DNA of 64,000 bases from contig SIAR01000008.1 in assembly GCA_009691705.1 (NCBI GenBank), forward strand, positions 1-64,000, in the 5' to 3' direction. This stretch comes from Phycisphaerales bacterium (GTDB lineage: Bacteria; Planctomycetota; Phycisphaerae; Phycisphaerales; SM1A02). Both the position numbers and the translations under genes were made by a program. Positions within the stretch are counted from its first letter, which is position 1, and each line of letters starts with the position of its first letter. Under the pieces are notes generated by a model. It made no database searches, was not told the origin of the DNA, and was given only the letters and a program-made list of their open reading frames with translations. This document shows positions 1 through 64,000 of this stretch, piece by piece.

Positions 1-567
1 TCACCCCATGCGCGCTGCGACCAGCGCACAGATTGCATCAGTCGCACGGTTAATATCATCGTTGACAACGAATGCGTCGAAGACTATTCCGCCGCGCGCA
101 CGGGCGATCTCGCAGGTGCTTGCCGCGAACCGTCTCTGAATCGTCGCCTCATCTTCACGGCCGCGCTGACGGAGTCGATGCAACAACTCATCTTCAGAGG
201 GCGGCAACACAAACACCCCATACATCTGCGCGCACCGTGCATGCACCTGCTCAGCACCCTGCACATCGATATCGAGAATCGCAAGTCGCCCCGCAGAAAT
301 TGCCGCATCGATGGGCGCGCGGGGCGATCCATACCACGAACGCCCAAAGACTTGCGCATATTCAAGAAAGCGATCCTCTTCAACCCACTGTTGAAAAACC
401 TCTTGCGAAATGAAGTGGTAGTCGACGCCGTCCACTTCATTGGGACCAGCCGCCCGCGTTGTCGCTGAGATACTGAAAACACCATCAAACCTGCGGACGA
501 GTTCGTGCACGATCGAGGTCTTGCCAACGCCGGATGGTCCACTGAGAACGAGAAGCAATCCACTCAT
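1..567 (-). CDS. gmk: Guanylate kinase
   Basis: Phosphorylates GMP to GDP with ATP in the cytoplasm, feeding GTP and dGTP synthesis. The P-loop GPSGVGKT lies about 9 residues from the chosen ATG, as usual for the family, followed by the GMP-binding region (TTRAAGPNEVDGVDYHF) and the lid. At 188 aa the length is normal. The frame extends upstream to ATG 582 and TTG 612, but these only add residues before the P-loop strand, so ATG 567 is preferred. No Shine-Dalgarno sequence supports any of the starts. It is transcribed away from the XRE/TPR gene. The stop codon lies exactly at the window edge, so the protein is complete. Confidence 0.93.
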   Translation of the reverse strand: MSGLLLVLSGPSGVGKTSIVHELVRRFDGVFSISATTRAAGPNEVDGVDYHFISQEVFQQWVEEDRFLEYAQVFGRSWYGSPRAPIDAAISAGRLAILDIDVQGAEQVHARCAQMYGVFVLPPSEDELLHRLRQRGREDEATIQRRFAASTCEIARARGGIVFDAFVVNDDINRATDAICALVAARMG

Positions 568-715
568 GTTCGATGCCGTCATCGTCGAAGTGTAAAGAGT
601 GTCGCGATCCAATTCCGAAAATCAGTCGGCGACCGTAAGAAAGGATTGCCACTCGCCATTAGGCAGTGCATTGGCAGCGGTTTCGGACCCGACGTCCGCA
701 AGAAAGTGGGGACTC

Positions 716-1969
716 ATGCTCGAAGACTCGGATCGACGTGATCGACTAAGCCAGTTTGTTGACCTCGCCCGCATCTACCGCAAATGGACCAAGGTGCAGA
801 CGGCACAAGCGCTTGGACGCGAAGTTTCGAAAGTGGTTCCAGAGAGTGGAAATCCAAAACTTGATCTCGTGGTCGGACTCGCCGACGCACTCGATTGGGA
901 CATCGGCGATGTTGCCGAGGGAATATGGAAAGACGAAGCGCAAACGTATGTCAACCTCGAAGAGATCGCGGCACGGGGATTTGCCGTGCTCGACCGCGAA
1001 GCAATCGAGGCGCATCGCGCCGGTGACTATCGACGCATGACCGAACTTTCGCGCGCACTGCTGCTCGCCGCGCAAACTGGTGGTGAACGCGCAACGGCTG
1101 CCAACCGACTCGCGGGCGCATACGACGGGCTCGGTCGTTACACCAAGGCACTCGCCGCGCTTCAGCGTGGGCTCGGTGAACCAGGCGTTCCAGCGCACGT
1201 GCGCGTCATGCTCGAGGTGAACCTTGCCAACGCCCATTACACACTCTGGCATCTCGTCGAGGCGAATGCAGTCGCCGAAGGACTCGTTGGCCGCTTTCAC
1301 ACGCGGGCACCAGTCACACGCCCCGAACGGGTCGTGCATGCGTTCGGCCATTATGTGCGCGGACAATCGCAGCGCCGAATGATCGAGTCTGATCCACTGA
1401 GCGGCAACACGCACGCCGAGTGTGCGCGCGTCGATCTCGAGCTCGCGGCCGATGCCTATAAAGCGCTTGCTGAGGAGTTTGATGATCCGACGTACGCAGC
1501 GATAGCCAACACGTGCGCTGGTGCGATTTTCGAATGCGACGCGGCGCTGGGGTTGCTCGATCCAAGCACCGCTGCAGAGACGCTCGCGCTTGGACTCGAA
1601 CAGGTCGTCGATGTCGCCGCCTATCCACCTGGTGATTGGCTCGAGAGTTATGGTTGGTGCGCAGTCTTTGGCTGCAATGTTGCCCTTCGTGGATTGAGCG
1701 GCGCGGAATTGCACCGATTCATGGCGATCTTCTCAAACAAGGCCGCCGAAATCGCCGAACGCACCGACAACTGGTCGATGCGCGAGCGCGCCTTTACGTT
1801 CGAACACCTGCGCCGACAACGCATGAATGAGTCGTTGGGCTATGCGACCGATTGGCTTCTCGACGACGATGACGTTCGCACTGTTGCGGGAACAATGGGA
1901 CGGTTTCCATCATTCCGAGAAACGGGATGGAGAATTCTTGAAAACGCCCGGTCGCTTCACACAGCCTGA
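716..1969 (+). CDS. XRE-type HTH regulator with C-terminal TPR-like repeats
   Basis: 417 aa from ATG 716. Residues about 9-70 read as an XRE/Cro-like helix-turn-helix (KVQTAQALGREVSKV, then LDLVVGLADALDWDIGDVAEG). The rest is alpha-helical and alanine-rich with TPR-like pairs such as ATAANRLAGAYDGLGRYTKAL. An N-terminal HTH plus C-terminal TPR is the architecture of RRNPP peptide-responsive regulators (PlcR, Rap, NprR), but also of many uncharacterised XRE proteins. The frame opens at 599, but residues before 716 look like non-coding translation. A small exported protein follows after 19 bp, and the pair ends at a strong terminator, suggesting a two-gene unit. DNA binding is inferred from the fold; ligand and targets are unknown. 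Confidence 0.75.
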   Translation: MLEDSDRRDRLSQFVDLARIYRKWTKVQTAQALGREVSKVVPESGNPKLDLVVGLADALDWDIGDVAEGIWKDEAQTYVNLEEIAARGFAVLDREAIEAHRAGDYRRMTELSRALLLAAQTGGERATAANRLAGAYDGLGRYTKALAALQRGLGEPGVPAHVRVMLEVNLANAHYTLWHLVEANAVAEGLVGRFHTRAPVTRPERVVHAFGHYVRGQSQRRMIESDPLSGNTHAECARVDLELAADAYKALAEEFDDPTYAAIANTCAGAIFECDAALGLLDPSTAAETLALGLEQVVDVAAYPPGDWLESYGWCAVFGCNVALRGLSGAELHRFMAIFSNKAAEIAERTDNWSMRERAFTFEHLRRQRMNESLGYATDWLLDDDDVRTVAGTMGRFPSFRETGWRILENARSLHTA

Positions 1970-1988
1970 TTGGCAGAAGGAGTCATCC

Positions 1989-2279
1989 ATGCAAATGTTC
2001 AATGGAAAGATGAATCGTCGAAGAGCGTTGACAACAAGTCATCGCGCCAGCCTGAGTGCAATCATCGTGTGCGTCGCAGCAGGGTCGCTCTTCGTGGGCG
2101 TCACTCCAGCGTCGAGCGTTCCGCCCCGCGAGTATTCGCCCAGCACGGGAGCGCACCGATATCCGGCGGCATTCGAGCGCTTCATGGCAGTTCAATTCGG
2201 CGACCTGTGGATGCACACTGTGCAAGAGCAGGTCATCCGTCGCATGTTCGTGACGTGGCAGGACAAGCAGAAACGCTAA
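1989..2279 (+). CDS. Small exported or membrane-anchored protein of unknown function
   Basis: 96 aa from ATG 1989, preceded by AAGGAG at 1977-1982 with a 6-nt spacer, one of the best Shine-Dalgarno sites in the window. The same frame extends upstream to 1827, inside the regulator gene, but the ribosome site decides the start. Residues 1-20 are basic (KMNRRRAL), followed by a hydrophobic segment (SAIIVCVAAGSLFVGV) and a plausible signal-peptidase site at TPASS. The mature part of about 55-60 residues is aromatic and basic (FGDLWMHTVQEQVIRRMF). It lies 19 bp after the HTH/TPR gene and 70 bp before the terminator. I recognise no family. It could be a secreted signal, a small periplasmic protein or a single-pass membrane protein. 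Confidence 0.7.
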   Translation: MQMFNGKMNRRRALTTSHRASLSAIIVCVAAGSLFVGVTPASSVPPREYSPSTGAHRYPAAFERFMAVQFGDLWMHTVQEQVIRRMFVTWQDKQKR

Positions 2280-2350
2280 ACACCGCGCGACTTCACGCGC
2301 GGATGAGCTTCCGAGGTGAGTCACTGCCAGTGCCACCGCGGACAACCACT

Positions 2351-2390
2351 CTCCCCACACGAAACAGTTCGTGTGGGGAGATGTTTCTTT
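2351..2390 (+). terminator. Rho-independent terminator
   Basis: A perfect 13-bp stem (arms 2351-2363 and 2368-2380, arm CTCCCCACACGAA) with a 4-nt ACAG loop, followed by ATGTTTCTTT. The T-rich tail is on the plus strand, so it ends the HTH/TPR plus small-protein unit. On the minus strand the hairpin lies just beyond the lpdA stop and could also protect that mRNA's 3' end, but no U tract follows in that direction. Confidence 0.85.
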
Positions 2391-2392
2391 GA

Positions 2393-3889
2393 TTATCCGT
2401 GAATCACGCGACCTTCAGTCGCAAGCGCCGCTTCGTGAATTGCCTCGTGCATCGTTGGATGCGCGTGCACCGTCGAGATGATGTCCTCAGCAGTTGCTTC
2501 GAGGCGCTTGGCGAGACCGAGCTCACCGATGAGCTCGCTCGCATCCTCTCCAAAGATGTGCGCGCCGAGAATCTCGCCGTATGGATCGCTCGTGATGATC
2601 TTGACAATGCCATCCGCCGCACCGACTGCGATGGCCTTGCCGTGTCCCTTGAGTGAATACTTGCCGACCTTGTACTTCAACCCCTTCGCCTTCGCTTCGC
2701 GCTCGGTGATACCAATCGACGCAATCTGTGGATTGCAATAGGTGCATCCTGGTATCGACCCGTAGTCGACTCCGAGCGTGTGATGGCCCTTCATGCGCTC
2801 GACGCACGCGACCGCCTCTTCGCTCGCGACGTGGGCAAGCCACGGTGGACCGACGACATCGCCGATGGCGTAAATGCCGGCAACACTCGTTTGATAGGAG
2901 GGCTCGGCGGTGTCGCGATAATCGGTCCAAATGTGACCTTTGGCTGCCCCTGAGTCGCAGATGCGAATTCCAAGCGCGGTGTCAAACAGCCCATCGAAGC
3001 GCGCGCCGACGCCAATAGCGACGAGCACGACTTCAACATCGACAGTGTCGATCTTGGTCGGATCATTCACGTCGTACAAGGTGACCTTCGCTCCAGCAGC
3101 ACTCTTCTCGATCGCTTTGACGCTTGTTGCAACGCGAAATGAAATGCCCTGCGCGGTGAATGTCTTGAGCGCGGCCGCCGAAACATCGTCATCTTCGATT
3201 GGAAGGATGCGATCGACCATTTCGACGACGGTGACCTTGGTGCCAAACGCGTTATAGAAGTAGGCAAACTCCATTCCGATCGCGCCCGAACCGATGATGA
3301 GCATCGACGCGGGGCGCGTGGCGAGTGTCATCGCTTCAGAACTCGAGATGACCGTCTTGCCATCGCACGGAGCGAATGGAAGTTGCTTGGGACCCGCGCC
3401 CGTTGCAATGAGCACGCGATCGGCGGTGATGACTTGCGCCTCGCCCTCACCGCCACCCTGGTAATAGGTGCCACTTGCTTTGCGAACTTCAACCTTGCAT
3501 GGACCCGCCGCAGTTTTGCCCGCCACAATCTTGGCGTGGCCGACAACATGATCGATCTTGTTCTTCTTGAAGAGAAAACCGATCCCAGAATTGAGCGTGC
3601 CCGTGATCGCGCGCGAGCGTCCGATGACCTTGCTCCAATCAACCCTGACATGTTCGGGCGCGATTTCGATTCCCCACTTCGAACCATGGGTAATCGCTTC
3701 CATATATAGCTCTGCGTTGTGCAGCAACGCCTTGGTGGGAATGCATCCCCAATTCAAACAGACCCCGCCCAACTTATCGCGCTCGATGCAGCAGACTTTT
3801 AGTCCCATTTGCGCGGCGCGAATGGCGCCGACATAACCGCCAGGTCCGCCACCGATCACAATGAGGTCGTAGTGCTTGTTGTCAGCCAT
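2393..3889 (-). CDS. lpdA: Dihydrolipoyl dehydrogenase (E3)
   Basis: FAD enzyme that reoxidises dihydrolipoamide with NAD+ in the pyruvate and 2-oxoglutarate dehydrogenase complexes and glycine cleavage. 498 aa from ATG 3889. It shows the FAD-binding GGGPGG (residues 13-18), the redox disulfide Cys44/Cys49 in GGVCLNWGC, the NAD-binding GSGAIGMEFA, a TIGDVVG-like second FAD motif (AIGDVVGPP), and the C-terminal HAHPTMHE with catalytic His477 and Glu482. The open frame continues upstream to 4483, but that stretch lacks family similarity and overlaps the divergent phosphoesterase, so it is rejected as coding. No other complex subunits are adjacent. Confidence 0.96.
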   Translation of the reverse strand: MADNKHYDLIVIGGGPGGYVGAIRAAQMGLKVCCIERDKLGGVCLNWGCIPTKALLHNAELYMEAITHGSKWGIEIAPEHVRVDWSKVIGRSRAITGTLNSGIGFLFKKNKIDHVVGHAKIVAGKTAAGPCKVEVRKASGTYYQGGGEGEAQVITADRVLIATGAGPKQLPFAPCDGKTVISSSEAMTLATRPASMLIIGSGAIGMEFAYFYNAFGTKVTVVEMVDRILPIEDDDVSAAALKTFTAQGISFRVATSVKAIEKSAAGAKVTLYDVNDPTKIDTVDVEVVLVAIGVGARFDGLFDTALGIRICDSGAAKGHIWTDYRDTAEPSYQTSVAGIYAIGDVVGPPWLAHVASEEAVACVERMKGHHTLGVDYGSIPGCTYCNPQIASIGITEREAKAKGLKYKVGKYSLKGHGKAIAVGAADGIVKIITSDPYGEILGAHIFGEDASELIGELGLAKRLEATAEDIISTVHAHPTMHEAIHEAALATEGRVIHG

Positions 3890-3964
3890 AGGGCGAGGGA
3901 TTCTAGCGATCCCGCGCAGTAGTTTGCTAGTATCGGCGACCCACGGCTGACCGTGCGAAAGATT

Positions 3965-4777
3965 ATGCGAACGGCACTCATCAGCGATATTCACTCGAAT
4001 CTCTCGGCGCTCGAAACGGTGCTCGCCGATATCGACCGTCGCGGCGTTGATCGCATTCTCTCGCTCGGAGACATCGTTGGTTATGGTCCCGATCCCAAAG
4101 AGTGCGTCGATCTGGTTGCCAAACGCTGCGAGTGGAGTCTGATGGGCAACCACGACTTCGGCGTTCTTTACGAGCCAACCAACTTCAACGCCTCTGCCGA
4201 ATCCGCCGCCTACTGGACGCGTCGACAACTCGAGCCGCCAAAGCAAGAGAATGGCGCCGCGCAGAGCGGTTATGACCGGGAAGAAGCCGTCCGCCGCTGG
4301 GATTTCTTGGGACAACTGCGCGTGCGGGTTGTCTTTGGACCCTTCCTCTGCGTGCATGGATCGCCGCGCCGTCCTATCAATGAGTACATCTTCCCTGAGG
4401 ATCCGCTGAACAGCAGCAAGAAGCTGCGCGATATCTTCGCGCGCATGAAACCAGCGCGCGTCTGTCTCGTTGGCCACACGCACGTGCCCGGGGTATTCAC
4501 CGACGATCCTGATTTTCTGCCAGCTGCTGAGATGACAGACGGTCTTTACACGTTTTCAGAGCAAGATTCAGTGATTGTGAATCCTGGATCGGTCGGGCAG
4601 CCGCGCGATCTCGATCCGCGTGCTTCTTATGCAATTCTTGAAACAGGCGAGAACTTCGAACCCAAGTCGGTTCAGTTCTTGCGTTTGGATTACGACATCG
4701 AACGAACGGTTGCGAAAATCGCGGCGATCGACGATCTCAATGACTGGCTTGGTGAGCGACTTCTAGAAGGTCGCTAA
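3965..4777 (+). CDS. YfcE/MJ0936-like metallophosphoesterase
   Basis: 270 aa. Calcineurin-like phosphoesterase with the metal-binding blocks in order: SDIHSN (Asp8, His10), GDIVGYGPDP, GNHD, VHGSP and GHTHVP. The family hydrolyses phosphodiesters or phosphomonoesters with two divalent metals; the substrate cannot be read from the sequence. ATG 3965 starts just before the first beta strand; GTG 3953 is an in-frame alternative adding four residues. It diverges from lpdA with a 75-bp gap and is followed after 19 bp by yidC, so the two may be co-transcribed. Confidence 0.85.
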   Translation: MRTALISDIHSNLSALETVLADIDRRGVDRILSLGDIVGYGPDPKECVDLVAKRCEWSLMGNHDFGVLYEPTNFNASAESAAYWTRRQLEPPKQENGAAQSGYDREEAVRRWDFLGQLRVRVVFGPFLCVHGSPRRPINEYIFPEDPLNSSKKLRDIFARMKPARVCLVGHTHVPGVFTDDPDFLPAAEMTDGLYTFSEQDSVIVNPGSVGQPRDLDPRASYAILETGENFEPKSVQFLRLDYDIERTVAKIAAIDDLNDWLGERLLEGR

Positions 4778-4796
4778 TTTTTCTTCGAGGTCACAC

Positions 4797-7061
4797 GTGA
4801 AACGCGAAATGAATAAAGGTACGAAGAGGTTTTTACTCACAGTTGCAGTGGTGTCATTTGCACTGGGCATTGTGCTTGTGGTTGTTCAAGGGAATGGTCC
4901 AGCGAAATCGACTGCCGAGATTGCTCCCCCAACCGCCGCAGACACATCCGCCGCCGCGCAAGTCACTCCCGCGCCGACGCCGACACCGGAGGCGACGCCC
5001 GCGCCCGCAGCGACACCGGCGGCAGTTCCCGCGCCTGCTTCAATCTCTACCCTCTCGGCCTTGCCGGCGACGGTCGTCGCGCCAGCCTCGAAACTCGTGG
5101 CGCGTCCATCTGGAGTCGCGGTAACGACACCAGCAACACTCGGATCACTCGACGCAGCGAAAGATCGCTTCTGCATCGAGTTCGCCGAGAATGGCGCGGG
5201 CATCAGTCGCATTGTCTTCAGCGAGTTCTGGACGAAAGCAGTCGATCGCGAGGCGGCACTTCGACACGCCGCGGCAGTCGCAGCAAAGTCGCCAACGATT
5301 CCTCCACTGCCACCGGCGAGTGATCGGTACACGCTCTCCGCAACTGGCAAGCTCGCCGATCTCGTCACGCTCGCACGTTTCACAGTGCCGATGCTCTGTG
5401 CGCACTCGATCGATGTCGACGGACAAGTCACATTGCTCTTCGGAAAGGTCTGGTCAGAAGTCGCGCCGGGCAGTTTCGAGACGATGCTTGCCGATGACGC
5501 TGGCACTCCGGTGCTGCGCATTCGACGCAGCTTTGCGGTGCGATCATCCGAGGGTGCGGGATACGACATCGTGCTCACGCAGAGTGTCGACAATCTATCG
5601 ACCGTCGCGCGCCGTGTACGCATGGTGCAGTATGGACCGAGCGATCTCACCACACGCGCCAACGAGATGATGGATATCCGTCGTCTGCAGTTTGGTTATC
5701 TCATGAGTGAGCGGCGCGATCCTGCGCAGTCTTCTGTGATCACTCACGATGCAATGCTTGAGCGCGCCGAGGTTGTCAAGAACGTCACCGCGGGCAAGCA
5801 TGATGTCTGGCCGAGCGTCGAACAGAAAGAGCAAGATCAACATCTGAGTTGGTTCGGCACGACGAATCGATACTTCGCGCTGGCTGTGCATGCCCCGATG
5901 GTTGGCACGACTAGTGCAACGCCTAACAAGTCGCTGGCCGGAGCAGTCGAGTTCATTCGCGCATCGATTGGCGATCCAAGCGCAACGGATGCGAGTGGTG
6001 AAGCAACGCTCTTCACCGAGTTGCACTCACCGGCGCGCGAAGTGGCTGCGGGTCAGAGCGCAGACTTCTCGATGGGTGTCTTCGCCGGACCACTCAAGCA
6101 CGCCGTGCTGGCGAACGATCGTCCCTACAGCCTGCTCGAAATGTCCGGACTAATCGTCTACTCGATGGGTGGGTGTTGTTCGTGGTGCACATTTGCGTGG
6201 CTCGCGAACTTGATGGTGATTTTTCTCGACTTCTTGCATGACTACCTCGTCTTCGATTGGGGAATCGCCATCGTTGTGCTAGTTCTTGTCGTGCGTCTCA
6301 TCTTGCATCCCGTCAGCAAGAAGTCGCAGGTTCAGATGCAACGGGTCACGCGCGGACTCTCAGAGATGAAGCCTGAGATCGAAGCGTTGAAGGCGCGCTA
6401 TGGCGATGATCCAAAGCGGATGCAGCAAGAGCAGATGCGTCTATATAAAGAGAAGGGGATCAATCCACTGGGATGCGCCGGTGGATTCTTGCCAACATTC
6501 TTGCAGATGCCCATTTGGATGGCGCTCTACGCAGTGCTCTACCTCGCCTTCGAACTACGCCAACAGCCAGCATTCTTTGGCTTCTTTCAGCTCTTCGGTG
6601 GCTGGGAATTCTTGGGTGACCTCAGCGCTCAAGATCGATTCATCCCGCTTCCAACGTCGATCAATCTCTACATCTTCACACTCACGAGCATCAATCTGCT
6701 TCCGCTGTTGATGGGAGCGGTCTTCTATGTGCAGCAGAAGTACATGGCACCGCCGCCATCGACCAAGATGACTCCAGAGCAGGAGCAGCAACAGAAGATG
6801 ATGCGCGTGATGACGGTGGTCATGTTTCCGGTGATGCTCTATGCGGCGCCCTCTGGCCTGACGCTTTACATCATGACGTCGACGCTTGTTGGAATCTGGG
6901 AGAGCAAGATGGTGCGTCGCCACATCGAAGAGATCGCGAAGAATCCGGTGGTCGCCAAGAAGTCAAAGACGCGCGACGCGATCGGACGCATGTACGAAAG
7001 GGCGATGGCGCGCGCGCAAGAGAAACGCAAGAGCAGCAAGACCTTCAAAGATCGCGGTTGA
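4797..7061 (+). CDS. yidC: Membrane protein insertase YidC
   Basis: Inserts and folds inner-membrane proteins, alone or with SecYEG. 754 aa from GTG 4797, which has GAGG 6 nt upstream (4787-4790); ATG 4809 is an alternative. An N-terminal membrane helix (residues about 10-30) is followed by a Pro/Ala/Thr-rich linker (about 33-90) and a large periplasmic domain, as in Gram-negative YidC. The conserved insertase region begins near residue 457 and holds the cytoplasmic hairpin (EIEALKARYGDDPKRMQQE) and the KGINPLGCAGGFLP motif. The tail is basic. It is longer than the E. coli protein, mainly because of the linker. The stop lies 5 bp before the mnmE ATG, so the pair is likely coupled. Confidence 0.95.
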   Translation: MKREMNKGTKRFLLTVAVVSFALGIVLVVVQGNGPAKSTAEIAPPTAADTSAAAQVTPAPTPTPEATPAPAATPAAVPAPASISTLSALPATVVAPASKLVARPSGVAVTTPATLGSLDAAKDRFCIEFAENGAGISRIVFSEFWTKAVDREAALRHAAAVAAKSPTIPPLPPASDRYTLSATGKLADLVTLARFTVPMLCAHSIDVDGQVTLLFGKVWSEVAPGSFETMLADDAGTPVLRIRRSFAVRSSEGAGYDIVLTQSVDNLSTVARRVRMVQYGPSDLTTRANEMMDIRRLQFGYLMSERRDPAQSSVITHDAMLERAEVVKNVTAGKHDVWPSVEQKEQDQHLSWFGTTNRYFALAVHAPMVGTTSATPNKSLAGAVEFIRASIGDPSATDASGEATLFTELHSPAREVAAGQSADFSMGVFAGPLKHAVLANDRPYSLLEMSGLIVYSMGGCCSWCTFAWLANLMVIFLDFLHDYLVFDWGIAIVVLVLVVRLILHPVSKKSQVQMQRVTRGLSEMKPEIEALKARYGDDPKRMQQEQMRLYKEKGINPLGCAGGFLPTFLQMPIWMALYAVLYLAFELRQQPAFFGFFQLFGGWEFLGDLSAQDRFIPLPTSINLYIFTLTSINLLPLLMGAVFYVQQKYMAPPPSTKMTPEQEQQQKMMRVMTVVMFPVMLYAAPSGLTLYIMTSTLVGIWESKMVRRHIEEIAKNPVVAKKSKTRDAIGRMYERAMARAQEKRKSSKTFKDRG

Positions 7062-7066
7062 ATGAG

Positions 7067-8470
7067 ATGCGATGGGAAAGCGTCGCAACCTCAACGGATG
7101 CGATCGTCGCGATCGCATCGCCGCCAGGCTGTGCGGCGCGTGGCATCGTGCGCGTGAGCGGTGACGCATCGTTTGCGATCGTTCAAGAGAGACTCGCCCA
7201 CACAACCCTGCGAACCACGCGCGGCGTGCAGTCGGTGCGGTTGCGAGTCTGCGTGGCGCATGTTGAAGTTGAGGTCGCAGCACTCGCGCTTGTGATGGTG
7301 GGAAGAGCAAGTTTCGTCGGGCAAGACACGGTCGAGTTTCTCATCGCGGGGAATCCTGCCATTTTGACTGCGGTCGTTGCCGCGCTCTGCGATCGAAAGC
7401 GCGGCGCACACTGGGCGCGGCGGGCGACCGCCGGCGAGTTCAGCGCACGCGCGTTTCTCAATGGGCGCCTCGCGATAGATGAAGCCGAGGCGATCGCACT
7501 TTCGATTTCGGCAGAGTCCAACGCGCAACTCGCCGCGGCGCGGCAACTACGCACCGGGCGCGTGGGGCAAGTCGCAGCGACCGCGGCACAAGAGCTAACG
7601 GGAGTGCTCGCCCTCGTTGAGGCGGGAATCGACTTCAGTGATCAAGAGGATGTCGTTGCGATCACTGCGATTGATCTAGTAACGACGCTCGACGTGCTCG
7701 CGCAAACTCTCGCGGCCCTGCTCGATGGCACCACGCCAGAGGAATCGTTGCAGGCTCTGCCTGTGATCGCACTGCGCGGCGCGACCAATGCGGGCAAGTC
7801 GAGTCTCTTCAACGCGCTCTTGGGTCGCCAGCGCGTCGTGGCATCTGAGCAGGCAGGATCGACGCGCGACGCGATTGTCGAGCCGCTCTTGTTGCACCGC
7901 GGCCGCGAAGTGCTCTTGATGGATTTGCCTGGAATCGAAGAGCCGCAGCACGCCCTCGCAGAGCAGATGCAAGAACTCGCGCGCCACGCGTTTCAGTCGG
8001 CGACCCTGCAATTGCACTGTGTGCCAGTGACTGCGCAGGCGCATCCAGAGAATGGACCGCGCATGATCACCATCTGGACGAAGGCAGATCGCGCCGATGC
8101 CGCGCAGCGCGCCGCAGCGATGGCGCAGGGTGGATCGGTGACGAGTGCGATCACCGGCGAGGGCATTGATGAACTGCGTGAATCGCTCACCCTACAAATC
8201 GACGCGGGCGGATGGATAGGCGGTGCGCGTGACGCTCCGGTGTTGCTCGCCCGTCACCGGGCGGCGCTGGCGGATGCACACAGTGCCATGCAACGCGCGC
8301 GCAGTGCGGCGCACCGCTGCGTCGAGGCGGGTCGCCGCGGCGCAGAACCAGCTGAACTCATTGCCACCGATTTGCGCGAAGCGCTCGATGCGCTTGGAAT
8401 TGTCGCTGGCCACCGTACCGCCGACGATGTGCTCGGGGCGCTCTTCGCCCGTTTCTGTATCGGCAAGTGA
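7067..8470 (+). CDS. mnmE: tRNA modification GTPase MnmE
   Basis: With MnmG it modifies U34 of certain tRNAs (cmnm5U). 467 aa from ATG 7067; TTG 7058, overlapping the yidC stop, is an alternative. The N-terminal folate-binding region carries IASPPGCAARGIVRVSG. The G domain has a G1 loop GATNAGKSS (about residue 238), a G2-type GSTRDAIVEPL, a G3-type DLPGIE and a degenerate G4 (TKAD). The C-terminus is the family signature CIGK with the essential Cys464. G1 has Thr-Asn where GxPNVGKS is usual, but the loop is complete. mnmG is not in the window. The yidC-mnmE neighbourhood is common in bacteria. Confidence 0.94.
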   Translation: MRWESVATSTDAIVAIASPPGCAARGIVRVSGDASFAIVQERLAHTTLRTTRGVQSVRLRVCVAHVEVEVAALALVMVGRASFVGQDTVEFLIAGNPAILTAVVAALCDRKRGAHWARRATAGEFSARAFLNGRLAIDEAEAIALSISAESNAQLAAARQLRTGRVGQVAATAAQELTGVLALVEAGIDFSDQEDVVAITAIDLVTTLDVLAQTLAALLDGTTPEESLQALPVIALRGATNAGKSSLFNALLGRQRVVASEQAGSTRDAIVEPLLLHRGREVLLMDLPGIEEPQHALAEQMQELARHAFQSATLQLHCVPVTAQAHPENGPRMITIWTKADRADAAQRAAAMAQGGSVTSAITGEGIDELRESLTLQIDAGGWIGGARDAPVLLARHRAALADAHSAMQRARSAAHRCVEAGRRGAEPAELIATDLREALDALGIVAGHRTADDVLGALFARFCIGK

Positions 8471-8489
8471 GCAGTGCTATAACGCCACG

Positions 8490-8894
8490 ATGTCACAGAC
8501 TCACACAATCGAAGTGCGCGCCCGTTATTGCGAGTGTGATCCCATGGGTGTCGTGCATCACACGGTCTATCCAATCTGGTTTGAGATGGGGCGCACCGAA
8601 TTGCTGCGGGCAGGTGGATCGTCATACGCAGCACTCGAAGCAGCGGGGGTGTTTCTCGCCGTCACGCGGCTCAACGTGCGCTATCGCAAGCCGGCGCGCT
8701 ATGACGAAGTGCTGTCACTCGAGACACAACTCATCGACCTCGGCCATGTGAAGATTGAGCACGCCTATCGCCTGATGCGCGGCAGCGATGAACTCGTCGT
8801 GGGAGAAACAACGTTGGCTTGCGTCGATCAGGCGGGAAGAGTGCGGGCGCTGCCAGAACACTGGAGAGTTGGTTCGCCGCCGCCGCAATCATGA
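8490..8894 (+). CDS. YbgC/4-hydroxybenzoyl-CoA thioesterase-family protein
   Basis: 134 aa hotdog-fold acyl-CoA thioesterase. The N-terminal motif CDPMGVVHHTVYPIWFE contains the catalytic Asp17 of the YbgC family. ATG 8490 is preferred because upstream codons of the same frame lie inside mnmE. It starts 19 bp after mnmE and is probably the last gene of that unit. Family members hydrolyse short-chain acyl-CoA or aromatic acyl-CoA; in proteobacteria ybgC sits with tol-pal, which is absent here, so the substrate is open. The gene ends 22 bp from the convergent DciA-like gene. Confidence 0.87.
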   Translation: MSQTHTIEVRARYCECDPMGVVHHTVYPIWFEMGRTELLRAGGSSYAALEAAGVFLAVTRLNVRYRKPARYDEVLSLETQLIDLGHVKIEHAYRLMRGSDELVVGETTLACVDQAGRVRALPEHWRVGSPPPQS

Positions 8895-8916
8895 CACTCG
8901 CCATGCACCGCCGCCG

Positions 8917-9288
8917 TCACGCATCCACTTTGCCAACGCGCATCTTCACACGAATGATCTTGCCATTGGTCGCGGTGAGAATCTCATGGTCGATGCCGCC
9001 GCGCAAGAGTCGATCAAGCGCGTAACTCGTCGCGGCCGAGCCAGTCACAACGGTGAGTGTTCCACCGGCGAGTCCAGAGAGTCGCGTATCCGATCGCACT
9101 TGCTCTGGAATGAGACGCGCCCAGACTTCTGCGGCATTTCCAAAGCGTTCACTGCGCCGCTCGATGTCGGTACGAAAGCGCGAAACCTCGTTGCGAATCG
9201 AATCGGTCGGGATAGCCGTGCGCCGCCCGCCCGCCGCCGCTCCGCGCCATTTCTGAAGATCACGAAGATGGTCAAGTCGATCTGCCAT
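8917..9288 (-). CDS. DUF721/DciA-like protein, candidate replicative helicase loader
   Basis: 123 aa from ATG 9288; a TTG at 9333 in frame would overlap the divergent ABC gene. The core (AEVWARLIPEQVRSDTRL, then GGTLTVVTGSAATSYALDRL) matches the DUF721 pattern: a Trp-containing helix, a polar stretch, and a beta strand before a helix. The family includes DciA, which assists DnaB loading in bacteria lacking DnaC or DnaI. A basic N-terminal helix (DHLRDLQKWRG) precedes the domain. The family call rests on pattern recognition and the helicase-loader role is inferred. It is flanked by unrelated genes rather than by dnaA, recF or gyrB. Confidence 0.6.
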   Translation of the reverse strand: MADRLDHLRDLQKWRGAAAGGRRTAIPTDSIRNEVSRFRTDIERRSERFGNAAEVWARLIPEQVRSDTRLSGLAGGTLTVVTGSAATSYALDRLLRGGIDHEILTATNGKIIRVKMRVGKVDA

Positions 9289-9326
9289 GCGCGTGAGCAG
9301 TGTAAAGCGACCGCTATCCTTCTCGT

Positions 9327-10406
9327 GTGACAAATTTACGACTCGTCAATCTGCGCAAGGCATTCGATCAGACAGTCGCCGTCGAAGATGTGAGCGTGGA
9401 TGTTCCGGCGGGATCCCTGTTCTTTCTGCTCGGATCGTCTGGTTGCGGCAAGACCACAATCTTGCGCATGGTCGCGGGGTTTGTCGAGCCAACTGCGGGA
9501 CGCATCTACTTCGGCGATCGCGACGTGACTGCGCTGCCACCAGAGAAACGCAACGCGGGAATGGTCTTTCAGAATTACGCTCTCTGGCCGCACATGACCG
9601 TCGCCCAGAATGTTGGATTCGGTCTCGACGTGCGCAAGATGGGATCGGCCGCGAAGAAGACCCGCATCGGCGAATCGCTCGAGCTTGTGCGGATGAGTTC
9701 GTACGCAGATCGCCTTCCAAACCAACTATCTGGCGGTCAGCAACAGCGGGTGGCACTTGCGCGTGCAATCGCCTTTCGGCCCGATCTCTTGCTGCTCGAT
9801 GAGCCACTCTCGAATCTCGACGCCAAGTTGCGCCTCGAGATGCGTGCCGAGATTCGCCGCATATCTGACGAGTTACACATGACGATGCTCTACGTCACGC
9901 ACGATCAGCACGAGGCGCTTTCGCTCGCCGACCGCATTGCAGTGATGCGCGGCGGACGCATCGAACAACTCGGTGGCGCTCGCGAGATATATGAGCGACC
10001 GCGTACACGTTTCGTCGCTGAGTTCATCGGCGAAACGAATTTCGTGAAGGGAAGGGTCGATGGGAGTCGCGATACCAACGGATTCGCAACCGTCACAACC
10101 GCACTCGGCGCGCTGCGCGCATACGTCGCGCCAGAGATATCGAGTGCAGACGTGACACTTTCGATTCGGCCAGAATCATTTCGTATCGTCGCGGCCGGGG
10201 ACACCTCTGCCCCATCTCAATTGACTCAGGTCGCTACCGGCACCTGCATTTCCTCGACCTATCTCGGATCGACGGCGCAGCACGTCGTCGATGTGCGCGG
10301 AGAGAGACTCAAAGTATTCGAGGCGAATCCGCGTCAGCAATCATTCGCAGGTAAAGAAATCCAACTCGGCATAATGCCCGAACAGGTCGTTGCGGTCGAA
10401 GGTTGA
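9327..10406 (+). CDS. ABC transporter ATP-binding protein, MalK/UgpC/PotA type
   Basis: 359 aa. Walker A GSSGCGKTT (residues 36-44), the Q-loop region (VFQNYALWPHMTV), ABC signature LSGGQQQRVALARA (near residue 134), Walker B LLLLDEPLSNLDAK and the H-loop THDQHEAL are all intact. A C-terminal TOBE-like regulatory region follows, as in sugar, polyamine or iron importers. The GTG start at 9327 places the family's usual N-terminal strand first. No permease or binding protein is nearby, so it is an orphan ATPase that may serve one or several permeases elsewhere. The substrate cannot be stated. Confidence 0.92.
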   Translation: MTNLRLVNLRKAFDQTVAVEDVSVDVPAGSLFFLLGSSGCGKTTILRMVAGFVEPTAGRIYFGDRDVTALPPEKRNAGMVFQNYALWPHMTVAQNVGFGLDVRKMGSAAKKTRIGESLELVRMSSYADRLPNQLSGGQQQRVALARAIAFRPDLLLLDEPLSNLDAKLRLEMRAEIRRISDELHMTMLYVTHDQHEALSLADRIAVMRGGRIEQLGGAREIYERPRTRFVAEFIGETNFVKGRVDGSRDTNGFATVTTALGALRAYVAPEISSADVTLSIRPESFRIVAAGDTSAPSQLTQVATGTCISSTYLGSTAQHVVDVRGERLKVFEANPRQQSFAGKEIQLGIMPEQVVAVEG

Positions 10407-10420
10407 GGCGATGTGATGGC

Positions 10421-11794
10421 TCAAGTGCGGGCGGCTATCGCGGGTTGAATCATAAAAAATCCGCAGATGAGCGCTGTCGCCGTGAGCCCGATGTGCAGGG
10501 CGAAACCAAGCGCGAATGCCAGCGGTGATAGTTCGCCAGTCTCTGGAATGAGATGCATCACTATCACCATCGCGGCGATACCAGTGGTTGCACCAACCTG
10601 ACGCATCGTTTGCACGATTCCACTCGCTTCACCGCGCTGCTGCGGCGCAACGCGCCCGAGCGCATCGGCATTCGCAGGGCTCATCGCGAAACCGCATCCT
10701 GTACCGAAGAGGAACATCCCAACAGCGAGTGTTGGGTAACTCAAGTAGTAGACGCCGCCCGCTTCGACGAGTGTGCCAAGTGTTGCGAACGAGAGTCCAA
10801 TCAACAGAGGCAGGCGCGGACCGCGTCGGTCGTAGAGACGCCCTGCGAAGTGCACGATGACCAAGACCGGAATGAGCAGCGGCAGCGATCCGAGTCCCGC
10901 TTGGAATGGCGTGAATCCAAGCACTGTCTGCATGAATAGCGATCCATAGATTGCCTGGCCAACATTGATCGCTTGCAAGAAGAAGAGCACAAGGGCGTCG
11001 CCGAGAAATCCACGGTCGCGCAACAGTCGCAGGTCTATGAGTGGCTGGGCCAATTGATACTGGCGGCGGGCAAATGTGAAGAGTATCGCCGCGCCGATGA
11101 GTGTGGACATCCAAGTCTGTGCTGAGAGCACACCACGCAGACCAATGTCTTGCATTCCAAAGATGAAGATTGGGATGCCGCTGCAAAGCAGCAGCGCAGA
11201 GAGCCAATCGGTGCGTCGCAGCGCGCCACGCGGCACATGCAGTTGCAGGGCGAGCGTGAGCGAGAGTGAGACGAGTGCGATAGGAACATTGAGCCAGAAA
11301 CACCACTGCCACGATGCGTATTCAACGAACGCGCCGCCGATGAGTGGTCCGGCGGCAAGAAAGAGCAATGAGATGCCCGCGTAGGTCGCCATGGCGCGAC
11401 CGCGTTGTTGGGTGGGAAAACTGTCGATCACAATCGCCGCGCTGGCTGGTTGCATCGTCGCTGCGAAGAGTCCTTGCCCGATGCGCGCGGCGACAAAGAA
11501 CCACCCGCTCGGAGCGAGCGCGCAGGCGATCGAGGCTGCGACGAAGCCCACGACACCGATGCGAAACGCGACGACGCGTCCGATGCGGTCGCCGAGGCGG
11601 CCGCCAAGAGCGACCCACGATGCCATTGCGACGAGATATCCGTTGATCGACCAAGCGCGCGCCGTGGCGTCCATCTCAAGAGACTTCTGAATGTGCGGCA
11701 GCGCGACGCCGATGATCGTCGAGTCGAGCATGATCATCGAGAGCGACCCCGTCATCGCAACGAGCGTCAGCCAGCGCCTGTTGGATGAATGCAT
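10421..11794 (-). CDS. MFS transporter, DHA2 (EmrB/QacA) drug:H+ antiporter type
   Basis: 457 aa with about 14 predicted membrane helices. Helix 1 carries the DHA2 signature (MLDSTIIGVALPHI), followed by GGRLGDRIGRR-like motif A (LGGRLGDRIGRVVAF) and a motif C region (GPLIGGAF). The family exports lipophilic drugs or other small molecules with protons. ATG 11794 is used because earlier in-frame codons add a non-hydrophobic, atypical leader. It is convergent with the ABC gene (14-bp gap) and divergent from the thioredoxin-like gene (29-bp gap). No membrane-fusion partner (EmrA-like) is present. Confidence 0.88.
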   Translation of the reverse strand: MHSSNRRWLTLVAMTGSLSMIMLDSTIIGVALPHIQKSLEMDATARAWSINGYLVAMASWVALGGRLGDRIGRVVAFRIGVVGFVAASIACALAPSGWFFVAARIGQGLFAATMQPASAAIVIDSFPTQQRGRAMATYAGISLLFLAAGPLIGGAFVEYASWQWCFWLNVPIALVSLSLTLALQLHVPRGALRRTDWLSALLLCSGIPIFIFGMQDIGLRGVLSAQTWMSTLIGAAILFTFARRQYQLAQPLIDLRLLRDRGFLGDALVLFFLQAINVGQAIYGSLFMQTVLGFTPFQAGLGSLPLLIPVLVIVHFAGRLYDRRGPRLPLLIGLSFATLGTLVEAGGVYYLSYPTLAVGMFLFGTGCGFAMSPANADALGRVAPQQRGEASGIVQTMRQVGATTGIAAMVIVMHLIPETGELSPLAFALGFALHIGLTATALICGFFMIQPAIAART

Positions 11795-11823
11795 TTCGCC
11801 CACTGTGCGAGTATAAAGCGCAC

Positions 11824-12375
11824 ATGAGCTCATTCTCAATAATGGCGGCGCGGGCCTCGGTGGGGCTGATCGCGGGCGTGGTTGTCATTGTCGGGCTTGG
11901 ACTCTTCGGACCCAAGCCCACGCCCAGCGCGTCCACACCATCCAAGCCAATTCACAGTGCTTCATCGAATCCTCAGTACACACTGACCACGCTCGACGGT
12001 GCCACGCTCACGCCGGAAGTGCTCGCTGGAAAAATTATCCTCTTGGATTTCTGGGCAACATGGTGCGGTCCATGCCGACAGACTCTTCCTGCACTCAACA
12101 CACTCGCGAAAACCTTTCCAGACGATGTTGTGGTGGTTGGAATCTCAAGCGAGCCTGCAGCGACTGTGCAGGGGTTTCTGATCAAGAATCCGATGAGCTA
12201 TGAGATGGTTGCCCCAGCTCCACGGTTGGGTAAACCATTCAATTCCGTCAGGTCAATTCCGACCATCTTTGTACTGCGACGCGACGGCTCGCTCGCAACC
12301 ACATTGGTTGGGTCGCACACACTTGCTCAACTCACTGAAGCATTTCACGCCGCAGACACAGTAAAGGTGCCCTGA
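11824..12375 (+). CDS. TlpA-like membrane-anchored thioredoxin-family protein
   Basis: 183 aa. One N-terminal hydrophobic segment (SVGLIAGVVVIVGLGLFG) anchors or exports the protein, then a Pro/Ser-rich linker leads to a thioredoxin fold with the active site FWATWCGPC (Cys81 and Cys84). This is the layout of TlpA/ResA-type thiol-disulfide oxidoreductases acting outside the inner membrane, often in cytochrome maturation. The cis-Pro region is visible (SIPTIFVLRRDG). ATG 11824 is chosen because residues upstream of it add no signal character. It is followed after 4 bp by the fucosidase gene. Confidence 0.85.
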   Translation: MSSFSIMAARASVGLIAGVVVIVGLGLFGPKPTPSASTPSKPIHSASSNPQYTLTTLDGATLTPEVLAGKIILLDFWATWCGPCRQTLPALNTLAKTFPDDVVVVGISSEPAATVQGFLIKNPMSYEMVAPAPRLGKPFNSVRSIPTIFVLRRDGSLATTLVGSHTLAQLTEAFHAADTVKVP

Positions 12376-12379
12376 CGAA

Positions 12380-13786
12380 GTGCGATCGCTCTGTGCAATC
12401 ATGTGCGCGTTGATGATCGGTTCACTCGCCATGCAGTCGCCTCCTCCACAGCCCAGCGCGAAGCAAGCGGATCTCGATCGGCGCATGGGGTGGTTCAGAG
12501 ACGCACGATTTGGCATGTTCATTCACTGTGGTCTCTATGCGATCCCCGGCGGTCAGTGGCAGGGGAAGGAGGTTGGGGGTGCTGGTGAATGGATTCTTCA
12601 AACGGCGCGCATCCCGCCCGCCGAGTACATGCCGCTGATCACGCAGTTCAATCCCGTTGAGTTCAACGCCGATGAGTGGGTGCGCATCGCCAAGATGGCC
12701 GGGCAGAAGTACATCGTGATCACGAGCAAACACCACGAGGGGTTTGCCCTGTGGGATTCACGCGTGTCCACCTTTGACGTGATGGGCACGCCATTCAAGC
12801 GCGACATCTTGAAGGAACTCGCCGATGCCTGCGCGCGCGGCGGCATCAAACTCTGCTTCTATCACTCGATCATGGACTGGACGCACTGTGACTACTTGCC
12901 CAAGCGTGAATGGGATGCGCGCAAAGAAGAAGATGCAGACTTCGATCGATATGTCGGGTACATGAAAGAGCAGTTGCGCGAACTCGTCAGCGGCAAGTAC
13001 GGCAAGATTGGCATCCTCTGGTTCGATGGAGAGTGGGAGCCATCGTGGACGCACGAGCGCGGGCTTGAGCTCGCCAGATATGTGCGCGCGCTCGACCCAG
13101 ACATCATCATCAACAACCGCGTCGACAAGGGACGCAATGGAATGGCGGGACTCAACGGCGCGGGCGATTGGGCGGGCGACTACGGAACTCCCGAGCAAGA
13201 GATTCCAGCGACTGGACTCGCCGGCACCGATTGGGAGACGTGCATGACGATGAACGACACGTGGGGATGGAAGGCGACTGACAAGAATTGGAAGAGTGCT
13301 GCGAACATGATTCAGATGCTCTGCGACATTGCGAGCAAGGGCGGCAATTTCTTGCTGAATGTTGGATCCCAACCCGATGGTCGCATCCCCGCCGAATCGA
13401 TCGAACGCCTGGCGCAGATTGGCGCGTGGATGGAGACAAATGGCGAAGCGATCTATGGCAGTTCCGCGAGCCCGTTTGCAAACCTGCCCTGGGGTCGTTG
13501 CACGCAGAAGCAGTTGCCGCAAGGGCGCACGCGCCTCTACCTGCATGTGTTTGAGTGGCCAAAGTCTGCGGATGGCAAGAGCAACACGCTCATCATGCCA
13601 GCGCTCACGAATGAAATCGTCGCAGTGCGATTGCTCGGCGCGACCAGTTTCGCATCCTCTGCAACCCGCAGCGGCGATGGATGGTCAATCTCAATTCCGC
13701 TCACGCCATCCGACCCCGTTTGCAGTGTGATCGCCATTGACATTGTTGGTCGGCCACTCCCGACTGCGGCGCATAGCTCAAAGTGA
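12380..13786 (+). CDS. Alpha-L-fucosidase, GH29 family
   Basis: 468 aa retaining glycosidase predicted to remove alpha-L-fucose from glycans, probably outside the cytoplasm. The GH29 N-terminal block GWFRDARFGMFIHCGLYA, the block KYIVITSKHHEGFALWDS and the nucleophile loop ILWFDGEW with Asp216 are all visible. A short hydrophobic N-terminus (CAIMCALMIGSLAM) suggests a signal peptide. GTG 12380 and ATG 12401 are both possible starts. The canonical motif has Trp after IH (IHWG) where this protein has Cys, a small change near the active site. Its 3' end is 47 bp from an unknown gene. The fucose-making gmd and fcl genes lie 11 kb away. Confidence 0.9.
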   Translation: MRSLCAIMCALMIGSLAMQSPPPQPSAKQADLDRRMGWFRDARFGMFIHCGLYAIPGGQWQGKEVGGAGEWILQTARIPPAEYMPLITQFNPVEFNADEWVRIAKMAGQKYIVITSKHHEGFALWDSRVSTFDVMGTPFKRDILKELADACARGGIKLCFYHSIMDWTHCDYLPKREWDARKEEDADFDRYVGYMKEQLRELVSGKYGKIGILWFDGEWEPSWTHERGLELARYVRALDPDIIINNRVDKGRNGMAGLNGAGDWAGDYGTPEQEIPATGLAGTDWETCMTMNDTWGWKATDKNWKSAANMIQMLCDIASKGGNFLLNVGSQPDGRIPAESIERLAQIGAWMETNGEAIYGSSASPFANLPWGRCTQKQLPQGRTRLYLHVFEWPKSADGKSNTLIMPALTNEIVAVRLLGATSFASSATRSGDGWSISIPLTPSDPVCSVIAIDIVGRPLPTAAHSSK

Positions 13787-13833
13787 AATTCTCTCCGCGC
13801 CCGCCCCGCCCGCGCAATGGCTAATCTCACCAG

Positions 13834-14658
13834 ATGGCCTCCATCATTCTCAACGGCGCGAAGATCGAATTGACCGTTCAAAAGCAAGAGACGCTTGGCG
13901 CGCTCGCGAACACGCTTGTGCCGATGCTCGCGGCGAAGCAGAGTTTGCTCGCCTCGCTCGGCGCAGTGCTCGCCCACGGACTCGCCAAACCAATCGCGCC
14001 GACCGATCCGCCAATGCAAGCATGCCTTTGGCTGCTGCACGAAATGGGTATTCGCGCGATGACTGCTAACGCTGGCAGTGGCGGAGGGTCAGTCGATAAG
14101 GTCACGACCGAAGCAGAGCGGGCGTGCGACACATCAGACCCATACTCCGCCGGAAACATGGCGACTGGGCGAGCGATGGCCGCGGCACTTTCCAATGTCT
14201 CGATGCGCACCTTCACGCTCAATGGAACACAGCGCCCCGTCAAGATTATTCCGCGCGACAAGATCGAGCCCGCCATGCAGGCGATCGTCGATATGCGACG
14301 GCTGAACGAACCGATTCACGTCACCACCACACGCGCCCTCGCATCAATGGTCGCGAGCGGAACCGCTCTTGATGATGAGCGAATCGACGCGGTCATTTCG
14401 CTGCTCTCAGACCTTGGAATAACCGGACTTTCGATCGATGTCACCGCCACCACGATCACGCTCGAAGGTCTCTTCTCTGAAGCCAACGCGGTCGCGAGCG
14501 CCTACTTGCAGGGCGGGGGATTGCAGGGCATTCAGAAGACCCGCGAGCGGATAACCCAACTGAATACGCACGCACGGAATGTGGCAGCGGGTTCAGTCGA
14601 GTTTGCCAAGGCTGCTCCGGCACCGATGCGCCACGTTGCGAAGGCGCGCCGCCGCTGA
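13834..14658 (+). CDS. Hypothetical protein
   Basis: 274 aa; I recognise no family. There is no signal peptide or membrane helix. The N-terminal third is helical (LGALANTLVPMLAAKQSLLASLGAV), with a Gly/Ser stretch (AGSGGG) near residue 88. A middle strand-rich part (VSMRTFTLNGTQRPVKIIP) is followed by helices and two more strands (SIDVTATTITLEGLF). The tail is basic (HVAKARRR). Codon use resembles its neighbours and the frame is uninterrupted, so it is likely a real cytoplasmic protein. The 47-bp gap to the fucosidase and 64-bp gap to the next gene suggest it is transcribed separately or at the end of a unit. Confidence 0.6.
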   Translation: MASIILNGAKIELTVQKQETLGALANTLVPMLAAKQSLLASLGAVLAHGLAKPIAPTDPPMQACLWLLHEMGIRAMTANAGSGGGSVDKVTTEAERACDTSDPYSAGNMATGRAMAAALSNVSMRTFTLNGTQRPVKIIPRDKIEPAMQAIVDMRRLNEPIHVTTTRALASMVASGTALDDERIDAVISLLSDLGITGLSIDVTATTITLEGLFSEANAVASAYLQGGGLQGIQKTRERITQLNTHARNVAAGSVEFAKAAPAPMRHVAKARRR

Positions 14659-14722
14659 GAGTGCATCCTTTTCGGATCTTTTGTCGCTTTTGACGCCGCT
14701 CGTGTTAGGTTTCACAGAACCA

Positions 14723-16414
14723 ATGCGCATCTCGACCCTCACGATCGTTGCTATTAGCCCATTCGCCGGTGCACTTTCTGCTCAAGCGCAGATTCAATTC
14801 GTCGACCAAACATCGACGCGCTTTCCATTGCAAGCTGAGTACACCAACCAAATCGGGGTCGGCGACATCGATGGCGACGGCGATCTCGACATGTGTTTCG
14901 CAAACGGTCAGGGATATTCGGTGCTTGGCGCTTTGCTCAAACCACGCATCTATGTCAACAACGGCGCAGGAGTATTCGCCGATCTCACTGACACGCGCGT
15001 CGCCGGCATCACTGGGTGTTTTCGCAGCGCAGAGTTTGGAGATGTTGATGACGATGGAGATATCGATCTGCTGTTAGGTCAGGATTACAACCGCCAGATG
15101 TTGTTGCTAATCAACAACGGTGCGGGCACATTTGCCAACGAGACGACGGCGCGCATACCAACGGCCAATACTTCGACTGCGCGCGCGACGTTCGGCGATG
15201 TCGACGGTGACGGCGACCTTGACATCGCACTGTGCAACTCGGGAGCGTCGAGCCGCTTTGGTTCAGGGCAGCCCCGCCTCTACTTCAACGATGGTGGCGG
15301 TCGATTCACATACACCGCAGCAGCGTTGCCCGTGGGCAACATCTCCGAGCAGATGGATGCGCTCTTCTTCGACGCCGATGGCGACTTCGACCTCGACCTC
15401 TTCATTGGAACACGCGCGACGACACCGAACCAGAGCCGTCTGTGGCTCAACAACGGCAGCGGCGTATTCGCTGCTGGTGGAAACTTTCCAAATGACACGA
15501 CGGCGTATGCCTATGACGCGGGAGATATCGATGGCGACGGCGATCTCGACCTCATTGGCACGAACGCTGGAACATCGAATCAAGAACTGCTCGTGCGCAA
15601 CGCCAATGGTCTTGGAACTTCATGGACCAACATCTCGACGTCGATCTCGCCAAATCCATCGGTGGATGACAACGACAGCAAGTTCTTCGACATGGACAAT
15701 GACGGCGATCTCGACCTTGTGGTCGCCGTGCTCGGCGGATCAAAGCGCATCTATCGCAACGGAGGCACGGGCGCTTTTACGCAAATCAGCAACATCATCA
15801 CTGCGTCATCCGATTCGTCGCTCGATGTCAAGGTTGGCGACTTTGACGGCGATGGTCGATACGACATCGTCACCGGGCAAGGCGAGAGCGGAGCATTCCA
15901 GAACCGCATCTATATGAACAACGGACTCGTCGACACGCGCGCGCCAGTCACCGTGCGCACCGAACAAGTCATCGCAAGCGTGGTGGGTGCGACCCACCCA
16001 GTGCGCGTCGAATTGCGCGATGCATACACCAGCCATATGGGATTCCACCCCGACAGTGTGACACTGCGATACGGCACGACTATCGACATGACGCAATCGG
16101 TGGCGATGAAACTCACCGGCAATGGTCTCTGGCGCGGGGTTATCCCATCTCTTCCAGCGGCATCGATCGTGAACTATTCGGTGCGCTCAGTCGACTCGTT
16201 TGGAAACTCGGGGGATGGTCCAACGATGACATTCACTGAACCTGGCACACCGCCGAATCCGGCGGATCTCAACGGTGACGGGCACGTCGACGGTGCAGAC
16301 CTCGGATTCGTACTCGCATCGTTTGGCACATCAGACCCAAGTGGCGATGTTGATGGCAACGGATTCGTCGATGGCGCCGATCTTGCCGCAGTACTCGCGG
16401 CCTTTGGACTGTAA
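14723..16414 (+). CDS. Secreted FG-GAP/VCBS-repeat protein with dockerin-like C-terminus
   Basis: 563 aa from ATG 14723; the upstream frame overlaps the previous gene and is not coding. A signal peptide (TIVAISPFAGALSAQA) is followed by about seven FG-GAP/VCBS-type repeats rich in calcium-binding DxDGDGD loops (GDIDGDGDLDM, GDVDDDGDIDL, GDVDGDGDLDI and others), forming a likely beta-propeller. A short beta-rich domain follows, then a paired EF-hand tail (NGDGHVDGADLGFVLASFG and [17 protein letters not shown]) like the dockerin-type tails found in Phycisphaerales. Role: extracellular surface or adhesion protein, inferred. No cohesin is visible in the window. Confidence 0.85.
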   Translation: MRISTLTIVAISPFAGALSAQAQIQFVDQTSTRFPLQAEYTNQIGVGDIDGDGDLDMCFANGQGYSVLGALLKPRIYVNNGAGVFADLTDTRVAGITGCFRSAEFGDVDDDGDIDLLLGQDYNRQMLLLINNGAGTFANETTARIPTANTSTARATFGDVDGDGDLDIALCNSGASSRFGSGQPRLYFNDGGGRFTYTAAALPVGNISEQMDALFFDADGDFDLDLFIGTRATTPNQSRLWLNNGSGVFAAGGNFPNDTTAYAYDAGDIDGDGDLDLIGTNAGTSNQELLVRNANGLGTSWTNISTSISPNPSVDDNDSKFFDMDNDGDLDLVVAVLGGSKRIYRNGGTGAFTQISNIITASSDSSLDVKVGDFDGDGRYDIVTGQGESGAFQNRIYMNNGLVDTRAPVTVRTEQVIASVVGATHPVRVELRDAYTSHMGFHPDSVTLRYGTTIDMTQSVAMKLTGNGLWRGVIPSLPAASIVNYSVRSVDSFGNSGDGPTMTFTEPGTPPNPADLNGDGHVDGADLGFVLASFGTSDPSGDVDGNGFVDGADLAAVLAAFGL

Positions 16415-16424
16415 CTTCGCGGGT

Positions 16425-17276
16425 ATGTCCATCCAATCAATTGCCTGCGCCGCCACCTTGGCTGCCGTTTCGCTGCTGAGCGCCTGCAACAGTGCGCCCA
16501 AGCAACCTGGCGCAGTTGCTGGTGAGAGCACTTCGACGATCGGTCGCTGGTCAGGCAGTTTCACAGCAGAAGATCAGACCAGTGGCGGCCACGCGCGCTT
16601 GACGGTTGCACCTGATGGGTCAGTCACGGCATCGCTCGTCGACTCGGTGTGGAAGGCTGCCCACGGTGTCGGTCGCACGGGTGCAATGACTGGATCGATC
16701 GCCGCAGGCACCGCGCAGGTTTCGATCGCGTGGAGCACGGGTCAAACAGAAAAGTTCGAAGGAGTTGCGACGGCACCGAGCTACGGTTCGATGGGTCTCA
16801 CGATTCGCCAGTACGGTTCTGATGGAAACTTCGCCAAGGGTGGAAGCATCGCGTTCGCGCTTCATGAACAGGGTGTTGCAGCCACGCCCCCCTATGGAAA
16901 GCCAACAACTTCGCAACCAGACCTTCTCGCGCAATACGTTGGACAGTGGCGGCTCAACTTTTACACCGCCGACGGAAACAATGGCGTCGGCACCGCGACA
17001 ATCTCAGCGACGGGCGAGGTGCGTGGTGTGACCATTGATGATGCCTGGTCGGATGGCAGCACGAGCCAAGCGGCACGTCACGGCGTGCTGGTGGGAAAAA
17101 TCGACGCAGCCGGGCATCTCGACCTTGCCGTGACTTGGGGGAGCAGTCCGCCGCAGTTCATGCAAGCGACTGGGTACTTTGAGAGCGCCGAGTCGCTCGT
17201 CTTTTTGCTCGGCGCCGATATCGAGGCGGTCGAGTTGAAAGGTGCAGCCATGACAATGACGCTCAACCGCAACTGA
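16425..17276 (+). CDS. Putative lipoprotein of unknown function
   Basis: 283 aa from ATG 16425. The N-terminus is a lipoprotein signal peptide with lipobox LLSAC (Cys21). The mature part seems to hold two related beta-rich halves of about 120 residues. Each has a GxWxxxF/Y start (GRWSGSFTAED, GQWRLNFYTADGNNG), a variable strand region and a V-D-D/S turn (ASLVDSVW, VTIDDAWSDG). This suggests an internal duplication of a lipocalin- or META-like barrel, though I cannot assign a family. It starts 10 bp after the FG-GAP gene, so co-transcription is likely. Confidence 0.7.
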   Translation: MSIQSIACAATLAAVSLLSACNSAPKQPGAVAGESTSTIGRWSGSFTAEDQTSGGHARLTVAPDGSVTASLVDSVWKAAHGVGRTGAMTGSIAAGTAQVSIAWSTGQTEKFEGVATAPSYGSMGLTIRQYGSDGNFAKGGSIAFALHEQGVAATPPYGKPTTSQPDLLAQYVGQWRLNFYTADGNNGVGTATISATGEVRGVTIDDAWSDGSTSQAARHGVLVGKIDAAGHLDLAVTWGSSPPQFMQATGYFESAESLVFLLGADIEAVELKGAAMTMTLNRN

Positions 17277-17283
17277 CCGCGCG

Positions 17284-18594
17284 ATGTTTCACCACGCGCC
17301 CGGCAGCCTTGCACACGCGCCGCACAATGGCGGTGTGGACACACACATGAGCGGGTTCGTGGTGGTGGCTGCGGCGTGCGGCTACGGTCTGACGTGCCTA
17401 CTCAACATCGTCGCAGCGCGCATCCTGCCAGCGAGTGAGTATGGCGCCTTTAGCGCCGCCGTTGCCATGGTCGCGATCATCTGCACCATCGCAACGCTCG
17501 GACTCGAAAAGTGTGCACTGCGAATCTTGCCTGAGTACATCGACCGACAGGCACAGGGCAAGACCAAGGGCTACATCATCTTCGGCATCGTGATCGGCGC
17601 GTTGTTTGGTGGTTGCTGCGCACGCCTCGCATTCGTGCTCTATGACACGCTGCGCGCGCATGACGAAACCATCGATGCACTGGCCCAGATGCTTTGGTTC
17701 GTTCCTGCGATCACGCTGTTTCTGTTCGCGCTCGAAGTGGCAACAGCGTGTGGATCATGGTTGGGATCGACGCTCGTCTATCGACTGCTCTTACCCGCTG
17801 GCACCGTCGTTGCGGTCGTTGCGGTCGCACTCAGCACGACAACGCCAACGCTGCGCGAGACGATCGACGCATATGGACTCGTCTGGATCGCAGCACTCGC
17901 CGCGATGATCGCGATCATCCTGCATCGCCTTCCGGTTGCAGTGTTGCGAGCGACGAGTTCATATGAACCACGCCAATGGCTGACCAAGAGTGTTGGATAC
18001 CTCGGGTTCAGCCTCATCATGACTGTCTTTTCTCAAGGGGCGGTTGTCATGCTAGAAGTTGTGAAGGGTGACCGAGTCGGCGTCGGAATGATGGCGGCCG
18101 CGATGCAGATCGCAGGATTCGTGGTGATTGCGCAGACTGCGACTATGCGCGTCTACGCGCCGCAATTGGCACGGGTGATTGCCAGCGGTGATGCAGCTGG
18201 CGAACGACTACTCATGCGATCGCGCTCGCTCTTCATGATCGCCGTGTGTGGGGCATTTCTTGCAGTCATCGTGTTCTTCGGTCGCGACCTGCTCGCACTC
18301 TTTGGCGAGAACTTTCGAGCGGCGTATCCAGCGCTCGTTGTCATGACAATCGCTCATTGCGTGAACACAGTTCTGGGATTCGCGCCAGCGGTCTTGCAAT
18401 ATCACGGCGCGCACAGGTTGACACTCACAATCGCGGCGGTTGGCACCATCGTCGCGCTGATCGCGATGGCCGTGGCTGCGAAAGAGGCAACCTATCTCGA
18501 AGTTGCCCAGACGTACGCAGTGTCACTGATTGCGATGTACATCGCCTTTCAACTCGCCATACTGAGTCGTCGGCGTCGCACTCAGCCGAAGTGA
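17284..18594 (+). CDS. Polysaccharide flippase-like membrane protein (Wzx/PST, MOP superfamily)
   Basis: About 436 aa with 12 or so hydrophobic helices. The N-terminal part (LTCLLNIVAARILPASEYGAFSAAVAMVAII) shows the typical Wzx/PST pattern, with a PxEYG turn after helix 1. The family flips undecaprenyl-linked oligosaccharides across the inner membrane. ATG 17284 is 7 bp after the lipoprotein stop; GTG 17335 and ATG 17347 are alternatives that remove a non-hydrophobic leader and may be the true start. It stands apart from the main polysaccharide locus, which has its own flippase at 30.8 kb. Its last 72 bp overlap the convergent cytochrome gene. Confidence 0.8.
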   Translation: MFHHAPGSLAHAPHNGGVDTHMSGFVVVAAACGYGLTCLLNIVAARILPASEYGAFSAAVAMVAIICTIATLGLEKCALRILPEYIDRQAQGKTKGYIIFGIVIGALFGGCCARLAFVLYDTLRAHDETIDALAQMLWFVPAITLFLFALEVATACGSWLGSTLVYRLLLPAGTVVAVVAVALSTTTPTLRETIDAYGLVWIAALAAMIAIILHRLPVAVLRATSSYEPRQWLTKSVGYLGFSLIMTVFSQGAVVMLEVVKGDRVGVGMMAAAMQIAGFVVIAQTATMRVYAPQLARVIASGDAAGERLLMRSRSLFMIAVCGAFLAVIVFFGRDLLALFGENFRAAYPALVVMTIAHCVNTVLGFAPAVLQYHGAHRLTLTIAAVGTIVALIAMAVAAKEATYLEVAQTYAVSLIAMYIAFQLAILSRRRRTQPK

Positions 18595-21500
18595 CGCCAG
18601 ATACGCAACGACATCGCGAATCTCGCGCTGGGTAAGAAAGGCATTCATCGCAGGCATCGCCGAGACCGTCAGGCATCCAACGGGAACGACTACGTTTGGT
18701 TCGACGAGTGATTCGAGCAGTGCGCGAGGTTCGAGGCGCGATCCAACACCATCGAGCGCGGGTCCGGCGTGGCCGCCAACCCCTTCGATTGCGTGACAGC
18801 GCAAGCACGTTGCTGACGAGTGGTACATCACAATCTCTCGACCCTGCGCCGCGTCACCACCCGCAAGCAACAACGGAGCGAGTGTGTTGGTGAATCCAAC
18901 TTCCGGCGCATTCGAAGTCAAAGGCGCGCCGCCGATCGTCGCCTCGCTCAAGTCGAGCCGCAGAGCCGCAGAGAGTGATCCAGTTAGTTCTTGCGCGTTC
19001 AATGCCGATAGTGCGGCGGATGCCGCTTGCGCGGAGGCTGCGTCGGAACTCTTGGCGAGTCGCGCGCACAAGTGAATGGCCGCCTGCTGCTCACGCTCGG
19101 TGCCACTGCCAAGCACAGCAACGGCAGAAGCAACTGCCATTGCCGCGTCGCTTGCCGCGAGATGCTCACGCGCGGCGATCCGCAGCGCACCATCGTGACT
19201 CGCAAGCGCAGCCGCGATGGCCTTGCCCGCGCTGGCATCGTGCCCACATACGAGTTGCGCGAGTGCCGCAGCGCGTTCACTGCCCGTCCGCGTCGCATCG
19301 AGAACACACTCGAGATTCGCGCGTTGATCGAGCGCGATTCCTGCACTCGTGGCGAGTTGCATCGCCGCTGCGCGCACACTGCTCTCGTGATCGTTCGCCA
19401 GTGTTGGTAACGCCAGCGCCATGGCACGGCGATAACTCTCGCCATCGCGTGGCGCGATAGCGGCGTGGTTGAGATGGCCATGCACTCGGTCGCGCGCGCC
19501 TGGGGCGAGATAGACGCTCAATGCAGCGAGTGCTTCGAGGCGAATCACAGAAGGCAAGGTCGGGTTGAGAGCGATCTTGGCGATGGGTGATCCACCAGTG
19601 ATGCCAAGCGCAAGATTCGCGGCAATCGTTCGCCGAGCGAGTGCGGCGATGTTGGTGTCAATGGCGCGACGGCCAATGGGTCGTTCGAGTCGACCATCGG
19701 CGAGTTGCCATCCAATCGAAACATGATTGCCTCCACCACCTTGCGCGTGTCGCGCTTCAAGCGTGTACGCCGTATCTGCGCGCAGCGTGATGGGTGCAGA
19801 AGTCTGCGATGTCATCGCATTCCAATTCTCTGGATCGCTATACCCGTCGACGCGCGCAATTACTTCGGTCGAACGCGGCGCTTCCGCGGCGGTGATCGTC
19901 AGCACACTGTGATCGTCGCTCGTGAGAAAGAATTGGTAGTCACCATCGACTGGTGGATGGATGGTTCCGCGCAACCGCTGCACATAACTGTTGCCGTGCG
20001 CCGAGAAGCCACTCGCCTCTTGCGCTTGCGCAGTTTCATCTGGTGCGCGGTCGAACACAGCGCTTGTCTCGAGCGCTTGCGACGAGTCGATTTTCTCGTT
20101 CCTCCAAACGTCGCGCGTGAATGTCACAACACTCACAGTCGGTTCTGCGCTTGTGCCAATCGCCGCGACCCGACCAGCGGCTTGAGCCAGCGCCGGGAAT
20201 GCCGCCGGAATCGGCAGATCCCAAATCGCGCGCGCGGCCTCAGCGGCAATGCGAATGTCTGAATCAAAGAGAAAGGGGGCGATTGCTGGGTCGCCGTGTT
20301 TACGCATGGCGAGCAACACTCCCAACCGCACACTTGCGTACTGATCGGCCGAGAGTTCAGCCAACTTTGCCGAGTCGGCGCATCCGGCGAGCCCCATCAC
20401 CAACGCATGGCGAAGAAATGCATCCCTCTCGTCGTTCTCCCAAAGCACGGCGGCAAGCGCTGGGACCGCATCGGCGAGTCGCAGCGCGCCGCACGCCAGG
20501 GCGCACCCTGCGCGCACGCGCAAATCTTCGTCGAAGAGATGTTCGATCAGTTTCGCAGCGGCCGGTTGATACTTCGCCTCGCCGAGCGTGCGGGCAACTT
20601 GCGCGCGAATCTCTGCGTCGTCGCTGTCGAGCAGCGCAACAAGCGGCGCAAGCGGATCGGGAGTTGTGACAACAGCGCAGCGCACTCCGGCGGCCTGCAT
20701 GCCGAGCGCCCAGATCGCATGTATCTGTCCTAGACGGCGCAGCGACTCACTAGCGCCACCCGCCACACCACCTTGCGCCGCCGCTAGAAGTTGCAGCGTT
20801 GCCTGCGAACCAATCGCGGCGAGTGCAAAGTGCGCACCGCGGCGAACGCGCATGTCTTGGTGGTAGAGCAGCACAACGAGTTCGTCGGGTGAGAGTGCCG
20901 CAAAACCCTTGGCGAGTATCGCACGCGTCTGCAAACTTACCGCACTCTCGCGCGCGACAGGATCCCAAACTGTGTAGATCTCACCCGCATCTTTCGAATA
21001 CCACCCACCACCCCAGTCGCTTACATACACGCGCCCATCTGGTCCAAACGCAACATCAGTTGCGAGCACCTCGCGTGCGAATGGTTTCACCTCGGTCACT
21101 GCATACCCCGCGCCACTTCGCACCGCTTGTATCGCCAGCACGTTGCTGTGCTTGTCGCTGCCTAAAAAGTCACACATGTAGAAGCGGCCATCCCACTCTC
21201 GGGGGAGCATCGTGCCGGGAGCAAATGCCAGACCTGAAGGACCACTGCCAACATGGGCAAGTGGCGGCAGAGCCCACGCCGGATGATCGCGCTCATTCGT
21301 TGCGCGCAAATGCCAGAGCCCCTCTTGGTTCCACGGACCCCTCTGGTTCGCCCCTTCGAGCGTTTGATAATTCATATCCCAGCCGGTCTCGCCGCCTTGC
21401 ATCACGAAGACAAATCGTGCCTTGTCGCCGCCGTCCGAATTGTTGTCTCCAGTGAAGAGATCGCCCAACTCGTTGAAGGCGAGTTCTTGGGGATTGCGCA

Positions 21501-22314
21501 GCCCAGAGGCGAACAGTTCAAGGTGCGTTCCATCAGGACGACAGCGAAAGACCGCTCCAGACTTTGGATCGGCAAGCACGCTGCCTTCACGGGTTGTCAC
21601 CTGATAGCCGCGGTCACCAATCGACCAGTAAATGAGTCCATCCATGCCAATGATGAGTCCGTGCATATCGTGACCGCGCAAAGCGGTGCGCACGCCAAAG
21701 CCTGCGAAGATCGACTCGGGTTGCTCGCTGATGCCATCGCCGTTCGCATCGCGCATCCGCCAGAGATTCGGGATGCACGTGTAGAAAACGCTGTCGCCAT
21801 CGACTAGCACCCCAGCGCCAGTTCCATCGAGCGGGTCGCGAAAATCGCGCGAGTAATTGGTGACGCGGTCGCCGACTCCATCGCCGTCAGAGTCTTCGAC
21901 CATGCGCACCCGATCGACGTACGCGCTGTAGTAGGCCATCCCATCCTTGCGCTTGTCTTTCCATTTCTCGTAGTAGCGCAGTCGATCATCGACACTCTGT
22001 GCCGCGAGATCGTCGAGCAACCAGAACGCACTCGAACGGTTGTCTTCAACGCCGCGCTCCTGACGATGGCTCTCTGCCACGAAGACGCGCCCTTGCGAAT
22101 CGATGTCGAATGCGACAGGGTCAGCAACTAGCGGTTCGCGCGCAAAGAGTTCAACGCGGAATCCATCAGGCACAAGCACTTTGACCGCGGGCGTCGGTGC
22201 AACCTGCGCCGCACAATTCACGGCGGCAACCCCAACGCACATCGCATGAGCGATCGTCATGCAAATCAGGGTAGACGGGTGCGATCGCGCTGCTGATACC
22301 GTCACGTCGTGCAT
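18523..22314 (-). CDS. PVC-type dehydrogenase/HEAT/PA14/cytochrome c protein
   Basis: 1263 aa from ATG 22314; ATG 22260 is an alternative that avoids overlap with the divergent small gene. A signal peptide leads to a beta-propeller dehydrogenase domain (VLVPDGFRVELFAREPLVADPVAFDIDSQG split by family loops), like the membrane-bound dehydrogenase domain common in Planctomycetes and Verrucomicrobia. HEAT-like repeats follow, then a PA14-type beta domain (HPPVDGDYQFFLTSDDHS) and more HEAT-like helices. The C-terminal cytochrome c domain has CLRCH (Cys1170, Cys1173, His1174) and a late Met (MPAMNAFL). It is likely a periplasmic oxidoreductase acting on sugars or glycans; the substrate is unknown. 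The C-terminal 72 bp are antisense to the flippase gene. Confidence 0.88.
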   Translation of the reverse strand: MHDVTVSAARSHPSTLICMTIAHAMCVGVAAVNCAAQVAPTPAVKVLVPDGFRVELFAREPLVADPVAFDIDSQGRVFVAESHRQERGVEDNRSSAFWLLDDLAAQSVDDRLRYYEKWKDKRKDGMAYYSAYVDRVRMVEDSDGDGVGDRVTNYSRDFRDPLDGTGAGVLVDGDSVFYTCIPNLWRMRDANGDGISEQPESIFAGFGVRTALRGHDMHGLIIGMDGLIYWSIGDRGYQVTTREGSVLADPKSGAVFRCRPDGTHLELFASGLRNPQELAFNELGDLFTGDNNSDGGDKARFVFVMQGGETGWDMNYQTLEGANQRGPWNQEGLWHLRATNERDHPAWALPPLAHVGSGPSGLAFAPGTMLPREWDGRFYMCDFLGSDKHSNVLAIQAVRSGAGYAVTEVKPFAREVLATDVAFGPDGRVYVSDWGGGWYSKDAGEIYTVWDPVARESAVSLQTRAILAKGFAALSPDELVVLLYHQDMRVRRGAHFALAAIGSQATLQLLAAAQGGVAGGASESLRRLGQIHAIWALGMQAAGVRCAVVTTPDPLAPLVALLDSDDAEIRAQVARTLGEAKYQPAAAKLIEHLFDEDLRVRAGCALACGALRLADAVPALAAVLWENDERDAFLRHALVMGLAGCADSAKLAELSADQYASVRLGVLLAMRKHGDPAIAPFLFDSDIRIAAEAARAIWDLPIPAAFPALAQAAGRVAAIGTSAEPTVSVVTFTRDVWRNEKIDSSQALETSAVFDRAPDETAQAQEASGFSAHGNSYVQRLRGTIHPPVDGDYQFFLTSDDHSVLTITAAEAPRSTEVIARVDGYSDPENWNAMTSQTSAPITLRADTAYTLEARHAQGGGGNHVSIGWQLADGRLERPIGRRAIDTNIAALARRTIAANLALGITGGSPIAKIALNPTLPSVIRLEALAALSVYLAPGARDRVHGHLNHAAIAPRDGESYRRAMALALPTLANDHESSVRAAAMQLATSAGIALDQRANLECVLDATRTGSERAAALAQLVCGHDASAGKAIAAALASHDGALRIAAREHLAASDAAMAVASAVAVLGSGTEREQQAAIHLCARLAKSSDAASAQAASAALSALNAQELTGSLSAALRLDLSEATIGGAPLTSNAPEVGFTNTLAPLLLAGGDAAQGREIVMYHSSATCLRCHAIEGVGGHAGPALDGVGSRLEPRALLESLVEPNVVVPVGCLTVSAMPAMNAFLTQREIRDVVAYLASLRLSATPTTQYGELKGDVHRNQ

Positions 22315-22626
22315 GCCGATGAGCTGAATCGAATTCGCCAAGAGGTTTCGCTGGTCGGCGCGAAGATTCAGCCGTTTCTGAAACCACACGCGGGGCTTAT
22401 CAGGCGTAATGCATATGCACACCTCTGGCTAGGCATCCGCACACGGTTCGGTGAGCGTTGGCGCGAGAGCGCCATTCCCGCTGAAATAGAGGCATTCCTG
22501 GCGTGGTCCGGTGATAATCCAAATGCCGAGTACGAAGCATTTGAAGGCGCCACCACTCGGGTGGCTTTCGCAGACGCGCAATGGAATGCGCGACGAGCCG
22601 CCGACGAACCGACTCTCTTCGACTGA
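22309..22626 (+). CDS. Small hypothetical protein
   Basis: 105 aa from GTG 22309. It is mostly helical and charged with several Trp and Arg (RRNAYAHLWLGIRTRFGERW), ending in the acidic DEPTLFD. There is no signal peptide or membrane segment and no family I recognise. The GTG start overlaps the 5' end of the large minus-strand cytochrome gene by 6 bp if that gene starts at 22314; the pair would then share a very compact divergent start. The composition looks like a real protein rather than a shadow, since the opposite strand has no conserved product here. Confidence 0.55.
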   Translation: MHADELNRIRQEVSLVGAKIQPFLKPHAGLIRRNAYAHLWLGIRTRFGERWRESAIPAEIEAFLAWSGDNPNAEYEAFEGATTRVAFADAQWNARRAADEPTLFD

Positions 22627-22697
22627 CCGCTCGACTCGTTTTGGATTTTTTGGAAGATTTATTTTCAATTGCACATTTCCACGTCCATACTGCCGCT

Positions 22698-24260
22698 ATG
22701 AAGAAGGCAGGATTTATCGTCGCTGTGGCTACGGCCGCGTCGCTCACCGCGATCGTCTCATCACTAGCCTGGTCGTCAATCGCCACCACAATTCTTGCGA
22801 GCGGGGCGAATGATCAAGTGCAACCCAAGATGTCGCGAGGTTCTTCAGACGGATTCTTCATGTCGTGGTTCGACAATGCCACGGGCGGATACGACGTGCG
22901 TGCGAATCACTTCGACGCGAGAGGTGTTCCATCGTGGGGTCCAAACGGAACACTGATCGCCGATCGCAGCTTCTCCTCAACTGTTGATTATTACTCGTCG
23001 CCAGTCAGCGGCGGAAAACTGGCAGTTGCATACAACGACGATCGTCTGGGTGGTGATCGCATCAGTGCATCGCTGCTCTCTTCAGCAGGTGCGATCATCT
23101 GGACGAGCACCATGCCCGATTCAGCTGGCGCGTATGTCGCGAATCCAAAGGTTCGCGAAGACCCATTTGATGGATCGATTTATGTCTCGTGGTATCAGGG
23201 CACCGCGACCAAGTTGCAGAAACTCGATCCGACAACCGGCGCAATGCTCTGGGCAACATCCGTGACAATTCAGGACGGCACCGCGCAGACAACCAACGCA
23301 GACCTCTGGCCAGTGGCGGATGCGACGGGTGGCGTGATGGTTTCATGCGTACGGCAAGTTGGATTCACCGGCGCAAAGACACTCAAGGCGTGGCGAGTTT
23401 CTCCAGCAGGCGTATTGGGATGGACCGCAACGACGACGACTCCAACTATCGTCTTCTCGACCGGTTCATTGCAAATCGGAAACTACCCATCGTGCGAAGC
23501 CGTCCCCGGGGTTGGGTATGTCTTCTGTTGGTACACCTCGAGCCCGCTGCAATGTTCCGTGCAGGTGCTCGATCTTCAGGGAGTCGCGAAGTTCGGCGCA
23601 AATGGGGCGACGGTCGCATCAACAACCACTCTTGAGCGCGTCTCGCCACGATTTGCGGTCGACGCAGCGGCTGATCGCGTGTACGCGGTTTGGCCAGAGC
23701 ACGTGCCAAGCAGTTCGAGCTACGGCGTTTCTGCGCAGGCCTTCGCACTCAGCGGCATAGGCACCCGTCTCTGGGGAGCGTCGGGGCTCTCGCTTTCGCC
23801 AGTGGCGACGCAATACTCAACCGATTTCACCGCGGTGACAGCTGGCAGCGGCGGCGCAACATTCGCGTGGCAGACATCGAGCGCGTTCGGCCAAGATTCA
23901 ATCTTTTCACAGCGCGTCAACGCGGCAGGTGTTGTGCAGTGGGCAAATGCATCGCGTGTTGACGTAGCCTCAGACAAGGGCATGATGATGTCCGTTCGTC
24001 AATCAAGCGCGTCGGTCTTCGTCTGGCCAGATGGCGCGACCGGCAACACAGACATCGCAGCGCAGCGCGTCGGCGACGACAGTCTCGTTGGCAGCAATCC
24101 AACTTCGCCAGGGGATGCCAACGGCGATGGTCTAGTGAATGGCGCTGATCTTGCAGCGGTTCTTTCGGGATGGGGCACCAACGATGCCGCGGCAGACGTG
24201 AACGACGATGGCATCGTCGACGGCGTCGATTTGGCGATCGTGCTTTCGGATTGGGACTAA
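22698..24260 (+). CDS. Secreted protein with dockerin-like C-terminus
   Basis: 520 aa from ATG 22698. A signal peptide ([21 protein letters not shown]) is followed by a beta-rich region with repeated blade-like units ([49 protein letters not shown]) that suggest a propeller. The last 50 residues are a paired EF-hand dockerin-like tail ([20 protein letters not shown], then [17 protein letters not shown]). It is the second protein in the window with this tail. The role is unknown; display on the cell surface or in a secreted complex is inferred. The stop codon overlaps the convergent fcl stop (CTAA at 24257-24260). Confidence 0.82.
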
Positions 24261-25213
24261 GCGCCGCGGGATCGGTACCACTCAATCGTGGTGCGAAGAC
24301 CATCTTCGAACAAGACTTGCGCACGCCAGTCGAGCAATAGCTCTGCGCGCGATACATCAAGGCATCGACGCGGTTGGCCATCGGGCTTCGACGCATCCCA
24401 GCGAATCTCGCCGGTGAATCCACAGAGTGTGGCGATCAGTGCGACTAGGTCACGAATCGAGATTTCGCGTCCAGTGCCGAGGTTGATCGGTTCAGGAGCG
24501 TCGAACACTTCTGCTGCGCGGATCACTCCCTCTGCCGCGTCGTCGACGTACAAGAATTCACGGCTCGCCGATCCTGTTCCCCAGCATTCGATGTGACTCG
24601 CACCACATGCAACCGCCTCGACACACTTGCGCACGAGGGCGGGGATCACGTGCGAGGTGTTGGTCTCAAAGTTGTCGCCAGGACCATAAAGATTCACGGG
24701 CAGAACGTAGGCCGACTTCAATCCATACTGTCTGTGGTAGCCGTCGAGCATCACCATCGCTGCCTTCTTCGCGATGCCATATGGAGCATTCGTTTCTTCT
24801 GGATAGCCCACCCACAAGTCTGCCTCACGAAAGGGAACCGGGGTCAACTTGGGGTAGGCGCAAATCGTGCCAACTTGCACAAACTTGCCGAGATTGCGCT
24901 GGCGAGCTGCCTCAATCAGATGCAGGGCCATGGCCATGTTTGCGAAGAAGTATCGCCCTGGATTTGCCATGTTCGCGCCGATGCCACCGACCTCTGCAGC
25001 GAGATGAAAGACAACGTCTGGCCGCATCGCGTCGTACATCGCTGCGACATCCGCCTCGCGAGTCAGGTCAAAGGTACTGCGTCGCGGTACGAGTACCTCG
25101 CGCGCTCCGCGGGCGCGCAGTTTCTCGACGACAACCCGTCCAAGAAAGCCCGCTCCGCCGGTCACGACGATGCGAGCGCCAGCGAATGGACTTTGAGTCG
25201 TCGACTGCACCAT
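24257..25213 (-). CDS. fcl: GDP-L-fucose synthase-like epimerase/reductase
   Basis: 318 aa SDR-family enzyme, predicted to turn GDP-4-keto-6-deoxymannose into GDP-L-fucose. It has the nucleotide-binding TGGAGFLG, the family block [23 protein letters not shown], a Ser/Thr active-site region (GTICAYPK) and Y-x-x-x-K as [18 protein letters not shown] and the [13 protein letters not shown] block are also typical of GDP-fucose synthases. ATG 25213 is used; the frame starts at TTG 25222. It diverges from gmd over an 83-bp gap, so both enzymes of the GDP-fucose pathway share one regulatory region. Confidence 0.9.
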
Positions 25214-25296
25214 ACTGGCCAAAAGGTATCGGGTTTCAATCTCTCCGAGTAAGTCGGCACGATAATTGCCTATCCTTCGACCGTGAGGAACCCACT
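25214..25296. promoter_or_regulatory. Divergent fcl/gmd promoter region
   Basis: This 83-bp spacer separates two divergent genes of the same pathway and must hold the start signals of both if they are not read from further away. On the plus strand GATAAT at 25261-25266 resembles a -10 box 30 bp before gmd, but no good -35 box sits at the right distance. A GAGG at 25285-25288 serves as the gmd ribosome site. No clear operator is seen. Confidence 0.3.
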
Positions 25297-26346
25297 GTGA
25301 AGAAAGCGATCATCACCGGGATTACGGGACAAGACGGAAGTTATCTCGCAGAACTCTTGCTCTCCAAGGGCTATGAAGTGCACGGGATCATCCGGCGCAG
25401 TTCAACATTCAATACCGAGCGCATCGATCACCTCTATCGCGACCCTCACGAGTCGGGGGTTCGGCTGAAATTGCACTATGGCGACCTCTGTGATGCCAAT
25501 GGACTGCTCAATGTGCTTTGCAAGGTCGATCCAGACGAGGTCTACAACCTGGGGGCACAGAGCCATGTGCGGGTGAGTTTCGATCAACCGGTCTATACCG
25601 CGGACACCGTCGCGCTCGGGACGATTCGTCTGCTCGAAGCCGTGCGCGCCTCGCAGCAGATAACGGGACGCGCCGTGCGCTTTTATCAGGCGAGTTCGAG
25701 CGAGATGTTCGGCAAGGTGCAGGAGATCCCGCAGCGTGAGACGACTCCGTTTTATCCCAGATCTCCCTATGGATGCGCCAAGGTGATGAGCCACTGGATC
25801 ACCGTGAACTACCGCGAGAGCTACGGATTGCACGCGAGTTGCGGAATCCTCTTCAATCACGAGAGCCCCCGGCGAGGCGAGACCTTCGTAACGCGAAAGA
25901 TCACGCGCGCTGTAGGGCGGATCAAACTCGGCCTGCAAACAAAGCTTTATTTGGGAAACCTTGATTCGATGCGCGACTGGGGATTCGCGGGCGAATACGT
26001 CGACGCGATGTGGCGGATGCTGCAGCAACCGGCGGGCGACGACTACATCATCGCGACGGGCAAGATGATCTCAGTGCGCCAGTTCTGCGATCTCGCCTTC
26101 GCGCACGTTGGCCTTGAGAGCAAAGACTTCATCGAAATCGATGAACGATACATACGCCCCGCAGAGGTTGAGCAACTGCTCGGCGATGCTTCGAAGGCGA
26201 AGAAACAGTTGCAGTGGCAGTCGAATTGCTCGGTCGAGTCGCTTGCAGCGATGATGGTCGAGAACGATCTCGAACTCGCCCGACGTGAGAAGACTCTTCG
26301 CGACGCCGGCCACAGGCTGCCTGCTGGGGCTGGGCACGATCAGTGA
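25297..26346 (+). CDS. gmd: GDP-mannose 4,6-dehydratase
   Basis: 349 aa SDR enzyme making GDP-4-keto-6-deoxy-D-mannose, the precursor of GDP-fucose. It starts at GTG 25297 with GAGG 8 nt upstream. Visible motifs are the NADP-binding [13 protein letters not shown], the active-site region [16 protein letters not shown] (YxxxK), [16 protein letters not shown] and the sugar-nucleotide site [19 protein letters not shown]. All are canonical for GMD. The frame is open upstream to 24607, but that part is antisense to fcl and has no family similarity. Its stop overlaps the next gene start (GTGA), so the two are coupled. Confidence 0.96.
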
Positions 26347-27479
26347 TTGCCGCATCGGTCATGATGGTCATCAGCACGATTGCTGCGGGTGCGCTCACCT
26401 GCGCACAGCAATCGGTTGCGCCCTTAGCTCCTGCGTCCGCGCCGCAAGCGCCGCCCAAGAACGTGCCAATTGTGCCGGTTGCGCAGCCTGCGACGGTGCC
26501 AGTAGCAAAACTCGCTCTGCTCTATGACGAGATTCCCGACGCAACCATTGCTCGTCGCGCGGAAGCCGTCGACGCCCAGCGATACCTGCTCATTTATCAG
26601 GGGTGCGATCCGCAAGCGGTACGTACCGGTCTGATCGACGTCGAGGCGGTGATTCGTGAGATTTCAAACAAGACCGCCAACGGCGCTCCGCGCTGGGGGA
26701 TGCTTGATTTCGAAGATCCATTCACCGCCAACTTGCAGCTCGGCGTGGACTCGCCGAAGTATCAGGCAACCTCCGCGTCGATGATCGCGACTATGCGGGC
26801 TGTGCGCACGCGATTTCCAAACATCCTCTGGACGTTTTATGGAACGCCATTTGTTCCATACTGGCTCGACGGCAAAAATTGGCTGAACGCAACGCCAGAG
26901 GCAAAGTCGACCTTGCTCGAGAAGCTCTATAAGGTCTATGCACCGCTCGCGGCAGAGGTCGATTGGGTTAGCACGAGCATCTATCCCGTGTATGACCCAT
27001 TGCTCTTCGAACCCAAGACTCCAGATCTGGTGCGCGCACACGGCCGGGCGTGGCGCACAGCATCGGTGGGATTTGCCAAGATTCTCGCGGCAGGAAAGCC
27101 AGTGATTCCAACGGTCAGTCCGTATTGGCAACCCAACGGAGTCGCCACTGCAGGCACTTCCGTGCCAGAGGCGCAGTTCATCGAAGATCAAGTCGAACCA
27201 GCCGCCGCCGCCGGCGCGGACGGAGTTGCGATCTGGACTGGCGTCGGCTACGGCATCACTCTCGCAATCGACGGTTACGCCAAGAACATGCCGCAGGATG
27301 AAACACTCGGAACACGGGTCTGGCGCGCCGCATTTATCAGTGAGTATCTCGACAATCAACCGCCGCGCAATTGGAGTGATGCAGTCGTTCGAGCGACACT
27401 TGTGCGAAAGAGTTCGAACACGATTCTGGACGCCATCAGGTGGATTCGGCTCTGGCAGCCAAAGGAGACGACACCATGA
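26343..27479 (+). CDS. Secreted glycosidase-like protein of unknown function
   Basis: 378 aa, starting at GTG 26343 inside the gmd stop; ATG 26364 is an alternative. A signal peptide ([15 protein letters not shown]) and a Pro/Ala-rich linker precede a TIM-barrel-like sequence. The blocks [45 protein letters not shown] and [11 protein letters not shown] look like barrel strands ending in acidic or aromatic residues. GMLDFEDPF recalls the DxE catalytic loop of GH56/GH18-like enzymes, but I cannot place it in a family. Its coupling to gmd and position before the polymerase-like gene suggest a role in processing the exported polysaccharide (inference). Confidence 0.6.
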
Positions 27480-27494
27480 TGCGTCCATCTGAGA

Positions 27495-28850
27495 GTGCGC
27501 TTGCGAGGGCAGCTCGTGTTTGAGGTGCTCACGGTTGGTGCCTTCGCCGTCGGTTGCGGCATGGCGTTGTTGAGTCCGTCGTGGGGGCTTGCCCTCGTGA
27601 TGGTCATGTACACACTCGAACAAGCGCTTCAAGCGTCATCGCCAATCTTTCTCAACATTCTCCCGCTCGCCAACGTGCTCACAGCGCTCGCAGTTGGAAT
27701 CGGTGCGTTGCGCGCAATCGGCGCACAGGATCGCCCGGCGCTGGGCTACTTCTCATTCGTCTGGTTGGGAACAGCAGCACTCTTTGTCTGGTCGGTCGTC
27801 ACGATGTTGTGGAGTCCATCGGTGGGCACGGGCATGCCACTGATCACGAACGGCTTTCCGTATCTGGTGCTCTTCGTCTGGGTCTCACCACTCCTGGTCG
27901 ACGATATCGAATCGCTGGCCAAGTTTCTGCGCATCTTCTTGTTCTACGCACTTGTCGTGGTGGTGCTCGTCATCACCAATCCGTCGTTTACATTTTGGTC
28001 GGGTCGACTGGGGCTCAATCTGAGCGCGATTGTTCGAACGAATCCCCTAGCGATGGGAGAACTCGGCGGAAACCTCTTGCTCGTGGCAGCACTTTTTCGC
28101 GTTGGAGCGGGGTCAGTTTTCACCAACATCTTGCGCGTTTCTGGGTTCTTCCTCGGGGCGATCTTGGCGCTGCAATCAGGATCGCGCGGGCAGATCGTCT
28201 TCGCCGTGCTCGTTGCGATCGCGTTCTATCCAGTCTCAGTGCGTCTCAAGAACATCATGGGATTTGTCTGGACGGTCGCCGGCGCGGTAGTGCTCGTGCC
28301 GACCGTTCTCTACGTTGCCTCGCTGATTCTGGGCGCATCGGAACTGCGTCGGTGGGATTCCGACACGCTGGCGGGCGGGTCTGAGATTCGCCTGCAAAAC
28401 GTGCTCGATCTGCTGGGGGAATTCTTGCGCAGCCCAGCTGCATGGGTTGTAGGACTGGGATTCAACGCGTTTACGGCGATCACCAAGGCGGGATCGGAGC
28501 CCTATTCGCACGTGATGTTTATCGACGTTCTCGCCGAACTCGGCATTCCGATGTTTGTGTTGTTCACAATCATGATGATCGTGACATTCAAGAACGCGAT
28601 CTGGCTCTTTCAAAGATTCGCAGATGACCCAGTTGCACGCACGACGCTTTCAGTGATCTACGCGCTCTTCGTTTACCAACTCTTGCTCGTCAACAAGCAG
28701 GGATACCTGTGGGCCGCGATGACATTCTTTTTTCTCATTGTCGCGCTTGCCCGTCTTCGCCGACGGACAGAAGAGACCGACTATGATTCTTTGTTGATGC
28801 GCGAGGATGATCCCGAGTTAGAACACGGTGGGAAAGCGCAGCCCGAATAA
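27495..28850 (+). CDS. O-antigen ligase/polymerase-like membrane protein (Wzy/WaaL type)
   Basis: 451 aa with about 10-12 membrane helices. The large loop after helix 5 or 6 has RTNPLAMGELGG, and the next helix is followed by SGSRGQIVFAVLV, both typical of Wzy_C/O-antigen ligase proteins. The family joins undecaprenyl-linked oligosaccharides into polymers or transfers them to an acceptor. GTG 27495 is the first start; GTG 27516 is an alternative. The C-terminal 30 residues are acidic and cytoplasmic. It lies in the gmd operon and is followed after 3 bp by the amidotransferase gene. It is the only polymerase candidate in the locus. Confidence 0.82.
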   Translation: MRLRGQLVFEVLTVGAFAVGCGMALLSPSWGLALVMVMYTLEQALQASSPIFLNILPLANVLTALAVGIGALRAIGAQDRPALGYFSFVWLGTAALFVWSVVTMLWSPSVGTGMPLITNGFPYLVLFVWVSPLLVDDIESLAKFLRIFLFYALVVVVLVITNPSFTFWSGRLGLNLSAIVRTNPLAMGELGGNLLLVAALFRVGAGSVFTNILRVSGFFLGAILALQSGSRGQIVFAVLVAIAFYPVSVRLKNIMGFVWTVAGAVVLVPTVLYVASLILGASELRRWDSDTLAGGSEIRLQNVLDLLGEFLRSPAAWVVGLGFNAFTAITKAGSEPYSHVMFIDVLAELGIPMFVLFTIMMIVTFKNAIWLFQRFADDPVARTTLSVIYALFVYQLLLVNKQGYLWAAMTFFFLIVALARLRRRTEETDYDSLLMREDDPELEHGGKAQPE

Positions 28851-28853
28851 CCC

Positions 28854-30794
28854 ATGTGTGGAATTTTTGGAATCATCTCAAGAACTGGGCTGCGTGATGG
28901 TGATCACGAGCTAATCCGCCATCTCGCTGCGGCGCTGGTGCATCGCGGTCCAGATGGCGAGGGATTCATCGACGCGCCAAACGTTGCGCTGGGAATGCGC
29001 CGTCTCGCAATCATCGATCTGAAGGGTGGATGGCAACCACTTTTCAGCGAAGACAAGTCAATCGCGCTTGTTGCCAACGGCGAGATCTACAACTTTGTCG
29101 AGTTGCGCAGAGACCTCGAGGCGCGTGGTCACCACTTTCACACAAAAAGTGACTGCGAGACGATCGCCCATTTGTACGAGGAATATGGGTCAGACTGCGT
29201 CAAGCACCTGCGCGGAATGTTCGCGTTTGCGCTGCTCGATCGCACAAAGAGGCGCGTGCTCATAGCACGCGACCGCATCGGCGAGAAACCGCTGTATCTA
29301 GCGTGGAAGGGCGATCGACTCGTCTTTGCAAGCGAAATGCGCGGACTCATCGCCTCGGGAGCGGTGCCATTCGAGATCAATCCAGGGGGAGTGAATCTCT
29401 ACATGCACTATGGATTTGTGCCCGAACCGTTCACGTGCGTGCGCGGGGTCGAGAAATTGCTCGGTGGGCATCTCATTGAGATCGATCTCGATCAATGGAA
29501 CGTGAAACAGCGGTGCTGGTGGCGGATGGAAGATGCTCCCGCCATCGACGCAGAGCCCGGTCCAACAATTCGGGCCGCCCTCGAAGAACTATCGACGCTC
29601 GTTGTGCGATCGGACGTGCCAGTGGGTATCGCACTTTCGGGCGGTGTTGATTCAAGCCTGATCGCGATGTTGGCACAGCGCGAACTGCACGACAAGGTGA
29701 CAGCATTCTCCATTGGCTACGAAGGCAGGGCGTGGCAAGATGAAACGGCGATGGCAAAGGAGTTCGCCGATCAGGTTGGCATCAAGATGCATATTCGTCA
29801 GATGAGCACGAAAGACGCTGCGGACACATTCGCCGATACCTGTTTCATCCGCGACGACCCAACAGCTGACTTGGCGGGATCGAGTTACCACGCAGTGATG
29901 CAGATGGCGCGTGAGCATGGCGTTCCGGTCATGCTCATGGGTCACGGCGGAGATGAGCTTTTCTGGGGATACAAGTGGTTGCGCGATGCGGCGATTCGCT
30001 GTGATAGACGTGAAAAGATGCGGCGTGGCGAGGCCGGCGTCGGCAGTTACCTAGAAGTAAGAAAGCCGCCAATCAGTTGGACGGGGGCAATCGATTGGCT
30101 CGAACAGGGGGCAGGTCTTGTGAAGGGCTATCAGAATTGGTCGCAAGACAAACACGCCCATCGCCATCAACTGCCGTGCTGGGACCCGCACAGCACGTGG
30201 CGATTTGCTGATGCGATGGCGCCGGCGATACTGGAGTGTTGGGATGAAGCAAAGCTCACCGATCCAACGGCAATTTTTCGGGGAGAGCAGTTCTATCCGC
30301 GAACCGACATCTCACTGACAAAGCTCGTGAGCGAGACGTACCTGACGGTCAATGGCATCGCCCAAGGAGACCGACTCAGCATGGCGACGAGTGTCGAGTG
30401 TCGCTTGCCATTCGTTGACTATCGACTGATCGAAACAGTGATCGGCCTTCGCAAGGCGCGACCCGATCACTATCTCGCACCAAAGACGTGGTTGCGCGAA
30501 GCATCGAAAGACATCGTTCCGAAGTACGTCTTCGATCGGTCGAAACGCGGTTTTTCGCCACCCTGGCGCCGTTGGTATGAGGTGATCTTCGCGCGTCACA
30601 TCGGCGATTTGCGCAATGGCGAACTCGTTCGCGCTGGAATCCTGCGCCGCGGTGCGTACGACAACGTGCACCGCACGACCGGTTGGCTCGGCCGCCCATA
30701 TCCGCTACTCATTCACATGTTGGTGTTGGAATGTTGGGCTCAGGGGATGGCCCGCGCCGCCGCAAACGCGCCCAAGGCAAGCGTCGTTTCATGA
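28854..30794 (+). CDS. asnB: Asparagine synthetase-type glutamine amidotransferase (first copy)
   Basis: 646 aa. The N-terminal class II glutaminase starts MCGIFGI with nucleophile Cys2 exposed after Met removal, then RHLAAALVHRGPDG and NGEIYNF. The C-terminal synthetase domain has the ATP pyrophosphatase loop LSGGVDSS (near residue 262) and a conserved C-terminal KRGFSPPW. AsnB makes asparagine from aspartate and glutamine; copies inside polysaccharide loci are thought to amidate sugar acids or amino-acid substituents. A second copy lies at 36.6 kb. The next gene overlaps by ATGA, pointing to translational coupling. The locus role is inferred from context. Confidence 0.9.
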   Translation: MCGIFGIISRTGLRDGDHELIRHLAAALVHRGPDGEGFIDAPNVALGMRRLAIIDLKGGWQPLFSEDKSIALVANGEIYNFVELRRDLEARGHHFHTKSDCETIAHLYEEYGSDCVKHLRGMFAFALLDRTKRRVLIARDRIGEKPLYLAWKGDRLVFASEMRGLIASGAVPFEINPGGVNLYMHYGFVPEPFTCVRGVEKLLGGHLIEIDLDQWNVKQRCWWRMEDAPAIDAEPGPTIRAALEELSTLVVRSDVPVGIALSGGVDSSLIAMLAQRELHDKVTAFSIGYEGRAWQDETAMAKEFADQVGIKMHIRQMSTKDAADTFADTCFIRDDPTADLAGSSYHAVMQMAREHGVPVMLMGHGGDELFWGYKWLRDAAIRCDRREKMRRGEAGVGSYLEVRKPPISWTGAIDWLEQGAGLVKGYQNWSQDKHAHRHQLPCWDPHSTWRFADAMAPAILECWDEAKLTDPTAIFRGEQFYPRTDISLTKLVSETYLTVNGIAQGDRLSMATSVECRLPFVDYRLIETVIGLRKARPDHYLAPKTWLREASKDIVPKYVFDRSKRGFSPPWRRWYEVIFARHIGDLRNGELVRAGILRRGAYDNVHRTTGWLGRPYPLLIHMLVLECWAQGMARAAANAPKASVVS

Positions 30795-32326
30795 GCGCAC
30801 AAGCGCCAGGACTCGCCGCGACAGCAGCCCGCGGAACAAGTTGGACCTCGGGGCAAGCAATCGTCAACAAACTCGCGACCGTTGCTGCGATGTGGGTGGT
30901 AGCCCTTCGGCTCACGCCCGACGAGTTTGGATTGGCGTCACTCACCCTAGCTGTCGGCATGTTTCTCGTGATCCTTCCGCCGATGACAGTCGGGGATGTC
31001 TTGGTAACCCACCGTAAGCGTTTCGAGTTGATTGCGCCAATCGCCACCCGTATTGCCGCGCTCGTCGGTCTCGCTACGACAGCCTTGATTGCCCTCGCGG
31101 CTCCGGTGATCGGCGTTGTCTTCGACCAGTGGCCAACAGGAATGCTGGTTGGACTCGTCTGGGTCGTATCGCTTAGACCTATTGGTGATGGCATCGCGAC
31201 CGTCGCACTCTCGCGCCTTCGCATCAACTTTCAGTATCGGTCGATTGCAATCATCGATGGATCGACCCAACTAGGGGCGACACTCGCCACCGTTGTCATG
31301 GCGTTCATGAATTGCAGCGCACTCTCGCTAGTGCTGCCGCAGGTTGTGGCGATGTTTGTGAAAGCATTTTGGTACCGGTCGAAGCAACAGGATGGCGCGC
31401 AAACACCAACTCAACCACCAGCGCGATCGACCAACGCTTGGCATCACGCGCGTATTCAGAAGCGCATCATCCATGAGTTCCTACTCGCCGCAAGCGCGCA
31501 GTATGTCCACAACATTCTGGTGCTCCTACCCGCACTCGTGCTGAGTTACTTTGCGAGCGAAGAGCAGACTGGTCTCTATGCGTTTGCATTCATGCTCTCT
31601 GCGCAAGCCAACGGACTTGTGGCAGCACAACTCGGAACTGTGCTTCAGCCAATCTTTGTTCACCTTGGCCAGAGTGTTACTCGTCAAGCCGATGGGTTTC
31701 TGCGTGTGGTGCGGGTGATTGGTGCGATCGCCGTCCCCGTCTGCCTCTTGCAGGCTGCCCTCGCTGAACCACTCTTTAGGCTCTTCTTTCCCGCGAAATG
31801 GGATGGCGCCATCCTCATCTTCTCGGTGCTCAGCATGATGGAAGCGGCGTACTTCGCCACCGCACCCACGATGGCACTCCTGCGCGCGCAAGGAAGATTT
31901 GGAACATACTTCGTCTGGCAGGCATCACAGTTTTCGCTTTCGCTCATCGCATATTCAATTGCTGCAACACAACACGGCGCGATTGGAGTCGCAATTGCCG
32001 CCGCAGTCATTTGGGGGGCCAGCCTTCCAGTGGCGATGTGGCTGTGTGTTCGTCCAGTGGGAGGAACCGCATGGTCGGCGCTCAAAGTCTTCATCGCTCC
32101 ATGGACGACCGCTGCTCCCATCGCCGTTGCCGCATGGTGCGCGTGGAGTCTGCTTTCGCCATACGACACGAGCGGAAAGTTGATTTCACTCTTTGTGATT
32201 GGCCCGATCGCGCTGGGTTGCGCGCTCTGGCTCACCAGCATCAGTCAGCCGGCCGCCTACGCAGAACTTCTGCCGATGACACAAAGGGTTTTTGCGCGGC
32301 TGGGTATCAAAGTGAGGCAGAGATAG
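30791..32326 (+). CDS. Polysaccharide flippase-like membrane protein (Wzx/PST family)
   Basis: 511 aa with 12-14 predicted helices. The N-terminal block GQAIVNKLATVAAMWVVALR followed by LTPDEFGLASLTLAVG is the standard start of PST/lipopolysaccharide-flippase proteins. It probably flips the lipid-linked repeat unit made by the glycosyltransferases of this locus. ATG 30791 overlaps the asnB stop by 4 nt; the frame also opens upstream at 30683, inside asnB, but that part is not hydrophobic. With the flippase at 17.3 kb there are two such proteins in the window; this one is the locus partner by position. Confidence 0.86.
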   Translation: MSAQAPGLAATAARGTSWTSGQAIVNKLATVAAMWVVALRLTPDEFGLASLTLAVGMFLVILPPMTVGDVLVTHRKRFELIAPIATRIAALVGLATTALIALAAPVIGVVFDQWPTGMLVGLVWVVSLRPIGDGIATVALSRLRINFQYRSIAIIDGSTQLGATLATVVMAFMNCSALSLVLPQVVAMFVKAFWYRSKQQDGAQTPTQPPARSTNAWHHARIQKRIIHEFLLAASAQYVHNILVLLPALVLSYFASEEQTGLYAFAFMLSAQANGLVAAQLGTVLQPIFVHLGQSVTRQADGFLRVVRVIGAIAVPVCLLQAALAEPLFRLFFPAKWDGAILIFSVLSMMEAAYFATAPTMALLRAQGRFGTYFVWQASQFSLSLIAYSIAATQHGAIGVAIAAAVIWGASLPVAMWLCVRPVGGTAWSALKVFIAPWTTAAPIAVAAWCAWSLLSPYDTSGKLISLFVIGPIALGCALWLTSISQPAAYAELLPMTQRVFARLGIKVRQR

Positions 32327-32386
32327 AGTTCTGTAACCAAGACCGATGCAGACTTGCGCGCCGTTAGCTAAACTCACGTTCTAATC

Positions 32387-33607
32387 GTGGGTCAGAGGGT
32401 AAAAGCATCAGTAACTGCGCGAGCGCGTCCCCAAGTCGCTGTGGTGTATCACTTCTTTCCCCACTACCGCGAACCAATCGTGGAAGAACTCGCTCGAAGC
32501 GCTCACGCCGACTTCACCTTTGTCGGAGACGACCACGACTTCCTGACGGACGTTAAGGCTGCGACCTTTACCGACAAAGTTCGCTTTATTCTCGCCCCGA
32601 CGCGCAAGATGTTTGGGCGATACATGTGGCAGTGGGGAGCGGTTCGCATTGCATTCGATAGACGTTTCGACACGATCGTTTTTCATCCAGGACCCCACTG
32701 GCCCTGCACATGGCTCGGCGCAATTCTCGCGCGGCTGATCGGAAAGCGGGTGCTTTTCTGGGGCCACGGTTACCTCGCCGCCCCGAGCGGGCTCAAAGGC
32801 GTCGCCCGCCGCGCACTAAACGCCATACCGCATGAGCACTTGTTTTATGGTCGGTGGGCGAAACAATTCGCAATGGATACGGGGTGGGATCCAGCGAAGC
32901 TGCATGTCATTGGCAACAGCCTCGATCTCACCAAGCAGGCCGAGCAGCGCGCCGCGGTGACTTCGAAGGAATTGGTGGCACTTCGCGAGAAACTCTTCGA
33001 TGACCCTACGCTTCCAATCGCATTCTGTTCCTGTCGGTTGCAGCCAGCCAAGCGGCTCGACATGCTCGTGGGAGCACTCGCGCAACTCAGAGCGCAGGGG
33101 GTTGGAGCAAACCTACTCATTGTTGGCGAGGGTGCGTGCCGCAAAGACCTCGAGGAGTACGCCCACAGAGCAGGAATTGATGCACATTTCACGGGAGCGT
33201 GCTACGACGAGGGTGAACTCGCGCGCTACATCTCGGCATCCGATGTGACCGTTTCGCCTGGCTTCGTCGGTTTGACCGCGATCCACTCGATGGCGTTTGG
33301 AGTTCCAGTCGTCACCCACAGCACGATGGCGTTTCAAGTTCCTGAAGTCGAGGCAATCATCCCCGGAGCAACCGGCGACCTGTTCGAGCGGGGCAGTGTC
33401 AACGATCTTGCGAGCGTCATGAAGCCATGGCTTGAGCGCGAGAGCGACCGCACGCAGTCGCGCAAAGCGTGTCACGCGATGGTAGAGAGGTTTTGGTCAC
33501 CCGCCTTTCAGGTCGGAGCGATTGAGCGAGCGATCCTTGGTTATCCTGCAGATGACCTGTGGTTTTTTCGCAACACAATTCCGCTCACCGACCCCGCGTC
33601 GCGGTGA
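32387..33607 (+). CDS. GT4-like glycosyltransferase, copy A of a tandem family
   Basis: 406 aa GT-B fold transferase. It starts with AVVYHFFPHYREPIVEELA and carries DDHDF, MWQWGAVRIAF, LFWGHGYLA, a donor-site region (FCSCRLQPAKRLDMLV, LIVGEG) and the nucleotide-sugar motif GLTAIHSMAFGVPVV. Two neighbours (33559 and 35320) share all these blocks, so the three arose by duplication. Donor and acceptor are unknown; cytoplasmic addition of sugars to the lipid-linked unit is inferred. GTG 32387 is chosen as the first start, without a Shine-Dalgarno sequence. The 3' end overlaps copy B by 49 bp. Confidence 0.85.
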   Translation: MGQRVKASVTARARPQVAVVYHFFPHYREPIVEELARSAHADFTFVGDDHDFLTDVKAATFTDKVRFILAPTRKMFGRYMWQWGAVRIAFDRRFDTIVFHPGPHWPCTWLGAILARLIGKRVLFWGHGYLAAPSGLKGVARRALNAIPHEHLFYGRWAKQFAMDTGWDPAKLHVIGNSLDLTKQAEQRAAVTSKELVALREKLFDDPTLPIAFCSCRLQPAKRLDMLVGALAQLRAQGVGANLLIVGEGACRKDLEEYAHRAGIDAHFTGACYDEGELARYISASDVTVSPGFVGLTAIHSMAFGVPVVTHSTMAFQVPEVEAIIPGATGDLFERGSVNDLASVMKPWLERESDRTQSRKACHAMVERFWSPAFQVGAIERAILGYPADDLWFFRNTIPLTDPASR

Positions 33608-34743
33608 TTTATCACTTCTTCGCGCACTACCGCGAACCAATCGTCGAACGGCTTGCGCGAAGCACTGTGGCAAAGTTCACTTTCTGCGGCGACGACCATG
33701 ACTACGAGAGCACGATTAAGCGTGCAGTGTTCAGCGCGGCTGTCGACTTTCGACCCTGCCCGACCAAGCGAATATTTCGCTCGATCATGTGGCAACGCGG
33801 AATCATTCGCATCGCCCTCTCGCGAGAATTCGACCAAATTGTGCTTCTGGGCAATCCTTTTTGGATCGCAACATGGTTCGCCGCCATCGCCGGTCGCCTG
33901 AGCGGCAAGCGTGTGTTCTTCTGGAGTCACGGATTTCTCGCGCCCCCGCGAAGACTAAAAGGAATGTTGCGACGAGTCTTCTTCGGGCTCGCTCACAAGC
34001 ACCTCTTTTATGGGCGCTGGGCTAAGCAAAACGCGATGGATCTGGGATGGGATCCCGCTCTCTTGCACGTCGTTCACAACAGTCTCAACATCGAGTCGCA
34101 GATTCGCGAGCGCAGTTTGATCAACCAGGGCGAGCTAACCGCACTGCGCGCAGAGCTCTTTCGCGACCCCACTCTGCCAATCGCTTTCTGCTCATGCCGC
34201 CTACAACCATCAAAGAAACTCGACATGCTCGTGGCAGCACTCGCGACTCTCGCAAGGCAGGGGGTTGCGGCGAACCTACTACTGATTGGAGATGGATCGT
34301 CCCGCAGCGAACTCGAGCGGCTGACGCGCGAGGCGAAGATCGATGCGCATTTTGCCGGTCCCTGCTACGACGAGTCGCGGCTCGCGCGACTAGTGAGCGC
34401 ATCGGACGTCTGCGTCTCGCCGGGATTTGTCGGCCTCACTGCGATTCACAGCATGATTTATGGAGTGCCCGTGGTGACCCACGGAACGATGGGCAAGCAA
34501 GCGCCCGAAGTTGAGGCGATTATCCCCGGCGTGACGGGCGACTTGTTTGAACAAGACAATGTCGACGATCTCGCCCGCGTGATGCGTCCGTGGCTCGATC
34601 AAAGCGTCGATCGCGGCGCGACACGCATGTCGTGTGAGCAGATGGTCGAGAATCGCTGGTCGCCGTCATTTCAACAGAGCGCGATCGAACACGCGGTGCT
34701 GGGCTATCCTGCGGATGACTTGTGCCTGATCAAACCCAAATGA
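33559..34743 (+). CDS. GT4-like glycosyltransferase, copy B
   Basis: 394 aa paralogue of copy A. Shared blocks are AVIYHFFAHYREPIVERLA, GDDHDY, MWQRGIIRIAL, FFWSHGFLAPP, LFYGRWAKQNAMDLGWDP, FCSCRLQPSKKLDMLV and GLTAIHSMIYGVPVVTHG. It is the closest relative of copy A, differing most in the N-terminal acceptor domain (TKRIFRSIMWQ, LLGNPFWIATWF), which fits a different acceptor sugar. GTG 33559 lies within copy A, giving a 49-bp overlap and probable translational coupling; the first recognisable family residues begin about 12 codons later. Confidence 0.84.
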   Translation: MVFSQHNSAHRPRVAVIYHFFAHYREPIVERLARSTVAKFTFCGDDHDYESTIKRAVFSAAVDFRPCPTKRIFRSIMWQRGIIRIALSREFDQIVLLGNPFWIATWFAAIAGRLSGKRVFFWSHGFLAPPRRLKGMLRRVFFGLAHKHLFYGRWAKQNAMDLGWDPALLHVVHNSLNIESQIRERSLINQGELTALRAELFRDPTLPIAFCSCRLQPSKKLDMLVAALATLARQGVAANLLLIGDGSSRSELERLTREAKIDAHFAGPCYDESRLARLVSASDVCVSPGFVGLTAIHSMIYGVPVVTHGTMGKQAPEVEAIIPGVTGDLFEQDNVDDLARVMRPWLDQSVDRGATRMSCEQMVENRWSPSFQQSAIEHAVLGYPADDLCLIKPK

Positions 34744-34756
34744 GGAGTGTGCATAC

Positions 34757-35323
34757 GTGATTCGACGACTGCTCGGTCGCGGTGGATTGTTTCTGTTTCT
34801 GCGGGGGAGAATCATGGCGTGGCGACGGTTTCGCCATGGACTCAAACACGTCGATGCGACCTTTTACATGGGGCCAAACTGCCAAGTGATGAAGGACCTC
34901 GTGGCTGGTCCGTACTCATTCATCAACAATGACTGCGTGATTCAAGGAGGAGTAACGCTCGGGCGATATGCGCTGATCGGACCATTCGTCGCAGTGGTTG
35001 GCGCAGATCATCGCCCTGATCTGCCGGGCGTTCCAAACGTCTTCAGCGGGCGACCGCCGATCCTCAAGACTGTGATTGAAGATGATGCATGGATCGGTCA
35101 TGGCGCCACCATCATGCACGGAGTGCGTGTTGGTCGCGGAGCGATCGTCGCCGCGGGGGCCGTTGTGACGAAAGATGTTCCACCCTATGAGATTCACGGC
35201 GGAATTCCAGCGCGCAAGATTAGTGAACGCTTCCCAAACCCACTGGATCGCGCCCGACATGACGCGATGCTCAGCGGTCCACTCGTGCGCGGTCAACTGG
35301 CTCGCCCACAACTCGATTCGTGA
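34757..35323 (+). CDS. Hexapeptide-repeat acyltransferase (WbbJ/LacA-like)
   Basis: 188 aa left-handed beta-helix acyltransferase. The repeats begin near residue 45 (SFINNDCVIQGGVTLGRYALIG split over several coils) and include the catalytic-type loop GADHRPD and the end motif GAVVTKDVPPYEIHGGIPARKI. An amphipathic basic N-terminus may touch the membrane. The likely role is O-acetylation of a sugar in the polysaccharide using acetyl-CoA. GTG 34757 has GAGGAG at 34742-34747 upstream. It sits between glycosyltransferase copies B and C and overlaps copy C's GTG by 4 nt. Confidence 0.86.
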   Translation: MIRRLLGRGGLFLFLRGRIMAWRRFRHGLKHVDATFYMGPNCQVMKDLVAGPYSFINNDCVIQGGVTLGRYALIGPFVAVVGADHRPDLPGVPNVFSGRPPILKTVIEDDAWIGHGATIMHGVRVGRGAIVAAGAVVTKDVPPYEIHGGIPARKISERFPNPLDRARHDAMLSGPLVRGQLARPQLDS

Positions 35324-36486
35324 TGCAGCCGCGCAGACCAAACGTCGCAGTCGTCTACCACTTCTATCCGCACTACCGAACAGCGATCATCGAGGCGCTC
35401 GCGCGAAGCGCCCGGGCGCAGTTCACATTCTTTGGTGACGATCACGAGTATCTGCATTCGATCGAACCGGCGATCTTGAGTGATGCAGTGCAACGCGTGC
35501 TCGCGCCGACCTATCACATCGGCGGTCCATTCATGTGGCAGTGGGGGGCGGTTCGCATCGCCTTCAACCCCGCGTTTGACACGATCATCTTTCATCCCGT
35601 GCCACACTGGCCATGCACCTGGATCGGCGCAATTCTCGCACGATTCATGGGAAAGCGGGTGGTGTTTTGGGGGCACGGATTTTTGGCGCCTCCCAGCGGA
35701 TTCAACGGCCTCGTCCGCCGCGCGCTGCATTCGCTAGCCCACGTGCACATGTTTTACGGCCGCCGCGCCAAGCACTTGGCAATCAACTTGGGATGGCCCC
35801 CCGAGAAACTGCACGTGATCTACAACAGCCAAGACTTGAGCCGGCAGATCGAAGCCCGCGAACTGGTGACCGACGAGCGCCGCGGCGAGATTCGCCGCCA
35901 ACTCTTTGGCGATGCTCACACGCCAGTCGTTGTCTGCCCTTCTCGCCTCGTCGCGGTACGGCGCATCGACTTGTTGATCGAGGCGGCTGCAGAACTGAAG
36001 CGGCGCGGCGTCACCGTCAACATTCTGCTCATTGGCGATGGACCCGAGCGCGCATCTCTAGAGGAACTCGCCGCCAAACATGGGTTGCGCGCGCACTTCG
36101 AGGGGGCCTGTTACGACGAGTCGCGCCTCGCCGAACTGATCATGGCATCGAATGTCACCGTTGCTCCAGGGCGGGTTGGACTCACAGTTATCCACAGCAT
36201 GGCGTATGGAGTCCCCGTGATTTCGCACGGCGATGCCAACGACCAAGCCCCTGAATGGGAAGCGATCATTCCGGGCAAAACTGGCTCATGTTTCGCGAAG
36301 GGCAGCGTCGAGTCGCTCGCAGGGGCGATCCTGCCATGGTTACAGACACCCTATCCGACCCACCAAGTGCAGGAATCCTGTCGGGCAATCGTGAACCGTT
36401 TCTGGACTCCGACGTATCAGCGACGCGCAATTGAGCGCGCTGTCTGCGGCGAAGATGCCGATGACTTGTTCGACATCCGTTCATAG
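35320..36486 (+). CDS. GT4-like glycosyltransferase, copy C
   Basis: 388 aa paralogue of copies A and B: AVVYHFYPHYRTAIIEALA, GDDHEY, MWQWGAVRIAF, HWPCTWIGAILARFMGKR, FWGHGFLAPPSG, LLIGDGPERASLEELA and GLTVIHSMAYGVPVISHG. It resembles copy A in the N-terminal domain but its C-terminal donor region has diverged (VVCPSRLVAVRRIDLLIEA replaces the FCSCRLQP block), suggesting a different sugar nucleotide. The start is GTG 35320, overlapping the acetyltransferase stop, or ATG 35323. Copies A to C plus the acetyltransferase form a coupled block. Specificities are unknown. Confidence 0.84.
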   Translation: MMQPRRPNVAVVYHFYPHYRTAIIEALARSARAQFTFFGDDHEYLHSIEPAILSDAVQRVLAPTYHIGGPFMWQWGAVRIAFNPAFDTIIFHPVPHWPCTWIGAILARFMGKRVVFWGHGFLAPPSGFNGLVRRALHSLAHVHMFYGRRAKHLAINLGWPPEKLHVIYNSQDLSRQIEARELVTDERRGEIRRQLFGDAHTPVVVCPSRLVAVRRIDLLIEAAAELKRRGVTVNILLIGDGPERASLEELAAKHGLRAHFEGACYDESRLAELIMASNVTVAPGRVGLTVIHSMAYGVPVISHGDANDQAPEWEAIIPGKTGSCFAKGSVESLAGAILPWLQTPYPTHQVQESCRAIVNRFWTPTYQRRAIERAVCGEDADDLFDIRS

Positions 36487-36555
36487 ACACCGCCCGCTTC
36501 GCTCGCGCCCCGCGCTTGCGGATCGCGCACTATTCTTGATCGCTCTCTCAACTCC

Positions 36556-38472
36556 ATGTGCGGCATTCTTGGATACTTCGGCAGTTTCGATCGTTCTGCG
36601 CTGCAGGTCGGTCTCGACCGCATTGCGCACCGCGGTCCTGACGACTCGGGCACATTTTTCGATGAGGCAGCAGGGGTCGCACTCGGGCATCGTCGCCTAT
36701 CGATCCTTGATCTTTCTCCGCTTGGCCACCAGCCCATGTCAACGAGCGATGGTGGAGTCACGCTTGTTTTCAACGGCGAGATCTACAACTTTCAAGAACT
36801 GCGCGCTGAACTCGAGGCGAAGGGACACTCTTTTCGCGGTCACTCCGACACCGAGGTATTGCTCGCCCTCTATCTCGAGCAAGGCGAGGCGATGCTGCCG
36901 CGCCTCAACGGCATCTTTGCGTTCGCAATCTGGGATGCACGCAATCAGTCGATGTTCGTCGCACGCGATGCCCTTGGGGTGAAGCCGCTGTATTTCTGCG
37001 CTGGCACCCGCGGATTTTCGTTCGCAAGTGAAATCAAGGGGTTGCTACCGCTCGTGCCTGAAGCGCGCACACTCGATCCAATTGCGCTTCATCGATACCT
37101 CTCATTTCTCTGGTGCCCGGGCGAGGGAACGCCTCTCAAAGCCGTGCGCAAAGTGTTGCCAGGCGAGGCACTCATGTTGCGCGCAGGCAAGATCGAGCGC
37201 CAGTGGATCTGGTATCGATTGCCACCATTTCGTGGTGTATGCGGCGACATCGATGAGGCGAGTGCGATCGCCGGAACGGTCTCTCACATGCGCGCGGCGG
37301 TCAAGCGCCAACTCATCGCCGACGTGCCAGTGGGGGCATTTCTTTCTGGAGGACTCGACTCGAGTTCAGTCGTCGCATTCGCCCGCGAACAGAATCCAAA
37401 CATCAAGTGCTTCACGATCGAAGCGACCGGCGGCGTGGATGTGGGAGAGACTGACGACCTTCCGTATGCGAGTCGAGTTGCGAAGCACCTCGGCGTCGAC
37501 CTCGAAATCGTTCGAATCGACTCCGGCCGCATGGCGGGCGACCTCGAGCGGATGATCGTGCAGCTTGATGAACCACTGGCAGATCTCGCGCCACTCAATG
37601 TGCTCTACATCAGCCAACTCGCGCGTGATTCAGGAATGAAAGTGTTGCTGTCAGGATCGGGTGGCGACGATCTCTTCACGGGATACCGCAGGCACGTCGC
37701 AGCGAACTATGAATCGCTGTGGAGCTGGCTTCCCGGTGGCATCCGCCGCGGTGCAGAACGCGCCGCAATGGGACTCGATCAACGCAGCGCGTGGAAGCGC
37801 CGTATCAACAAGTTAATGCGCGGCGCAGGTCTCGACGGAGATGCGCGCATCGCAAACTACTTTGCGTGGGCACGAGAGTCAGAACTCATGGGGCTTTACT
37901 CGCCAGAGTTTCGCTCGCAACTCGGCGGCGCACATGCAACCGATCCGATGCTCGAATTCCTTCGACCGCTGCCGCCATCAGTTGGGCGACTCGAACGCAT
38001 GCTGATCCTTGAGCAGCAGTACTTCCTCCCCGACCACAATTTGCCATACACCGACAAAATGTCGATGGCGGTTGGAGTCGAGGTGCGCGTACCGTTTCTC
38101 GATCTCGAACTCGTCGAGTTTGCCGCACGCATTCCAATGGCGCTCAAGCAGCGGGGTCGCGAAGGCAAGTGGATTCTGAAGAAGGCGATGGAGCCATATC
38201 TACCGCACGACGTGATCTACCGACCGAAGTCAGGATTCTCGGCTCCCCTGCGCGGTTGGATGCGCCGTGAGTTCAAGCCATTGCTTGCCGACCTGCTCAG
38301 CGCCGAGAGCATTAGACGGCGTGGGCTCTTCGATGCGGCAGCCGTGCAGAGATTGATTGCGGCGAATGATTCTGGTCGCACCGACGGCGCCTACAGTCTG
38401 CTCTCACTTCTTGGAATTGAGATTTGGTGCAGAAACTATATTGACGCGCCAATGACTTCGAGATCATCATGA
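36556..38472 (+). CDS. asnB: Asparagine synthetase-type glutamine amidotransferase (second copy)
   Basis: 638 aa. MCGILGYFG with Cys2, HRGPDDSG and FNGEIYNFQELR mark the glutaminase domain; FLSGGLDSSSVVA (PP-loop near residue 264) and KSGFSAPLRGWMR mark the synthetase domain. It diverges clearly from the copy at 28.9 kb, notably in the synthetase domain, so the two probably have different substrates rather than being a recent duplicate. Placement amid sugar-modifying genes suggests amidation of a uronic acid or an amino-acid substituent (inference). Its ATGA overlap with the methyltransferase gene indicates coupling. Confidence 0.9.
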   Translation: MCGILGYFGSFDRSALQVGLDRIAHRGPDDSGTFFDEAAGVALGHRRLSILDLSPLGHQPMSTSDGGVTLVFNGEIYNFQELRAELEAKGHSFRGHSDTEVLLALYLEQGEAMLPRLNGIFAFAIWDARNQSMFVARDALGVKPLYFCAGTRGFSFASEIKGLLPLVPEARTLDPIALHRYLSFLWCPGEGTPLKAVRKVLPGEALMLRAGKIERQWIWYRLPPFRGVCGDIDEASAIAGTVSHMRAAVKRQLIADVPVGAFLSGGLDSSSVVAFAREQNPNIKCFTIEATGGVDVGETDDLPYASRVAKHLGVDLEIVRIDSGRMAGDLERMIVQLDEPLADLAPLNVLYISQLARDSGMKVLLSGSGGDDLFTGYRRHVAANYESLWSWLPGGIRRGAERAAMGLDQRSAWKRRINKLMRGAGLDGDARIANYFAWARESELMGLYSPEFRSQLGGAHATDPMLEFLRPLPPSVGRLERMLILEQQYFLPDHNLPYTDKMSMAVGVEVRVPFLDLELVEFAARIPMALKQRGREGKWILKKAMEPYLPHDVIYRPKSGFSAPLRGWMRREFKPLLADLLSAESIRRRGLFDAAAVQRLIAANDSGRTDGAYSLLSLLGIEIWCRNYIDAPMTSRSS

Positions 38473-39281
38473 CTGACGAGAAACAACAAGTCTTCGAGTT
38501 TTGGAACCAAGCGTCGTGCGGCGAAGATCTCTATCTCGCCACCACATCAAAGGCGGGCTACGCCGAACACGCAAAGCGCAGATACGAACTCGAACCTTAC
38601 ATCGTTGACTTTGCGCAGTTCTCTGAGACAAAGGGAGCACGGGTGCTCGAGATCGGAGTTGGTCTGGGCGCCGACCATCAGCGTTTCGCCAAGGCGGGTG
38701 CGATCCTGAGCGGGATTGATCTGACCGAGCGCGCGATCACTCATGCCCGGCGTCGATTGCTCGCGTTCAACCTGCTATCAGACCTCGCAGTGGGTGATGC
38801 AGAGAACATGACGTTCGAGAATGATTACTTCGACGTTGTCTATTCGTGGGGGGTCTTACATCACAGTCCCAACACTGCCAAGGCGATCAGCGAGGTGTTT
38901 CGGGTGCTTAAGCCTAGTGGCACCGCCAAAATCATGGTCTATTCGACGTTCAGCATGGTCGGGTTGATGTTGTGGTTTCGCTACGCGCTGTTGCGCGGGC
39001 GACCGTTCACTTCACTTTCAACGATCTACTCGAAGTATCTCGAGAGCCCTGGAACGAAGACCTACACATTGACAGAGGCGGGCGCGCTCATGAAGGAGTA
39101 CACCGACGTCAAACTATGGACGGTGATGACTCACGGCGATTTGCTCGATTCTGAAGCGGGCCAACGCCACGGCGGGCCACTTCTCACAATTGCTCGGCGT
39201 GTCTGGCCGCGCTGGTTCATCCGAAAGTTTCTTCCAAGGTCCGGTCTCTTCCTGCTCATCGAAGCAAGAAAGCCACTGTGA
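38469..39281 (+). CDS. SAM-dependent methyltransferase, class I
   Basis: 270 aa. Motif I is VLEIGVGLGADHQRF (near residue 59), the acidic strand 2 is SGIDLTERAI, then VGDAENMTFENDYFDVVYSWGVLHH and the post-motif strand VFRVLKPSGTAKIMVYS, all typical of Methyltransf_11/25 enzymes. The C-terminal 100 residues hold hydrophobic stretches (FSMVGLMLWFRYALL) that may dock on membrane-linked substrate. It probably methylates a sugar of the polysaccharide or a lipid-linked intermediate. It overlaps both neighbours by 4 nt (ATGA upstream, GTGA downstream). Confidence 0.86.
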   Translation: MTDEKQQVFEFWNQASCGEDLYLATTSKAGYAEHAKRRYELEPYIVDFAQFSETKGARVLEIGVGLGADHQRFAKAGAILSGIDLTERAITHARRRLLAFNLLSDLAVGDAENMTFENDYFDVVYSWGVLHHSPNTAKAISEVFRVLKPSGTAKIMVYSTFSMVGLMLWFRYALLRGRPFTSLSTIYSKYLESPGTKTYTLTEAGALMKEYTDVKLWTVMTHGDLLDSEAGQRHGGPLLTIARRVWPRWFIRKFLPRSGLFLLIEARKPL

Positions 39282-41404
39282 AACAGATACTGCAATCCCT
39301 CAAGACGGGTGTCACCGAAGTCGCCGATGTTCCCTGCCCCTCAGCGAAGCGTGGGCATCTGCTCATTCGCACTTCGCAGACTCTCGTTTCAGTTGGCACT
39401 GAACGAATGATGGTTGAGTTCGGCAAGGCTGGATGGATCGAAAAGGCTCGGCAGCAGCCCGACAAGGTGCGCATGGTGCTCGACAAGATGAAGACCGATG
39501 GCGTGATGCCAACGATTGAAGCAGTCTTCAACAAGCTCGATCAGCCGTTGCCGCTGGGGTATTGCAACGTCGGCACGGTTGTCGAAATCGGCGCAGGGGT
39601 CACTGGGTTTGCAGTAGGTGATCGGGTCGCCTCCAATGGCAAACACGCCGAGATGATTTGCGTACCAGTGAATCTCTGTGCAAAGGTTCCTGCGCAAGTC
39701 ACCGACGAAGAGGCGGCTTTCACAGTGCTCGGCGCAATCGCGCTGCAAGGCATTCGGCTCGTGCAGCCGACGCTGGGCGAGGCGGTTGTCGTGACTGGAA
39801 TGGGACTGATTGGTCTTGTGACCACCCAACTGCTGCGGGCGCATGGTTGTCGTGTGCTCGGTATCGACTTCGACCCCAAGAGGCTCGCAATGGCGCAGAT
39901 GTTCGGTGCTGAGGTGGTCGACCTCTCAACAGGACAAGATCCCGTTGCCGCGGCCGAGCAGTTCTCGCGCGGGCGCGGAGTCGACGCAGTGATTGTGACC
40001 GCCGCAACTAAGAGCAACGAGCCAATGCACCAGGCCGCATTGATGTGTCGCAAGCGTGGACGCATCGTGTTGGTTGGCGTGACTGGACTCGAACTATCGC
40101 GCGATGACTTCTTCAAGAAAGAAATCACATTTCAGGTCTCGTGTTCATACGGTCCCGGTCGCTACGACCCCAACTACGAAGAGAAGGGGCAGGACTATCC
40201 CGTTGGATATGTTCGCTGGACAGAACAACGCAATCTCGAAGCAGTGCTCGACATGATGGCGGATGGCAGACTTGCCGTGAAGTCGCTGATCTCACATCGT
40301 TACGGCATTGAGCAGGCCGCGGCGGCGTACGAAGTAGTTGGCGGCTCTGAGCCATCGCTAGGAATCGTGCTGGGATACACAGGCGCGGCGGCAACGGGGC
40401 GCGATGTCGCCAAGAAGAGCGTTGCCATATCGCCCGCGACTTCGGGCGACGGTCGAGTCTCGGTAAGTTTCGTGGGCGCAGGAAACTACGCAACGGCTGT
40501 GCTGATCGCCGCTTTCAAACGCGGCGGCGCGCGGCTGCGCAGTGTTGCATCGAGCGCGGGAGTCAGCGGGCTGCATGCAGGACGCAAGTTCGGATTCGAA
40601 GAGACCACCACCGACACTGCACAACTGTTTGCCGACAGCGAGACCAATGCGATCGTGATCACGACGCGCCACGATAGTCACGCCCAGTTCGTGTGCGATG
40701 CACTCGCCGCAGGTAAGCACGTCTTCGTCGAGAAACCACTCTGCCTCACGCGCGACGAACTCGACAAGATCGAGCGCGCCTACGGCACAGCAACGACTGC
40801 GAGCGGCCGAAAGCCACAACTCATGGTCGGCTTCAACCGCAGGTTCGCTCCGCAAGTCGTCAAGATGAAATCATTGCTGGCCGCGGCGCCTGGTCCAAAG
40901 AGTTTTGTGGCAACCATGAATGCTGGAGCGATTCCCGCCGACCACTGGGTGCACGACCGCGAGCAGGGCGGTGGCCGCACCATCGGAGAAGCATGTCATT
41001 TCATCGACATTCTTCGCTTTCTCGCCGGTTGCGAGATCGAGTCACATTCATGCACGGCGATGCGATCGGCTACGGGAGACACTGTTTCGATAGCGCTCAC
41101 CTTTTGCGATGGATCAATCGGCACAGTGCACTATTTCGCCAACGGAAGCAAAGCCTTTCCTAAAGAGCGCGTCGAAGTCTTTGCCGCTGGTGGAGTCTTG
41201 CAACTCGACAACTTCCGTCGTCTCAGCGGCTTTGGATGGAAGGGCTTCAGCAAGATGAATCTCTGGAGGCAAGACAAGGGCCAGCGCGCGTGCGCGCAAG
41301 AATTCATCCGCAGCGTGCGCGATGGAGGATCGCCTGCGATACCAATGGCAGAGATCATCGAGGTCGCCCGCGTCAGCATCGAAGTTTCAGAGTCAACCAC
41401 ATGA
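39278..41404 (+). CDS. Bi-domain oxidoreductase: zinc-type alcohol dehydrogenase fused to Gfo/Idh/MocA
   Basis: 708 aa. Residues about 1-375 follow a medium-chain dehydrogenase: LPLGYCNVGTVVEIGAGVTGF, GDRVASNGKHAE, and the NAD-binding VVVTGMGLIGLVTTQLL. Residues about 393-708 are a Gfo/Idh/MocA oxidoreductase beginning VSFVGAGNYA, with VFVEKPLCL (the EKP motif) and a C-terminal Gfo domain (GEACHFIDILRFL). Such fusions occur in bacterial surface-polysaccharide loci next to WecB, heparinase-like and amidotransferase genes, as here. It may oxidise or epimerise a nucleotide sugar; the reaction is not established from sequence. Start GTG 39278 overlaps the methyltransferase stop. Confidence 0.88.
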   Translation: MKQILQSLKTGVTEVADVPCPSAKRGHLLIRTSQTLVSVGTERMMVEFGKAGWIEKARQQPDKVRMVLDKMKTDGVMPTIEAVFNKLDQPLPLGYCNVGTVVEIGAGVTGFAVGDRVASNGKHAEMICVPVNLCAKVPAQVTDEEAAFTVLGAIALQGIRLVQPTLGEAVVVTGMGLIGLVTTQLLRAHGCRVLGIDFDPKRLAMAQMFGAEVVDLSTGQDPVAAAEQFSRGRGVDAVIVTAATKSNEPMHQAALMCRKRGRIVLVGVTGLELSRDDFFKKEITFQVSCSYGPGRYDPNYEEKGQDYPVGYVRWTEQRNLEAVLDMMADGRLAVKSLISHRYGIEQAAAAYEVVGGSEPSLGIVLGYTGAAATGRDVAKKSVAISPATSGDGRVSVSFVGAGNYATAVLIAAFKRGGARLRSVASSAGVSGLHAGRKFGFEETTTDTAQLFADSETNAIVITTRHDSHAQFVCDALAAGKHVFVEKPLCLTRDELDKIERAYGTATTASGRKPQLMVGFNRRFAPQVVKMKSLLAAAPGPKSFVATMNAGAIPADHWVHDREQGGGRTIGEACHFIDILRFLAGCEIESHSCTAMRSATGDTVSIALTFCDGSIGTVHYFANGSKAFPKERVEVFAAGGVLQLDNFRRLSGFGWKGFSKMNLWRQDKGQRACAQEFIRSVRDGGSPAIPMAEIIEVARVSIEVSESTT

Positions 41405-42531
41405 GCACAGCAACCCAGAACACCTCAGCACAGATCACAGTCGACATCATTGCAGGTGCGCGGCCGAACTTCATGAAGATCGCGCCGATCATCCGCGCTG
41501 TCGAAGAGAGTCAATTGCGCGGTGGGAGTCTGAACTACCAACTTGTTCACACGGGACAGCACTACGACGCCAAGATGTCAGGAGATTTCTTCACCCAACT
41601 TGGCATCCCAGCACCACATGTCAATCTCGAGGTCGGCTCTGGCACACAGGCCGAACAGACAGCCGTAATCATGACGCGCTACGAGCGATTGCTGCTCGAT
41701 GCGCGCAGTGCGCTCTGCCTTGTCGTGGGTGATGTGACTTCAACGATGGCATGCGCGATCGTAGCGCAGAAACTCTGCGTACCAGTTGCGCACATCGAGG
41801 CGGGAATTCGCTCAGGCGATTGGACGATGCCCGAAGAGATCAATCGCATGGTGACAGACTCGATCACCAACTACTTTTTCACAACGAGCGAAGTTGCCAA
41901 CAACAATCTCCGCAAGTCGGGCATCACCAACGAGCGCATCTTCTTTGTCGGTAACACGATGATCGACACCTTGCTCGCGAACATGAGTCGCCTGCAACCT
42001 CCGGCGTTCTTCGACGAACTGAAGTTGCAGGACAAGCAGTATTTCGTGCTCACGCTGCACCGTCCAAACAATGTCGATGGCGAGAACACCCTCACCAAGA
42101 TGTTGATGGCAGTGGCAGCAGGCGCGCGCGGACTTCCGATCGTCTTCCCAGTGCATCCGCGAACGGCTAAGACGCTCAAGTTGATCGCGGGACTTCCATC
42201 TAACTTTCACTTTGTCGATCCGCAGCCTTACCTCGAGTTCAATTACCTCGTGCAGCACGCAAAGGCTGTGATCACCGACTCGGGCGGCATCACTGAAGAG
42301 ACGACAGTGATGGGTGTGCCATGCATGACACTGCGCAACTCGACCGAGCGCCCCGAGACCGTCACCATGGGCACGAACGAATTGCTTGGCACCGATCCCG
42401 CTGCGCTTGCTCCCGCACTCGAGAAACTCTTTGCAGGAGAGTGGAAGAAGGGTACAATTCCACCACTCTGGGATGGCAAGACCGGACCGCGTATCGTCGC
42501 TGCGTTGGAGAAACTGCTCGCGCGCTCATAG
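41401..42531 (+). CDS. wecB: UDP-N-acetylglucosamine 2-epimerase (non-hydrolysing)
   Basis: 376 aa. Interconverts UDP-GlcNAc and UDP-ManNAc, a step toward ManNAc or ManNAcA residues. GARPNFMKIAPI, HTGQHYDAKMSGDFF, VVGDVTST, HIEAGIRSGDWTMPEEINR, LTLHRPNNVD, and SDSGGITEE-like TDSGGITEETT with RNSTERPE are the standard blocks. ATG 41401 overlaps the previous stop (ATGA); the upstream extension to 41236 is antisense-like residue inside the fusion gene. A UDP-ManNAc dehydrogenase (WecC) is not in the window; the adjacent bi-domain oxidoreductase may act on the product. Confidence 0.95.
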   Translation: MSTATQNTSAQITVDIIAGARPNFMKIAPIIRAVEESQLRGGSLNYQLVHTGQHYDAKMSGDFFTQLGIPAPHVNLEVGSGTQAEQTAVIMTRYERLLLDARSALCLVVGDVTSTMACAIVAQKLCVPVAHIEAGIRSGDWTMPEEINRMVTDSITNYFFTTSEVANNNLRKSGITNERIFFVGNTMIDTLLANMSRLQPPAFFDELKLQDKQYFVLTLHRPNNVDGENTLTKMLMAVAAGARGLPIVFPVHPRTAKTLKLIAGLPSNFHFVDPQPYLEFNYLVQHAKAVITDSGGITEETTVMGVPCMTLRNSTERPETVTMGTNELLGTDPAALAPALEKLFAGEWKKGTIPPLWDGKTGPRIVAALEKLLARS

Positions 42532-42553
42532 GCGCGGCGCAGTCCACACAACT

Positions 42554-44182
42554 GTGGCTTCGATCACGCAATACTGGCACACGCTTCGCCATCTGCGACC
42601 AGTTCAGTTCTATGGTCGCCTGTGGTTTCGGCTCGCGCGGCCACGGGTTGACAATCGTGCGGCGCCGAACTTGCGCGCGAAATCAGGCACATGGATTGAG
42701 CCGGTCTGTAAACGCCAATCACTCCTGTCACCAACGACGGCACGCTTTCTCGGGGTGACACAGGCGATCGCTGCCCCAACGATATGGAACGACGCGGCCT
42801 GCGAGAAATTGTGGCTCTACAACCTGCACTACTTCGACGACCTCACGGCGCTCAACGCTGCTGACCGAGCGCAGTGGCACGCGCAACTCGTCGACCGCTG
42901 GATGATCGAGAACCCAGCGCCGAGTGGCAATGGGTGGGAGCCTTATCCGTTGTCGCTGCGCATCGTCAACTGGATCAAGTGGCGAATGGCTGGCGGCGAT
43001 CTTTCGCCGAGCGCTGCACAGAGTCTCGCCGTGCAAACGCGTTGGCTCGCCAAGCGCGTTGAGCACCATCTCCTGGCCAATCACCTCTTCGTGAATGCGA
43101 AGGCGCTCGTCTTTGCAGGCCTCTTCTTTGATGGCGCCGAGGCCCAACGGTGGATCGCACAGGGAATGCGCATCTTGGAGCGCGAGATTCCCGAGCAGAT
43201 TCTGCCCGACGGTGGTCACTTCGAGCGCAGCCCGATGTACCACGCGCTCATCCTTGAAGATCTGCTCGATCTCATCAACGCTGCGAACGCGTGGAGTGGT
43301 CAACTCGCGCCACGCACGATTGAGAATTGGAATACTGTCGCCTGTTCGATGACGAACTTTCTCGAAGCGCTAACCCATCCCGATGGTGAGATTGCCTTCT
43401 TCAATGACGCGTCATTTAGTGTCGCGCCGAAACTCGAACAACTCGTTGCGTATAGCCAGCGCTTGGGCATCGCGCCCGCGGCGCAGGCCACAATGGCAAC
43501 AACCATGCGCCATTTCCGTGCGACCGGATACATTCGCGCCGAAACCGGCAGTGCCGTACTCCTCATGGACGCCGCGCCAGTCGGTCCCGACTATCAGCCA
43601 GGGCACGCGCATGCCGACACGCTTTCGTTCGAACTCTCTTTGCATGGCAAGCGCGTGATCGTCAACACCGGCACTTCAACCTATGTCGCAGGAGCGCTGC
43701 GCACATTCGAACGGTCGACTGCGGCACACAACACTCTCGAGATTGACTCGCTCAACTCGAGCGAGGTCTGGGGAGGGTTTCGCGTGGCTCGTCGGGCGAA
43801 CATCATCGACGTGTCCGCCTCTCAGAGTGAGAGTTCAATCGAGATCACTGCCGCACACGATGGATACAAACGCCTTGCCGGGCGGGTAGTGCATCTTCGG
43901 CAATGGCAACTCGGCAAAGATCAACTCACCATCACCGACACGGTGCAAGGCGCGGTCTCTTCTGCGGTCGCCCGCGTCTATTTTCATCCATCCGTGAAGC
44001 AACTCACCGCCAATAGCGTTCAACTCGCTAGCGGAGAAGCGTTATCCTTCGAAGTGCGTGGAGGCAGGGCTCGAATTGAGGCTGCCGCATGGCACCCCGA
44101 GTTCGGCGTCGAGGCCGGGAGTCTCTGTTTGAGCTGTTCGATGACCGCACCCGAGATGAAACTCCACTTGCGCTGGACGTGA
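42554..44182 (+). CDS. Heparinase II/III-family protein
   Basis: 542 aa. It has the alpha-helical toroid N-terminal part (LWLYNLHYFDDL, WEPYPLSLRIVNWIKW, HHLLANHLFVNAKALVFAG) and a beta-sheet C-terminal domain (HAHADTLSFELSLHGKRVIVNTGTSTY), the pattern of polysaccharide lyases such as heparinase II/III. No clear signal peptide is seen, so it may act in the cytoplasm. Members inside biosynthetic loci may be uronate epimerases or remodelling enzymes rather than lyases; this is unresolved. Start GTG 42554 is the first codon after wecB that keeps the conserved N-terminus; the frame is open further upstream inside wecB. Confidence 0.85.
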   Translation: MASITQYWHTLRHLRPVQFYGRLWFRLARPRVDNRAAPNLRAKSGTWIEPVCKRQSLLSPTTARFLGVTQAIAAPTIWNDAACEKLWLYNLHYFDDLTALNAADRAQWHAQLVDRWMIENPAPSGNGWEPYPLSLRIVNWIKWRMAGGDLSPSAAQSLAVQTRWLAKRVEHHLLANHLFVNAKALVFAGLFFDGAEAQRWIAQGMRILEREIPEQILPDGGHFERSPMYHALILEDLLDLINAANAWSGQLAPRTIENWNTVACSMTNFLEALTHPDGEIAFFNDASFSVAPKLEQLVAYSQRLGIAPAAQATMATTMRHFRATGYIRAETGSAVLLMDAAPVGPDYQPGHAHADTLSFELSLHGKRVIVNTGTSTYVAGALRTFERSTAAHNTLEIDSLNSSEVWGGFRVARRANIIDVSASQSESSIEITAAHDGYKRLAGRVVHLRQWQLGKDQLTITDTVQGAVSSAVARVYFHPSVKQLTANSVQLASGEALSFEVRGGRARIEAAAWHPEFGVEAGSLCLSCSMTAPEMKLHLRWT

Positions 44183-44183
44183 C

Positions 44184-46616
44184 ATGCACATTCTTTTCCT
44201 GACAGACAATTTTCCGCCTGAGGTCAACGCACCCGCCTCGCGCACATTTGAACACTGTCGTGAATGGGTGAAGCAAGGGCAACGGGTCACGGTCATCACG
44301 GGCGTCCCGAATTTTCCAACAGGAAAGGTCTTCGCTGGCTACACCAACAAGCTCTGGCAGACCGAAGAGATGGATGGCATCCGCGTCATCCGCGTGTGGA
44401 CATACATCACAGCGAACGAAGGGTTTCGGCGGCGGGTGCTTGATTACATCAGTTTCATGGTGAGCGCGGTTATCGCCGCGTTCTTTGTGGGGCGCGTCGA
44501 TGTTGTCGTTGGAACCTCGCCGCAGTTCTTTACGGTGCTCGGCGCATGGATCGTGAGTGTGTACAAGCGCCGTCCGTTCGTCTTTGAACTGCGCGATCTC
44601 TGGCCAGAGTCAATTCGAGTCGTCGGTGCGATGAAAGACTCGTTCGCCCTTCGAATGCTCGAACGGCTTGAGCTCTTTCTCTATCGACGGGCACACCGAA
44701 TTGTCTCGGTGACACACGCATTCAAGGCCAACCTCATCGCGCGCGGCATCAAAGGCGCGAAGATTCACGTCGTCACTAACGGGGTCGACGTCACGCGGTT
44801 TGTTCCACAGGCGCGCGACGAGTCGCTCGTCAAGAAGCTCGGACTCGAAGGGCGCTTTGTTGCGGGGTACATCGGAACACACGGACTTGCGCATGCGCTC
44901 GAATCGGTCCTCGACGCAGCGCACTTGGCGCAGTCACAGGGCGATGAGTCGATTACATTTGTGCTGTTAGGCGACGGCGCGCGCAAAGATATTCTTAAGG
45001 GCAAGGCAGAAAAAATGGGATTGCGCAACGTGCGCTTCGTCGACTCCGTGGGTAAGGACGAGGTTCCCAAGTACTGGGCGCTGCTTGATGTAGCGATCAT
45101 TCACTTGCGGCGCACACCACTTTTCGAGACAGTCATTCCATCAAAACTCTTTGAGTGCATGGGCATGGGTATCCCGGTGTTGCATGGTGTCGCTGGAGAG
45201 TCTGCAGAAATCGTCGTGCGCGAAGGGGTAGGAATTCCATTCACTCCAGAAGATCCTGCAGAACTTCTCGCTGCACTGCGCCGTCTCAAACACGACGCTG
45301 ATCTCTACGCGCGTTACCACACAAACTGCCTGCGAGCTGCGCGAAACTATGACCGCACGACACTCGCGCTCAACATGCTCGATGTTCTGCGCGGACTTCG
45401 AATTTTGCTTCTCAATCAAGCGTTCTGGCCCGATGTTGTGGCGACCGCTCAACACGCCGACGATCTCGCGCGATTCATGGTCGCGCACGGTGACGATGTC
45501 ACGGTCGTTGCGAGCCGCGCGATCTACGGCGAACGAGGCGCAGCGCTGTCAAAGCGCACCACCCGGGAAGGCATCGAGATCTACCGAGTCGGTCTGCAGT
45601 TCTTCGGCAAAGGTGGGATCGCCTCGCGCAGCTTCGATTTCACACTCTTCTACCTTGCCGCTGCGTGGCGATGTGTGATTCTGCCGCGCCATGATGTGGT
45701 TATCTGTTTCACAACGCCGCCGTTCATCGCTCTGGTGGGAGTGGTTCTGAAGTGGGTCAAGGGAACACGAGTCGTCTACTGGACGATGGATCTCTATCCC
45801 GATGTCGCCGGAGCCGCCGGCTTGATGAAGCGGGGCAGCGTGGGTTGGCGCATACTGCAGTGGATTGACCGAATCTGCTTGCGCAATAGCGACCGCGTTG
45901 TCGCGCTTGGGCGGTGCATGAAAGAAGTCGTCGTACGCAAGGGGGCGATCGAGAGCAGCGTGCGCACGATCTGTGTTTGGAGCGGTGCTGAAACGATTGC
46001 CGGACGTCCGCGCGATCACAATCCGCTTCGCAAACAGTGGAGTATCGGCGATCGATTTACCATTTTGTACGTCGGCAACTTTGGACTCGGCCACGACATG
46101 GAAGCGATCGCTGGCGCTGTCGAACTGCTCAAAGACAATGATGACATCCGCTGGCTTTTTGTAGGAGAGGGAAAGACCAAGTCGATTCTCGAAGCGCGCA
46201 TCCATGCCTGCGGCGCCAAAAATGTCATCGTGCGGGGATATCAGACTCGCGAACAACTCGCCGATGTACTTGATGTCGGCGACGCACATCTGGTCACACT
46301 GCTCCCTGGGTGGGATGGATTGATCCTGCCCAGCAAGTTTTTCAGCGTGCTTGCGGCATGCAAGCCCGTGCTCTGGATTGGGCCGGCTGGAAGTGAGTGT
46401 GTGACGATCCTTCGCGAAAACAAGTGTGGATTCGAGATTGCTGCAGGCGATTCGGTCGCCCTCACCGAGCGCATCCGCTACTTGATCGCCAATGAAGAGC
46501 AGGCGCACGAAATGGGTCGGCGCGGGCGCGCTGCTTATGACGCGAAGTACTCAATGCAACGGGCCTGTGAACAGTGGCGCGAAGTCTTGCACGAGGTCGC
46601 CAAAGCTCGGCGCTAA
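44184..46616 (+). CDS. Fused double GT4 glycosyltransferase
   Basis: 810 aa made of two complete GT-B transferases. The first (residues about 1-400) is WbuB-like: LFLTDNFPPEVNAPASRTFEH, FELRDLWPESI, VTNGVDV, HLRRTPLFETVIPSKLFE. The second starts near residue 407 (ILLLNQAFWPDVVATAQHADDLA) and has YWTMDLYPDVAG, LYVGNFGLGHD, LPSKFFSVLAACKPVLWIG. Both nucleotide-binding regions look intact, so it may add two sugars in sequence. WbuB transfers an aminosugar in O-antigen units; specificity here is unknown. It begins 1 bp after the heparinase-like stop and its TAA stop overlaps the convergent GT2 stop (CTAA, 46613-46616). Confidence 0.87.
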   Translation: MHILFLTDNFPPEVNAPASRTFEHCREWVKQGQRVTVITGVPNFPTGKVFAGYTNKLWQTEEMDGIRVIRVWTYITANEGFRRRVLDYISFMVSAVIAAFFVGRVDVVVGTSPQFFTVLGAWIVSVYKRRPFVFELRDLWPESIRVVGAMKDSFALRMLERLELFLYRRAHRIVSVTHAFKANLIARGIKGAKIHVVTNGVDVTRFVPQARDESLVKKLGLEGRFVAGYIGTHGLAHALESVLDAAHLAQSQGDESITFVLLGDGARKDILKGKAEKMGLRNVRFVDSVGKDEVPKYWALLDVAIIHLRRTPLFETVIPSKLFECMGMGIPVLHGVAGESAEIVVREGVGIPFTPEDPAELLAALRRLKHDADLYARYHTNCLRAARNYDRTTLALNMLDVLRGLRILLLNQAFWPDVVATAQHADDLARFMVAHGDDVTVVASRAIYGERGAALSKRTTREGIEIYRVGLQFFGKGGIASRSFDFTLFYLAAAWRCVILPRHDVVICFTTPPFIALVGVVLKWVKGTRVVYWTMDLYPDVAGAAGLMKRGSVGWRILQWIDRICLRNSDRVVALGRCMKEVVVRKGAIESSVRTICVWSGAETIAGRPRDHNPLRKQWSIGDRFTILYVGNFGLGHDMEAIAGAVELLKDNDDIRWLFVGEGKTKSILEARIHACGAKNVIVRGYQTREQLADVLDVGDAHLVTLLPGWDGLILPSKFFSVLAACKPVLWIGPAGSECVTILRENKCGFEIAAGDSVALTERIRYLIANEEQAHEMGRRGRAAYDAKYSMQRACEQWREVLHEVAKARR

Positions 46617-47452
46617 CCACTGGCGGCTTGCAGCAGTTCGCGAACCTTGAGCCGAATCTGCGAGAAGTAGATTGCCTTCATCTTGGCGAATGCGAGCCCC
46701 GCTGATCCGTCGAGAAACCCACGCTTGTAGACGAATGAGTAGAAGAAGTAGGCGGGTGCAAGCCACCACGATGTGAGATTGCGGTACTTGCGGCGCTGCT
46801 CGGCGGTGAAACGCTGCGACGATTCTGGGGTCTGCAACAACTTGAGATAGCGCCGCGCCTCCCACGTCGAATACTCATTGTGTCGCGCGATGTAGGCGTG
46901 CAGTCCCTTGTAGTCGCGGTGGTCAACCTTCGTGTGCAGTTGCCCGATCGATCCAGCGAGAACAGGATGTTCATGAACTTCCATATCGAGCGCGCTCCAG
47001 CCAACCTCGTCGATGCGCTCGTACAACCCCGCACCGACCCGAAAGATAGGCAGTTTGATCATCGCCGCGCCATGCTTGAGTTCTTGGCCCAGAAAATAGT
47101 TCGAGTACACGACGCGAAATCCAACATGGGTAGTTGTTGAGATTGCCGCAGCCAGTTCATCCACGAAGGAATCGCACAGGTATTCGTCGGCATCGAGAAA
47201 GAAGACCCACGGAGTCTTGGGGGGATGATTCATCAACAGCCAATTGCGCTTCTTTGGAAAGTTTCCATCCCACCGAAAATCGACCACTTCGCAACCGTGT
47301 GCGCGCGCGATTTCGCATGTTCTATCGGTACTGCCAGAATCAACGACCACAACCTTCACAAATCGCCCAAGCCGAGCGAGGCAGCGCGAAAGGTTTAGCT
47401 CTTCGTTCTTGACTGGAATGACCACCGTGACTGGCAATTGCGGCGCGGGCAT
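46613..47452 (-). CDS. Family 2 glycosyltransferase
   Basis: 279 aa GT-A enzyme. VTVVIPVKNEELNLSRCL, VVVDSGSTDRTCEIA and the DxD region FFLDADEYL are the GT2 hallmarks. It resembles WaaE/KdtX-type lipopolysaccharide core transferases that glycosylate a membrane-bound acceptor (DMEVHEHPVLAGSIG, then DHRDYKGLHAYIARHNEYS). The C-terminus has aromatic, membrane-touching segments (WWLAPAYFFYSFVYKRGFLDG). ATG 47452 is preferred; ATG 47488 adds 12 residues. It is the only gene on this strand within the locus apart from fcl, and is divergent from the WcaF-like gene. Confidence 0.86.
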   Translation of the reverse strand: MPAPQLPVTVVIPVKNEELNLSRCLARLGRFVKVVVVDSGSTDRTCEIARAHGCEVVDFRWDGNFPKKRNWLLMNHPPKTPWVFFLDADEYLCDSFVDELAAAISTTTHVGFRVVYSNYFLGQELKHGAAMIKLPIFRVGAGLYERIDEVGWSALDMEVHEHPVLAGSIGQLHTKVDHRDYKGLHAYIARHNEYSTWEARRYLKLLQTPESSQRFTAEQRRKYRNLTSWWLAPAYFFYSFVYKRGFLDGSAGLAFAKMKAIYFSQIRLKVRELLQAASG

Positions 47453-47541
47453 GGGGGACGCGAACAATATAAGGCAAGATGGCCGCATCCCTCGATTCTG
47501 TCGATCCACAATGCCGATGAAGTGGTGCAACCATTACTGCC

Positions 47542-48081
47542 ATGACCGAGACCATGCGAAAATCATCTCCCTATCGCACTCGCGAGAAAGTGCGTCGCAT
47601 GGCGTGGGGAGTTGTGCAATCAACTCTCTTCGGGATGAGTTTTCACAACTGGTACGGCTTTCGCAGGGTGATTCTGCGCGCGTTTGGCGCTCGGGTCGCC
47701 TCTGGGGCGCGCATCCGCCGCACCGTGCGCATCGAGATTCCGTGGAACCTCGCGATCGGCCACGACTCATCGATCGGTGATCGCGCGACGCTCTATTGCC
47801 TTGGGCCTGTGGCAATCGGCGAGCGCGTCACTGTTTCTCAGGGAGCGCACCTCTGCGCTGGCACGCACGACTATCGCGATCCTGCGATGCCTCTGCGGCG
47901 ATCAACGATTGTTATTGACGACGATGCATGGATCGCCGCCGATGCATTCGTCGGGCCGGATGTCATCGTTGGGGCTGGCGCAATCTTGGGGGCTCGCGCT
48001 GTTGCGCTGAGCAATCTCGATGCGTGGACGATTTACCTCGGCAATCCAGCAGTGGCAGTGAAACCACGCCCGCGCCACTGA
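47542..48081 (+). CDS. WcaF-like hexapeptide acetyltransferase
   Basis: 179 aa left-handed beta-helix acetyltransferase. The N-terminal helix region (WGVVQSTLFGMSFHNWYGFRRVILRAFGA split at the turn) and coils IEIPWNLAIGHDSSIGD, LCAGTHDYRDPAMPL and GPDVIVGAGAILGARAVAL match putative colanic-acid-type WcaF acetyltransferases. It probably acetylates a sugar of the exported polymer. ATG 47542 is used; ATG 47554 is an alternative. It is the last gene of the polysaccharide locus, with cysS 25 bp downstream on the same strand. Confidence 0.83.
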   Translation: MTETMRKSSPYRTREKVRRMAWGVVQSTLFGMSFHNWYGFRRVILRAFGARVASGARIRRTVRIEIPWNLAIGHDSSIGDRATLYCLGPVAIGERVTVSQGAHLCAGTHDYRDPAMPLRRSTIVIDDDAWIAADAFVGPDVIVGAGAILGARAVALSNLDAWTIYLGNPAVAVKPRPRH

Positions 48082-48106
48082 ATGCGCTCTCTATAGGATT
48101 GCTCCG

Positions 48107-49660
48107 GTGATATCACTAGTTCTGCACAACACGCTCACCCGTCAGGCGCAGACCTTCACTCCCATCGATTCAGTAGGTCGCACAGTGACCTTCTATTCGT
48201 GCGGTCCGACGGTTTACGACGATGCGCATGTCGGAAACTTTCGCTCATTTCTCAACGCAGATCTATTGCGGCGCACACTTGAACTGATCGGTTATTCGGT
48301 GCGGCACGTGATGAACATCACCGACGTTGGGCACATGACCGACGATGGTGATGCCGACGGTGGTGGCGAAGACAAGATGGCAGTTGCCGGACGGCGCATC
48401 GCGGAGGCGAAGAAGGCGGGGAAACTTCCTGATGGAGTCACCGTTGACGCGCGCGATCCACTGGCAATCGCCGACTTTTACGCCGCACGATTTCTTGAGG
48501 ATGCCCGCACGCTAGGACTCAAAGTCGCGCACGAAGCGCTGCGCGATGGGCAGTTGATGCCCCGTCCAACTCAATGCATTCCACAAATGATCGCACTCAT
48601 CGAGCGGTTGATCGCGCGCAAGCATGCATACGTTGCGGGTGATGGCGTCGTCTACTTCGACATCAAGACGTTTCCGGCATATGGTCGCCTCTCTGGCAAT
48701 TCTCTCGATGCGCTGCGCGAAGGCGCTGGCGAGCGCATCTCTGCGAGCAACCAATCGTTCAAGAAGCATCCCGCAGATTTCATGCTCTGGAAGCCCGATG
48801 CGGCGCACGTCATGAAGTGGGAGTCACCCTGGGGAGCGGGCTATCCAGGATGGCACCTCGAATGCAGCGCGATGGCGGCGGCATTTCTTGGCGAAGAGAT
48901 TGATCTGCATTCGGGCGGCGAGGACAACATCTTTCCGCACCACGAGTGCGAGATTGCCCAGAGTTGCTGCGGCTTCGATCATGCCTCATTCGCGCGGGTC
49001 TGGTTTCACACCCGCCATCTCATCGTCGAAGGCGAGAAAATGTCCAAATCAAAGGGCAATTTCTTCACCGTGCGCGATGTGCTCGCGCGTGGCATCACTC
49101 CCGCAGCGCTGCGATTTGAACTCGTGCGCATGCACTACCGCACCAACGCAAACTTCACCTGGCAAGGTCTGCGGGATGGCCAGCGCCAGATCGACCGGTG
49201 GTCACGCGCACACACGGCACTGCAAGCCCAATCGCGGGCGCACGCCGCGCAGCCATCCGCGGCAGCGGGACCCTTCGCCCGAGCTCTCGAACAGTTCACG
49301 CTTGCGATGTGCGATGACCTCAACGTTGCTCGCGCGGTCGCTGCGCTTAGCACGGCCGTCAACGAATCACCCGAAGGCGCACTCGCCGGCACATGTCCGC
49401 ATGCCGAACTTGCCGCGCTCGAAGCGATCAACAGTGTGCTTGGAGTGCTCGAGCGCAACACGGTGCAGGCACAGGCAACCGACCCGAGTGACGCGGCAAC
49501 AGGCGAATTCACCGTGCGCGTCGAGAATCTCATCGCCGAGCGCACCGCCGCGCGCGCCGCGAAAGATTGGGCCGCGAGCGATCGGGTGCGCGATGCGCTT
49601 GCCGCGCTTGGCGTGCAGATCAAAGACTCTTCCACAGGCACAACATGGACGCGAGTGTGA
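48107..49660 (+). CDS. cysS: Cysteinyl-tRNA synthetase
   Basis: Charges tRNA-Cys with cysteine. 517 aa from GTG 48107. [15 protein letters not shown] (zinc ligand Cys32, HIGH-equivalent HVGN at 41-44), [10 protein letters not shown] (second zinc site) and KMSKS at 311-315 are all present. An acidic/glycine insert follows the HIGH region ([12 protein letters not shown]), and the enzyme is longer than the E. coli form of about 460 residues. The 3' end overlaps the coaE start by 16 bp. Confidence 0.95.
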
Positions 49661-50328
49661 GCGCAACAGAGCCGAACCATCCACCAGTGATCGGATTGAC
49701 TGGATCGATCGGTGCGGGAAAGTCATCCGTCGCGAGAATTCTCGCTGAGTTGGGATGCATCGTGAGCGACTCTGACCAACTCGCGCGCGCCGCGTTCGAT
49801 GATCCTGAGGTTCGCGGCGAGATGGTGCGGTGGTGGGGACCCGCGATCGAGACCTCGTCGGGCGCGATCGACCGCCACGCAATCGCATCCATTGTGTTTG
49901 CTCGGCCTTCAGCCTCGCGCGAAGATCGAATCGCTGCCGAACGTGAGCGCATGCGCCTCGAGGGGCTGATTCACCCGTGGATTCACACCCGCCGCAAGGC
50001 ACATTTTGCCGCGGCGAGGCAAGCGGGGGCAAACCATCCAATAGCCTGCGTAATCGACGCGCCGTTACTGCTCGAATCGCATCTACAGGGGGAATGCGAC
50101 ACAATTCTCTTCGTCGACGCGCCATTTGCCACCCGTTTCGAGCGTCTCATGACCCACCGGGGATGGTCGCGCGACGAGCTCACACGGCGCGAATCTGCCC
50201 AAATGCCTCTTGACCAGAAGCGCAAGTTTGCAGATCATGTATTAATCAACGACGGCGATTTGCAGTCGTTGCGGGCGCAAGTCGCTCGGCTCCTCAGCCA
50301 CATCATTGAACGGACGCAGAGGGCGTGA
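49645..50328 (+). CDS. coaE: Dephospho-CoA kinase
   Basis: Last step of coenzyme A synthesis. 227 aa from ATG 49645. P-loop GLTGSIGAGKSS (Gly20-Ser28), the CoA-binding region CIVSDSDQLAR, HPWI and the lid-like VIDAPLLLES with FVDAPFATRFERL are standard. It overlaps cysS by 16 bp; earlier in-frame codons lie deeper in cysS. The following gene, rho, starts 108 bp downstream. Confidence 0.92.
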   Translation: MDASVSATEPNHPPVIGLTGSIGAGKSSVARILAELGCIVSDSDQLARAAFDDPEVRGEMVRWWGPAIETSSGAIDRHAIASIVFARPSASREDRIAAERERMRLEGLIHPWIHTRRKAHFAAARQAGANHPIACVIDAPLLLESHLQGECDTILFVDAPFATRFERLMTHRGWSRDELTRRESAQMPLDQKRKFADHVLINDGDLQSLRAQVARLLSHIIERTQRA

Positions 50329-50372
50329 CCTCTTGTCTCGGCTGAGCAACTTCCAAGAACGATCAAGAGAAA

Positions 50373-50436
50373 CCTCTCTCCGTTCATCTGGACTCTCTCG
50401 CTTCTTCAATCGCCTCACACATCGGAAACTCCACCC
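50373..50436 (+). promoter_or_regulatory. C-rich, G-poor leader upstream of rho (possible rut-like autoregulation)
   Basis: The 64 nt before the rho ATG contain 28 C and only 7 G, with long pyrimidine runs and no Shine-Dalgarno sequence. Unstructured C-rich, G-poor RNA is what Rho binds, and rho is autoregulated through its leader in some bacteria. The regulatory role is an inference; a leader that is merely unstructured for initiation would look similar. Confidence 0.3.
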
Positions 50437-51960
50437 ATGAATGACTCGCAATCGCCATCGACATCACAAGGCAACTACCAAGGTGGAGGCAAGGATCACT
50501 ACGGAAAGGGGCGTCGCCGTCGACGACGCGGTGGCAACGGCGGTGGTGGCGGCAACGGCGGCGGAGGCGGATTCCAAGCCCAAGCCGCGATTCAAATGGC
50601 GACGGGAGCGATCCCAACGGACGAGCAACTAGACGCAGAATTGGTCGAACTCGAAGCGACCCTTGGTGGCAAGAAAAAGCCATCAAAAAAGGGCGAACTC
50701 GATATCGCCGGCTTACACAAACTCACCACCGATGAACTTCTCACGGAGGCCAAGAAACTCGGCCTCGAAGACAAGGAGGGTCTGCCAAATCACCGTCTCG
50801 TCTTCGAGATTCTTCGCGCCCACGCCAATCTTGAAGGACAGATGCTTGCTGAAGGATCGCTCGACATAATGCCAGACGGATTCGGGTTTCTTCGCAGTGC
50901 CGAATACTCCTATCTCGCCTGCGAAGACGATGTCTATATCAGCGCGACGACGATTCGCAAGTTCGGTTTGCGCCGCGGACAGACCATTCGTGGCTTGATC
51001 CGCGCCCCAAAGGACCAAGAGTTGTTCTTCGTGATGCTCAAGGTCGAAGCGGTAAATGGTCGCGATCCTGCGACGGCACATGCGTTTCCGATCTTTGAGA
51101 ATCTCACGCCACTTCATCCAAACAAGCGCATCCATCTAGAGATTTTGAGCCAGCCCACCCGCATCGAACCACGCGTCATCGACATGGTGACGCCCTTCGG
51201 ATTCGGTCAGCGCGGGTTGATCGTTGCGCCTCCACGCACTGGAAAGACCGTGATTTTGCAGCAGATTGCCAACGCCATCGCGACCAACCATCCCGATGTC
51301 AACACCATCGTGCTGCTTATCGATGAGCGGCCAGAAGAAGTCACCGATTTCAAGCGCAACACGCCAACGCGCGTCGAGGTGGTCGCGAGCACATTTGACG
51401 AAGAGGCATCGCGCCATATTCAGGTCGCCGAAATGGTCATCGAAAAGGCGCGCCGCATGGTCGAATGCGGTGAGCATGTTGTGATCTTGCTCGATTCCAT
51501 CACTCGTCTCGCCCGTGGCTACAACAATGCCATGCCAAACTCAGGCAAGATTGGATCGGGTGGTGTCGATACATCGGCGCTCATCAAGCCAAAGAAGTTC
51601 TTCGGAGCAGCACGCAACATCGAAGGGGGCGGGTCGCTCACCATCATCGCAACCGCGCTTGTTGACACTGGCAGCCGCGCTGACGAAGTCATCTTTGAAG
51701 AGTTCAAGGGCACCGGAAATGCCGAATTGCATTTGGACCGCAAGCTGGTCGAGAAGCGCGTCTATCCAGCGATCAACGTTGGAGCGTCTGGAACCCGCCG
51801 CGAAGAATTGCTGCTCGATCCCAAAGAACTCGAACTCATTGTTCGGCTACGCAAGGTCGTTTCAGACATGAACGTGGTCGAGGCAATGGAACTTCTGCGA
51901 AGTCGGGTCACAAAGACCAAGTCAAACGCCGAGTTCTTGATGACAATGTCGATGGGTTGA
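50437..51960 (+). CDS. rho: Transcription termination factor Rho
   Basis: 507 aa hexameric RNA helicase/translocase. An N-terminal Arg/Gly-rich extension (RRRRGG, then GNGGGGGNGGGGG) precedes the Rho N domain (IAGLHKLTTDELLTEAKKLGL), the RNA-binding CSD (DGFGFLRSAEYSYLACEDDVYIS split over strands) and the ATPase with P-loop APPRTGKT (near residue 265) and LLIDERPEEVTDF. The C-terminal R-loop and secondary RNA site (NSGKIGSGGVD) are intact. It is longer than E. coli Rho (419 aa) because of the extension, which may bind nucleic acid. Confidence 0.96.
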   Translation: MNDSQSPSTSQGNYQGGGKDHYGKGRRRRRRGGNGGGGGNGGGGGFQAQAAIQMATGAIPTDEQLDAELVELEATLGGKKKPSKKGELDIAGLHKLTTDELLTEAKKLGLEDKEGLPNHRLVFEILRAHANLEGQMLAEGSLDIMPDGFGFLRSAEYSYLACEDDVYISATTIRKFGLRRGQTIRGLIRAPKDQELFFVMLKVEAVNGRDPATAHAFPIFENLTPLHPNKRIHLEILSQPTRIEPRVIDMVTPFGFGQRGLIVAPPRTGKTVILQQIANAIATNHPDVNTIVLLIDERPEEVTDFKRNTPTRVEVVASTFDEEASRHIQVAEMVIEKARRMVECGEHVVILLDSITRLARGYNNAMPNSGKIGSGGVDTSALIKPKKFFGAARNIEGGGSLTIIATALVDTGSRADEVIFEEFKGTGNAELHLDRKLVEKRVYPAINVGASGTRREELLLDPKELELIVRLRKVVSDMNVVEAMELLRSRVTKTKSNAEFLMTMSMG

Positions 51961-52002
51961 AGCATCGATTCGACGCTGATTGCGTATCAACTGAGTAGCC
52001 TG

Positions 52003-52926
52003 ATGAATCACACACGCTCTTGTTCACTCTCGCGCGGCATGACGTTGGTCGAGATTCTCGCAGTTGTGGGCATTATTGCGCTGCTAGTCGCGATATTGCT
52101 GCCTGCCCTGCGCGTCGCCCGCGCCAACAGTGAGTGGGCCGCGAGTCAGAACAATATGCGGCAGATTCACACCTATCTGCAGTCGTACATCACTGATAAT
52201 CGCGAGACAGTGCTGCCAAGTCAGGTCGACTACCGAACGGCGCGATTCAAGGGAAGTGTGCGGGCAGCAATTCCATCTGCTCCGCCAATTGGACCGGCAC
52301 TCGTTGGAACGTGGGCCGACATCCTCTGGACCATCAACTCTCTGGGATCGGTGCAGATGCCAGCAGCCGACGATGGCACCATCAATCCATATGACTACCG
52401 CTACGACTCTCCCGACCGCTACGTCTACGCAGAAGTCGATGGATTCAGCAAAAATGTCTTGCGTTCGACCGTCGTGATGGAACGCCCCTTCATCGGCGAT
52501 GAAACTGCGATCAGCGAAGCCACTCCATGGGGGCCCGGCGCCTCACCACTCGAGCGAGGTCAGCCTGGCTACTTCGCCGCCAACGACTTCTTCGACGCTC
52601 GGCTCGGGGTCTACTACACATCAGGGCAGATAAAGCGTCCCTCAGAATCTGTATACCTTGTGGATAGCCGCGCTGGCGAAGTCATTCTCCCAACTGCTAA
52701 TCCTTGGAAGGGCGACGATCTCACCCTGTGCGAGGTCGACTTTCGCTATCCCGGCAACACCTGCATTCTGCTTTGCCTCGACGGCCATATTCAAACTGAG
52801 TCGAAATGGGACGATATTGAAGAACTTCAGGGCCAATTTTGGACAAGTGCGACCCCTCCCGCTGATCCAATAGGCCGCGGGGTTCGCATCTCGAATTTGA
52901 ATCGGTCTGATAATCTAGGACCGTGA
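52003..52926 (+). CDS. Type IV pilin/type II secretion pseudopilin-like protein
   Basis: 307 aa. The leader MNHTRSCSLSRG is cut before M13 by a prepilin peptidase: the site G-MTLVE has Glu at mature position 5, followed by the hydrophobic helix ILAVVGIIALLVAILLPAL. This is the class III-type signature of the many planctomycete proteins of the pseudopilin/DUF1559-like group. The remainder is a globular domain with beta strands and no family I can name. It lies between rho and the tRNA-Thr-tuf operon. Assembly into a pilus or secretion system is inferred from the signal only; no pilus genes are adjacent. Confidence 0.75.
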   Translation: MNHTRSCSLSRGMTLVEILAVVGIIALLVAILLPALRVARANSEWAASQNNMRQIHTYLQSYITDNRETVLPSQVDYRTARFKGSVRAAIPSAPPIGPALVGTWADILWTINSLGSVQMPAADDGTINPYDYRYDSPDRYVYAEVDGFSKNVLRSTVVMERPFIGDETAISEATPWGPGASPLERGQPGYFAANDFFDARLGVYYTSGQIKRPSESVYLVDSRAGEVILPTANPWKGDDLTLCEVDFRYPGNTCILLCLDGHIQTESKWDDIEELQGQFWTSATPPADPIGRGVRISNLNRSDNLGP

Positions 52927-52933
52927 TTCAGCG

Positions 52934-52961
52934 CCGTGGTCGAGCGAGCTCTCGACCGCGG
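52934..52961. other. Inverted repeat (hairpin without U tract)
   Basis: Arms CCGTGGTCGAG-like (52935-52944) and CTCGACCGCGG-like (52951-52960) form about 10 bp around a 6-nt loop, with one G-U pair. It lies 8 bp after the pseudopilin stop. Without a T run it may only protect the 3' end or pause the polymerase. Confidence 0.4.
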
Positions 52962-53004
52962 GTGCTTCTGGTTCGGTCGGCACCCGCCGCGCGCGATTGG
53001 CATT

Positions 53005-53022
53005 GCATGACTTGTTTCATGC
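53005..53022. promoter_or_regulatory. Inverted repeat, possible operator
   Basis: GCATGA, 6-nt spacer, TCATGC: a perfect 6-bp dyad overlapping the putative -35 box upstream of tRNA-Thr. A repressor site is possible, but nothing else supports it. Confidence 0.25.
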
Positions 53023-53039
53023 GGGAATCTCGTTACACT
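53012..53039 (+). promoter_or_regulatory. Putative promoter of the tRNA-Thr-tuf operon
   Basis: TTGTTT (53012-53017), 16-bp spacer, TACACT (53034-53039). Matches to the sigma-70 consensus are 3/6 and 4/6. It lies about 43 bp before the tRNA. The terminator-like hairpin at 53050-53070 follows within a few bases of the expected start. Confidence 0.35.
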
Positions 53040-53049
53040 TACCCACCCG

Positions 53050-53070
53050 CCGCCCGAGAGGGCGGTTTTT
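53050..53070 (+). terminator. Rho-independent terminator or attenuator
   Basis: CCGCCC (53050-53055), GAGA loop, GGGCGG (53060-53065) and TTTTT (53066-53070). It sits only 11 bp before tRNA-Thr. It can end transcription from the pseudopilin gene, but as no promoter fits between it and the tRNA, transcripts starting upstream must pass it. Confidence 0.7.
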
Positions 53071-53081
53071 ATCTCGGGAAC

Positions 53082-53153
53082 GCCACCGTAGCTCAGTGGT
53101 AGAGCACACCCTTGGTAAGGGTGAGGTCGAGGGTTCAATCCCCTTCGGTGGCT
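53082..53153 (+). tRNA. tRNA-Thr (GGT anticodon)
   Basis: 72 nt cloverleaf. Acceptor arms GCCACCG (53082-53088) and CGGTGGC (53146-53152), D arm with GCTCAGTGGTAGAGC, anticodon stem CACCC/GGGTG around TTGGTAA, T arm GGGTTCAATCCCC. The anticodon GGT reads ACC and ACU. CCA is not encoded. It opens the conserved tRNA-Thr, tuf, rpmG, tRNA-Trp, secE, nusG order. A weak hairpin (53157-53181) follows before tuf. Confidence 0.95.
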
Positions 53154-53219
53154 TCCGTAAGTACTCACGTTGGGTGCTTACTTCAGTAGAAATTTGACGA
53201 CTCAACGGAGTAACTCGAC

Positions 53220-54428
53220 ATGGCCAAGGAAATTTTTAATCGCAACAAGACGCACGTGAACGTCGGAACAATCGGACACATCGATCACGGCAAGACCACG
53301 CTCACTGCAGCAATCACTGCTGTTCAAGCAGCGCGTGGATTTAGCAAGCCTGTGAGCTACGACCAAGTTGCGAAGGCTTCCGAGAGTGAAGGCCGTCGCG
53401 ATCCAACAAAGATTGTGACCATTGCAACGTCGCACGTTGAATACGCCACAGCGAACCGCCACTACGCACACGTCGACTGTCCAGGCCATGCTGATTATGT
53501 AAAGAACATGATCACTGGCGCTGCACAGATGGACGGCGCCATCCTCGTGGTCTCGGCATACGACGGCGTGATGCCGCAGACCCGCGAGCACGTTCTCTTG
53601 GCTCGCCAGGTCGGTGTGCCATACCTCGTTGTCTTCTTGAACAAGTGCGACACTGTTGATGATCCAGAACTCATCGATCTCGTCGAAGAAGAAGTGCGCG
53701 ACCTCTTAAAGAAGTACGACTTCCCATCGACTGAGATTCCGATTGTTCGCGGCGCGGCATTCCCAGCGCTTCAGAATCCAGGGGATGCAGAAAAGAACAA
53801 GTGCATTTCAGATCTCATGGATGCAATCGATTCATACATCCCAGATCCGACGCGCGAAGTCGACAAGCCATTCCTCATGTCCGTTGAAGACGTCTTCTCG
53901 ATCAAGGGTCGTGGAACCGTCGCAACAGGTCGTATCGAGCGCGGCATGATCAAGGTTGGCGAAGAAGTCGAAGTCGTTGGACTCCGTCCCGATCCAATCA
54001 AGACCACAGTCACGGGCGTTGAGATGTTCCAGAAGACGCTCGACTCAGGAATCGCCGGCGACAACGTCGGTTGCCTCTTGCGCGGCGTTGAGAAGAACGA
54101 CATCGAGCGCGGGCAGGTCATTTGCAAGCCAGGATCGATCAAGCCACACACTGAATTCGAAGCCCAGGTGTACGTTCTCACCAAGGACGAAGGTGGTCGT
54201 CACACGTCATTCTTCTCTGGTTACAAGCCCCAGTTCTACTTCCGCACGACCGACATCACCGGCAAGTTGACTCTGATCGGCGCCGAGATGTGCATGCCTG
54301 GCGACAATGTCAAGCTCAAGGTCGATCTTGAAGGTAAGGGCGTTGCAATGGAGCAAGGCGCCCGCTTCGCCGTCCGCGAGGGTGGCAAGACGGTCGGTTC
54401 GGGAGTTGTCTCGAAGATTCTGAGTTAA
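53220..54428 (+). CDS. tuf: Elongation factor Tu
   Basis: 402 aa GTPase that delivers aminoacyl-tRNA to the ribosome. It starts at ATG 53220 with GGAG at 53207-53210. G1 is GHIDHGKTT (19-27), G3 DCPGHADY, G4 NKCD; domains 2 and 3 are complete ([34 protein letters not shown]). Switch I is odd: the usual EKARGITI is replaced by a longer segment (residues about 50-66, [12 protein letters not shown]) before the kept Thr67 and ATSHVEY. Thr67 matches the Mg-binding Thr61 of E. coli. The flanks and frame are intact, so this is not a frameshift. Confidence 0.96.
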
Positions 54429-54431
54429 GTC

Positions 54432-54611
54432 ATGGCAAAAAAAAGCCTCGATCGTGAATATGTCTGGCTGCAGTGCACCGAAACGGGTGACCTGAACTAC
54501 CGAGCAGAGATCCGCGTCAAAGGCGGAATCGCTGAGAAGGTGAAGCTTGGCTTCAAAAAGTTCAGCCCCCGTCTTCGTCGGCACACGCTGCACAAAATCA
54601 AGCGGAAATGA
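54432..54611 (+). CDS. rpmG: 50S ribosomal protein L33
   Basis: 59 aa, starting 3 bp after the tuf stop. The N-terminus MAKKSLDREYVWLQCTETG and the C-terminal FSPRLRRHTLHKIK match L33. The usual zinc-binding Cys pairs are largely missing: only Cys15 remains, and the YCPRCRKHT motif reads FSPRLRRHT. This is a Cys-minus L33 that does not depend on zinc. The tuf-rpmG-tRNA-Trp-secE position supports the call. Confidence 0.88.
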   Translation: MAKKSLDREYVWLQCTETGDLNYRAEIRVKGGIAEKVKLGFKKFSPRLRRHTLHKIKRK

Positions 54612-54632
54612 CCTTGGATTGTTTCTGCCGAG

Positions 54633-54705
54633 ACGCCGATAGCTCAGCTGGTAGAGCAGCGGATTCCAAATCCGCAGGTCGTGGGTTCGATCCCCTCTCG
54701 GCGTG
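54633..54705 (+). tRNA. tRNA-Trp (CCA anticodon)
   Basis: 73 nt. Acceptor ACGCCGA (54633-54639) pairs with TCGGCGT (54698-54704), discriminator G54705. Anticodon stem GCGGA/TCCGC holds TTCCAAA, anticodon CCA. The T stem GTGGG/CCCTC has one U-U mismatch. CCA is not encoded. The 3' acceptor strand is also the first half-unit of the 12-bp tandem repeat that follows. Confidence 0.93.
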
Positions 54706-54770
54706 TTCTTTGGCGTGTTCTTTGGCGTGTTCTTTGGCGTGTTCTTTGGCGTGTTCTTTGGCGTGTTGCC
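54700..54770 (+). repeat. 12-bp tandem repeat running out of the tRNA-Trp 3' end
   Basis: Five perfect copies of GGCGTGTTCTTT (54700-54711, 54712-54723, 54724-54735, 54736-54747, 54748-54759), then GGCGTGTTGCC. The first copy starts inside the tRNA acceptor stem, so each unit repeats the tRNA's final GGCGTG plus a T-rich tail. It lies in the transcribed spacer before secE. Confidence 0.95.
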
Positions 54771-54826
54771 AGTCGTGCTCTGTACGTGTTCGTTCTTTTC
54801 TCTTTCAACGATAAAACGCAGGATCC

Positions 54827-55225
54827 ATGTACAAACTCGGACAGGGCTATTGGACGCGAGTGTTGTCTGCAACGGCAGGCGGCGTGATCGCAATGCTTGG
54901 TGGCTGGTGGTTGCACGACATCTTCGAGACGATCGATTGGGGAATCAACCCGATCTATCTTTCGTGGGCGGTCGGTCTTCTCTTCGTCGCAGTCTGCTGT
55001 CCATTCGTTTACTACTTCACCGCCAAAAGTGCGACCGCAGTCGACTTCTTGTGCGCAACAGAGTCAGAAATGAAGAAGGTCAGTTGGCCAACGCGACGTG
55101 AAGTCACTGGCTCGACGGTCATTGTCATCTTCACAAGCCTTGTGATCGCCTTGTGCTGCTTTGTGTTTGATCAGGTGTTCTTCCTGCTCTTTGTTCAACT
55201 GCGCGTTCTGGAACCTGGTAGCTGA
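54827..55225 (+). CDS. secE: Preprotein translocase subunit SecE
   Basis: 132 aa membrane subunit clamping SecY. Two hydrophobic segments (GGVIAMLGGWWLHDIF, SWAVGLLFVAVCCPFVYYF) precede the conserved amphipathic helix and hinge (ATESEMKKVSWPTRREVTGS) and the last helix (IVIFTSLVIALCCFVF). Three helices resemble the proteobacterial form rather than the short one-helix type. AGGA lies just before ATG 54827. nusG begins 1 bp after its stop. Confidence 0.94.
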   Translation: MYKLGQGYWTRVLSATAGGVIAMLGGWWLHDIFETIDWGINPIYLSWAVGLLFVAVCCPFVYYFTAKSATAVDFLCATESEMKKVSWPTRREVTGSTVIVIFTSLVIALCCFVFDQVFFLLFVQLRVLEPGS

Positions 55226-55226
55226 T

Positions 55227-56072
55227 ATGAATCAATCTGAAGAAAACGAAATCTCTCACTCATACGAATCCAACGCTGTCGCTGGCGAAAAAAGTTCGCC
55301 CGCAGGCAAGCCCAAGGCAAAGCGCAAGACCAAAGCGAAGGCTGAGGCTGTCGTCGCCGAGCCAGCGGGTCCGCGCAATCTGCGTGCTGTGCGACCAACG
55401 GCTGCGCCATCCGCTCAATCGATTCGAAGCCTCGGAGTTGAGACAACACGCATCATCACCGCGCATGGCGTCTCGACGGCCGTTCTCGCCGATGGCGAAC
55501 TGCCGATGTTTCGGGAGGGCATGGATTGGTTCGTGCTTCGCGTGGCGAGCAACAAGGAAGATTCCGTGCGCACCACGCTATTGCGTAAGGCGCAGATCGA
55601 AGGCATGGAATCCCACATCGGTCGCATTATGGTGCCAACCGAGAAGGTGAAAGTGCTCGGCAAGCAGGGCAAGCAGACCGTCACAGAAACAAAGCTTTAC
55701 CCCGGATATGTCTTTGTTGAGATGCGCCTAGAGGCAGAAGGTCGCATTCCACAAGACATCTTCTTCTTGATCAAAGAGACTCTCGGCGTCGGCGACTTCG
55801 TCGGCACCGCAGGACGCCCCACACCGATGCAGGTTGCTGAAGTCGAAAAGATGTTGTTCGATTCGAAGCCTGCGCAAGAAGCTCCACAACTCAAGATGGA
55901 TCTGCACAAGGGTGACAATGTCACGATCAAAGAAGGTGCATTCCAAGGTTACGAAGGAACAATTGACGAAGTATTCCCGGACAAGGGCCAGGTCCGGGTT
56001 CTCGTCACCATCTTCGGTCGGCAGGCGCCGATCGATATGGAGTATTGGTTCGTGCAGCGTGCAGAGAAGTAA
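55227..56072 (+). CDS. nusG: Transcription termination/antitermination factor NusG
   Basis: 281 aa. The NGN domain begins near residue 98 (DWFVLRVASNKEDSVRTTLL), includes LYPGYVFVEM and RPTPMQVAEVEKM, and the KOW domain is DNVTIKEGAFQGYEGTIDEVF. The first 95 or so residues form a Lys/Ala/Pro-rich extension (GKPKAKRKTKAKAEAVV) not found in E. coli NusG (181 aa). NusG binds RNA polymerase, Rho and the ribosome. It is the last gene of the conserved block; rplK and rplA do not follow. Confidence 0.94.
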   Translation: MNQSEENEISHSYESNAVAGEKSSPAGKPKAKRKTKAKAEAVVAEPAGPRNLRAVRPTAAPSAQSIRSLGVETTRIITAHGVSTAVLADGELPMFREGMDWFVLRVASNKEDSVRTTLLRKAQIEGMESHIGRIMVPTEKVKVLGKQGKQTVTETKLYPGYVFVEMRLEAEGRIPQDIFFLIKETLGVGDFVGTAGRPTPMQVAEVEKMLFDSKPAQEAPQLKMDLHKGDNVTIKEGAFQGYEGTIDEVFPDKGQVRVLVTIFGRQAPIDMEYWFVQRAEK

Positions 56073-56096
56073 TGCGCGAAAAGGCGAAGTAATTCC

Positions 56097-56636
56097 ATGC
56101 GCAAACAATCTTTCATCTTCGCATCGTGTCTCACTGCTGGGTGCGTTGCACTCTCAGTAGTGCTTGGTCTTCCAGGTTGCACGAGCACGATGACCTATCC
56201 CGAGTTTCCAGGCGCACCAAAGGCCGATCCAAGCCTGCAGCCGATGCCGAACTTGATGGGTGATGCGTTGAAGTTTGCGCATCAGAACATCGCGCCTGCG
56301 ACTGAGATTGTTTACAACCTTCCACCAACTACGCCCGTGCAAGTCTGGCGACTCGTTGGAAAGCGCATCGGAGTCGGTCGACCGATGGTTTCGACCGACA
56401 CATCTGCATGGACCGTGCGCCAAGTTCGTCTCAGCGGCGGCAAGGCCGAGGTCGATGTTGTCTATCCAACCGCGGCACAACCGAGTGGGATCATGCAACT
56501 CGCCACTGTGCACTTCACAGGATCGGCTGGCCAGACGTTCTATCCAACGATCTTGCAGATGTGGCTTGTTCCAACGGATGCCCCCGCGTGCACGACGCCG
56601 CAAGCCATCATCGATGGTTCGAAACCAGCGCAGTAA
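56097..56636 (+). CDS. Putative lipoprotein
   Basis: 179 aa. The signal peptide ends in the lipobox LPGC (Cys28). The mature domain has alternating strands (TPVQVWRLVGKRIGVG, AWTVRQVRLSGGKAEVDVVYP) and no family I recognise. It starts 24 bp after nusG, where rplK would be expected, and is followed by a CHAD gene after 48 bp. It could be read from the nusG operon. Confidence 0.7.
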   Translation: MRKQSFIFASCLTAGCVALSVVLGLPGCTSTMTYPEFPGAPKADPSLQPMPNLMGDALKFAHQNIAPATEIVYNLPPTTPVQVWRLVGKRIGVGRPMVSTDTSAWTVRQVRLSGGKAEVDVVYPTAAQPSGIMQLATVHFTGSAGQTFYPTILQMWLVPTDAPACTTPQAIIDGSKPAQ

Positions 56637-56684
56637 GGGGCTCTCGATGAGTCACACAGATTCTGTTGCGTTTAGGACCAGACT

Positions 56685-57692
56685 ATGACTGTCATCGCGC
56701 GCAAAGATCGTGTCAAGATTGCACCACGTGTAGCGCTTGATGCACTCGAGCAACAGCGCGCCAAGCGCGAGAGTTTGAGCCATCGAGGGCCATCCCCAAG
56801 TCTGGCAGCGGGCGATCCTGCCGATCGATCGGCGACTCAACTCGATCCAACCAAGAATGCACGCGTGACTGCGCGCGATGTGCTGCGCGAGGAGTTCGCA
56901 CAGGTGCGCCGTGGAGTCGAAAGAGTTGCTGACGAGACATTGCCCGTCGCAGACCGCCTCGCTGGAATCCACCGGGCTCGGCGCGGGCTGAAGCGACTGG
57001 GCGCACTTCGCGATCTCTTGCGCGCGGGCTTTCCCCGCGGTCAGGATGCAGCCCGAACTTCTATTCGCCGCGCAAAGGAACGCCTTGCAGAGACAAGGCA
57101 GCGCGATGCACTCGCTCTGTTGCTCGAAGAACTCTGTGCGCTGCGAAGTCACCCGTTGACTTCGACGTCGGCGCATCAGATTGCCGCGCTGCAGGTTGCG
57201 CCGCAGTCGCAACCTGTGCGAGATGTGCTCGCTGATCTCTCAGTTGCAGAGCGATCGATGCGCTTGCCCTCGGGCGCGCCAATCGATTGGCATGAGATCA
57301 CAGCGCAACTCGCAACAACGTGGGGACGCGCTCGCATCGCTGCGTGTCAACAGTGGCTCGGTCGCACCGAGTCGTGGATGCATGAAACGCGAAAGCAGTA
57401 TCAGCGACTTGGCGATCAACTCGAAGCACTCGCACTCTGCGCAACGCCGAGCCAGTTGGTCGCACGCAAGCGACTTCGTGTCGCAGCTGCGCAACTCGGA
57501 CGCGCCCGCGATCTTGGAATGCTCGCAGAAATGATCGATCGATCGAGCCCTGAGGGTCGTGCCGTTGCGAATCGCGCTGTGAAATTGCGCTCTCGCGCCG
57601 TTCGGGTGGCGCGCGACACTTCTCGGCGGGCGCTCGTTGCGACGAAGCTGCAGACGGCTCGAGCGATGACGCAGCGCATCTCGCGCGCGTGA
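56685..57692 (+). CDS. CHAD-domain protein
   Basis: 335 aa, helical, rich in His, Arg and Lys. The CHAD motif is seen as HRARRGLKRLGALRDLLR near residue 90, and again in the second half as WMHETRKQYQRLGDQLEALA. CHAD proteins bind polyphosphate and are often near polyphosphate or CYTH genes; none is adjacent. A polyphosphate-binding role is family knowledge, not shown here. ATG 56685 gives a basic N-terminus. The C-terminus is strongly basic. Confidence 0.8.
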   Translation: MTVIARKDRVKIAPRVALDALEQQRAKRESLSHRGPSPSLAAGDPADRSATQLDPTKNARVTARDVLREEFAQVRRGVERVADETLPVADRLAGIHRARRGLKRLGALRDLLRAGFPRGQDAARTSIRRAKERLAETRQRDALALLLEELCALRSHPLTSTSAHQIAALQVAPQSQPVRDVLADLSVAERSMRLPSGAPIDWHEITAQLATTWGRARIAACQQWLGRTESWMHETRKQYQRLGDQLEALALCATPSQLVARKRLRVAAAQLGRARDLGMLAEMIDRSSPEGRAVANRAVKLRSRAVRVARDTSRRALVATKLQTARAMTQRISRA

Positions 57693-57733
57693 CGCTGGGG
57701 TGACGCAGCGGTAAATTTCGCTAATCTTGAACA

Positions 57734-59263
57734 ATGGCGAATCCAACGACGGCGATCACTCCAACGCGTTCTGAAAACTATTCTGAGTGGTATCAGCAGG
57801 TCGTGCGCGCGGCTGACCTTGCCGAAAACTCAGCAGTACGCGGATGCATGGTGATCAAGCCATGGGGGTACGCGATCTGGGAGAACATGCAGCGCGTGCT
57901 CGATGGCATGTTTAAAGAGACGGGGCACAAGAACGCATACTTTCCGCTGTTCATTCCCGTGTCGTTTCTCGAGAAGGAAGCCGCACACGTCGATGGCTTC
58001 GCCAAAGAGTGCGCGGTCGTCACTCATCACCGACTTGAGGTCGGTCCTGACGGCAAACTCATTCCTGCGGGCGAGCTGGAGGAGCCACTCGTGGTGCGTC
58101 CGACATCCGAGACGATCATCGGTGCGACCTATGCGAAGTGGGTGCAGAGTTATCGCGATCTTCCCATCCTGATAAATCAGTGGGCGAACGTTGTGCGCTG
58201 GGAGATGCGCACGCGACTCTTTCTTCGAACGACTGAATTCTTGTGGCAAGAGGGACACACCGCGCATGCAACCCGCGAAGAGGCCGTCGAGGAGACGATG
58301 AAGATGCTCAAGGTCTACGCGGCATTCGCAGAGGGTTGGATGGCCATGCCCGTCTTGCAAGGAAGCAAGACCGATGGTGAACGCTTTCCAGGGGCGGTCG
58401 ACACTTATTGCATCGAAGCCATGATGCAGGATCGCCGCGCGCTGCAAGCAGGCACGAGCCATTTCTTGGGGCAGAACTTCGCGAAGGCGAGTGAGATTCA
58501 GTTTCTCGACGCACAAGGTGTCCAGCAGTTTGCATGGACGACCTCCTGGGGAGTGAGCACACGGCTCGTCGGTGCGATGATCATGGCGCACTCCGATGAT
58601 GATGGATTGATTCTTCCACCAAAGTTGGCGCCCGCACATGTCGTCATCATTCCTGTTGCGCACAAACCAGAAGATGTCGCAGCGGTGCATGTGTGGACGC
58701 GCTCGCTCGCAGAAGATCTTCGCAAGCAATCATTCGATGGCCGACCTGTGCAAGTCGAACTTGACCTGCGCGACATGCGCGGTGGCGACAAGGCATGGAG
58801 CTGGATCAAGAAGGGCGTGCCTGTTCGCATTGAAGTTGGTCCACGCGATATTGCTGCAGAGAGCGTTTTCATGGCGCGGCGCGATCGACCACACAAAGAG
58901 AAGTCAGCGGTCAAGCGAAGCGACTTCGTTGATGGGATCGCTGCGCTTCTTCAAGAGATTCAGGATGGAATCTTCGCGAAGGCGCAAGCCTTTCAAGCCG
59001 AGCACACGAAAACGATCGATACGCTCGAGGAGTTCAACGAGTATTTCACGGCGCCGAGTGTTGCAGAGAACATTCCAACACCAATTCACGGCGGCTTTGC
59101 ATTCGCGCACTTTTGTGGTGATGCCAAGGTTGAAGCCGATGTGAAAGAGCGTCTCGGAGTGACGATTCGGTGCATTCCGATCGATGACAATCCAGAGTCT
59201 GGCAAGTGCGTCATTACTGGACTGCCCAGCGCGCGTCGCGTTGTCTGGGCGAAGGCGTACTGA
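57734..59263 (+). CDS. proS: Prolyl-tRNA synthetase, archaeal/eukaryotic-like type
   Basis: 509 aa class II synthetase. Motif 2 is RWEMRTRLFLRTTEFLWQEGHTAH and motif 3 lies in GVSTRLVGAMIMAH; VRPTSETIIG is also typical. The length and the lack of the large editing insertion place it in the archaeal/eukaryotic-like ProRS group rather than the long bacterial type. The C-terminal zinc-like domain ends GLPSARRVVWAKAY. Bacteria such as Thermus and many planctomycetes have this type. A short palindrome CCTCGCGAGG lies just after its stop. Confidence 0.94.
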   Translation: MANPTTAITPTRSENYSEWYQQVVRAADLAENSAVRGCMVIKPWGYAIWENMQRVLDGMFKETGHKNAYFPLFIPVSFLEKEAAHVDGFAKECAVVTHHRLEVGPDGKLIPAGELEEPLVVRPTSETIIGATYAKWVQSYRDLPILINQWANVVRWEMRTRLFLRTTEFLWQEGHTAHATREEAVEETMKMLKVYAAFAEGWMAMPVLQGSKTDGERFPGAVDTYCIEAMMQDRRALQAGTSHFLGQNFAKASEIQFLDAQGVQQFAWTTSWGVSTRLVGAMIMAHSDDDGLILPPKLAPAHVVIIPVAHKPEDVAAVHVWTRSLAEDLRKQSFDGRPVQVELDLRDMRGGDKAWSWIKKGVPVRIEVGPRDIAAESVFMARRDRPHKEKSAVKRSDFVDGIAALLQEIQDGIFAKAQAFQAEHTKTIDTLEEFNEYFTAPSVAENIPTPIHGGFAFAHFCGDAKVEADVKERLGVTIRCIPIDDNPESGKCVITGLPSARRVVWAKAY

Positions 59264-59299
59264 GCCTCGCGAGGTATTTTGAGATTCTTGAGCGGTGTT

Positions 59300-59327
59300 T
59301 TTGACCTTTGACCTTTGACCTTTGACC
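59300..59327 (+). repeat. TTTGACC heptamer repeated four times
   Basis: Perfect copies at 59300-59306, 59307-59313, 59314-59320 and 59321-59327, between proS and the PEP-CTERM gene. Each copy contains TTGACC, five of six matches to the -35 box consensus. Confidence 0.95.
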
Positions 59328-59342
59328 TTCCACTCCTATTCT
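59315..59342 (+). promoter_or_regulatory. Putative promoter using the third heptamer
   Basis: TTGACC (59315-59320), 16-bp spacer and TATTCT (59337-59342), a 4/6 match to the -10 box. It would start transcription about 45 nt before the PEP-CTERM gene, which has AAGGA at 59383-59387 as its ribosome site. Confidence 0.3.
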
Positions 59343-59393
59343 CTCAGTTGAGTCGTATGTTGTTCGAAAAAGGTTGAGAGAAAAGGACGTGTC

Positions 59394-60065
59394 ATGACAC
59401 AGTTGAGTTGGATTTGCGCCGCTGGCGTTGTTATTGGTTGTTCATCACTTATCACCACAGTCGCGAAAGCAGACTTCGTGAATCCGGTCGTGCCTACCTG
59501 GCGCGGAGCGACCAACGCAGACTTCTATGCGTGGGAGTCATTCACGAGCGCGTTTGGCGGTCCAAATCTTCCCAATTATGCAGGCACTGAATCAGCTGCC
59601 GCACTCTTCAACTTTGGCGGTGGAGCTTTCATCACCGGCACGGGCAATCTCTACGGCGCGGGCGGTCCACTCTCAATCTCGATCTATGGCGGATTGACTG
59701 CGGATGTGAGCGCGGTCATCGTCAATCTTTCGACCATCGGAACGACCGTGAACCTCAGTTCGATTCGTTTCTCGATCTTCGACAACAGCGGCAACAGCAC
59801 TGTGCTCGCGCCCGGCTCGAGCACCTTGCAGTCGGATACCCCAGCTCCAGGCGGTCAGGGGCAGATCCAAACGTGGGCGATGCAATGGGCGATCACGCCG
59901 AGCGCGTTCACTCCGATCCGATTCGTTGTCGACTTCGCGAGCACGACAAGCAATATGTCGCTCGACGCGGTCAGCCTCGACATGCGCCACGTGCCAGCAC
60001 CCGGAGCGTTCGCGCTCATCGCGCTTGCGGGCCTCACGGGCACTGCGCGACGCCGTCGCGGTTGA
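59394..60065 (+). CDS. PEP-CTERM-type secreted protein
   Basis: 223 aa from ATG 59394 with an AAGGA ribosome site 6 nt upstream. The N-terminal signal peptide ends near VAKADF. The body is beta-rich with Gly/Ser/Thr loops (GTGNLYGAGGPLSIS). The tail VPAPGAFALIALAGLTGTARRRRG is split as a proline motif, a short hydrophobic helix and an Arg cluster, the layout of PEP-CTERM sorting tails in its planctomycete VPAPGA form. Such proteins are sorted by an exosortase; none is in the window. It lies 130 bp after proS and 17 bp before the convergent metG gene end. Confidence 0.75.
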   Translation: MTQLSWICAAGVVIGCSSLITTVAKADFVNPVVPTWRGATNADFYAWESFTSAFGGPNLPNYAGTESAAALFNFGGGAFITGTGNLYGAGGPLSISIYGGLTADVSAVIVNLSTIGTTVNLSSIRFSIFDNSGNSTVLAPGSSTLQSDTPAPGGQGQIQTWAMQWAITPSAFTPIRFVVDFASTTSNMSLDAVSLDMRHVPAPGAFALIALAGLTGTARRRRG

Positions 60066-60082
60066 CGAGCGAGTTGATGTTC

Positions 60083-61645
60083 CTAGACGACCACTGCGCG
60101 TTCGACGCGCGGATAAAGCGCGAGCTTGTCGATAGGGTGTCCCACCGCGATCGATCCATACTTCGCACGCGCCGTCCATTGCGTTCCGATCGCTGCAACG
60201 CCACCAAACGCGCGTGCGAGTTCTTCCATCTTCTGTGGCATGAATGGTTCGAGAAGCACTCCTGCCACGCGCACAGTTTGCGCGCACTGATTCAGAATCG
60301 ATCCAAGGCGCGCAGTATTCGCAGGATCTTTCGCGAGTTTGAATGGTTCAGTGTCATTGATAAATGCGTCGAGCTTGCGCAGCAGATCCATGCCAGTGCG
60401 CGCGGCGCCGTGCAAGTCGAATGACGCGATGCACTGCTCCCACTCGCGAACACTCGCCTCGCAGATCGCCGGCCATCCACCATGCGACGCCTCATCGCTG
60501 TCGGGTGGCAGCTTGCCTTCGAAGTACTTCGCGATCATCGCGCCGATTCGGCTTGGACAATTGCCAACAGTATTCACGAGGTCGTAGGTATAGATCTCGT
60601 GAAAGTGTTTGGCGTTGAAGTCAGAATCAGCCGCAGCAATTGGACCCTGTGTCGCCATGTACCAGCGCCATGCGTCGAGTCCATACTGCTGAGTGAATCC
60701 CTCGATCGTGGGGAGGTCGACAAAGTTGCCGAGCGACTTGCTCATCTTCTGTCCGTTAGCGATCCAGAATGAATGGGCATACACGCACTTGGGCAGAGGC
60801 AGCTCGAGCGCCATGAGTAGCGCTGGCCAGATCACTGCGTGAAACCAGAGAATCTCTTTGCCAACGACGTGGTAGTCGGCAGGCCAATAGCGCGCACGAT
60901 CACCGTCGCTGCCAGTTGCTGTGCCGAGCCCGAGTGCTGTGATGTAGTTCAGCAGTGCATCGATCCATACATAGACGACGTGACCAGGCGCGCCTGGCAT
61001 CGCGATGCCCCAGGTGAAATTCGTCCGTGTGATCGGCACGTCTTGCAGTCCATCGCGCAATCGTCCAAGCACTTCGTTGGCGCGTTCGTTGGGACGAACG
61101 AAAGTCGGATGATCGGCGAAGTGTTTCGCGAGGCGCTCGGCGAAGGCACTCAGCTTGAAGTAGTAGTTCTGCTCGGTTGCACGGATGAGCGGCTTGCCGC
61201 TGATCGGACTCTTGTATTCGAGCTCGCGCGCGCGGGTTTCGGTGTGGTACTCCTCTTGTCCTTCGTCGTACCACCCCTCGAATGTTCCGAGATACACGCT
61301 GCCCGAGTCGACGAGGCGAGTGAGCATCGCCTGCACCTGTTGCTCATGGCGGGGTTGCGTCGTTCGGATGAAGTCAGAGTTCGTCAGCGCGAATGTCGCG
61401 AGCACGCGCTGAAACTCAGCCGCGTTCTCGTCGGCGAGTTGCTGCGGTGTGACTCCGCGCGCGGCGGCGCTCTTCTCGACCTTTGATCCATGTTCATCGG
61501 TGCCGGTGAGAAAAAACACGTCTCGACCCATCAATCTCGATCCGCGCGCCCACACATCACAAATTGTGGTCGTGTAGGCGTGCCCGATGTGTGGCCGATC
61601 GTTGACGTAGTAAATCGGAGTCGTGATATAGGCAGTCGTGCTCAT
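60083..61645 (-). CDS. metG: Methionyl-tRNA synthetase
   Basis: 520 aa class I synthetase from ATG 61645. TPIYYVNDRPHIGHAYT carries HIGH at 19-22 and KMSKS is at 300-304. The usual zinc Cys cluster is missing: the segment reads GWYDEGQEEYHTETRARE, so it is a zinc-free type. The C-terminal EMAP-like tRNA-binding domain is absent. The gene upstream on the same strand ends 21 bp before its ATG, so they may be co-transcribed. Confidence 0.95.
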   Translation of the reverse strand: MSTTAYITTPIYYVNDRPHIGHAYTTTICDVWARGSRLMGRDVFFLTGTDEHGSKVEKSAAARGVTPQQLADENAAEFQRVLATFALTNSDFIRTTQPRHEQQVQAMLTRLVDSGSVYLGTFEGWYDEGQEEYHTETRARELEYKSPISGKPLIRATEQNYYFKLSAFAERLAKHFADHPTFVRPNERANEVLGRLRDGLQDVPITRTNFTWGIAMPGAPGHVVYVWIDALLNYITALGLGTATGSDGDRARYWPADYHVVGKEILWFHAVIWPALLMALELPLPKCVYAHSFWIANGQKMSKSLGNFVDLPTIEGFTQQYGLDAWRWYMATQGPIAAADSDFNAKHFHEIYTYDLVNTVGNCPSRIGAMIAKYFEGKLPPDSDEASHGGWPAICEASVREWEQCIASFDLHGAARTGMDLLRKLDAFINDTEPFKLAKDPANTARLGSILNQCAQTVRVAGVLLEPFMPQKMEELARAFGGVAAIGTQWTARAKYGSIAVGHPIDKLALYPRVERAVVV

Positions 61646-61666
61646 AGGTCGCGCAATACTAGAGGT

Positions 61667-62290
61667 CTATGGAGCGCCCAAGGCGGTGCGCAGTGATTTG
61701 AGCGAGTCGCCACTCTCGGCACGCGCGAGGACCACAAGCGTGCCATCGCTCCAGACTAGAGTTGCACTCGAGCGCGGGTTCGTCGCGTCGTCGGGCTCGA
61801 CAATCGTGCGTCCAACTGCGAAGGGTTCGATGCGTCCAAACTCGTCAAAGCTAGCGAATTGAGCATGATCTGCGGTCGCGAAGAGTGCAAGAAACCGATC
61901 TGCACTCTCGCTCGTGTTCTCATACAAGAGCGCGAGTGTTGGCTCGTCGGCCGAGAGCGAAGTCGGTTGCGCAGCGATCAGCAGATATCCATCCAACGAA
62001 AGATCTGGTGGACGCCACGACCCCAAGCGCGCGTTCTCACAGAGTTCTGCGAGCATTTCGCGGGTCGGATTTGCCGATCCACTTGGTCGATGCAACGCTT
62101 CGAACTGCAAACGCGCTTCAATCTGGCGCGCCTGCTGCGCCAGATCACCAAGCGGCACGAGCGCGCTTTGGGCGCGTTCGGAGAGTCGCGGTCCAAAGAT
62201 TCCCACGACGACACTCGCTGCCACCATCGCCAATGTCGCAATAAGCGCTATGGGACGGATGCGATTCGAAGATCCCGCGCGCTTTGGCAT
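61667..62290 (-). CDS. Single-pass membrane protein of unknown function
   Basis: 207 aa from ATG 62290. A basic N-terminus (PKRAGSSNRIRP) and one membrane helix (IALIATLAMVAASVVVGIFG) precede a soluble domain outside the membrane, with the helix SALVPLGDLAQQARQIEARL and a beta-rich end (SATLVWSDGTLVVLARA). The start is preferred over the upstream frame to 62431, which is antisense to the next gene. It has the size and layout of a small regulator or envelope protein, but no family is recognised. It is divergent from the TPR gene by 25 bp. Confidence 0.65.
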   Translation of the reverse strand: MPKRAGSSNRIRPIALIATLAMVAASVVVGIFGPRLSERAQSALVPLGDLAQQARQIEARLQFEALHRPSGSANPTREMLAELCENARLGSWRPPDLSLDGYLLIAAQPTSLSADEPTLALLYENTSESADRFLALFATADHAQFASFDEFGRIEPFAVGRTIVEPDDATNPRSSATLVWSDGTLVVLARAESGDSLKSLRTALGAP

Positions 62291-62315
62291 ATGGGTGGTT
62301 GTACACTTGAAGCAA

Positions 62316-64000
62316 ATGTTGAGTTCGATATTGCTTGCGTTGACGATTTCACAGAATGCACTCGATGGCAATCTGCGCCGAGGCAGCGCAACTGCGCTCG
62401 ATCGCGGACTGCAACAAGGGGTATCAAGCAACGCCGCCGCCGCGAGTTCCGACTATCGAACGCGCAACCTGCTCGTTACTGGCGATGTGGCTGGTGGACG
62501 GGGATTTCGGGGAAGCGTCGGATACACCGCGGCTGAAGACTTTCGCGGGGCAACCGCTGGAGACTCGACGCGCGCCTTTCGAGCGAACTCGGCGACAACA
62601 AGCGCAGATGCGCTCGCAAACATCGCCATGAATGATCGGTTCAGCGTCGCCACAGGCATCGGCGCCACGGCATATCGCCGGGACTTCGTTGGCAACAATC
62701 CAACTGCAATCGGATCGAGCAACACGGCGGAAAACTCGGCGGTGTTGGCGATCGCGGGCCGCGACCGCGGGCTGGTGCAACCAACTAGAACTCTCGAGAA
62801 CAATGGACGCGTTCGCCTCGACCTATTGACGCGACAAAGTGCGACAAACACCGACTTTGTCACTGCGTATCAACCGATGCCGATCGGGACGATGCGCACT
62901 GGTGACAATCGCACATCGCGTCTGCTCGCGACGCCGTTCAGCGGCATGAGTTTGGCGCCAAGCGATGACTTAATTGAGTCTCTCAACCATGGCATCTACA
63001 GCAGCGCTCTGCTTCGATCTGACTTTCGATCGGGTCGCGCGAGTGGCGAGAAGATCTTGCGCTCATATCTCTCGCCTCTTTCGAGTGGCAAGAGAGCGGC
63101 CCAGCGCGCGGCACCGACAGCGCCGCCATCCGCAGCGGGGGGGAGTGCGGTTGTTCCCGAACGACGCGAAGTGCGCGCGCCTTACGACCGCGTCTTTGGA
63201 TCGGTCGCTGAGCGCTACCGCACGACACAGAAGGCGGCGGATGCAGCGGCGATCGAAGAGGCAGAAGCGCTCGGCACAACATCTGGAGTCATCGGCGACC
63301 TTCGCGCGCGGCTACAACTTGGTCCGACAGAGCCGCTCGATGAAACTGATCGATTGCTCGGATCACGTGGAGCAGTCGCAGATACAGCCCAACTCGCTGC
63401 GCCTCCAACAGCGAACGGCGCGGGTGGTCAGGGCAGCGCCGCATCGAAATCATCGACGCAGGCTGCGCCGGGTGATCCAAAGGTGGAAGAGTCTTCGAAG
63501 ATGCTGCGCAAACTGACCCCAGACGAGGCGTACTTAATGCTCGCGCACGGCGAAGTGCTCAACCAACTCGACGCCGGAACGCGTGAGGCGCTCGACACGA
63601 TTCTGCAAACCGCTGATCGGGCGATGCGCGATGGGCGGTACATCTCGGCAGAGAAGGTGTTCACGACAGCTGCCCAGATCGCACCAGCGCATCCACTGCC
63701 AATAGCTGGGCTTTCAAATGCGCAAGTTGCTGCCGGATTGCAACTCTCTGCAGCGACATCGCTGCGGCGCCTGTTTACAGAGTGGCCCGAGATGATCGAT
63801 ACCCGCTACGGAATGGAGATTCTCGGATCGCAAGCCCGCGTCGCTGAGATAGGCAAGAAGTCGCTCGAGCGCGGCGCAGGTTCGAAGTACGCGAGCGAGT
63901 ATGGATTGGTTGCCGCGTATGTGGGGCATCAATTGAATGATCGTGCGATGATCGAGAGCGGGCTGGCACTCATGGAGCGTGATGCGAGCGATGAAGTTCT
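62316..64000 (+). CDS. Secreted TPR-containing protein, cut by window end
   Basis: At least 561 aa from ATG 62316; the frame is open to the window end. A short hydrophobic N-terminus (SSILLALTISQNALDG) suggests a signal peptide. The first 200 residues are low-complexity, rich in Asn, Arg, Thr and Gly (like GRGFRGSVGYTAAEDFRG). A Pro/Ala-rich linker follows, then a helical C-terminal region with TPR-like units (ARAMRDGRYISAEKVFTTAA type: DGRYISAEKVFTTAAQIAP, then LPIAGLSNAQVAAG). A role in envelope assembly is possible. The first 25 bp upstream are shared with the divergent membrane-protein gene. The start is not backed by a good ribosome site. Confidence 0.65.
   Translation, partial: MLSSILLALTISQNALDGNLRRGSATALDRGLQQGVSSNAAAASSDYRTRNLLVTGDVAGGRGFRGSVGYTAAEDFRGATAGDSTRAFRANSATTSADALANIAMNDRFSVATGIGATAYRRDFVGNNPTAIGSSNTAENSAVLAIAGRDRGLVQPTRTLENNGRVRLDLLTRQSATNTDFVTAYQPMPIGTMRTGDNRTSRLLATPFSGMSLAPSDDLIESLNHGIYSSALLRSDFRSGRASGEKILRSYLSPLSSGKRAAQRAAPTAPPSAAGGSAVVPERREVRAPYDRVFGSVAERYRTTQKAADAAAIEEAEALGTTSGVIGDLRARLQLGPTEPLDETDRLLGSRGAVADTAQLAAPPTANGAGGQGSAASKSSTQAAPGDPKVEESSKMLRKLTPDEAYLMLAHGEVLNQLDAGTREALDTILQTADRAMRDGRYISAEKVFTTAAQIAPAHPLPIAGLSNAQVAAGLQLSAATSLRRLFTEWPEMIDTRYGMEILGSQARVAEIGKKSLERGAGSKYASEYGLVAAYVGHQLNDRAMIESGLALMERDASDEV

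Follow-up and report, generated by a model that had tools for sequence, protein, structure and literature searches.

A two-gene unit in the window (the whole 64,000-nucleotide stretch of Phycisphaerales DNA analysed here) encodes an HTH-TPR regulator and, directly downstream, a small protein with a predicted signal peptide. Related pairs occur across the class Phycisphaerae, and most linked partners carry the motif H[ST]xQ[DEG], whose presence co-varies with conserved residues of the second TPR of the regulator. We consider it probable that the regulator reads this motif in some form. That the pair operates as a two-gene peptide-sensing circuit with a full export-and-return loop is possible, though we place this slightly short of an even chance. 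The features of the locus, all given on the forward strand, are as follows.

681-698, +: palindrome CGGAC-N5-GTCCG, candidate operator or mRNA hairpin (compensatory changes)
716-1969, +: HTH-TPR regulator, putative receptor, 417 aa (ORF, class-wide family, AlphaFold2 model, dN/dS)
758-916, +: divergent XRE-type HTH, residues 15-67 (hhalign, conservation)
962-1966, +: TPR superhelix, residues 83-417 (AlphaFold2, structural alignment)
1079-1129, +: TPR2 inner helix (residues 122-138) carrying the putative motif-reading patch Asn130, Arg131 and Asp137 (co-variation)
1977-1982, +: Shine-Dalgarno sequence AAGGAG of the small gene (sequence; position kept in relatives)
1989-2279, +: small exported partner, 96 aa (ORF, relatives, dN/dS)
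1989-2117, +: predicted Sec signal peptide, residues 1-43, with presumed cleavage after ASS (n/h/c pattern heuristic)
2214-2228, +: HTVQE, the form of H[ST]xQ[DEG] in this genome (counts against controls)
2350-2381, +: strong terminator, probably active in both directions, separating the small gene from the convergent lpd (stem, folding z)

The regulator ORF runs from an ATG at 716 to a stop codon ending at 1969, and a gap of only 19 bp (1970-1988) separates it from the small ORF, which starts with an ATG at 1989 and whose stop ends at 2279. AAGGAG sits 6 nt 5' of the second start codon. A divergent guanylate kinase gene (gmk) lies upstream, and a convergent dihydrolipoyl dehydrogenase gene (lpd) lies downstream beyond the terminator, a perfect 14-bp stem (folding z = -5.4) with convergent genes on both sides. 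This is the layout described in the first-pass annotation, an HTH/TPR gene and, 19 bp further on, a signal-peptide gene of 96 aa with the best Shine-Dalgarno site of the area; its terminator is also present after the pair, but with a stem of 14 rather than 13 bp. The host is a 2.0 Mb draft genome in which each gene is single-copy, and the relatives are Phycisphaerae, in keeping with the planctomycete origin that had been proposed.

Profile-profile comparison (hhalign) places the N-terminus of the regulator in register with 17 XRE domains (probability 89%, E = 2.7e-7), as the original XRE-HTH assignment would predict, and Arg35, Pro47, Lys48 and Asp50 are near-invariant in the family. No Pfam HTH model matches this region over the cut-off, and HTH_3 (PF01381) has zero matches at E <= 0.001 across the window's whole genome; the divergent HTH of the regulator thus escapes that model. 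Pfam and NCBIfam scans of the regulator returned generic TPR or weak HTH matches only, the best Pfam TPR match (E = 0.001) falling below the cut-off. The AlphaFold2 (AF2) model, computed with 32 relatives (pLDDT 90.5), consists of an N-terminal helical domain and a predicted C-terminal part that is clearly a TPR superhelix, and the TPR call is upheld by it.

Structural alignment of residues 83-417 of the model gives Z scores of 17.8 for NprR, 17.5 for phage Rap, 17.3 for RapF and 15.1 for AimR, placing NprR, Rap and AimR with the top-scoring bacterial chains (Z 15-18). LGN, MalT, OGT and designed TPRs align with similar scores. Because unrelated TPR proteins score equally, structural alignment alone cannot establish RRNPP membership, and the likeness of the modelled TPR fold to the RRNPP receptors is real but not specific. 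Four Asn residues are conserved in the family (Asn130, 74%; Asn169, 88%; Asn172, 78%; Asn321, 95%), and the TPR position numbering predicts that they lie on inner helices, consistent with the peptide-binding groove expected in the first-pass annotation.

Besides the window's own genome, 17 of 18 genomes of the same genus contain the regulator, and the small gene adjoins it in all 17; the eighteenth, an assembly only 83% complete, has neither gene. A profile search finds the family in several families of the class Phycisphaerae, by name in Phycisphaerales genomes, and a 392-genome sample of the phylum yielded no member outside Phycisphaerae. Among the 128 regulator loci complete enough for a linkage count, 90 have an adjacent signal-peptide ORF, compared with 2 of 249 control genes (Fisher P = 3e-53, a value that ignores kinship and is inflated by related sequences, although the contrast is large nonetheless). 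An ORF was counted as linked if it encodes 55-260 aa, lies -20 to +60 bp from the stop, and has a Shine-Dalgarno-like site, a basic n-region and a hydrophobic core. The pairwise dN/dS values, 0.02-0.055 for the regulator and 0.15-0.37 for the small gene, indicate that both are real proteins under purifying selection and that the small one evolves far faster; taken with the linkage, they rule out a chance ORF. The gene order proposed at the outset is therefore conserved in the genus and across the class, and the two genes keep company, being absent together in one genus member. A linked small gene and a predicted TPR groove, the two points on which the first-pass annotation had staked its reading, are both present.

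For some regulators no partner was found. Four loci (L182, L183, L184 and L194) retain the groove Asn, and their next gene, by eye, resembles a cation-efflux gene, with no small exported protein. Tandem regulators occur in L126, L119, L062, L130 and L132, where a fast-evolving partnerless copy, in most cases having lost the groove Asn, precedes a partnered one. One genome (G033) has six regulator copies (L052, L053, L054, L056, L061). Its locus L052 comprises two tandem pairs whose partners differ at their N-termini and are identical over a stretch at the C-terminus, a pattern suggestive of recent gene conversion.

Of 134 regulator contexts, 47 have gmk as a neighbour of the pair, 20 with gmk divergent and 27 with it downstream and co-directional; from gene order, this would represent a conserved core-chromosome position. 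Phage and plasmid collections gave no match to the regulator family, and on this ground, together with the chromosomal neighbourhood, a mobile-element origin is rejected. The proximity of gmk also fits a pair that locally controls guanylate kinase, and hence nucleotide metabolism, with the secreted protein incidental. We find this very improbable: loci of the branch with D- or G-type motifs were retrieved without a nearby gmk and still have the partner and its motif, and such a role leaves the motif unexplained.

The palindrome CGGAC-N5-GTCCG lies ~17 nt 5' of the regulator start and shows compensatory changes among 13 genus members (leaders L093-L106). Either an autoregulatory operator or a hairpin in the mRNA would fit these data; an Rfam scan gave no credible match. 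In each of four genomes the regulator leader is the only perfect match, and a regulon search with the palindrome returned nothing of that quality beyond the regulator's own site. Similar inverted repeats are visible by eye 5' of regulators from other genera.

The partner begins with a basic n-region and a hydrophobic segment, modelled by AF2 as a helix at residues 17-33, followed by an SPase I-like site near residue 43. Signal peptides were called here from hydrophobicity and charge with a simple rule in place of SignalP. Across the class the partners range from 59 to 256 aa, are extremely divergent and cannot be aligned as wholes; the length of the partner had been named as a caution in the first-pass annotation, and relatives reach ~250 aa. 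Many end in a PEP-CTERM-like tail, V-P-A-P-G...hydrophobic...RRRR (for example VPAPGALLLLGLAAVGRRRRRR), and others do not. The window's partner is without such a tail (P-x-P, hydrophobic stretch, basic end), and Pfam and NCBIfam scans found no PEP-CTERM match in it. Single-linkage clustering of the partners fused unrelated PEP-CTERM proteins, and the clusters were left unused.

What these proteins do share is H[ST]xQ[DEG], found in 72 of 108 linked partners against 0.35 expected when each mature sequence is shuffled; the pattern was chosen post hoc, and this contrast is to be weighed alongside independent controls. In 400 kb from two system-bearing genomes, the motif is absent from all 76 signal-peptide ORFs and all 5 PEP-CTERM ORFs, the control sets being drawn from two genomes plus the window. 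Pattern searches of whole-genome DNA placed all four HTNQ[DEG] sites of one genome (G171) inside its two partners and the sole site of another (G421) inside its linked partner. Partners from either side of the regulator tree carry the motif, mostly as HTVQE or HTMQE on the window's side and as HTNQD, HSNQG, HTGQD or HTAQD on the other. The remaining 36 of the 108 partners are without the strict motif, and several of these have near variants (HSDQ twice, ATNQDD, HNEQG, HTVNEE, SSMQEE). A general motif of secreted proteins is mostly ruled out by the control ORFs, but two unlinked secreted proteins, L274 (G351:C30) and L273 (G417:C441), have HTNQD or HTNQG soon after the signal peptide and keep that reading partly alive; they are possibly extra signals or proteins with a shared surface function.

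These two proteins also favour an alternative in which the partner is simply a target gene of the regulator, its motif acts extracellularly in sorting, modification or surface binding, and the TPR domain senses something else, as MalT does. A regulator adjacent to its target gene is a common arrangement, and MalT domain III aligns to the model at Z 16.9. In the window clade, moreover, the E-type motif is part of a conserved folded module: residues 60-95 of the partner form a predicted helical hairpin enclosing it (AF2 pLDDT ~90), and a longer pattern, F..FM...G..W.HT.QE, is also conserved around it. We nevertheless judge this reading unlikely, given that the motif is missing from the other sampled signal-peptide and PEP-CTERM ORFs and that a plain target gene offers no reason for inner-helix residues of TPR2 to co-vary with the motif.

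Such co-variation is what we observe. When 129 regulators were split by the strict motif in the partner, 83 columns were at least 93% conserved in the motif-positive set. Asn130, Arg131 and Asp137 are conserved at 99-100% in regulators with motif-bearing partners and at 44-65% in those without. The largest drop among the 83 columns is that of Asn130 (0.99 to 0.44), and Arg131, Gly134, Asp137 and Gly138 of the same TPR2 helix are within the twelve steepest-falling columns, whereas Arg35, Pro47 and Lys48 of the HTH hold at 98% in the motif-negative set. Asn130 has been substituted on several motif-negative branches lying apart in the tree and in only 1 of 72 motif-positive regulators. Overall divergence is greater among regulators whose partners have no motif, and the co-variation therefore makes a strong circumstantial case, short of proof, for reading of the partner's motif by the TPR2 groove.

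How the motif might reach that groove is a separate matter. All examined partners carry it internally: E-type motifs are separated from the C-terminus by 16-47 residues, and D/G-type motifs lie near the mature N-terminus, so two cuts would be required to free a peptide. Eight partners have it in two copies, sometimes in tandem. The tandem short copies and the free evolution of the rest of the protein favour a peptide; large partners, internally placed motifs and the helical setting of HTVQE in the window's clade favour sensing of the precursor or an unrelated role. In the former case the TPR regulator would bind the motif of the still unexported, full-length precursor and report whether secretion keeps pace, in the manner of FlgM or SecM, and neither a protease nor an importer would be necessary. 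Such export-coupled feedback accounts for the large partners, their PEP-CTERM tails and the internal, folded setting of the motif, as well as for a receptor and partner encoded 19 bp apart, and it shares the linkage, motif and co-variation evidence with the peptide circuit. We regard it as a serious rival, yet as unlikely; tandem pentapeptide copies are more typical of multi-copy pheromone precursors, and the free evolution of the remaining partner is not explained by feedback of itself.

In the peptide circuit that we prefer, the first gene would supply a cytoplasmic HTH-TPR receptor and the second a protein exported by Sec, with H[ST]xQ[DEG], here HTVQE, as its conserved functional unit. A motif-bearing piece would be cut free outside the inner membrane and re-enter through an oligopeptide permease. 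Opp-type binding proteins (SBP_bac_5) are present in 20 of 20 genomes, which would make import possible, but Opp is widespread and not diagnostic. The peptide would then sit in the concave TPR groove, with Asn130, Arg131, Asp137, Asn169, Asn172 and Asn321 as candidate contacts, and change how the HTH binds DNA, the palindrome in the receptor's own promoter being the probable site. Secretion, binding and signalling by the pair are what we infer from these patterns, and the circuit would further entail direct contact between peptide and receptor, proteolytic release, re-import, autoregulation and density dependence.

A broader and more doubtful extension is that the family constitutes class-wide cell-cell signalling in Gram-negative Planctomycetota, using HTNQD-type, pentapeptide-sized signals and an HTH-TPR receptor. 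The signals, sometimes in two copies, would ride in exported and often surface-sorted PEP-CTERM proteins, to be released near the cell surface and re-imported, while the TPR2 inner helix co-evolves with the code; the system would be either convergent with RRNPP or anciently related to it. If the pair does signal, TPR-receptor peptide communication would reach into a major Gram-negative group that is largely uncultured, and HTxQ(D/E/G) would be a candidate signal that can be synthesised and directly tested. If the precursor is sensed instead, the pair would represent an unrecognised export-feedback circuit.

Surveys of RRNPP peptide sensing have covered Firmicutes and viruses only (PMC10075063). 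Our literature search, made in open-licence papers, found none on RRNPP, quorum sensing and Planctomycetes and nothing relevant on peptide pheromones of Phycisphaerae, and PDB sequence searches with the regulator matched no RRNPP receptor chain. The mature RRNPP peptide is usually at the precursor C-terminus, with exceptions such as NprX, and RRNPP_detector expects precursors of 10-100 aa (PMC10075063); here the motif is internal, and the window's partner, at 96 aa, has relatives of up to ~250 aa. All RRNPP members have a conserved groove Asn that contacts the peptide backbone (PMC6458997), and RRNPPA propeptides are sometimes multi-copy (PMC9765709).

The closest parallels are NprR-NprX and PlcR-PapR, in which an HTH-TPR receptor gene likewise adjoins the gene of a Sec-exported precursor. 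The resemblance extends to the predicted TPR superhelix (NprR, 5dbk: Z 17.8 over 288 residues, rmsd 4.8), the conserved Asn residues, predicted here to be on inner helices, and the existence of multi-copy precursors. Unlike those Bacillota systems, the Phycisphaerae pair belongs to Gram-negative Planctomycetota, shows no detected sequence homology, keeps one core motif class-wide in an internal position, and has partners of 59-256 aa, many with PEP-CTERM tails. Rap-Phr and AimR-AimP share a TPR groove that reads ligands the size of a pentapeptide to a hexapeptide (Rap phi3T, Z 17.5; AimR, Z 15.1); Rap is without a DNA-binding HTH, unlike the regulator described here, and AimR is phage-borne, unlike a family with no phage or plasmid match. 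MalT, whose domain III resembles the model (Z 16.9), is a bacterial TPR-type sensor of a small ligand, with a LuxR-type HTH and an ATPase and no co-encoded exported peptide. With PEP-CTERM/exosortase substrates, many partners have the V-P-A-P-G...hydrophobic...RRRR tail in common, the window's partner excepted; the PEP-CTERM abstracts retrieved mention neither a linked HTH-TPR regulator nor the HTxQ motif.

The RRNPP reading of the first-pass annotation is supported in part: the domain architecture, the order of the genes and the predicted class of fold agree with it, and conserved Asn residues are predicted to line the putative groove. Because homology is undetected, the motif is not C-terminal and many partners are oversized, the pair is best called RRNPP-like rather than a proven member, and that it is RRNPP is not established. 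It does combine an N-terminal HTH (by profile comparison only) and a C-terminal TPR superhelix (AF2) with an adjacent small precursor, exported according to our heuristic, at 90/128 loci against 2/249, and it is plausible that this system of Phycisphaerae works like RRNPP.
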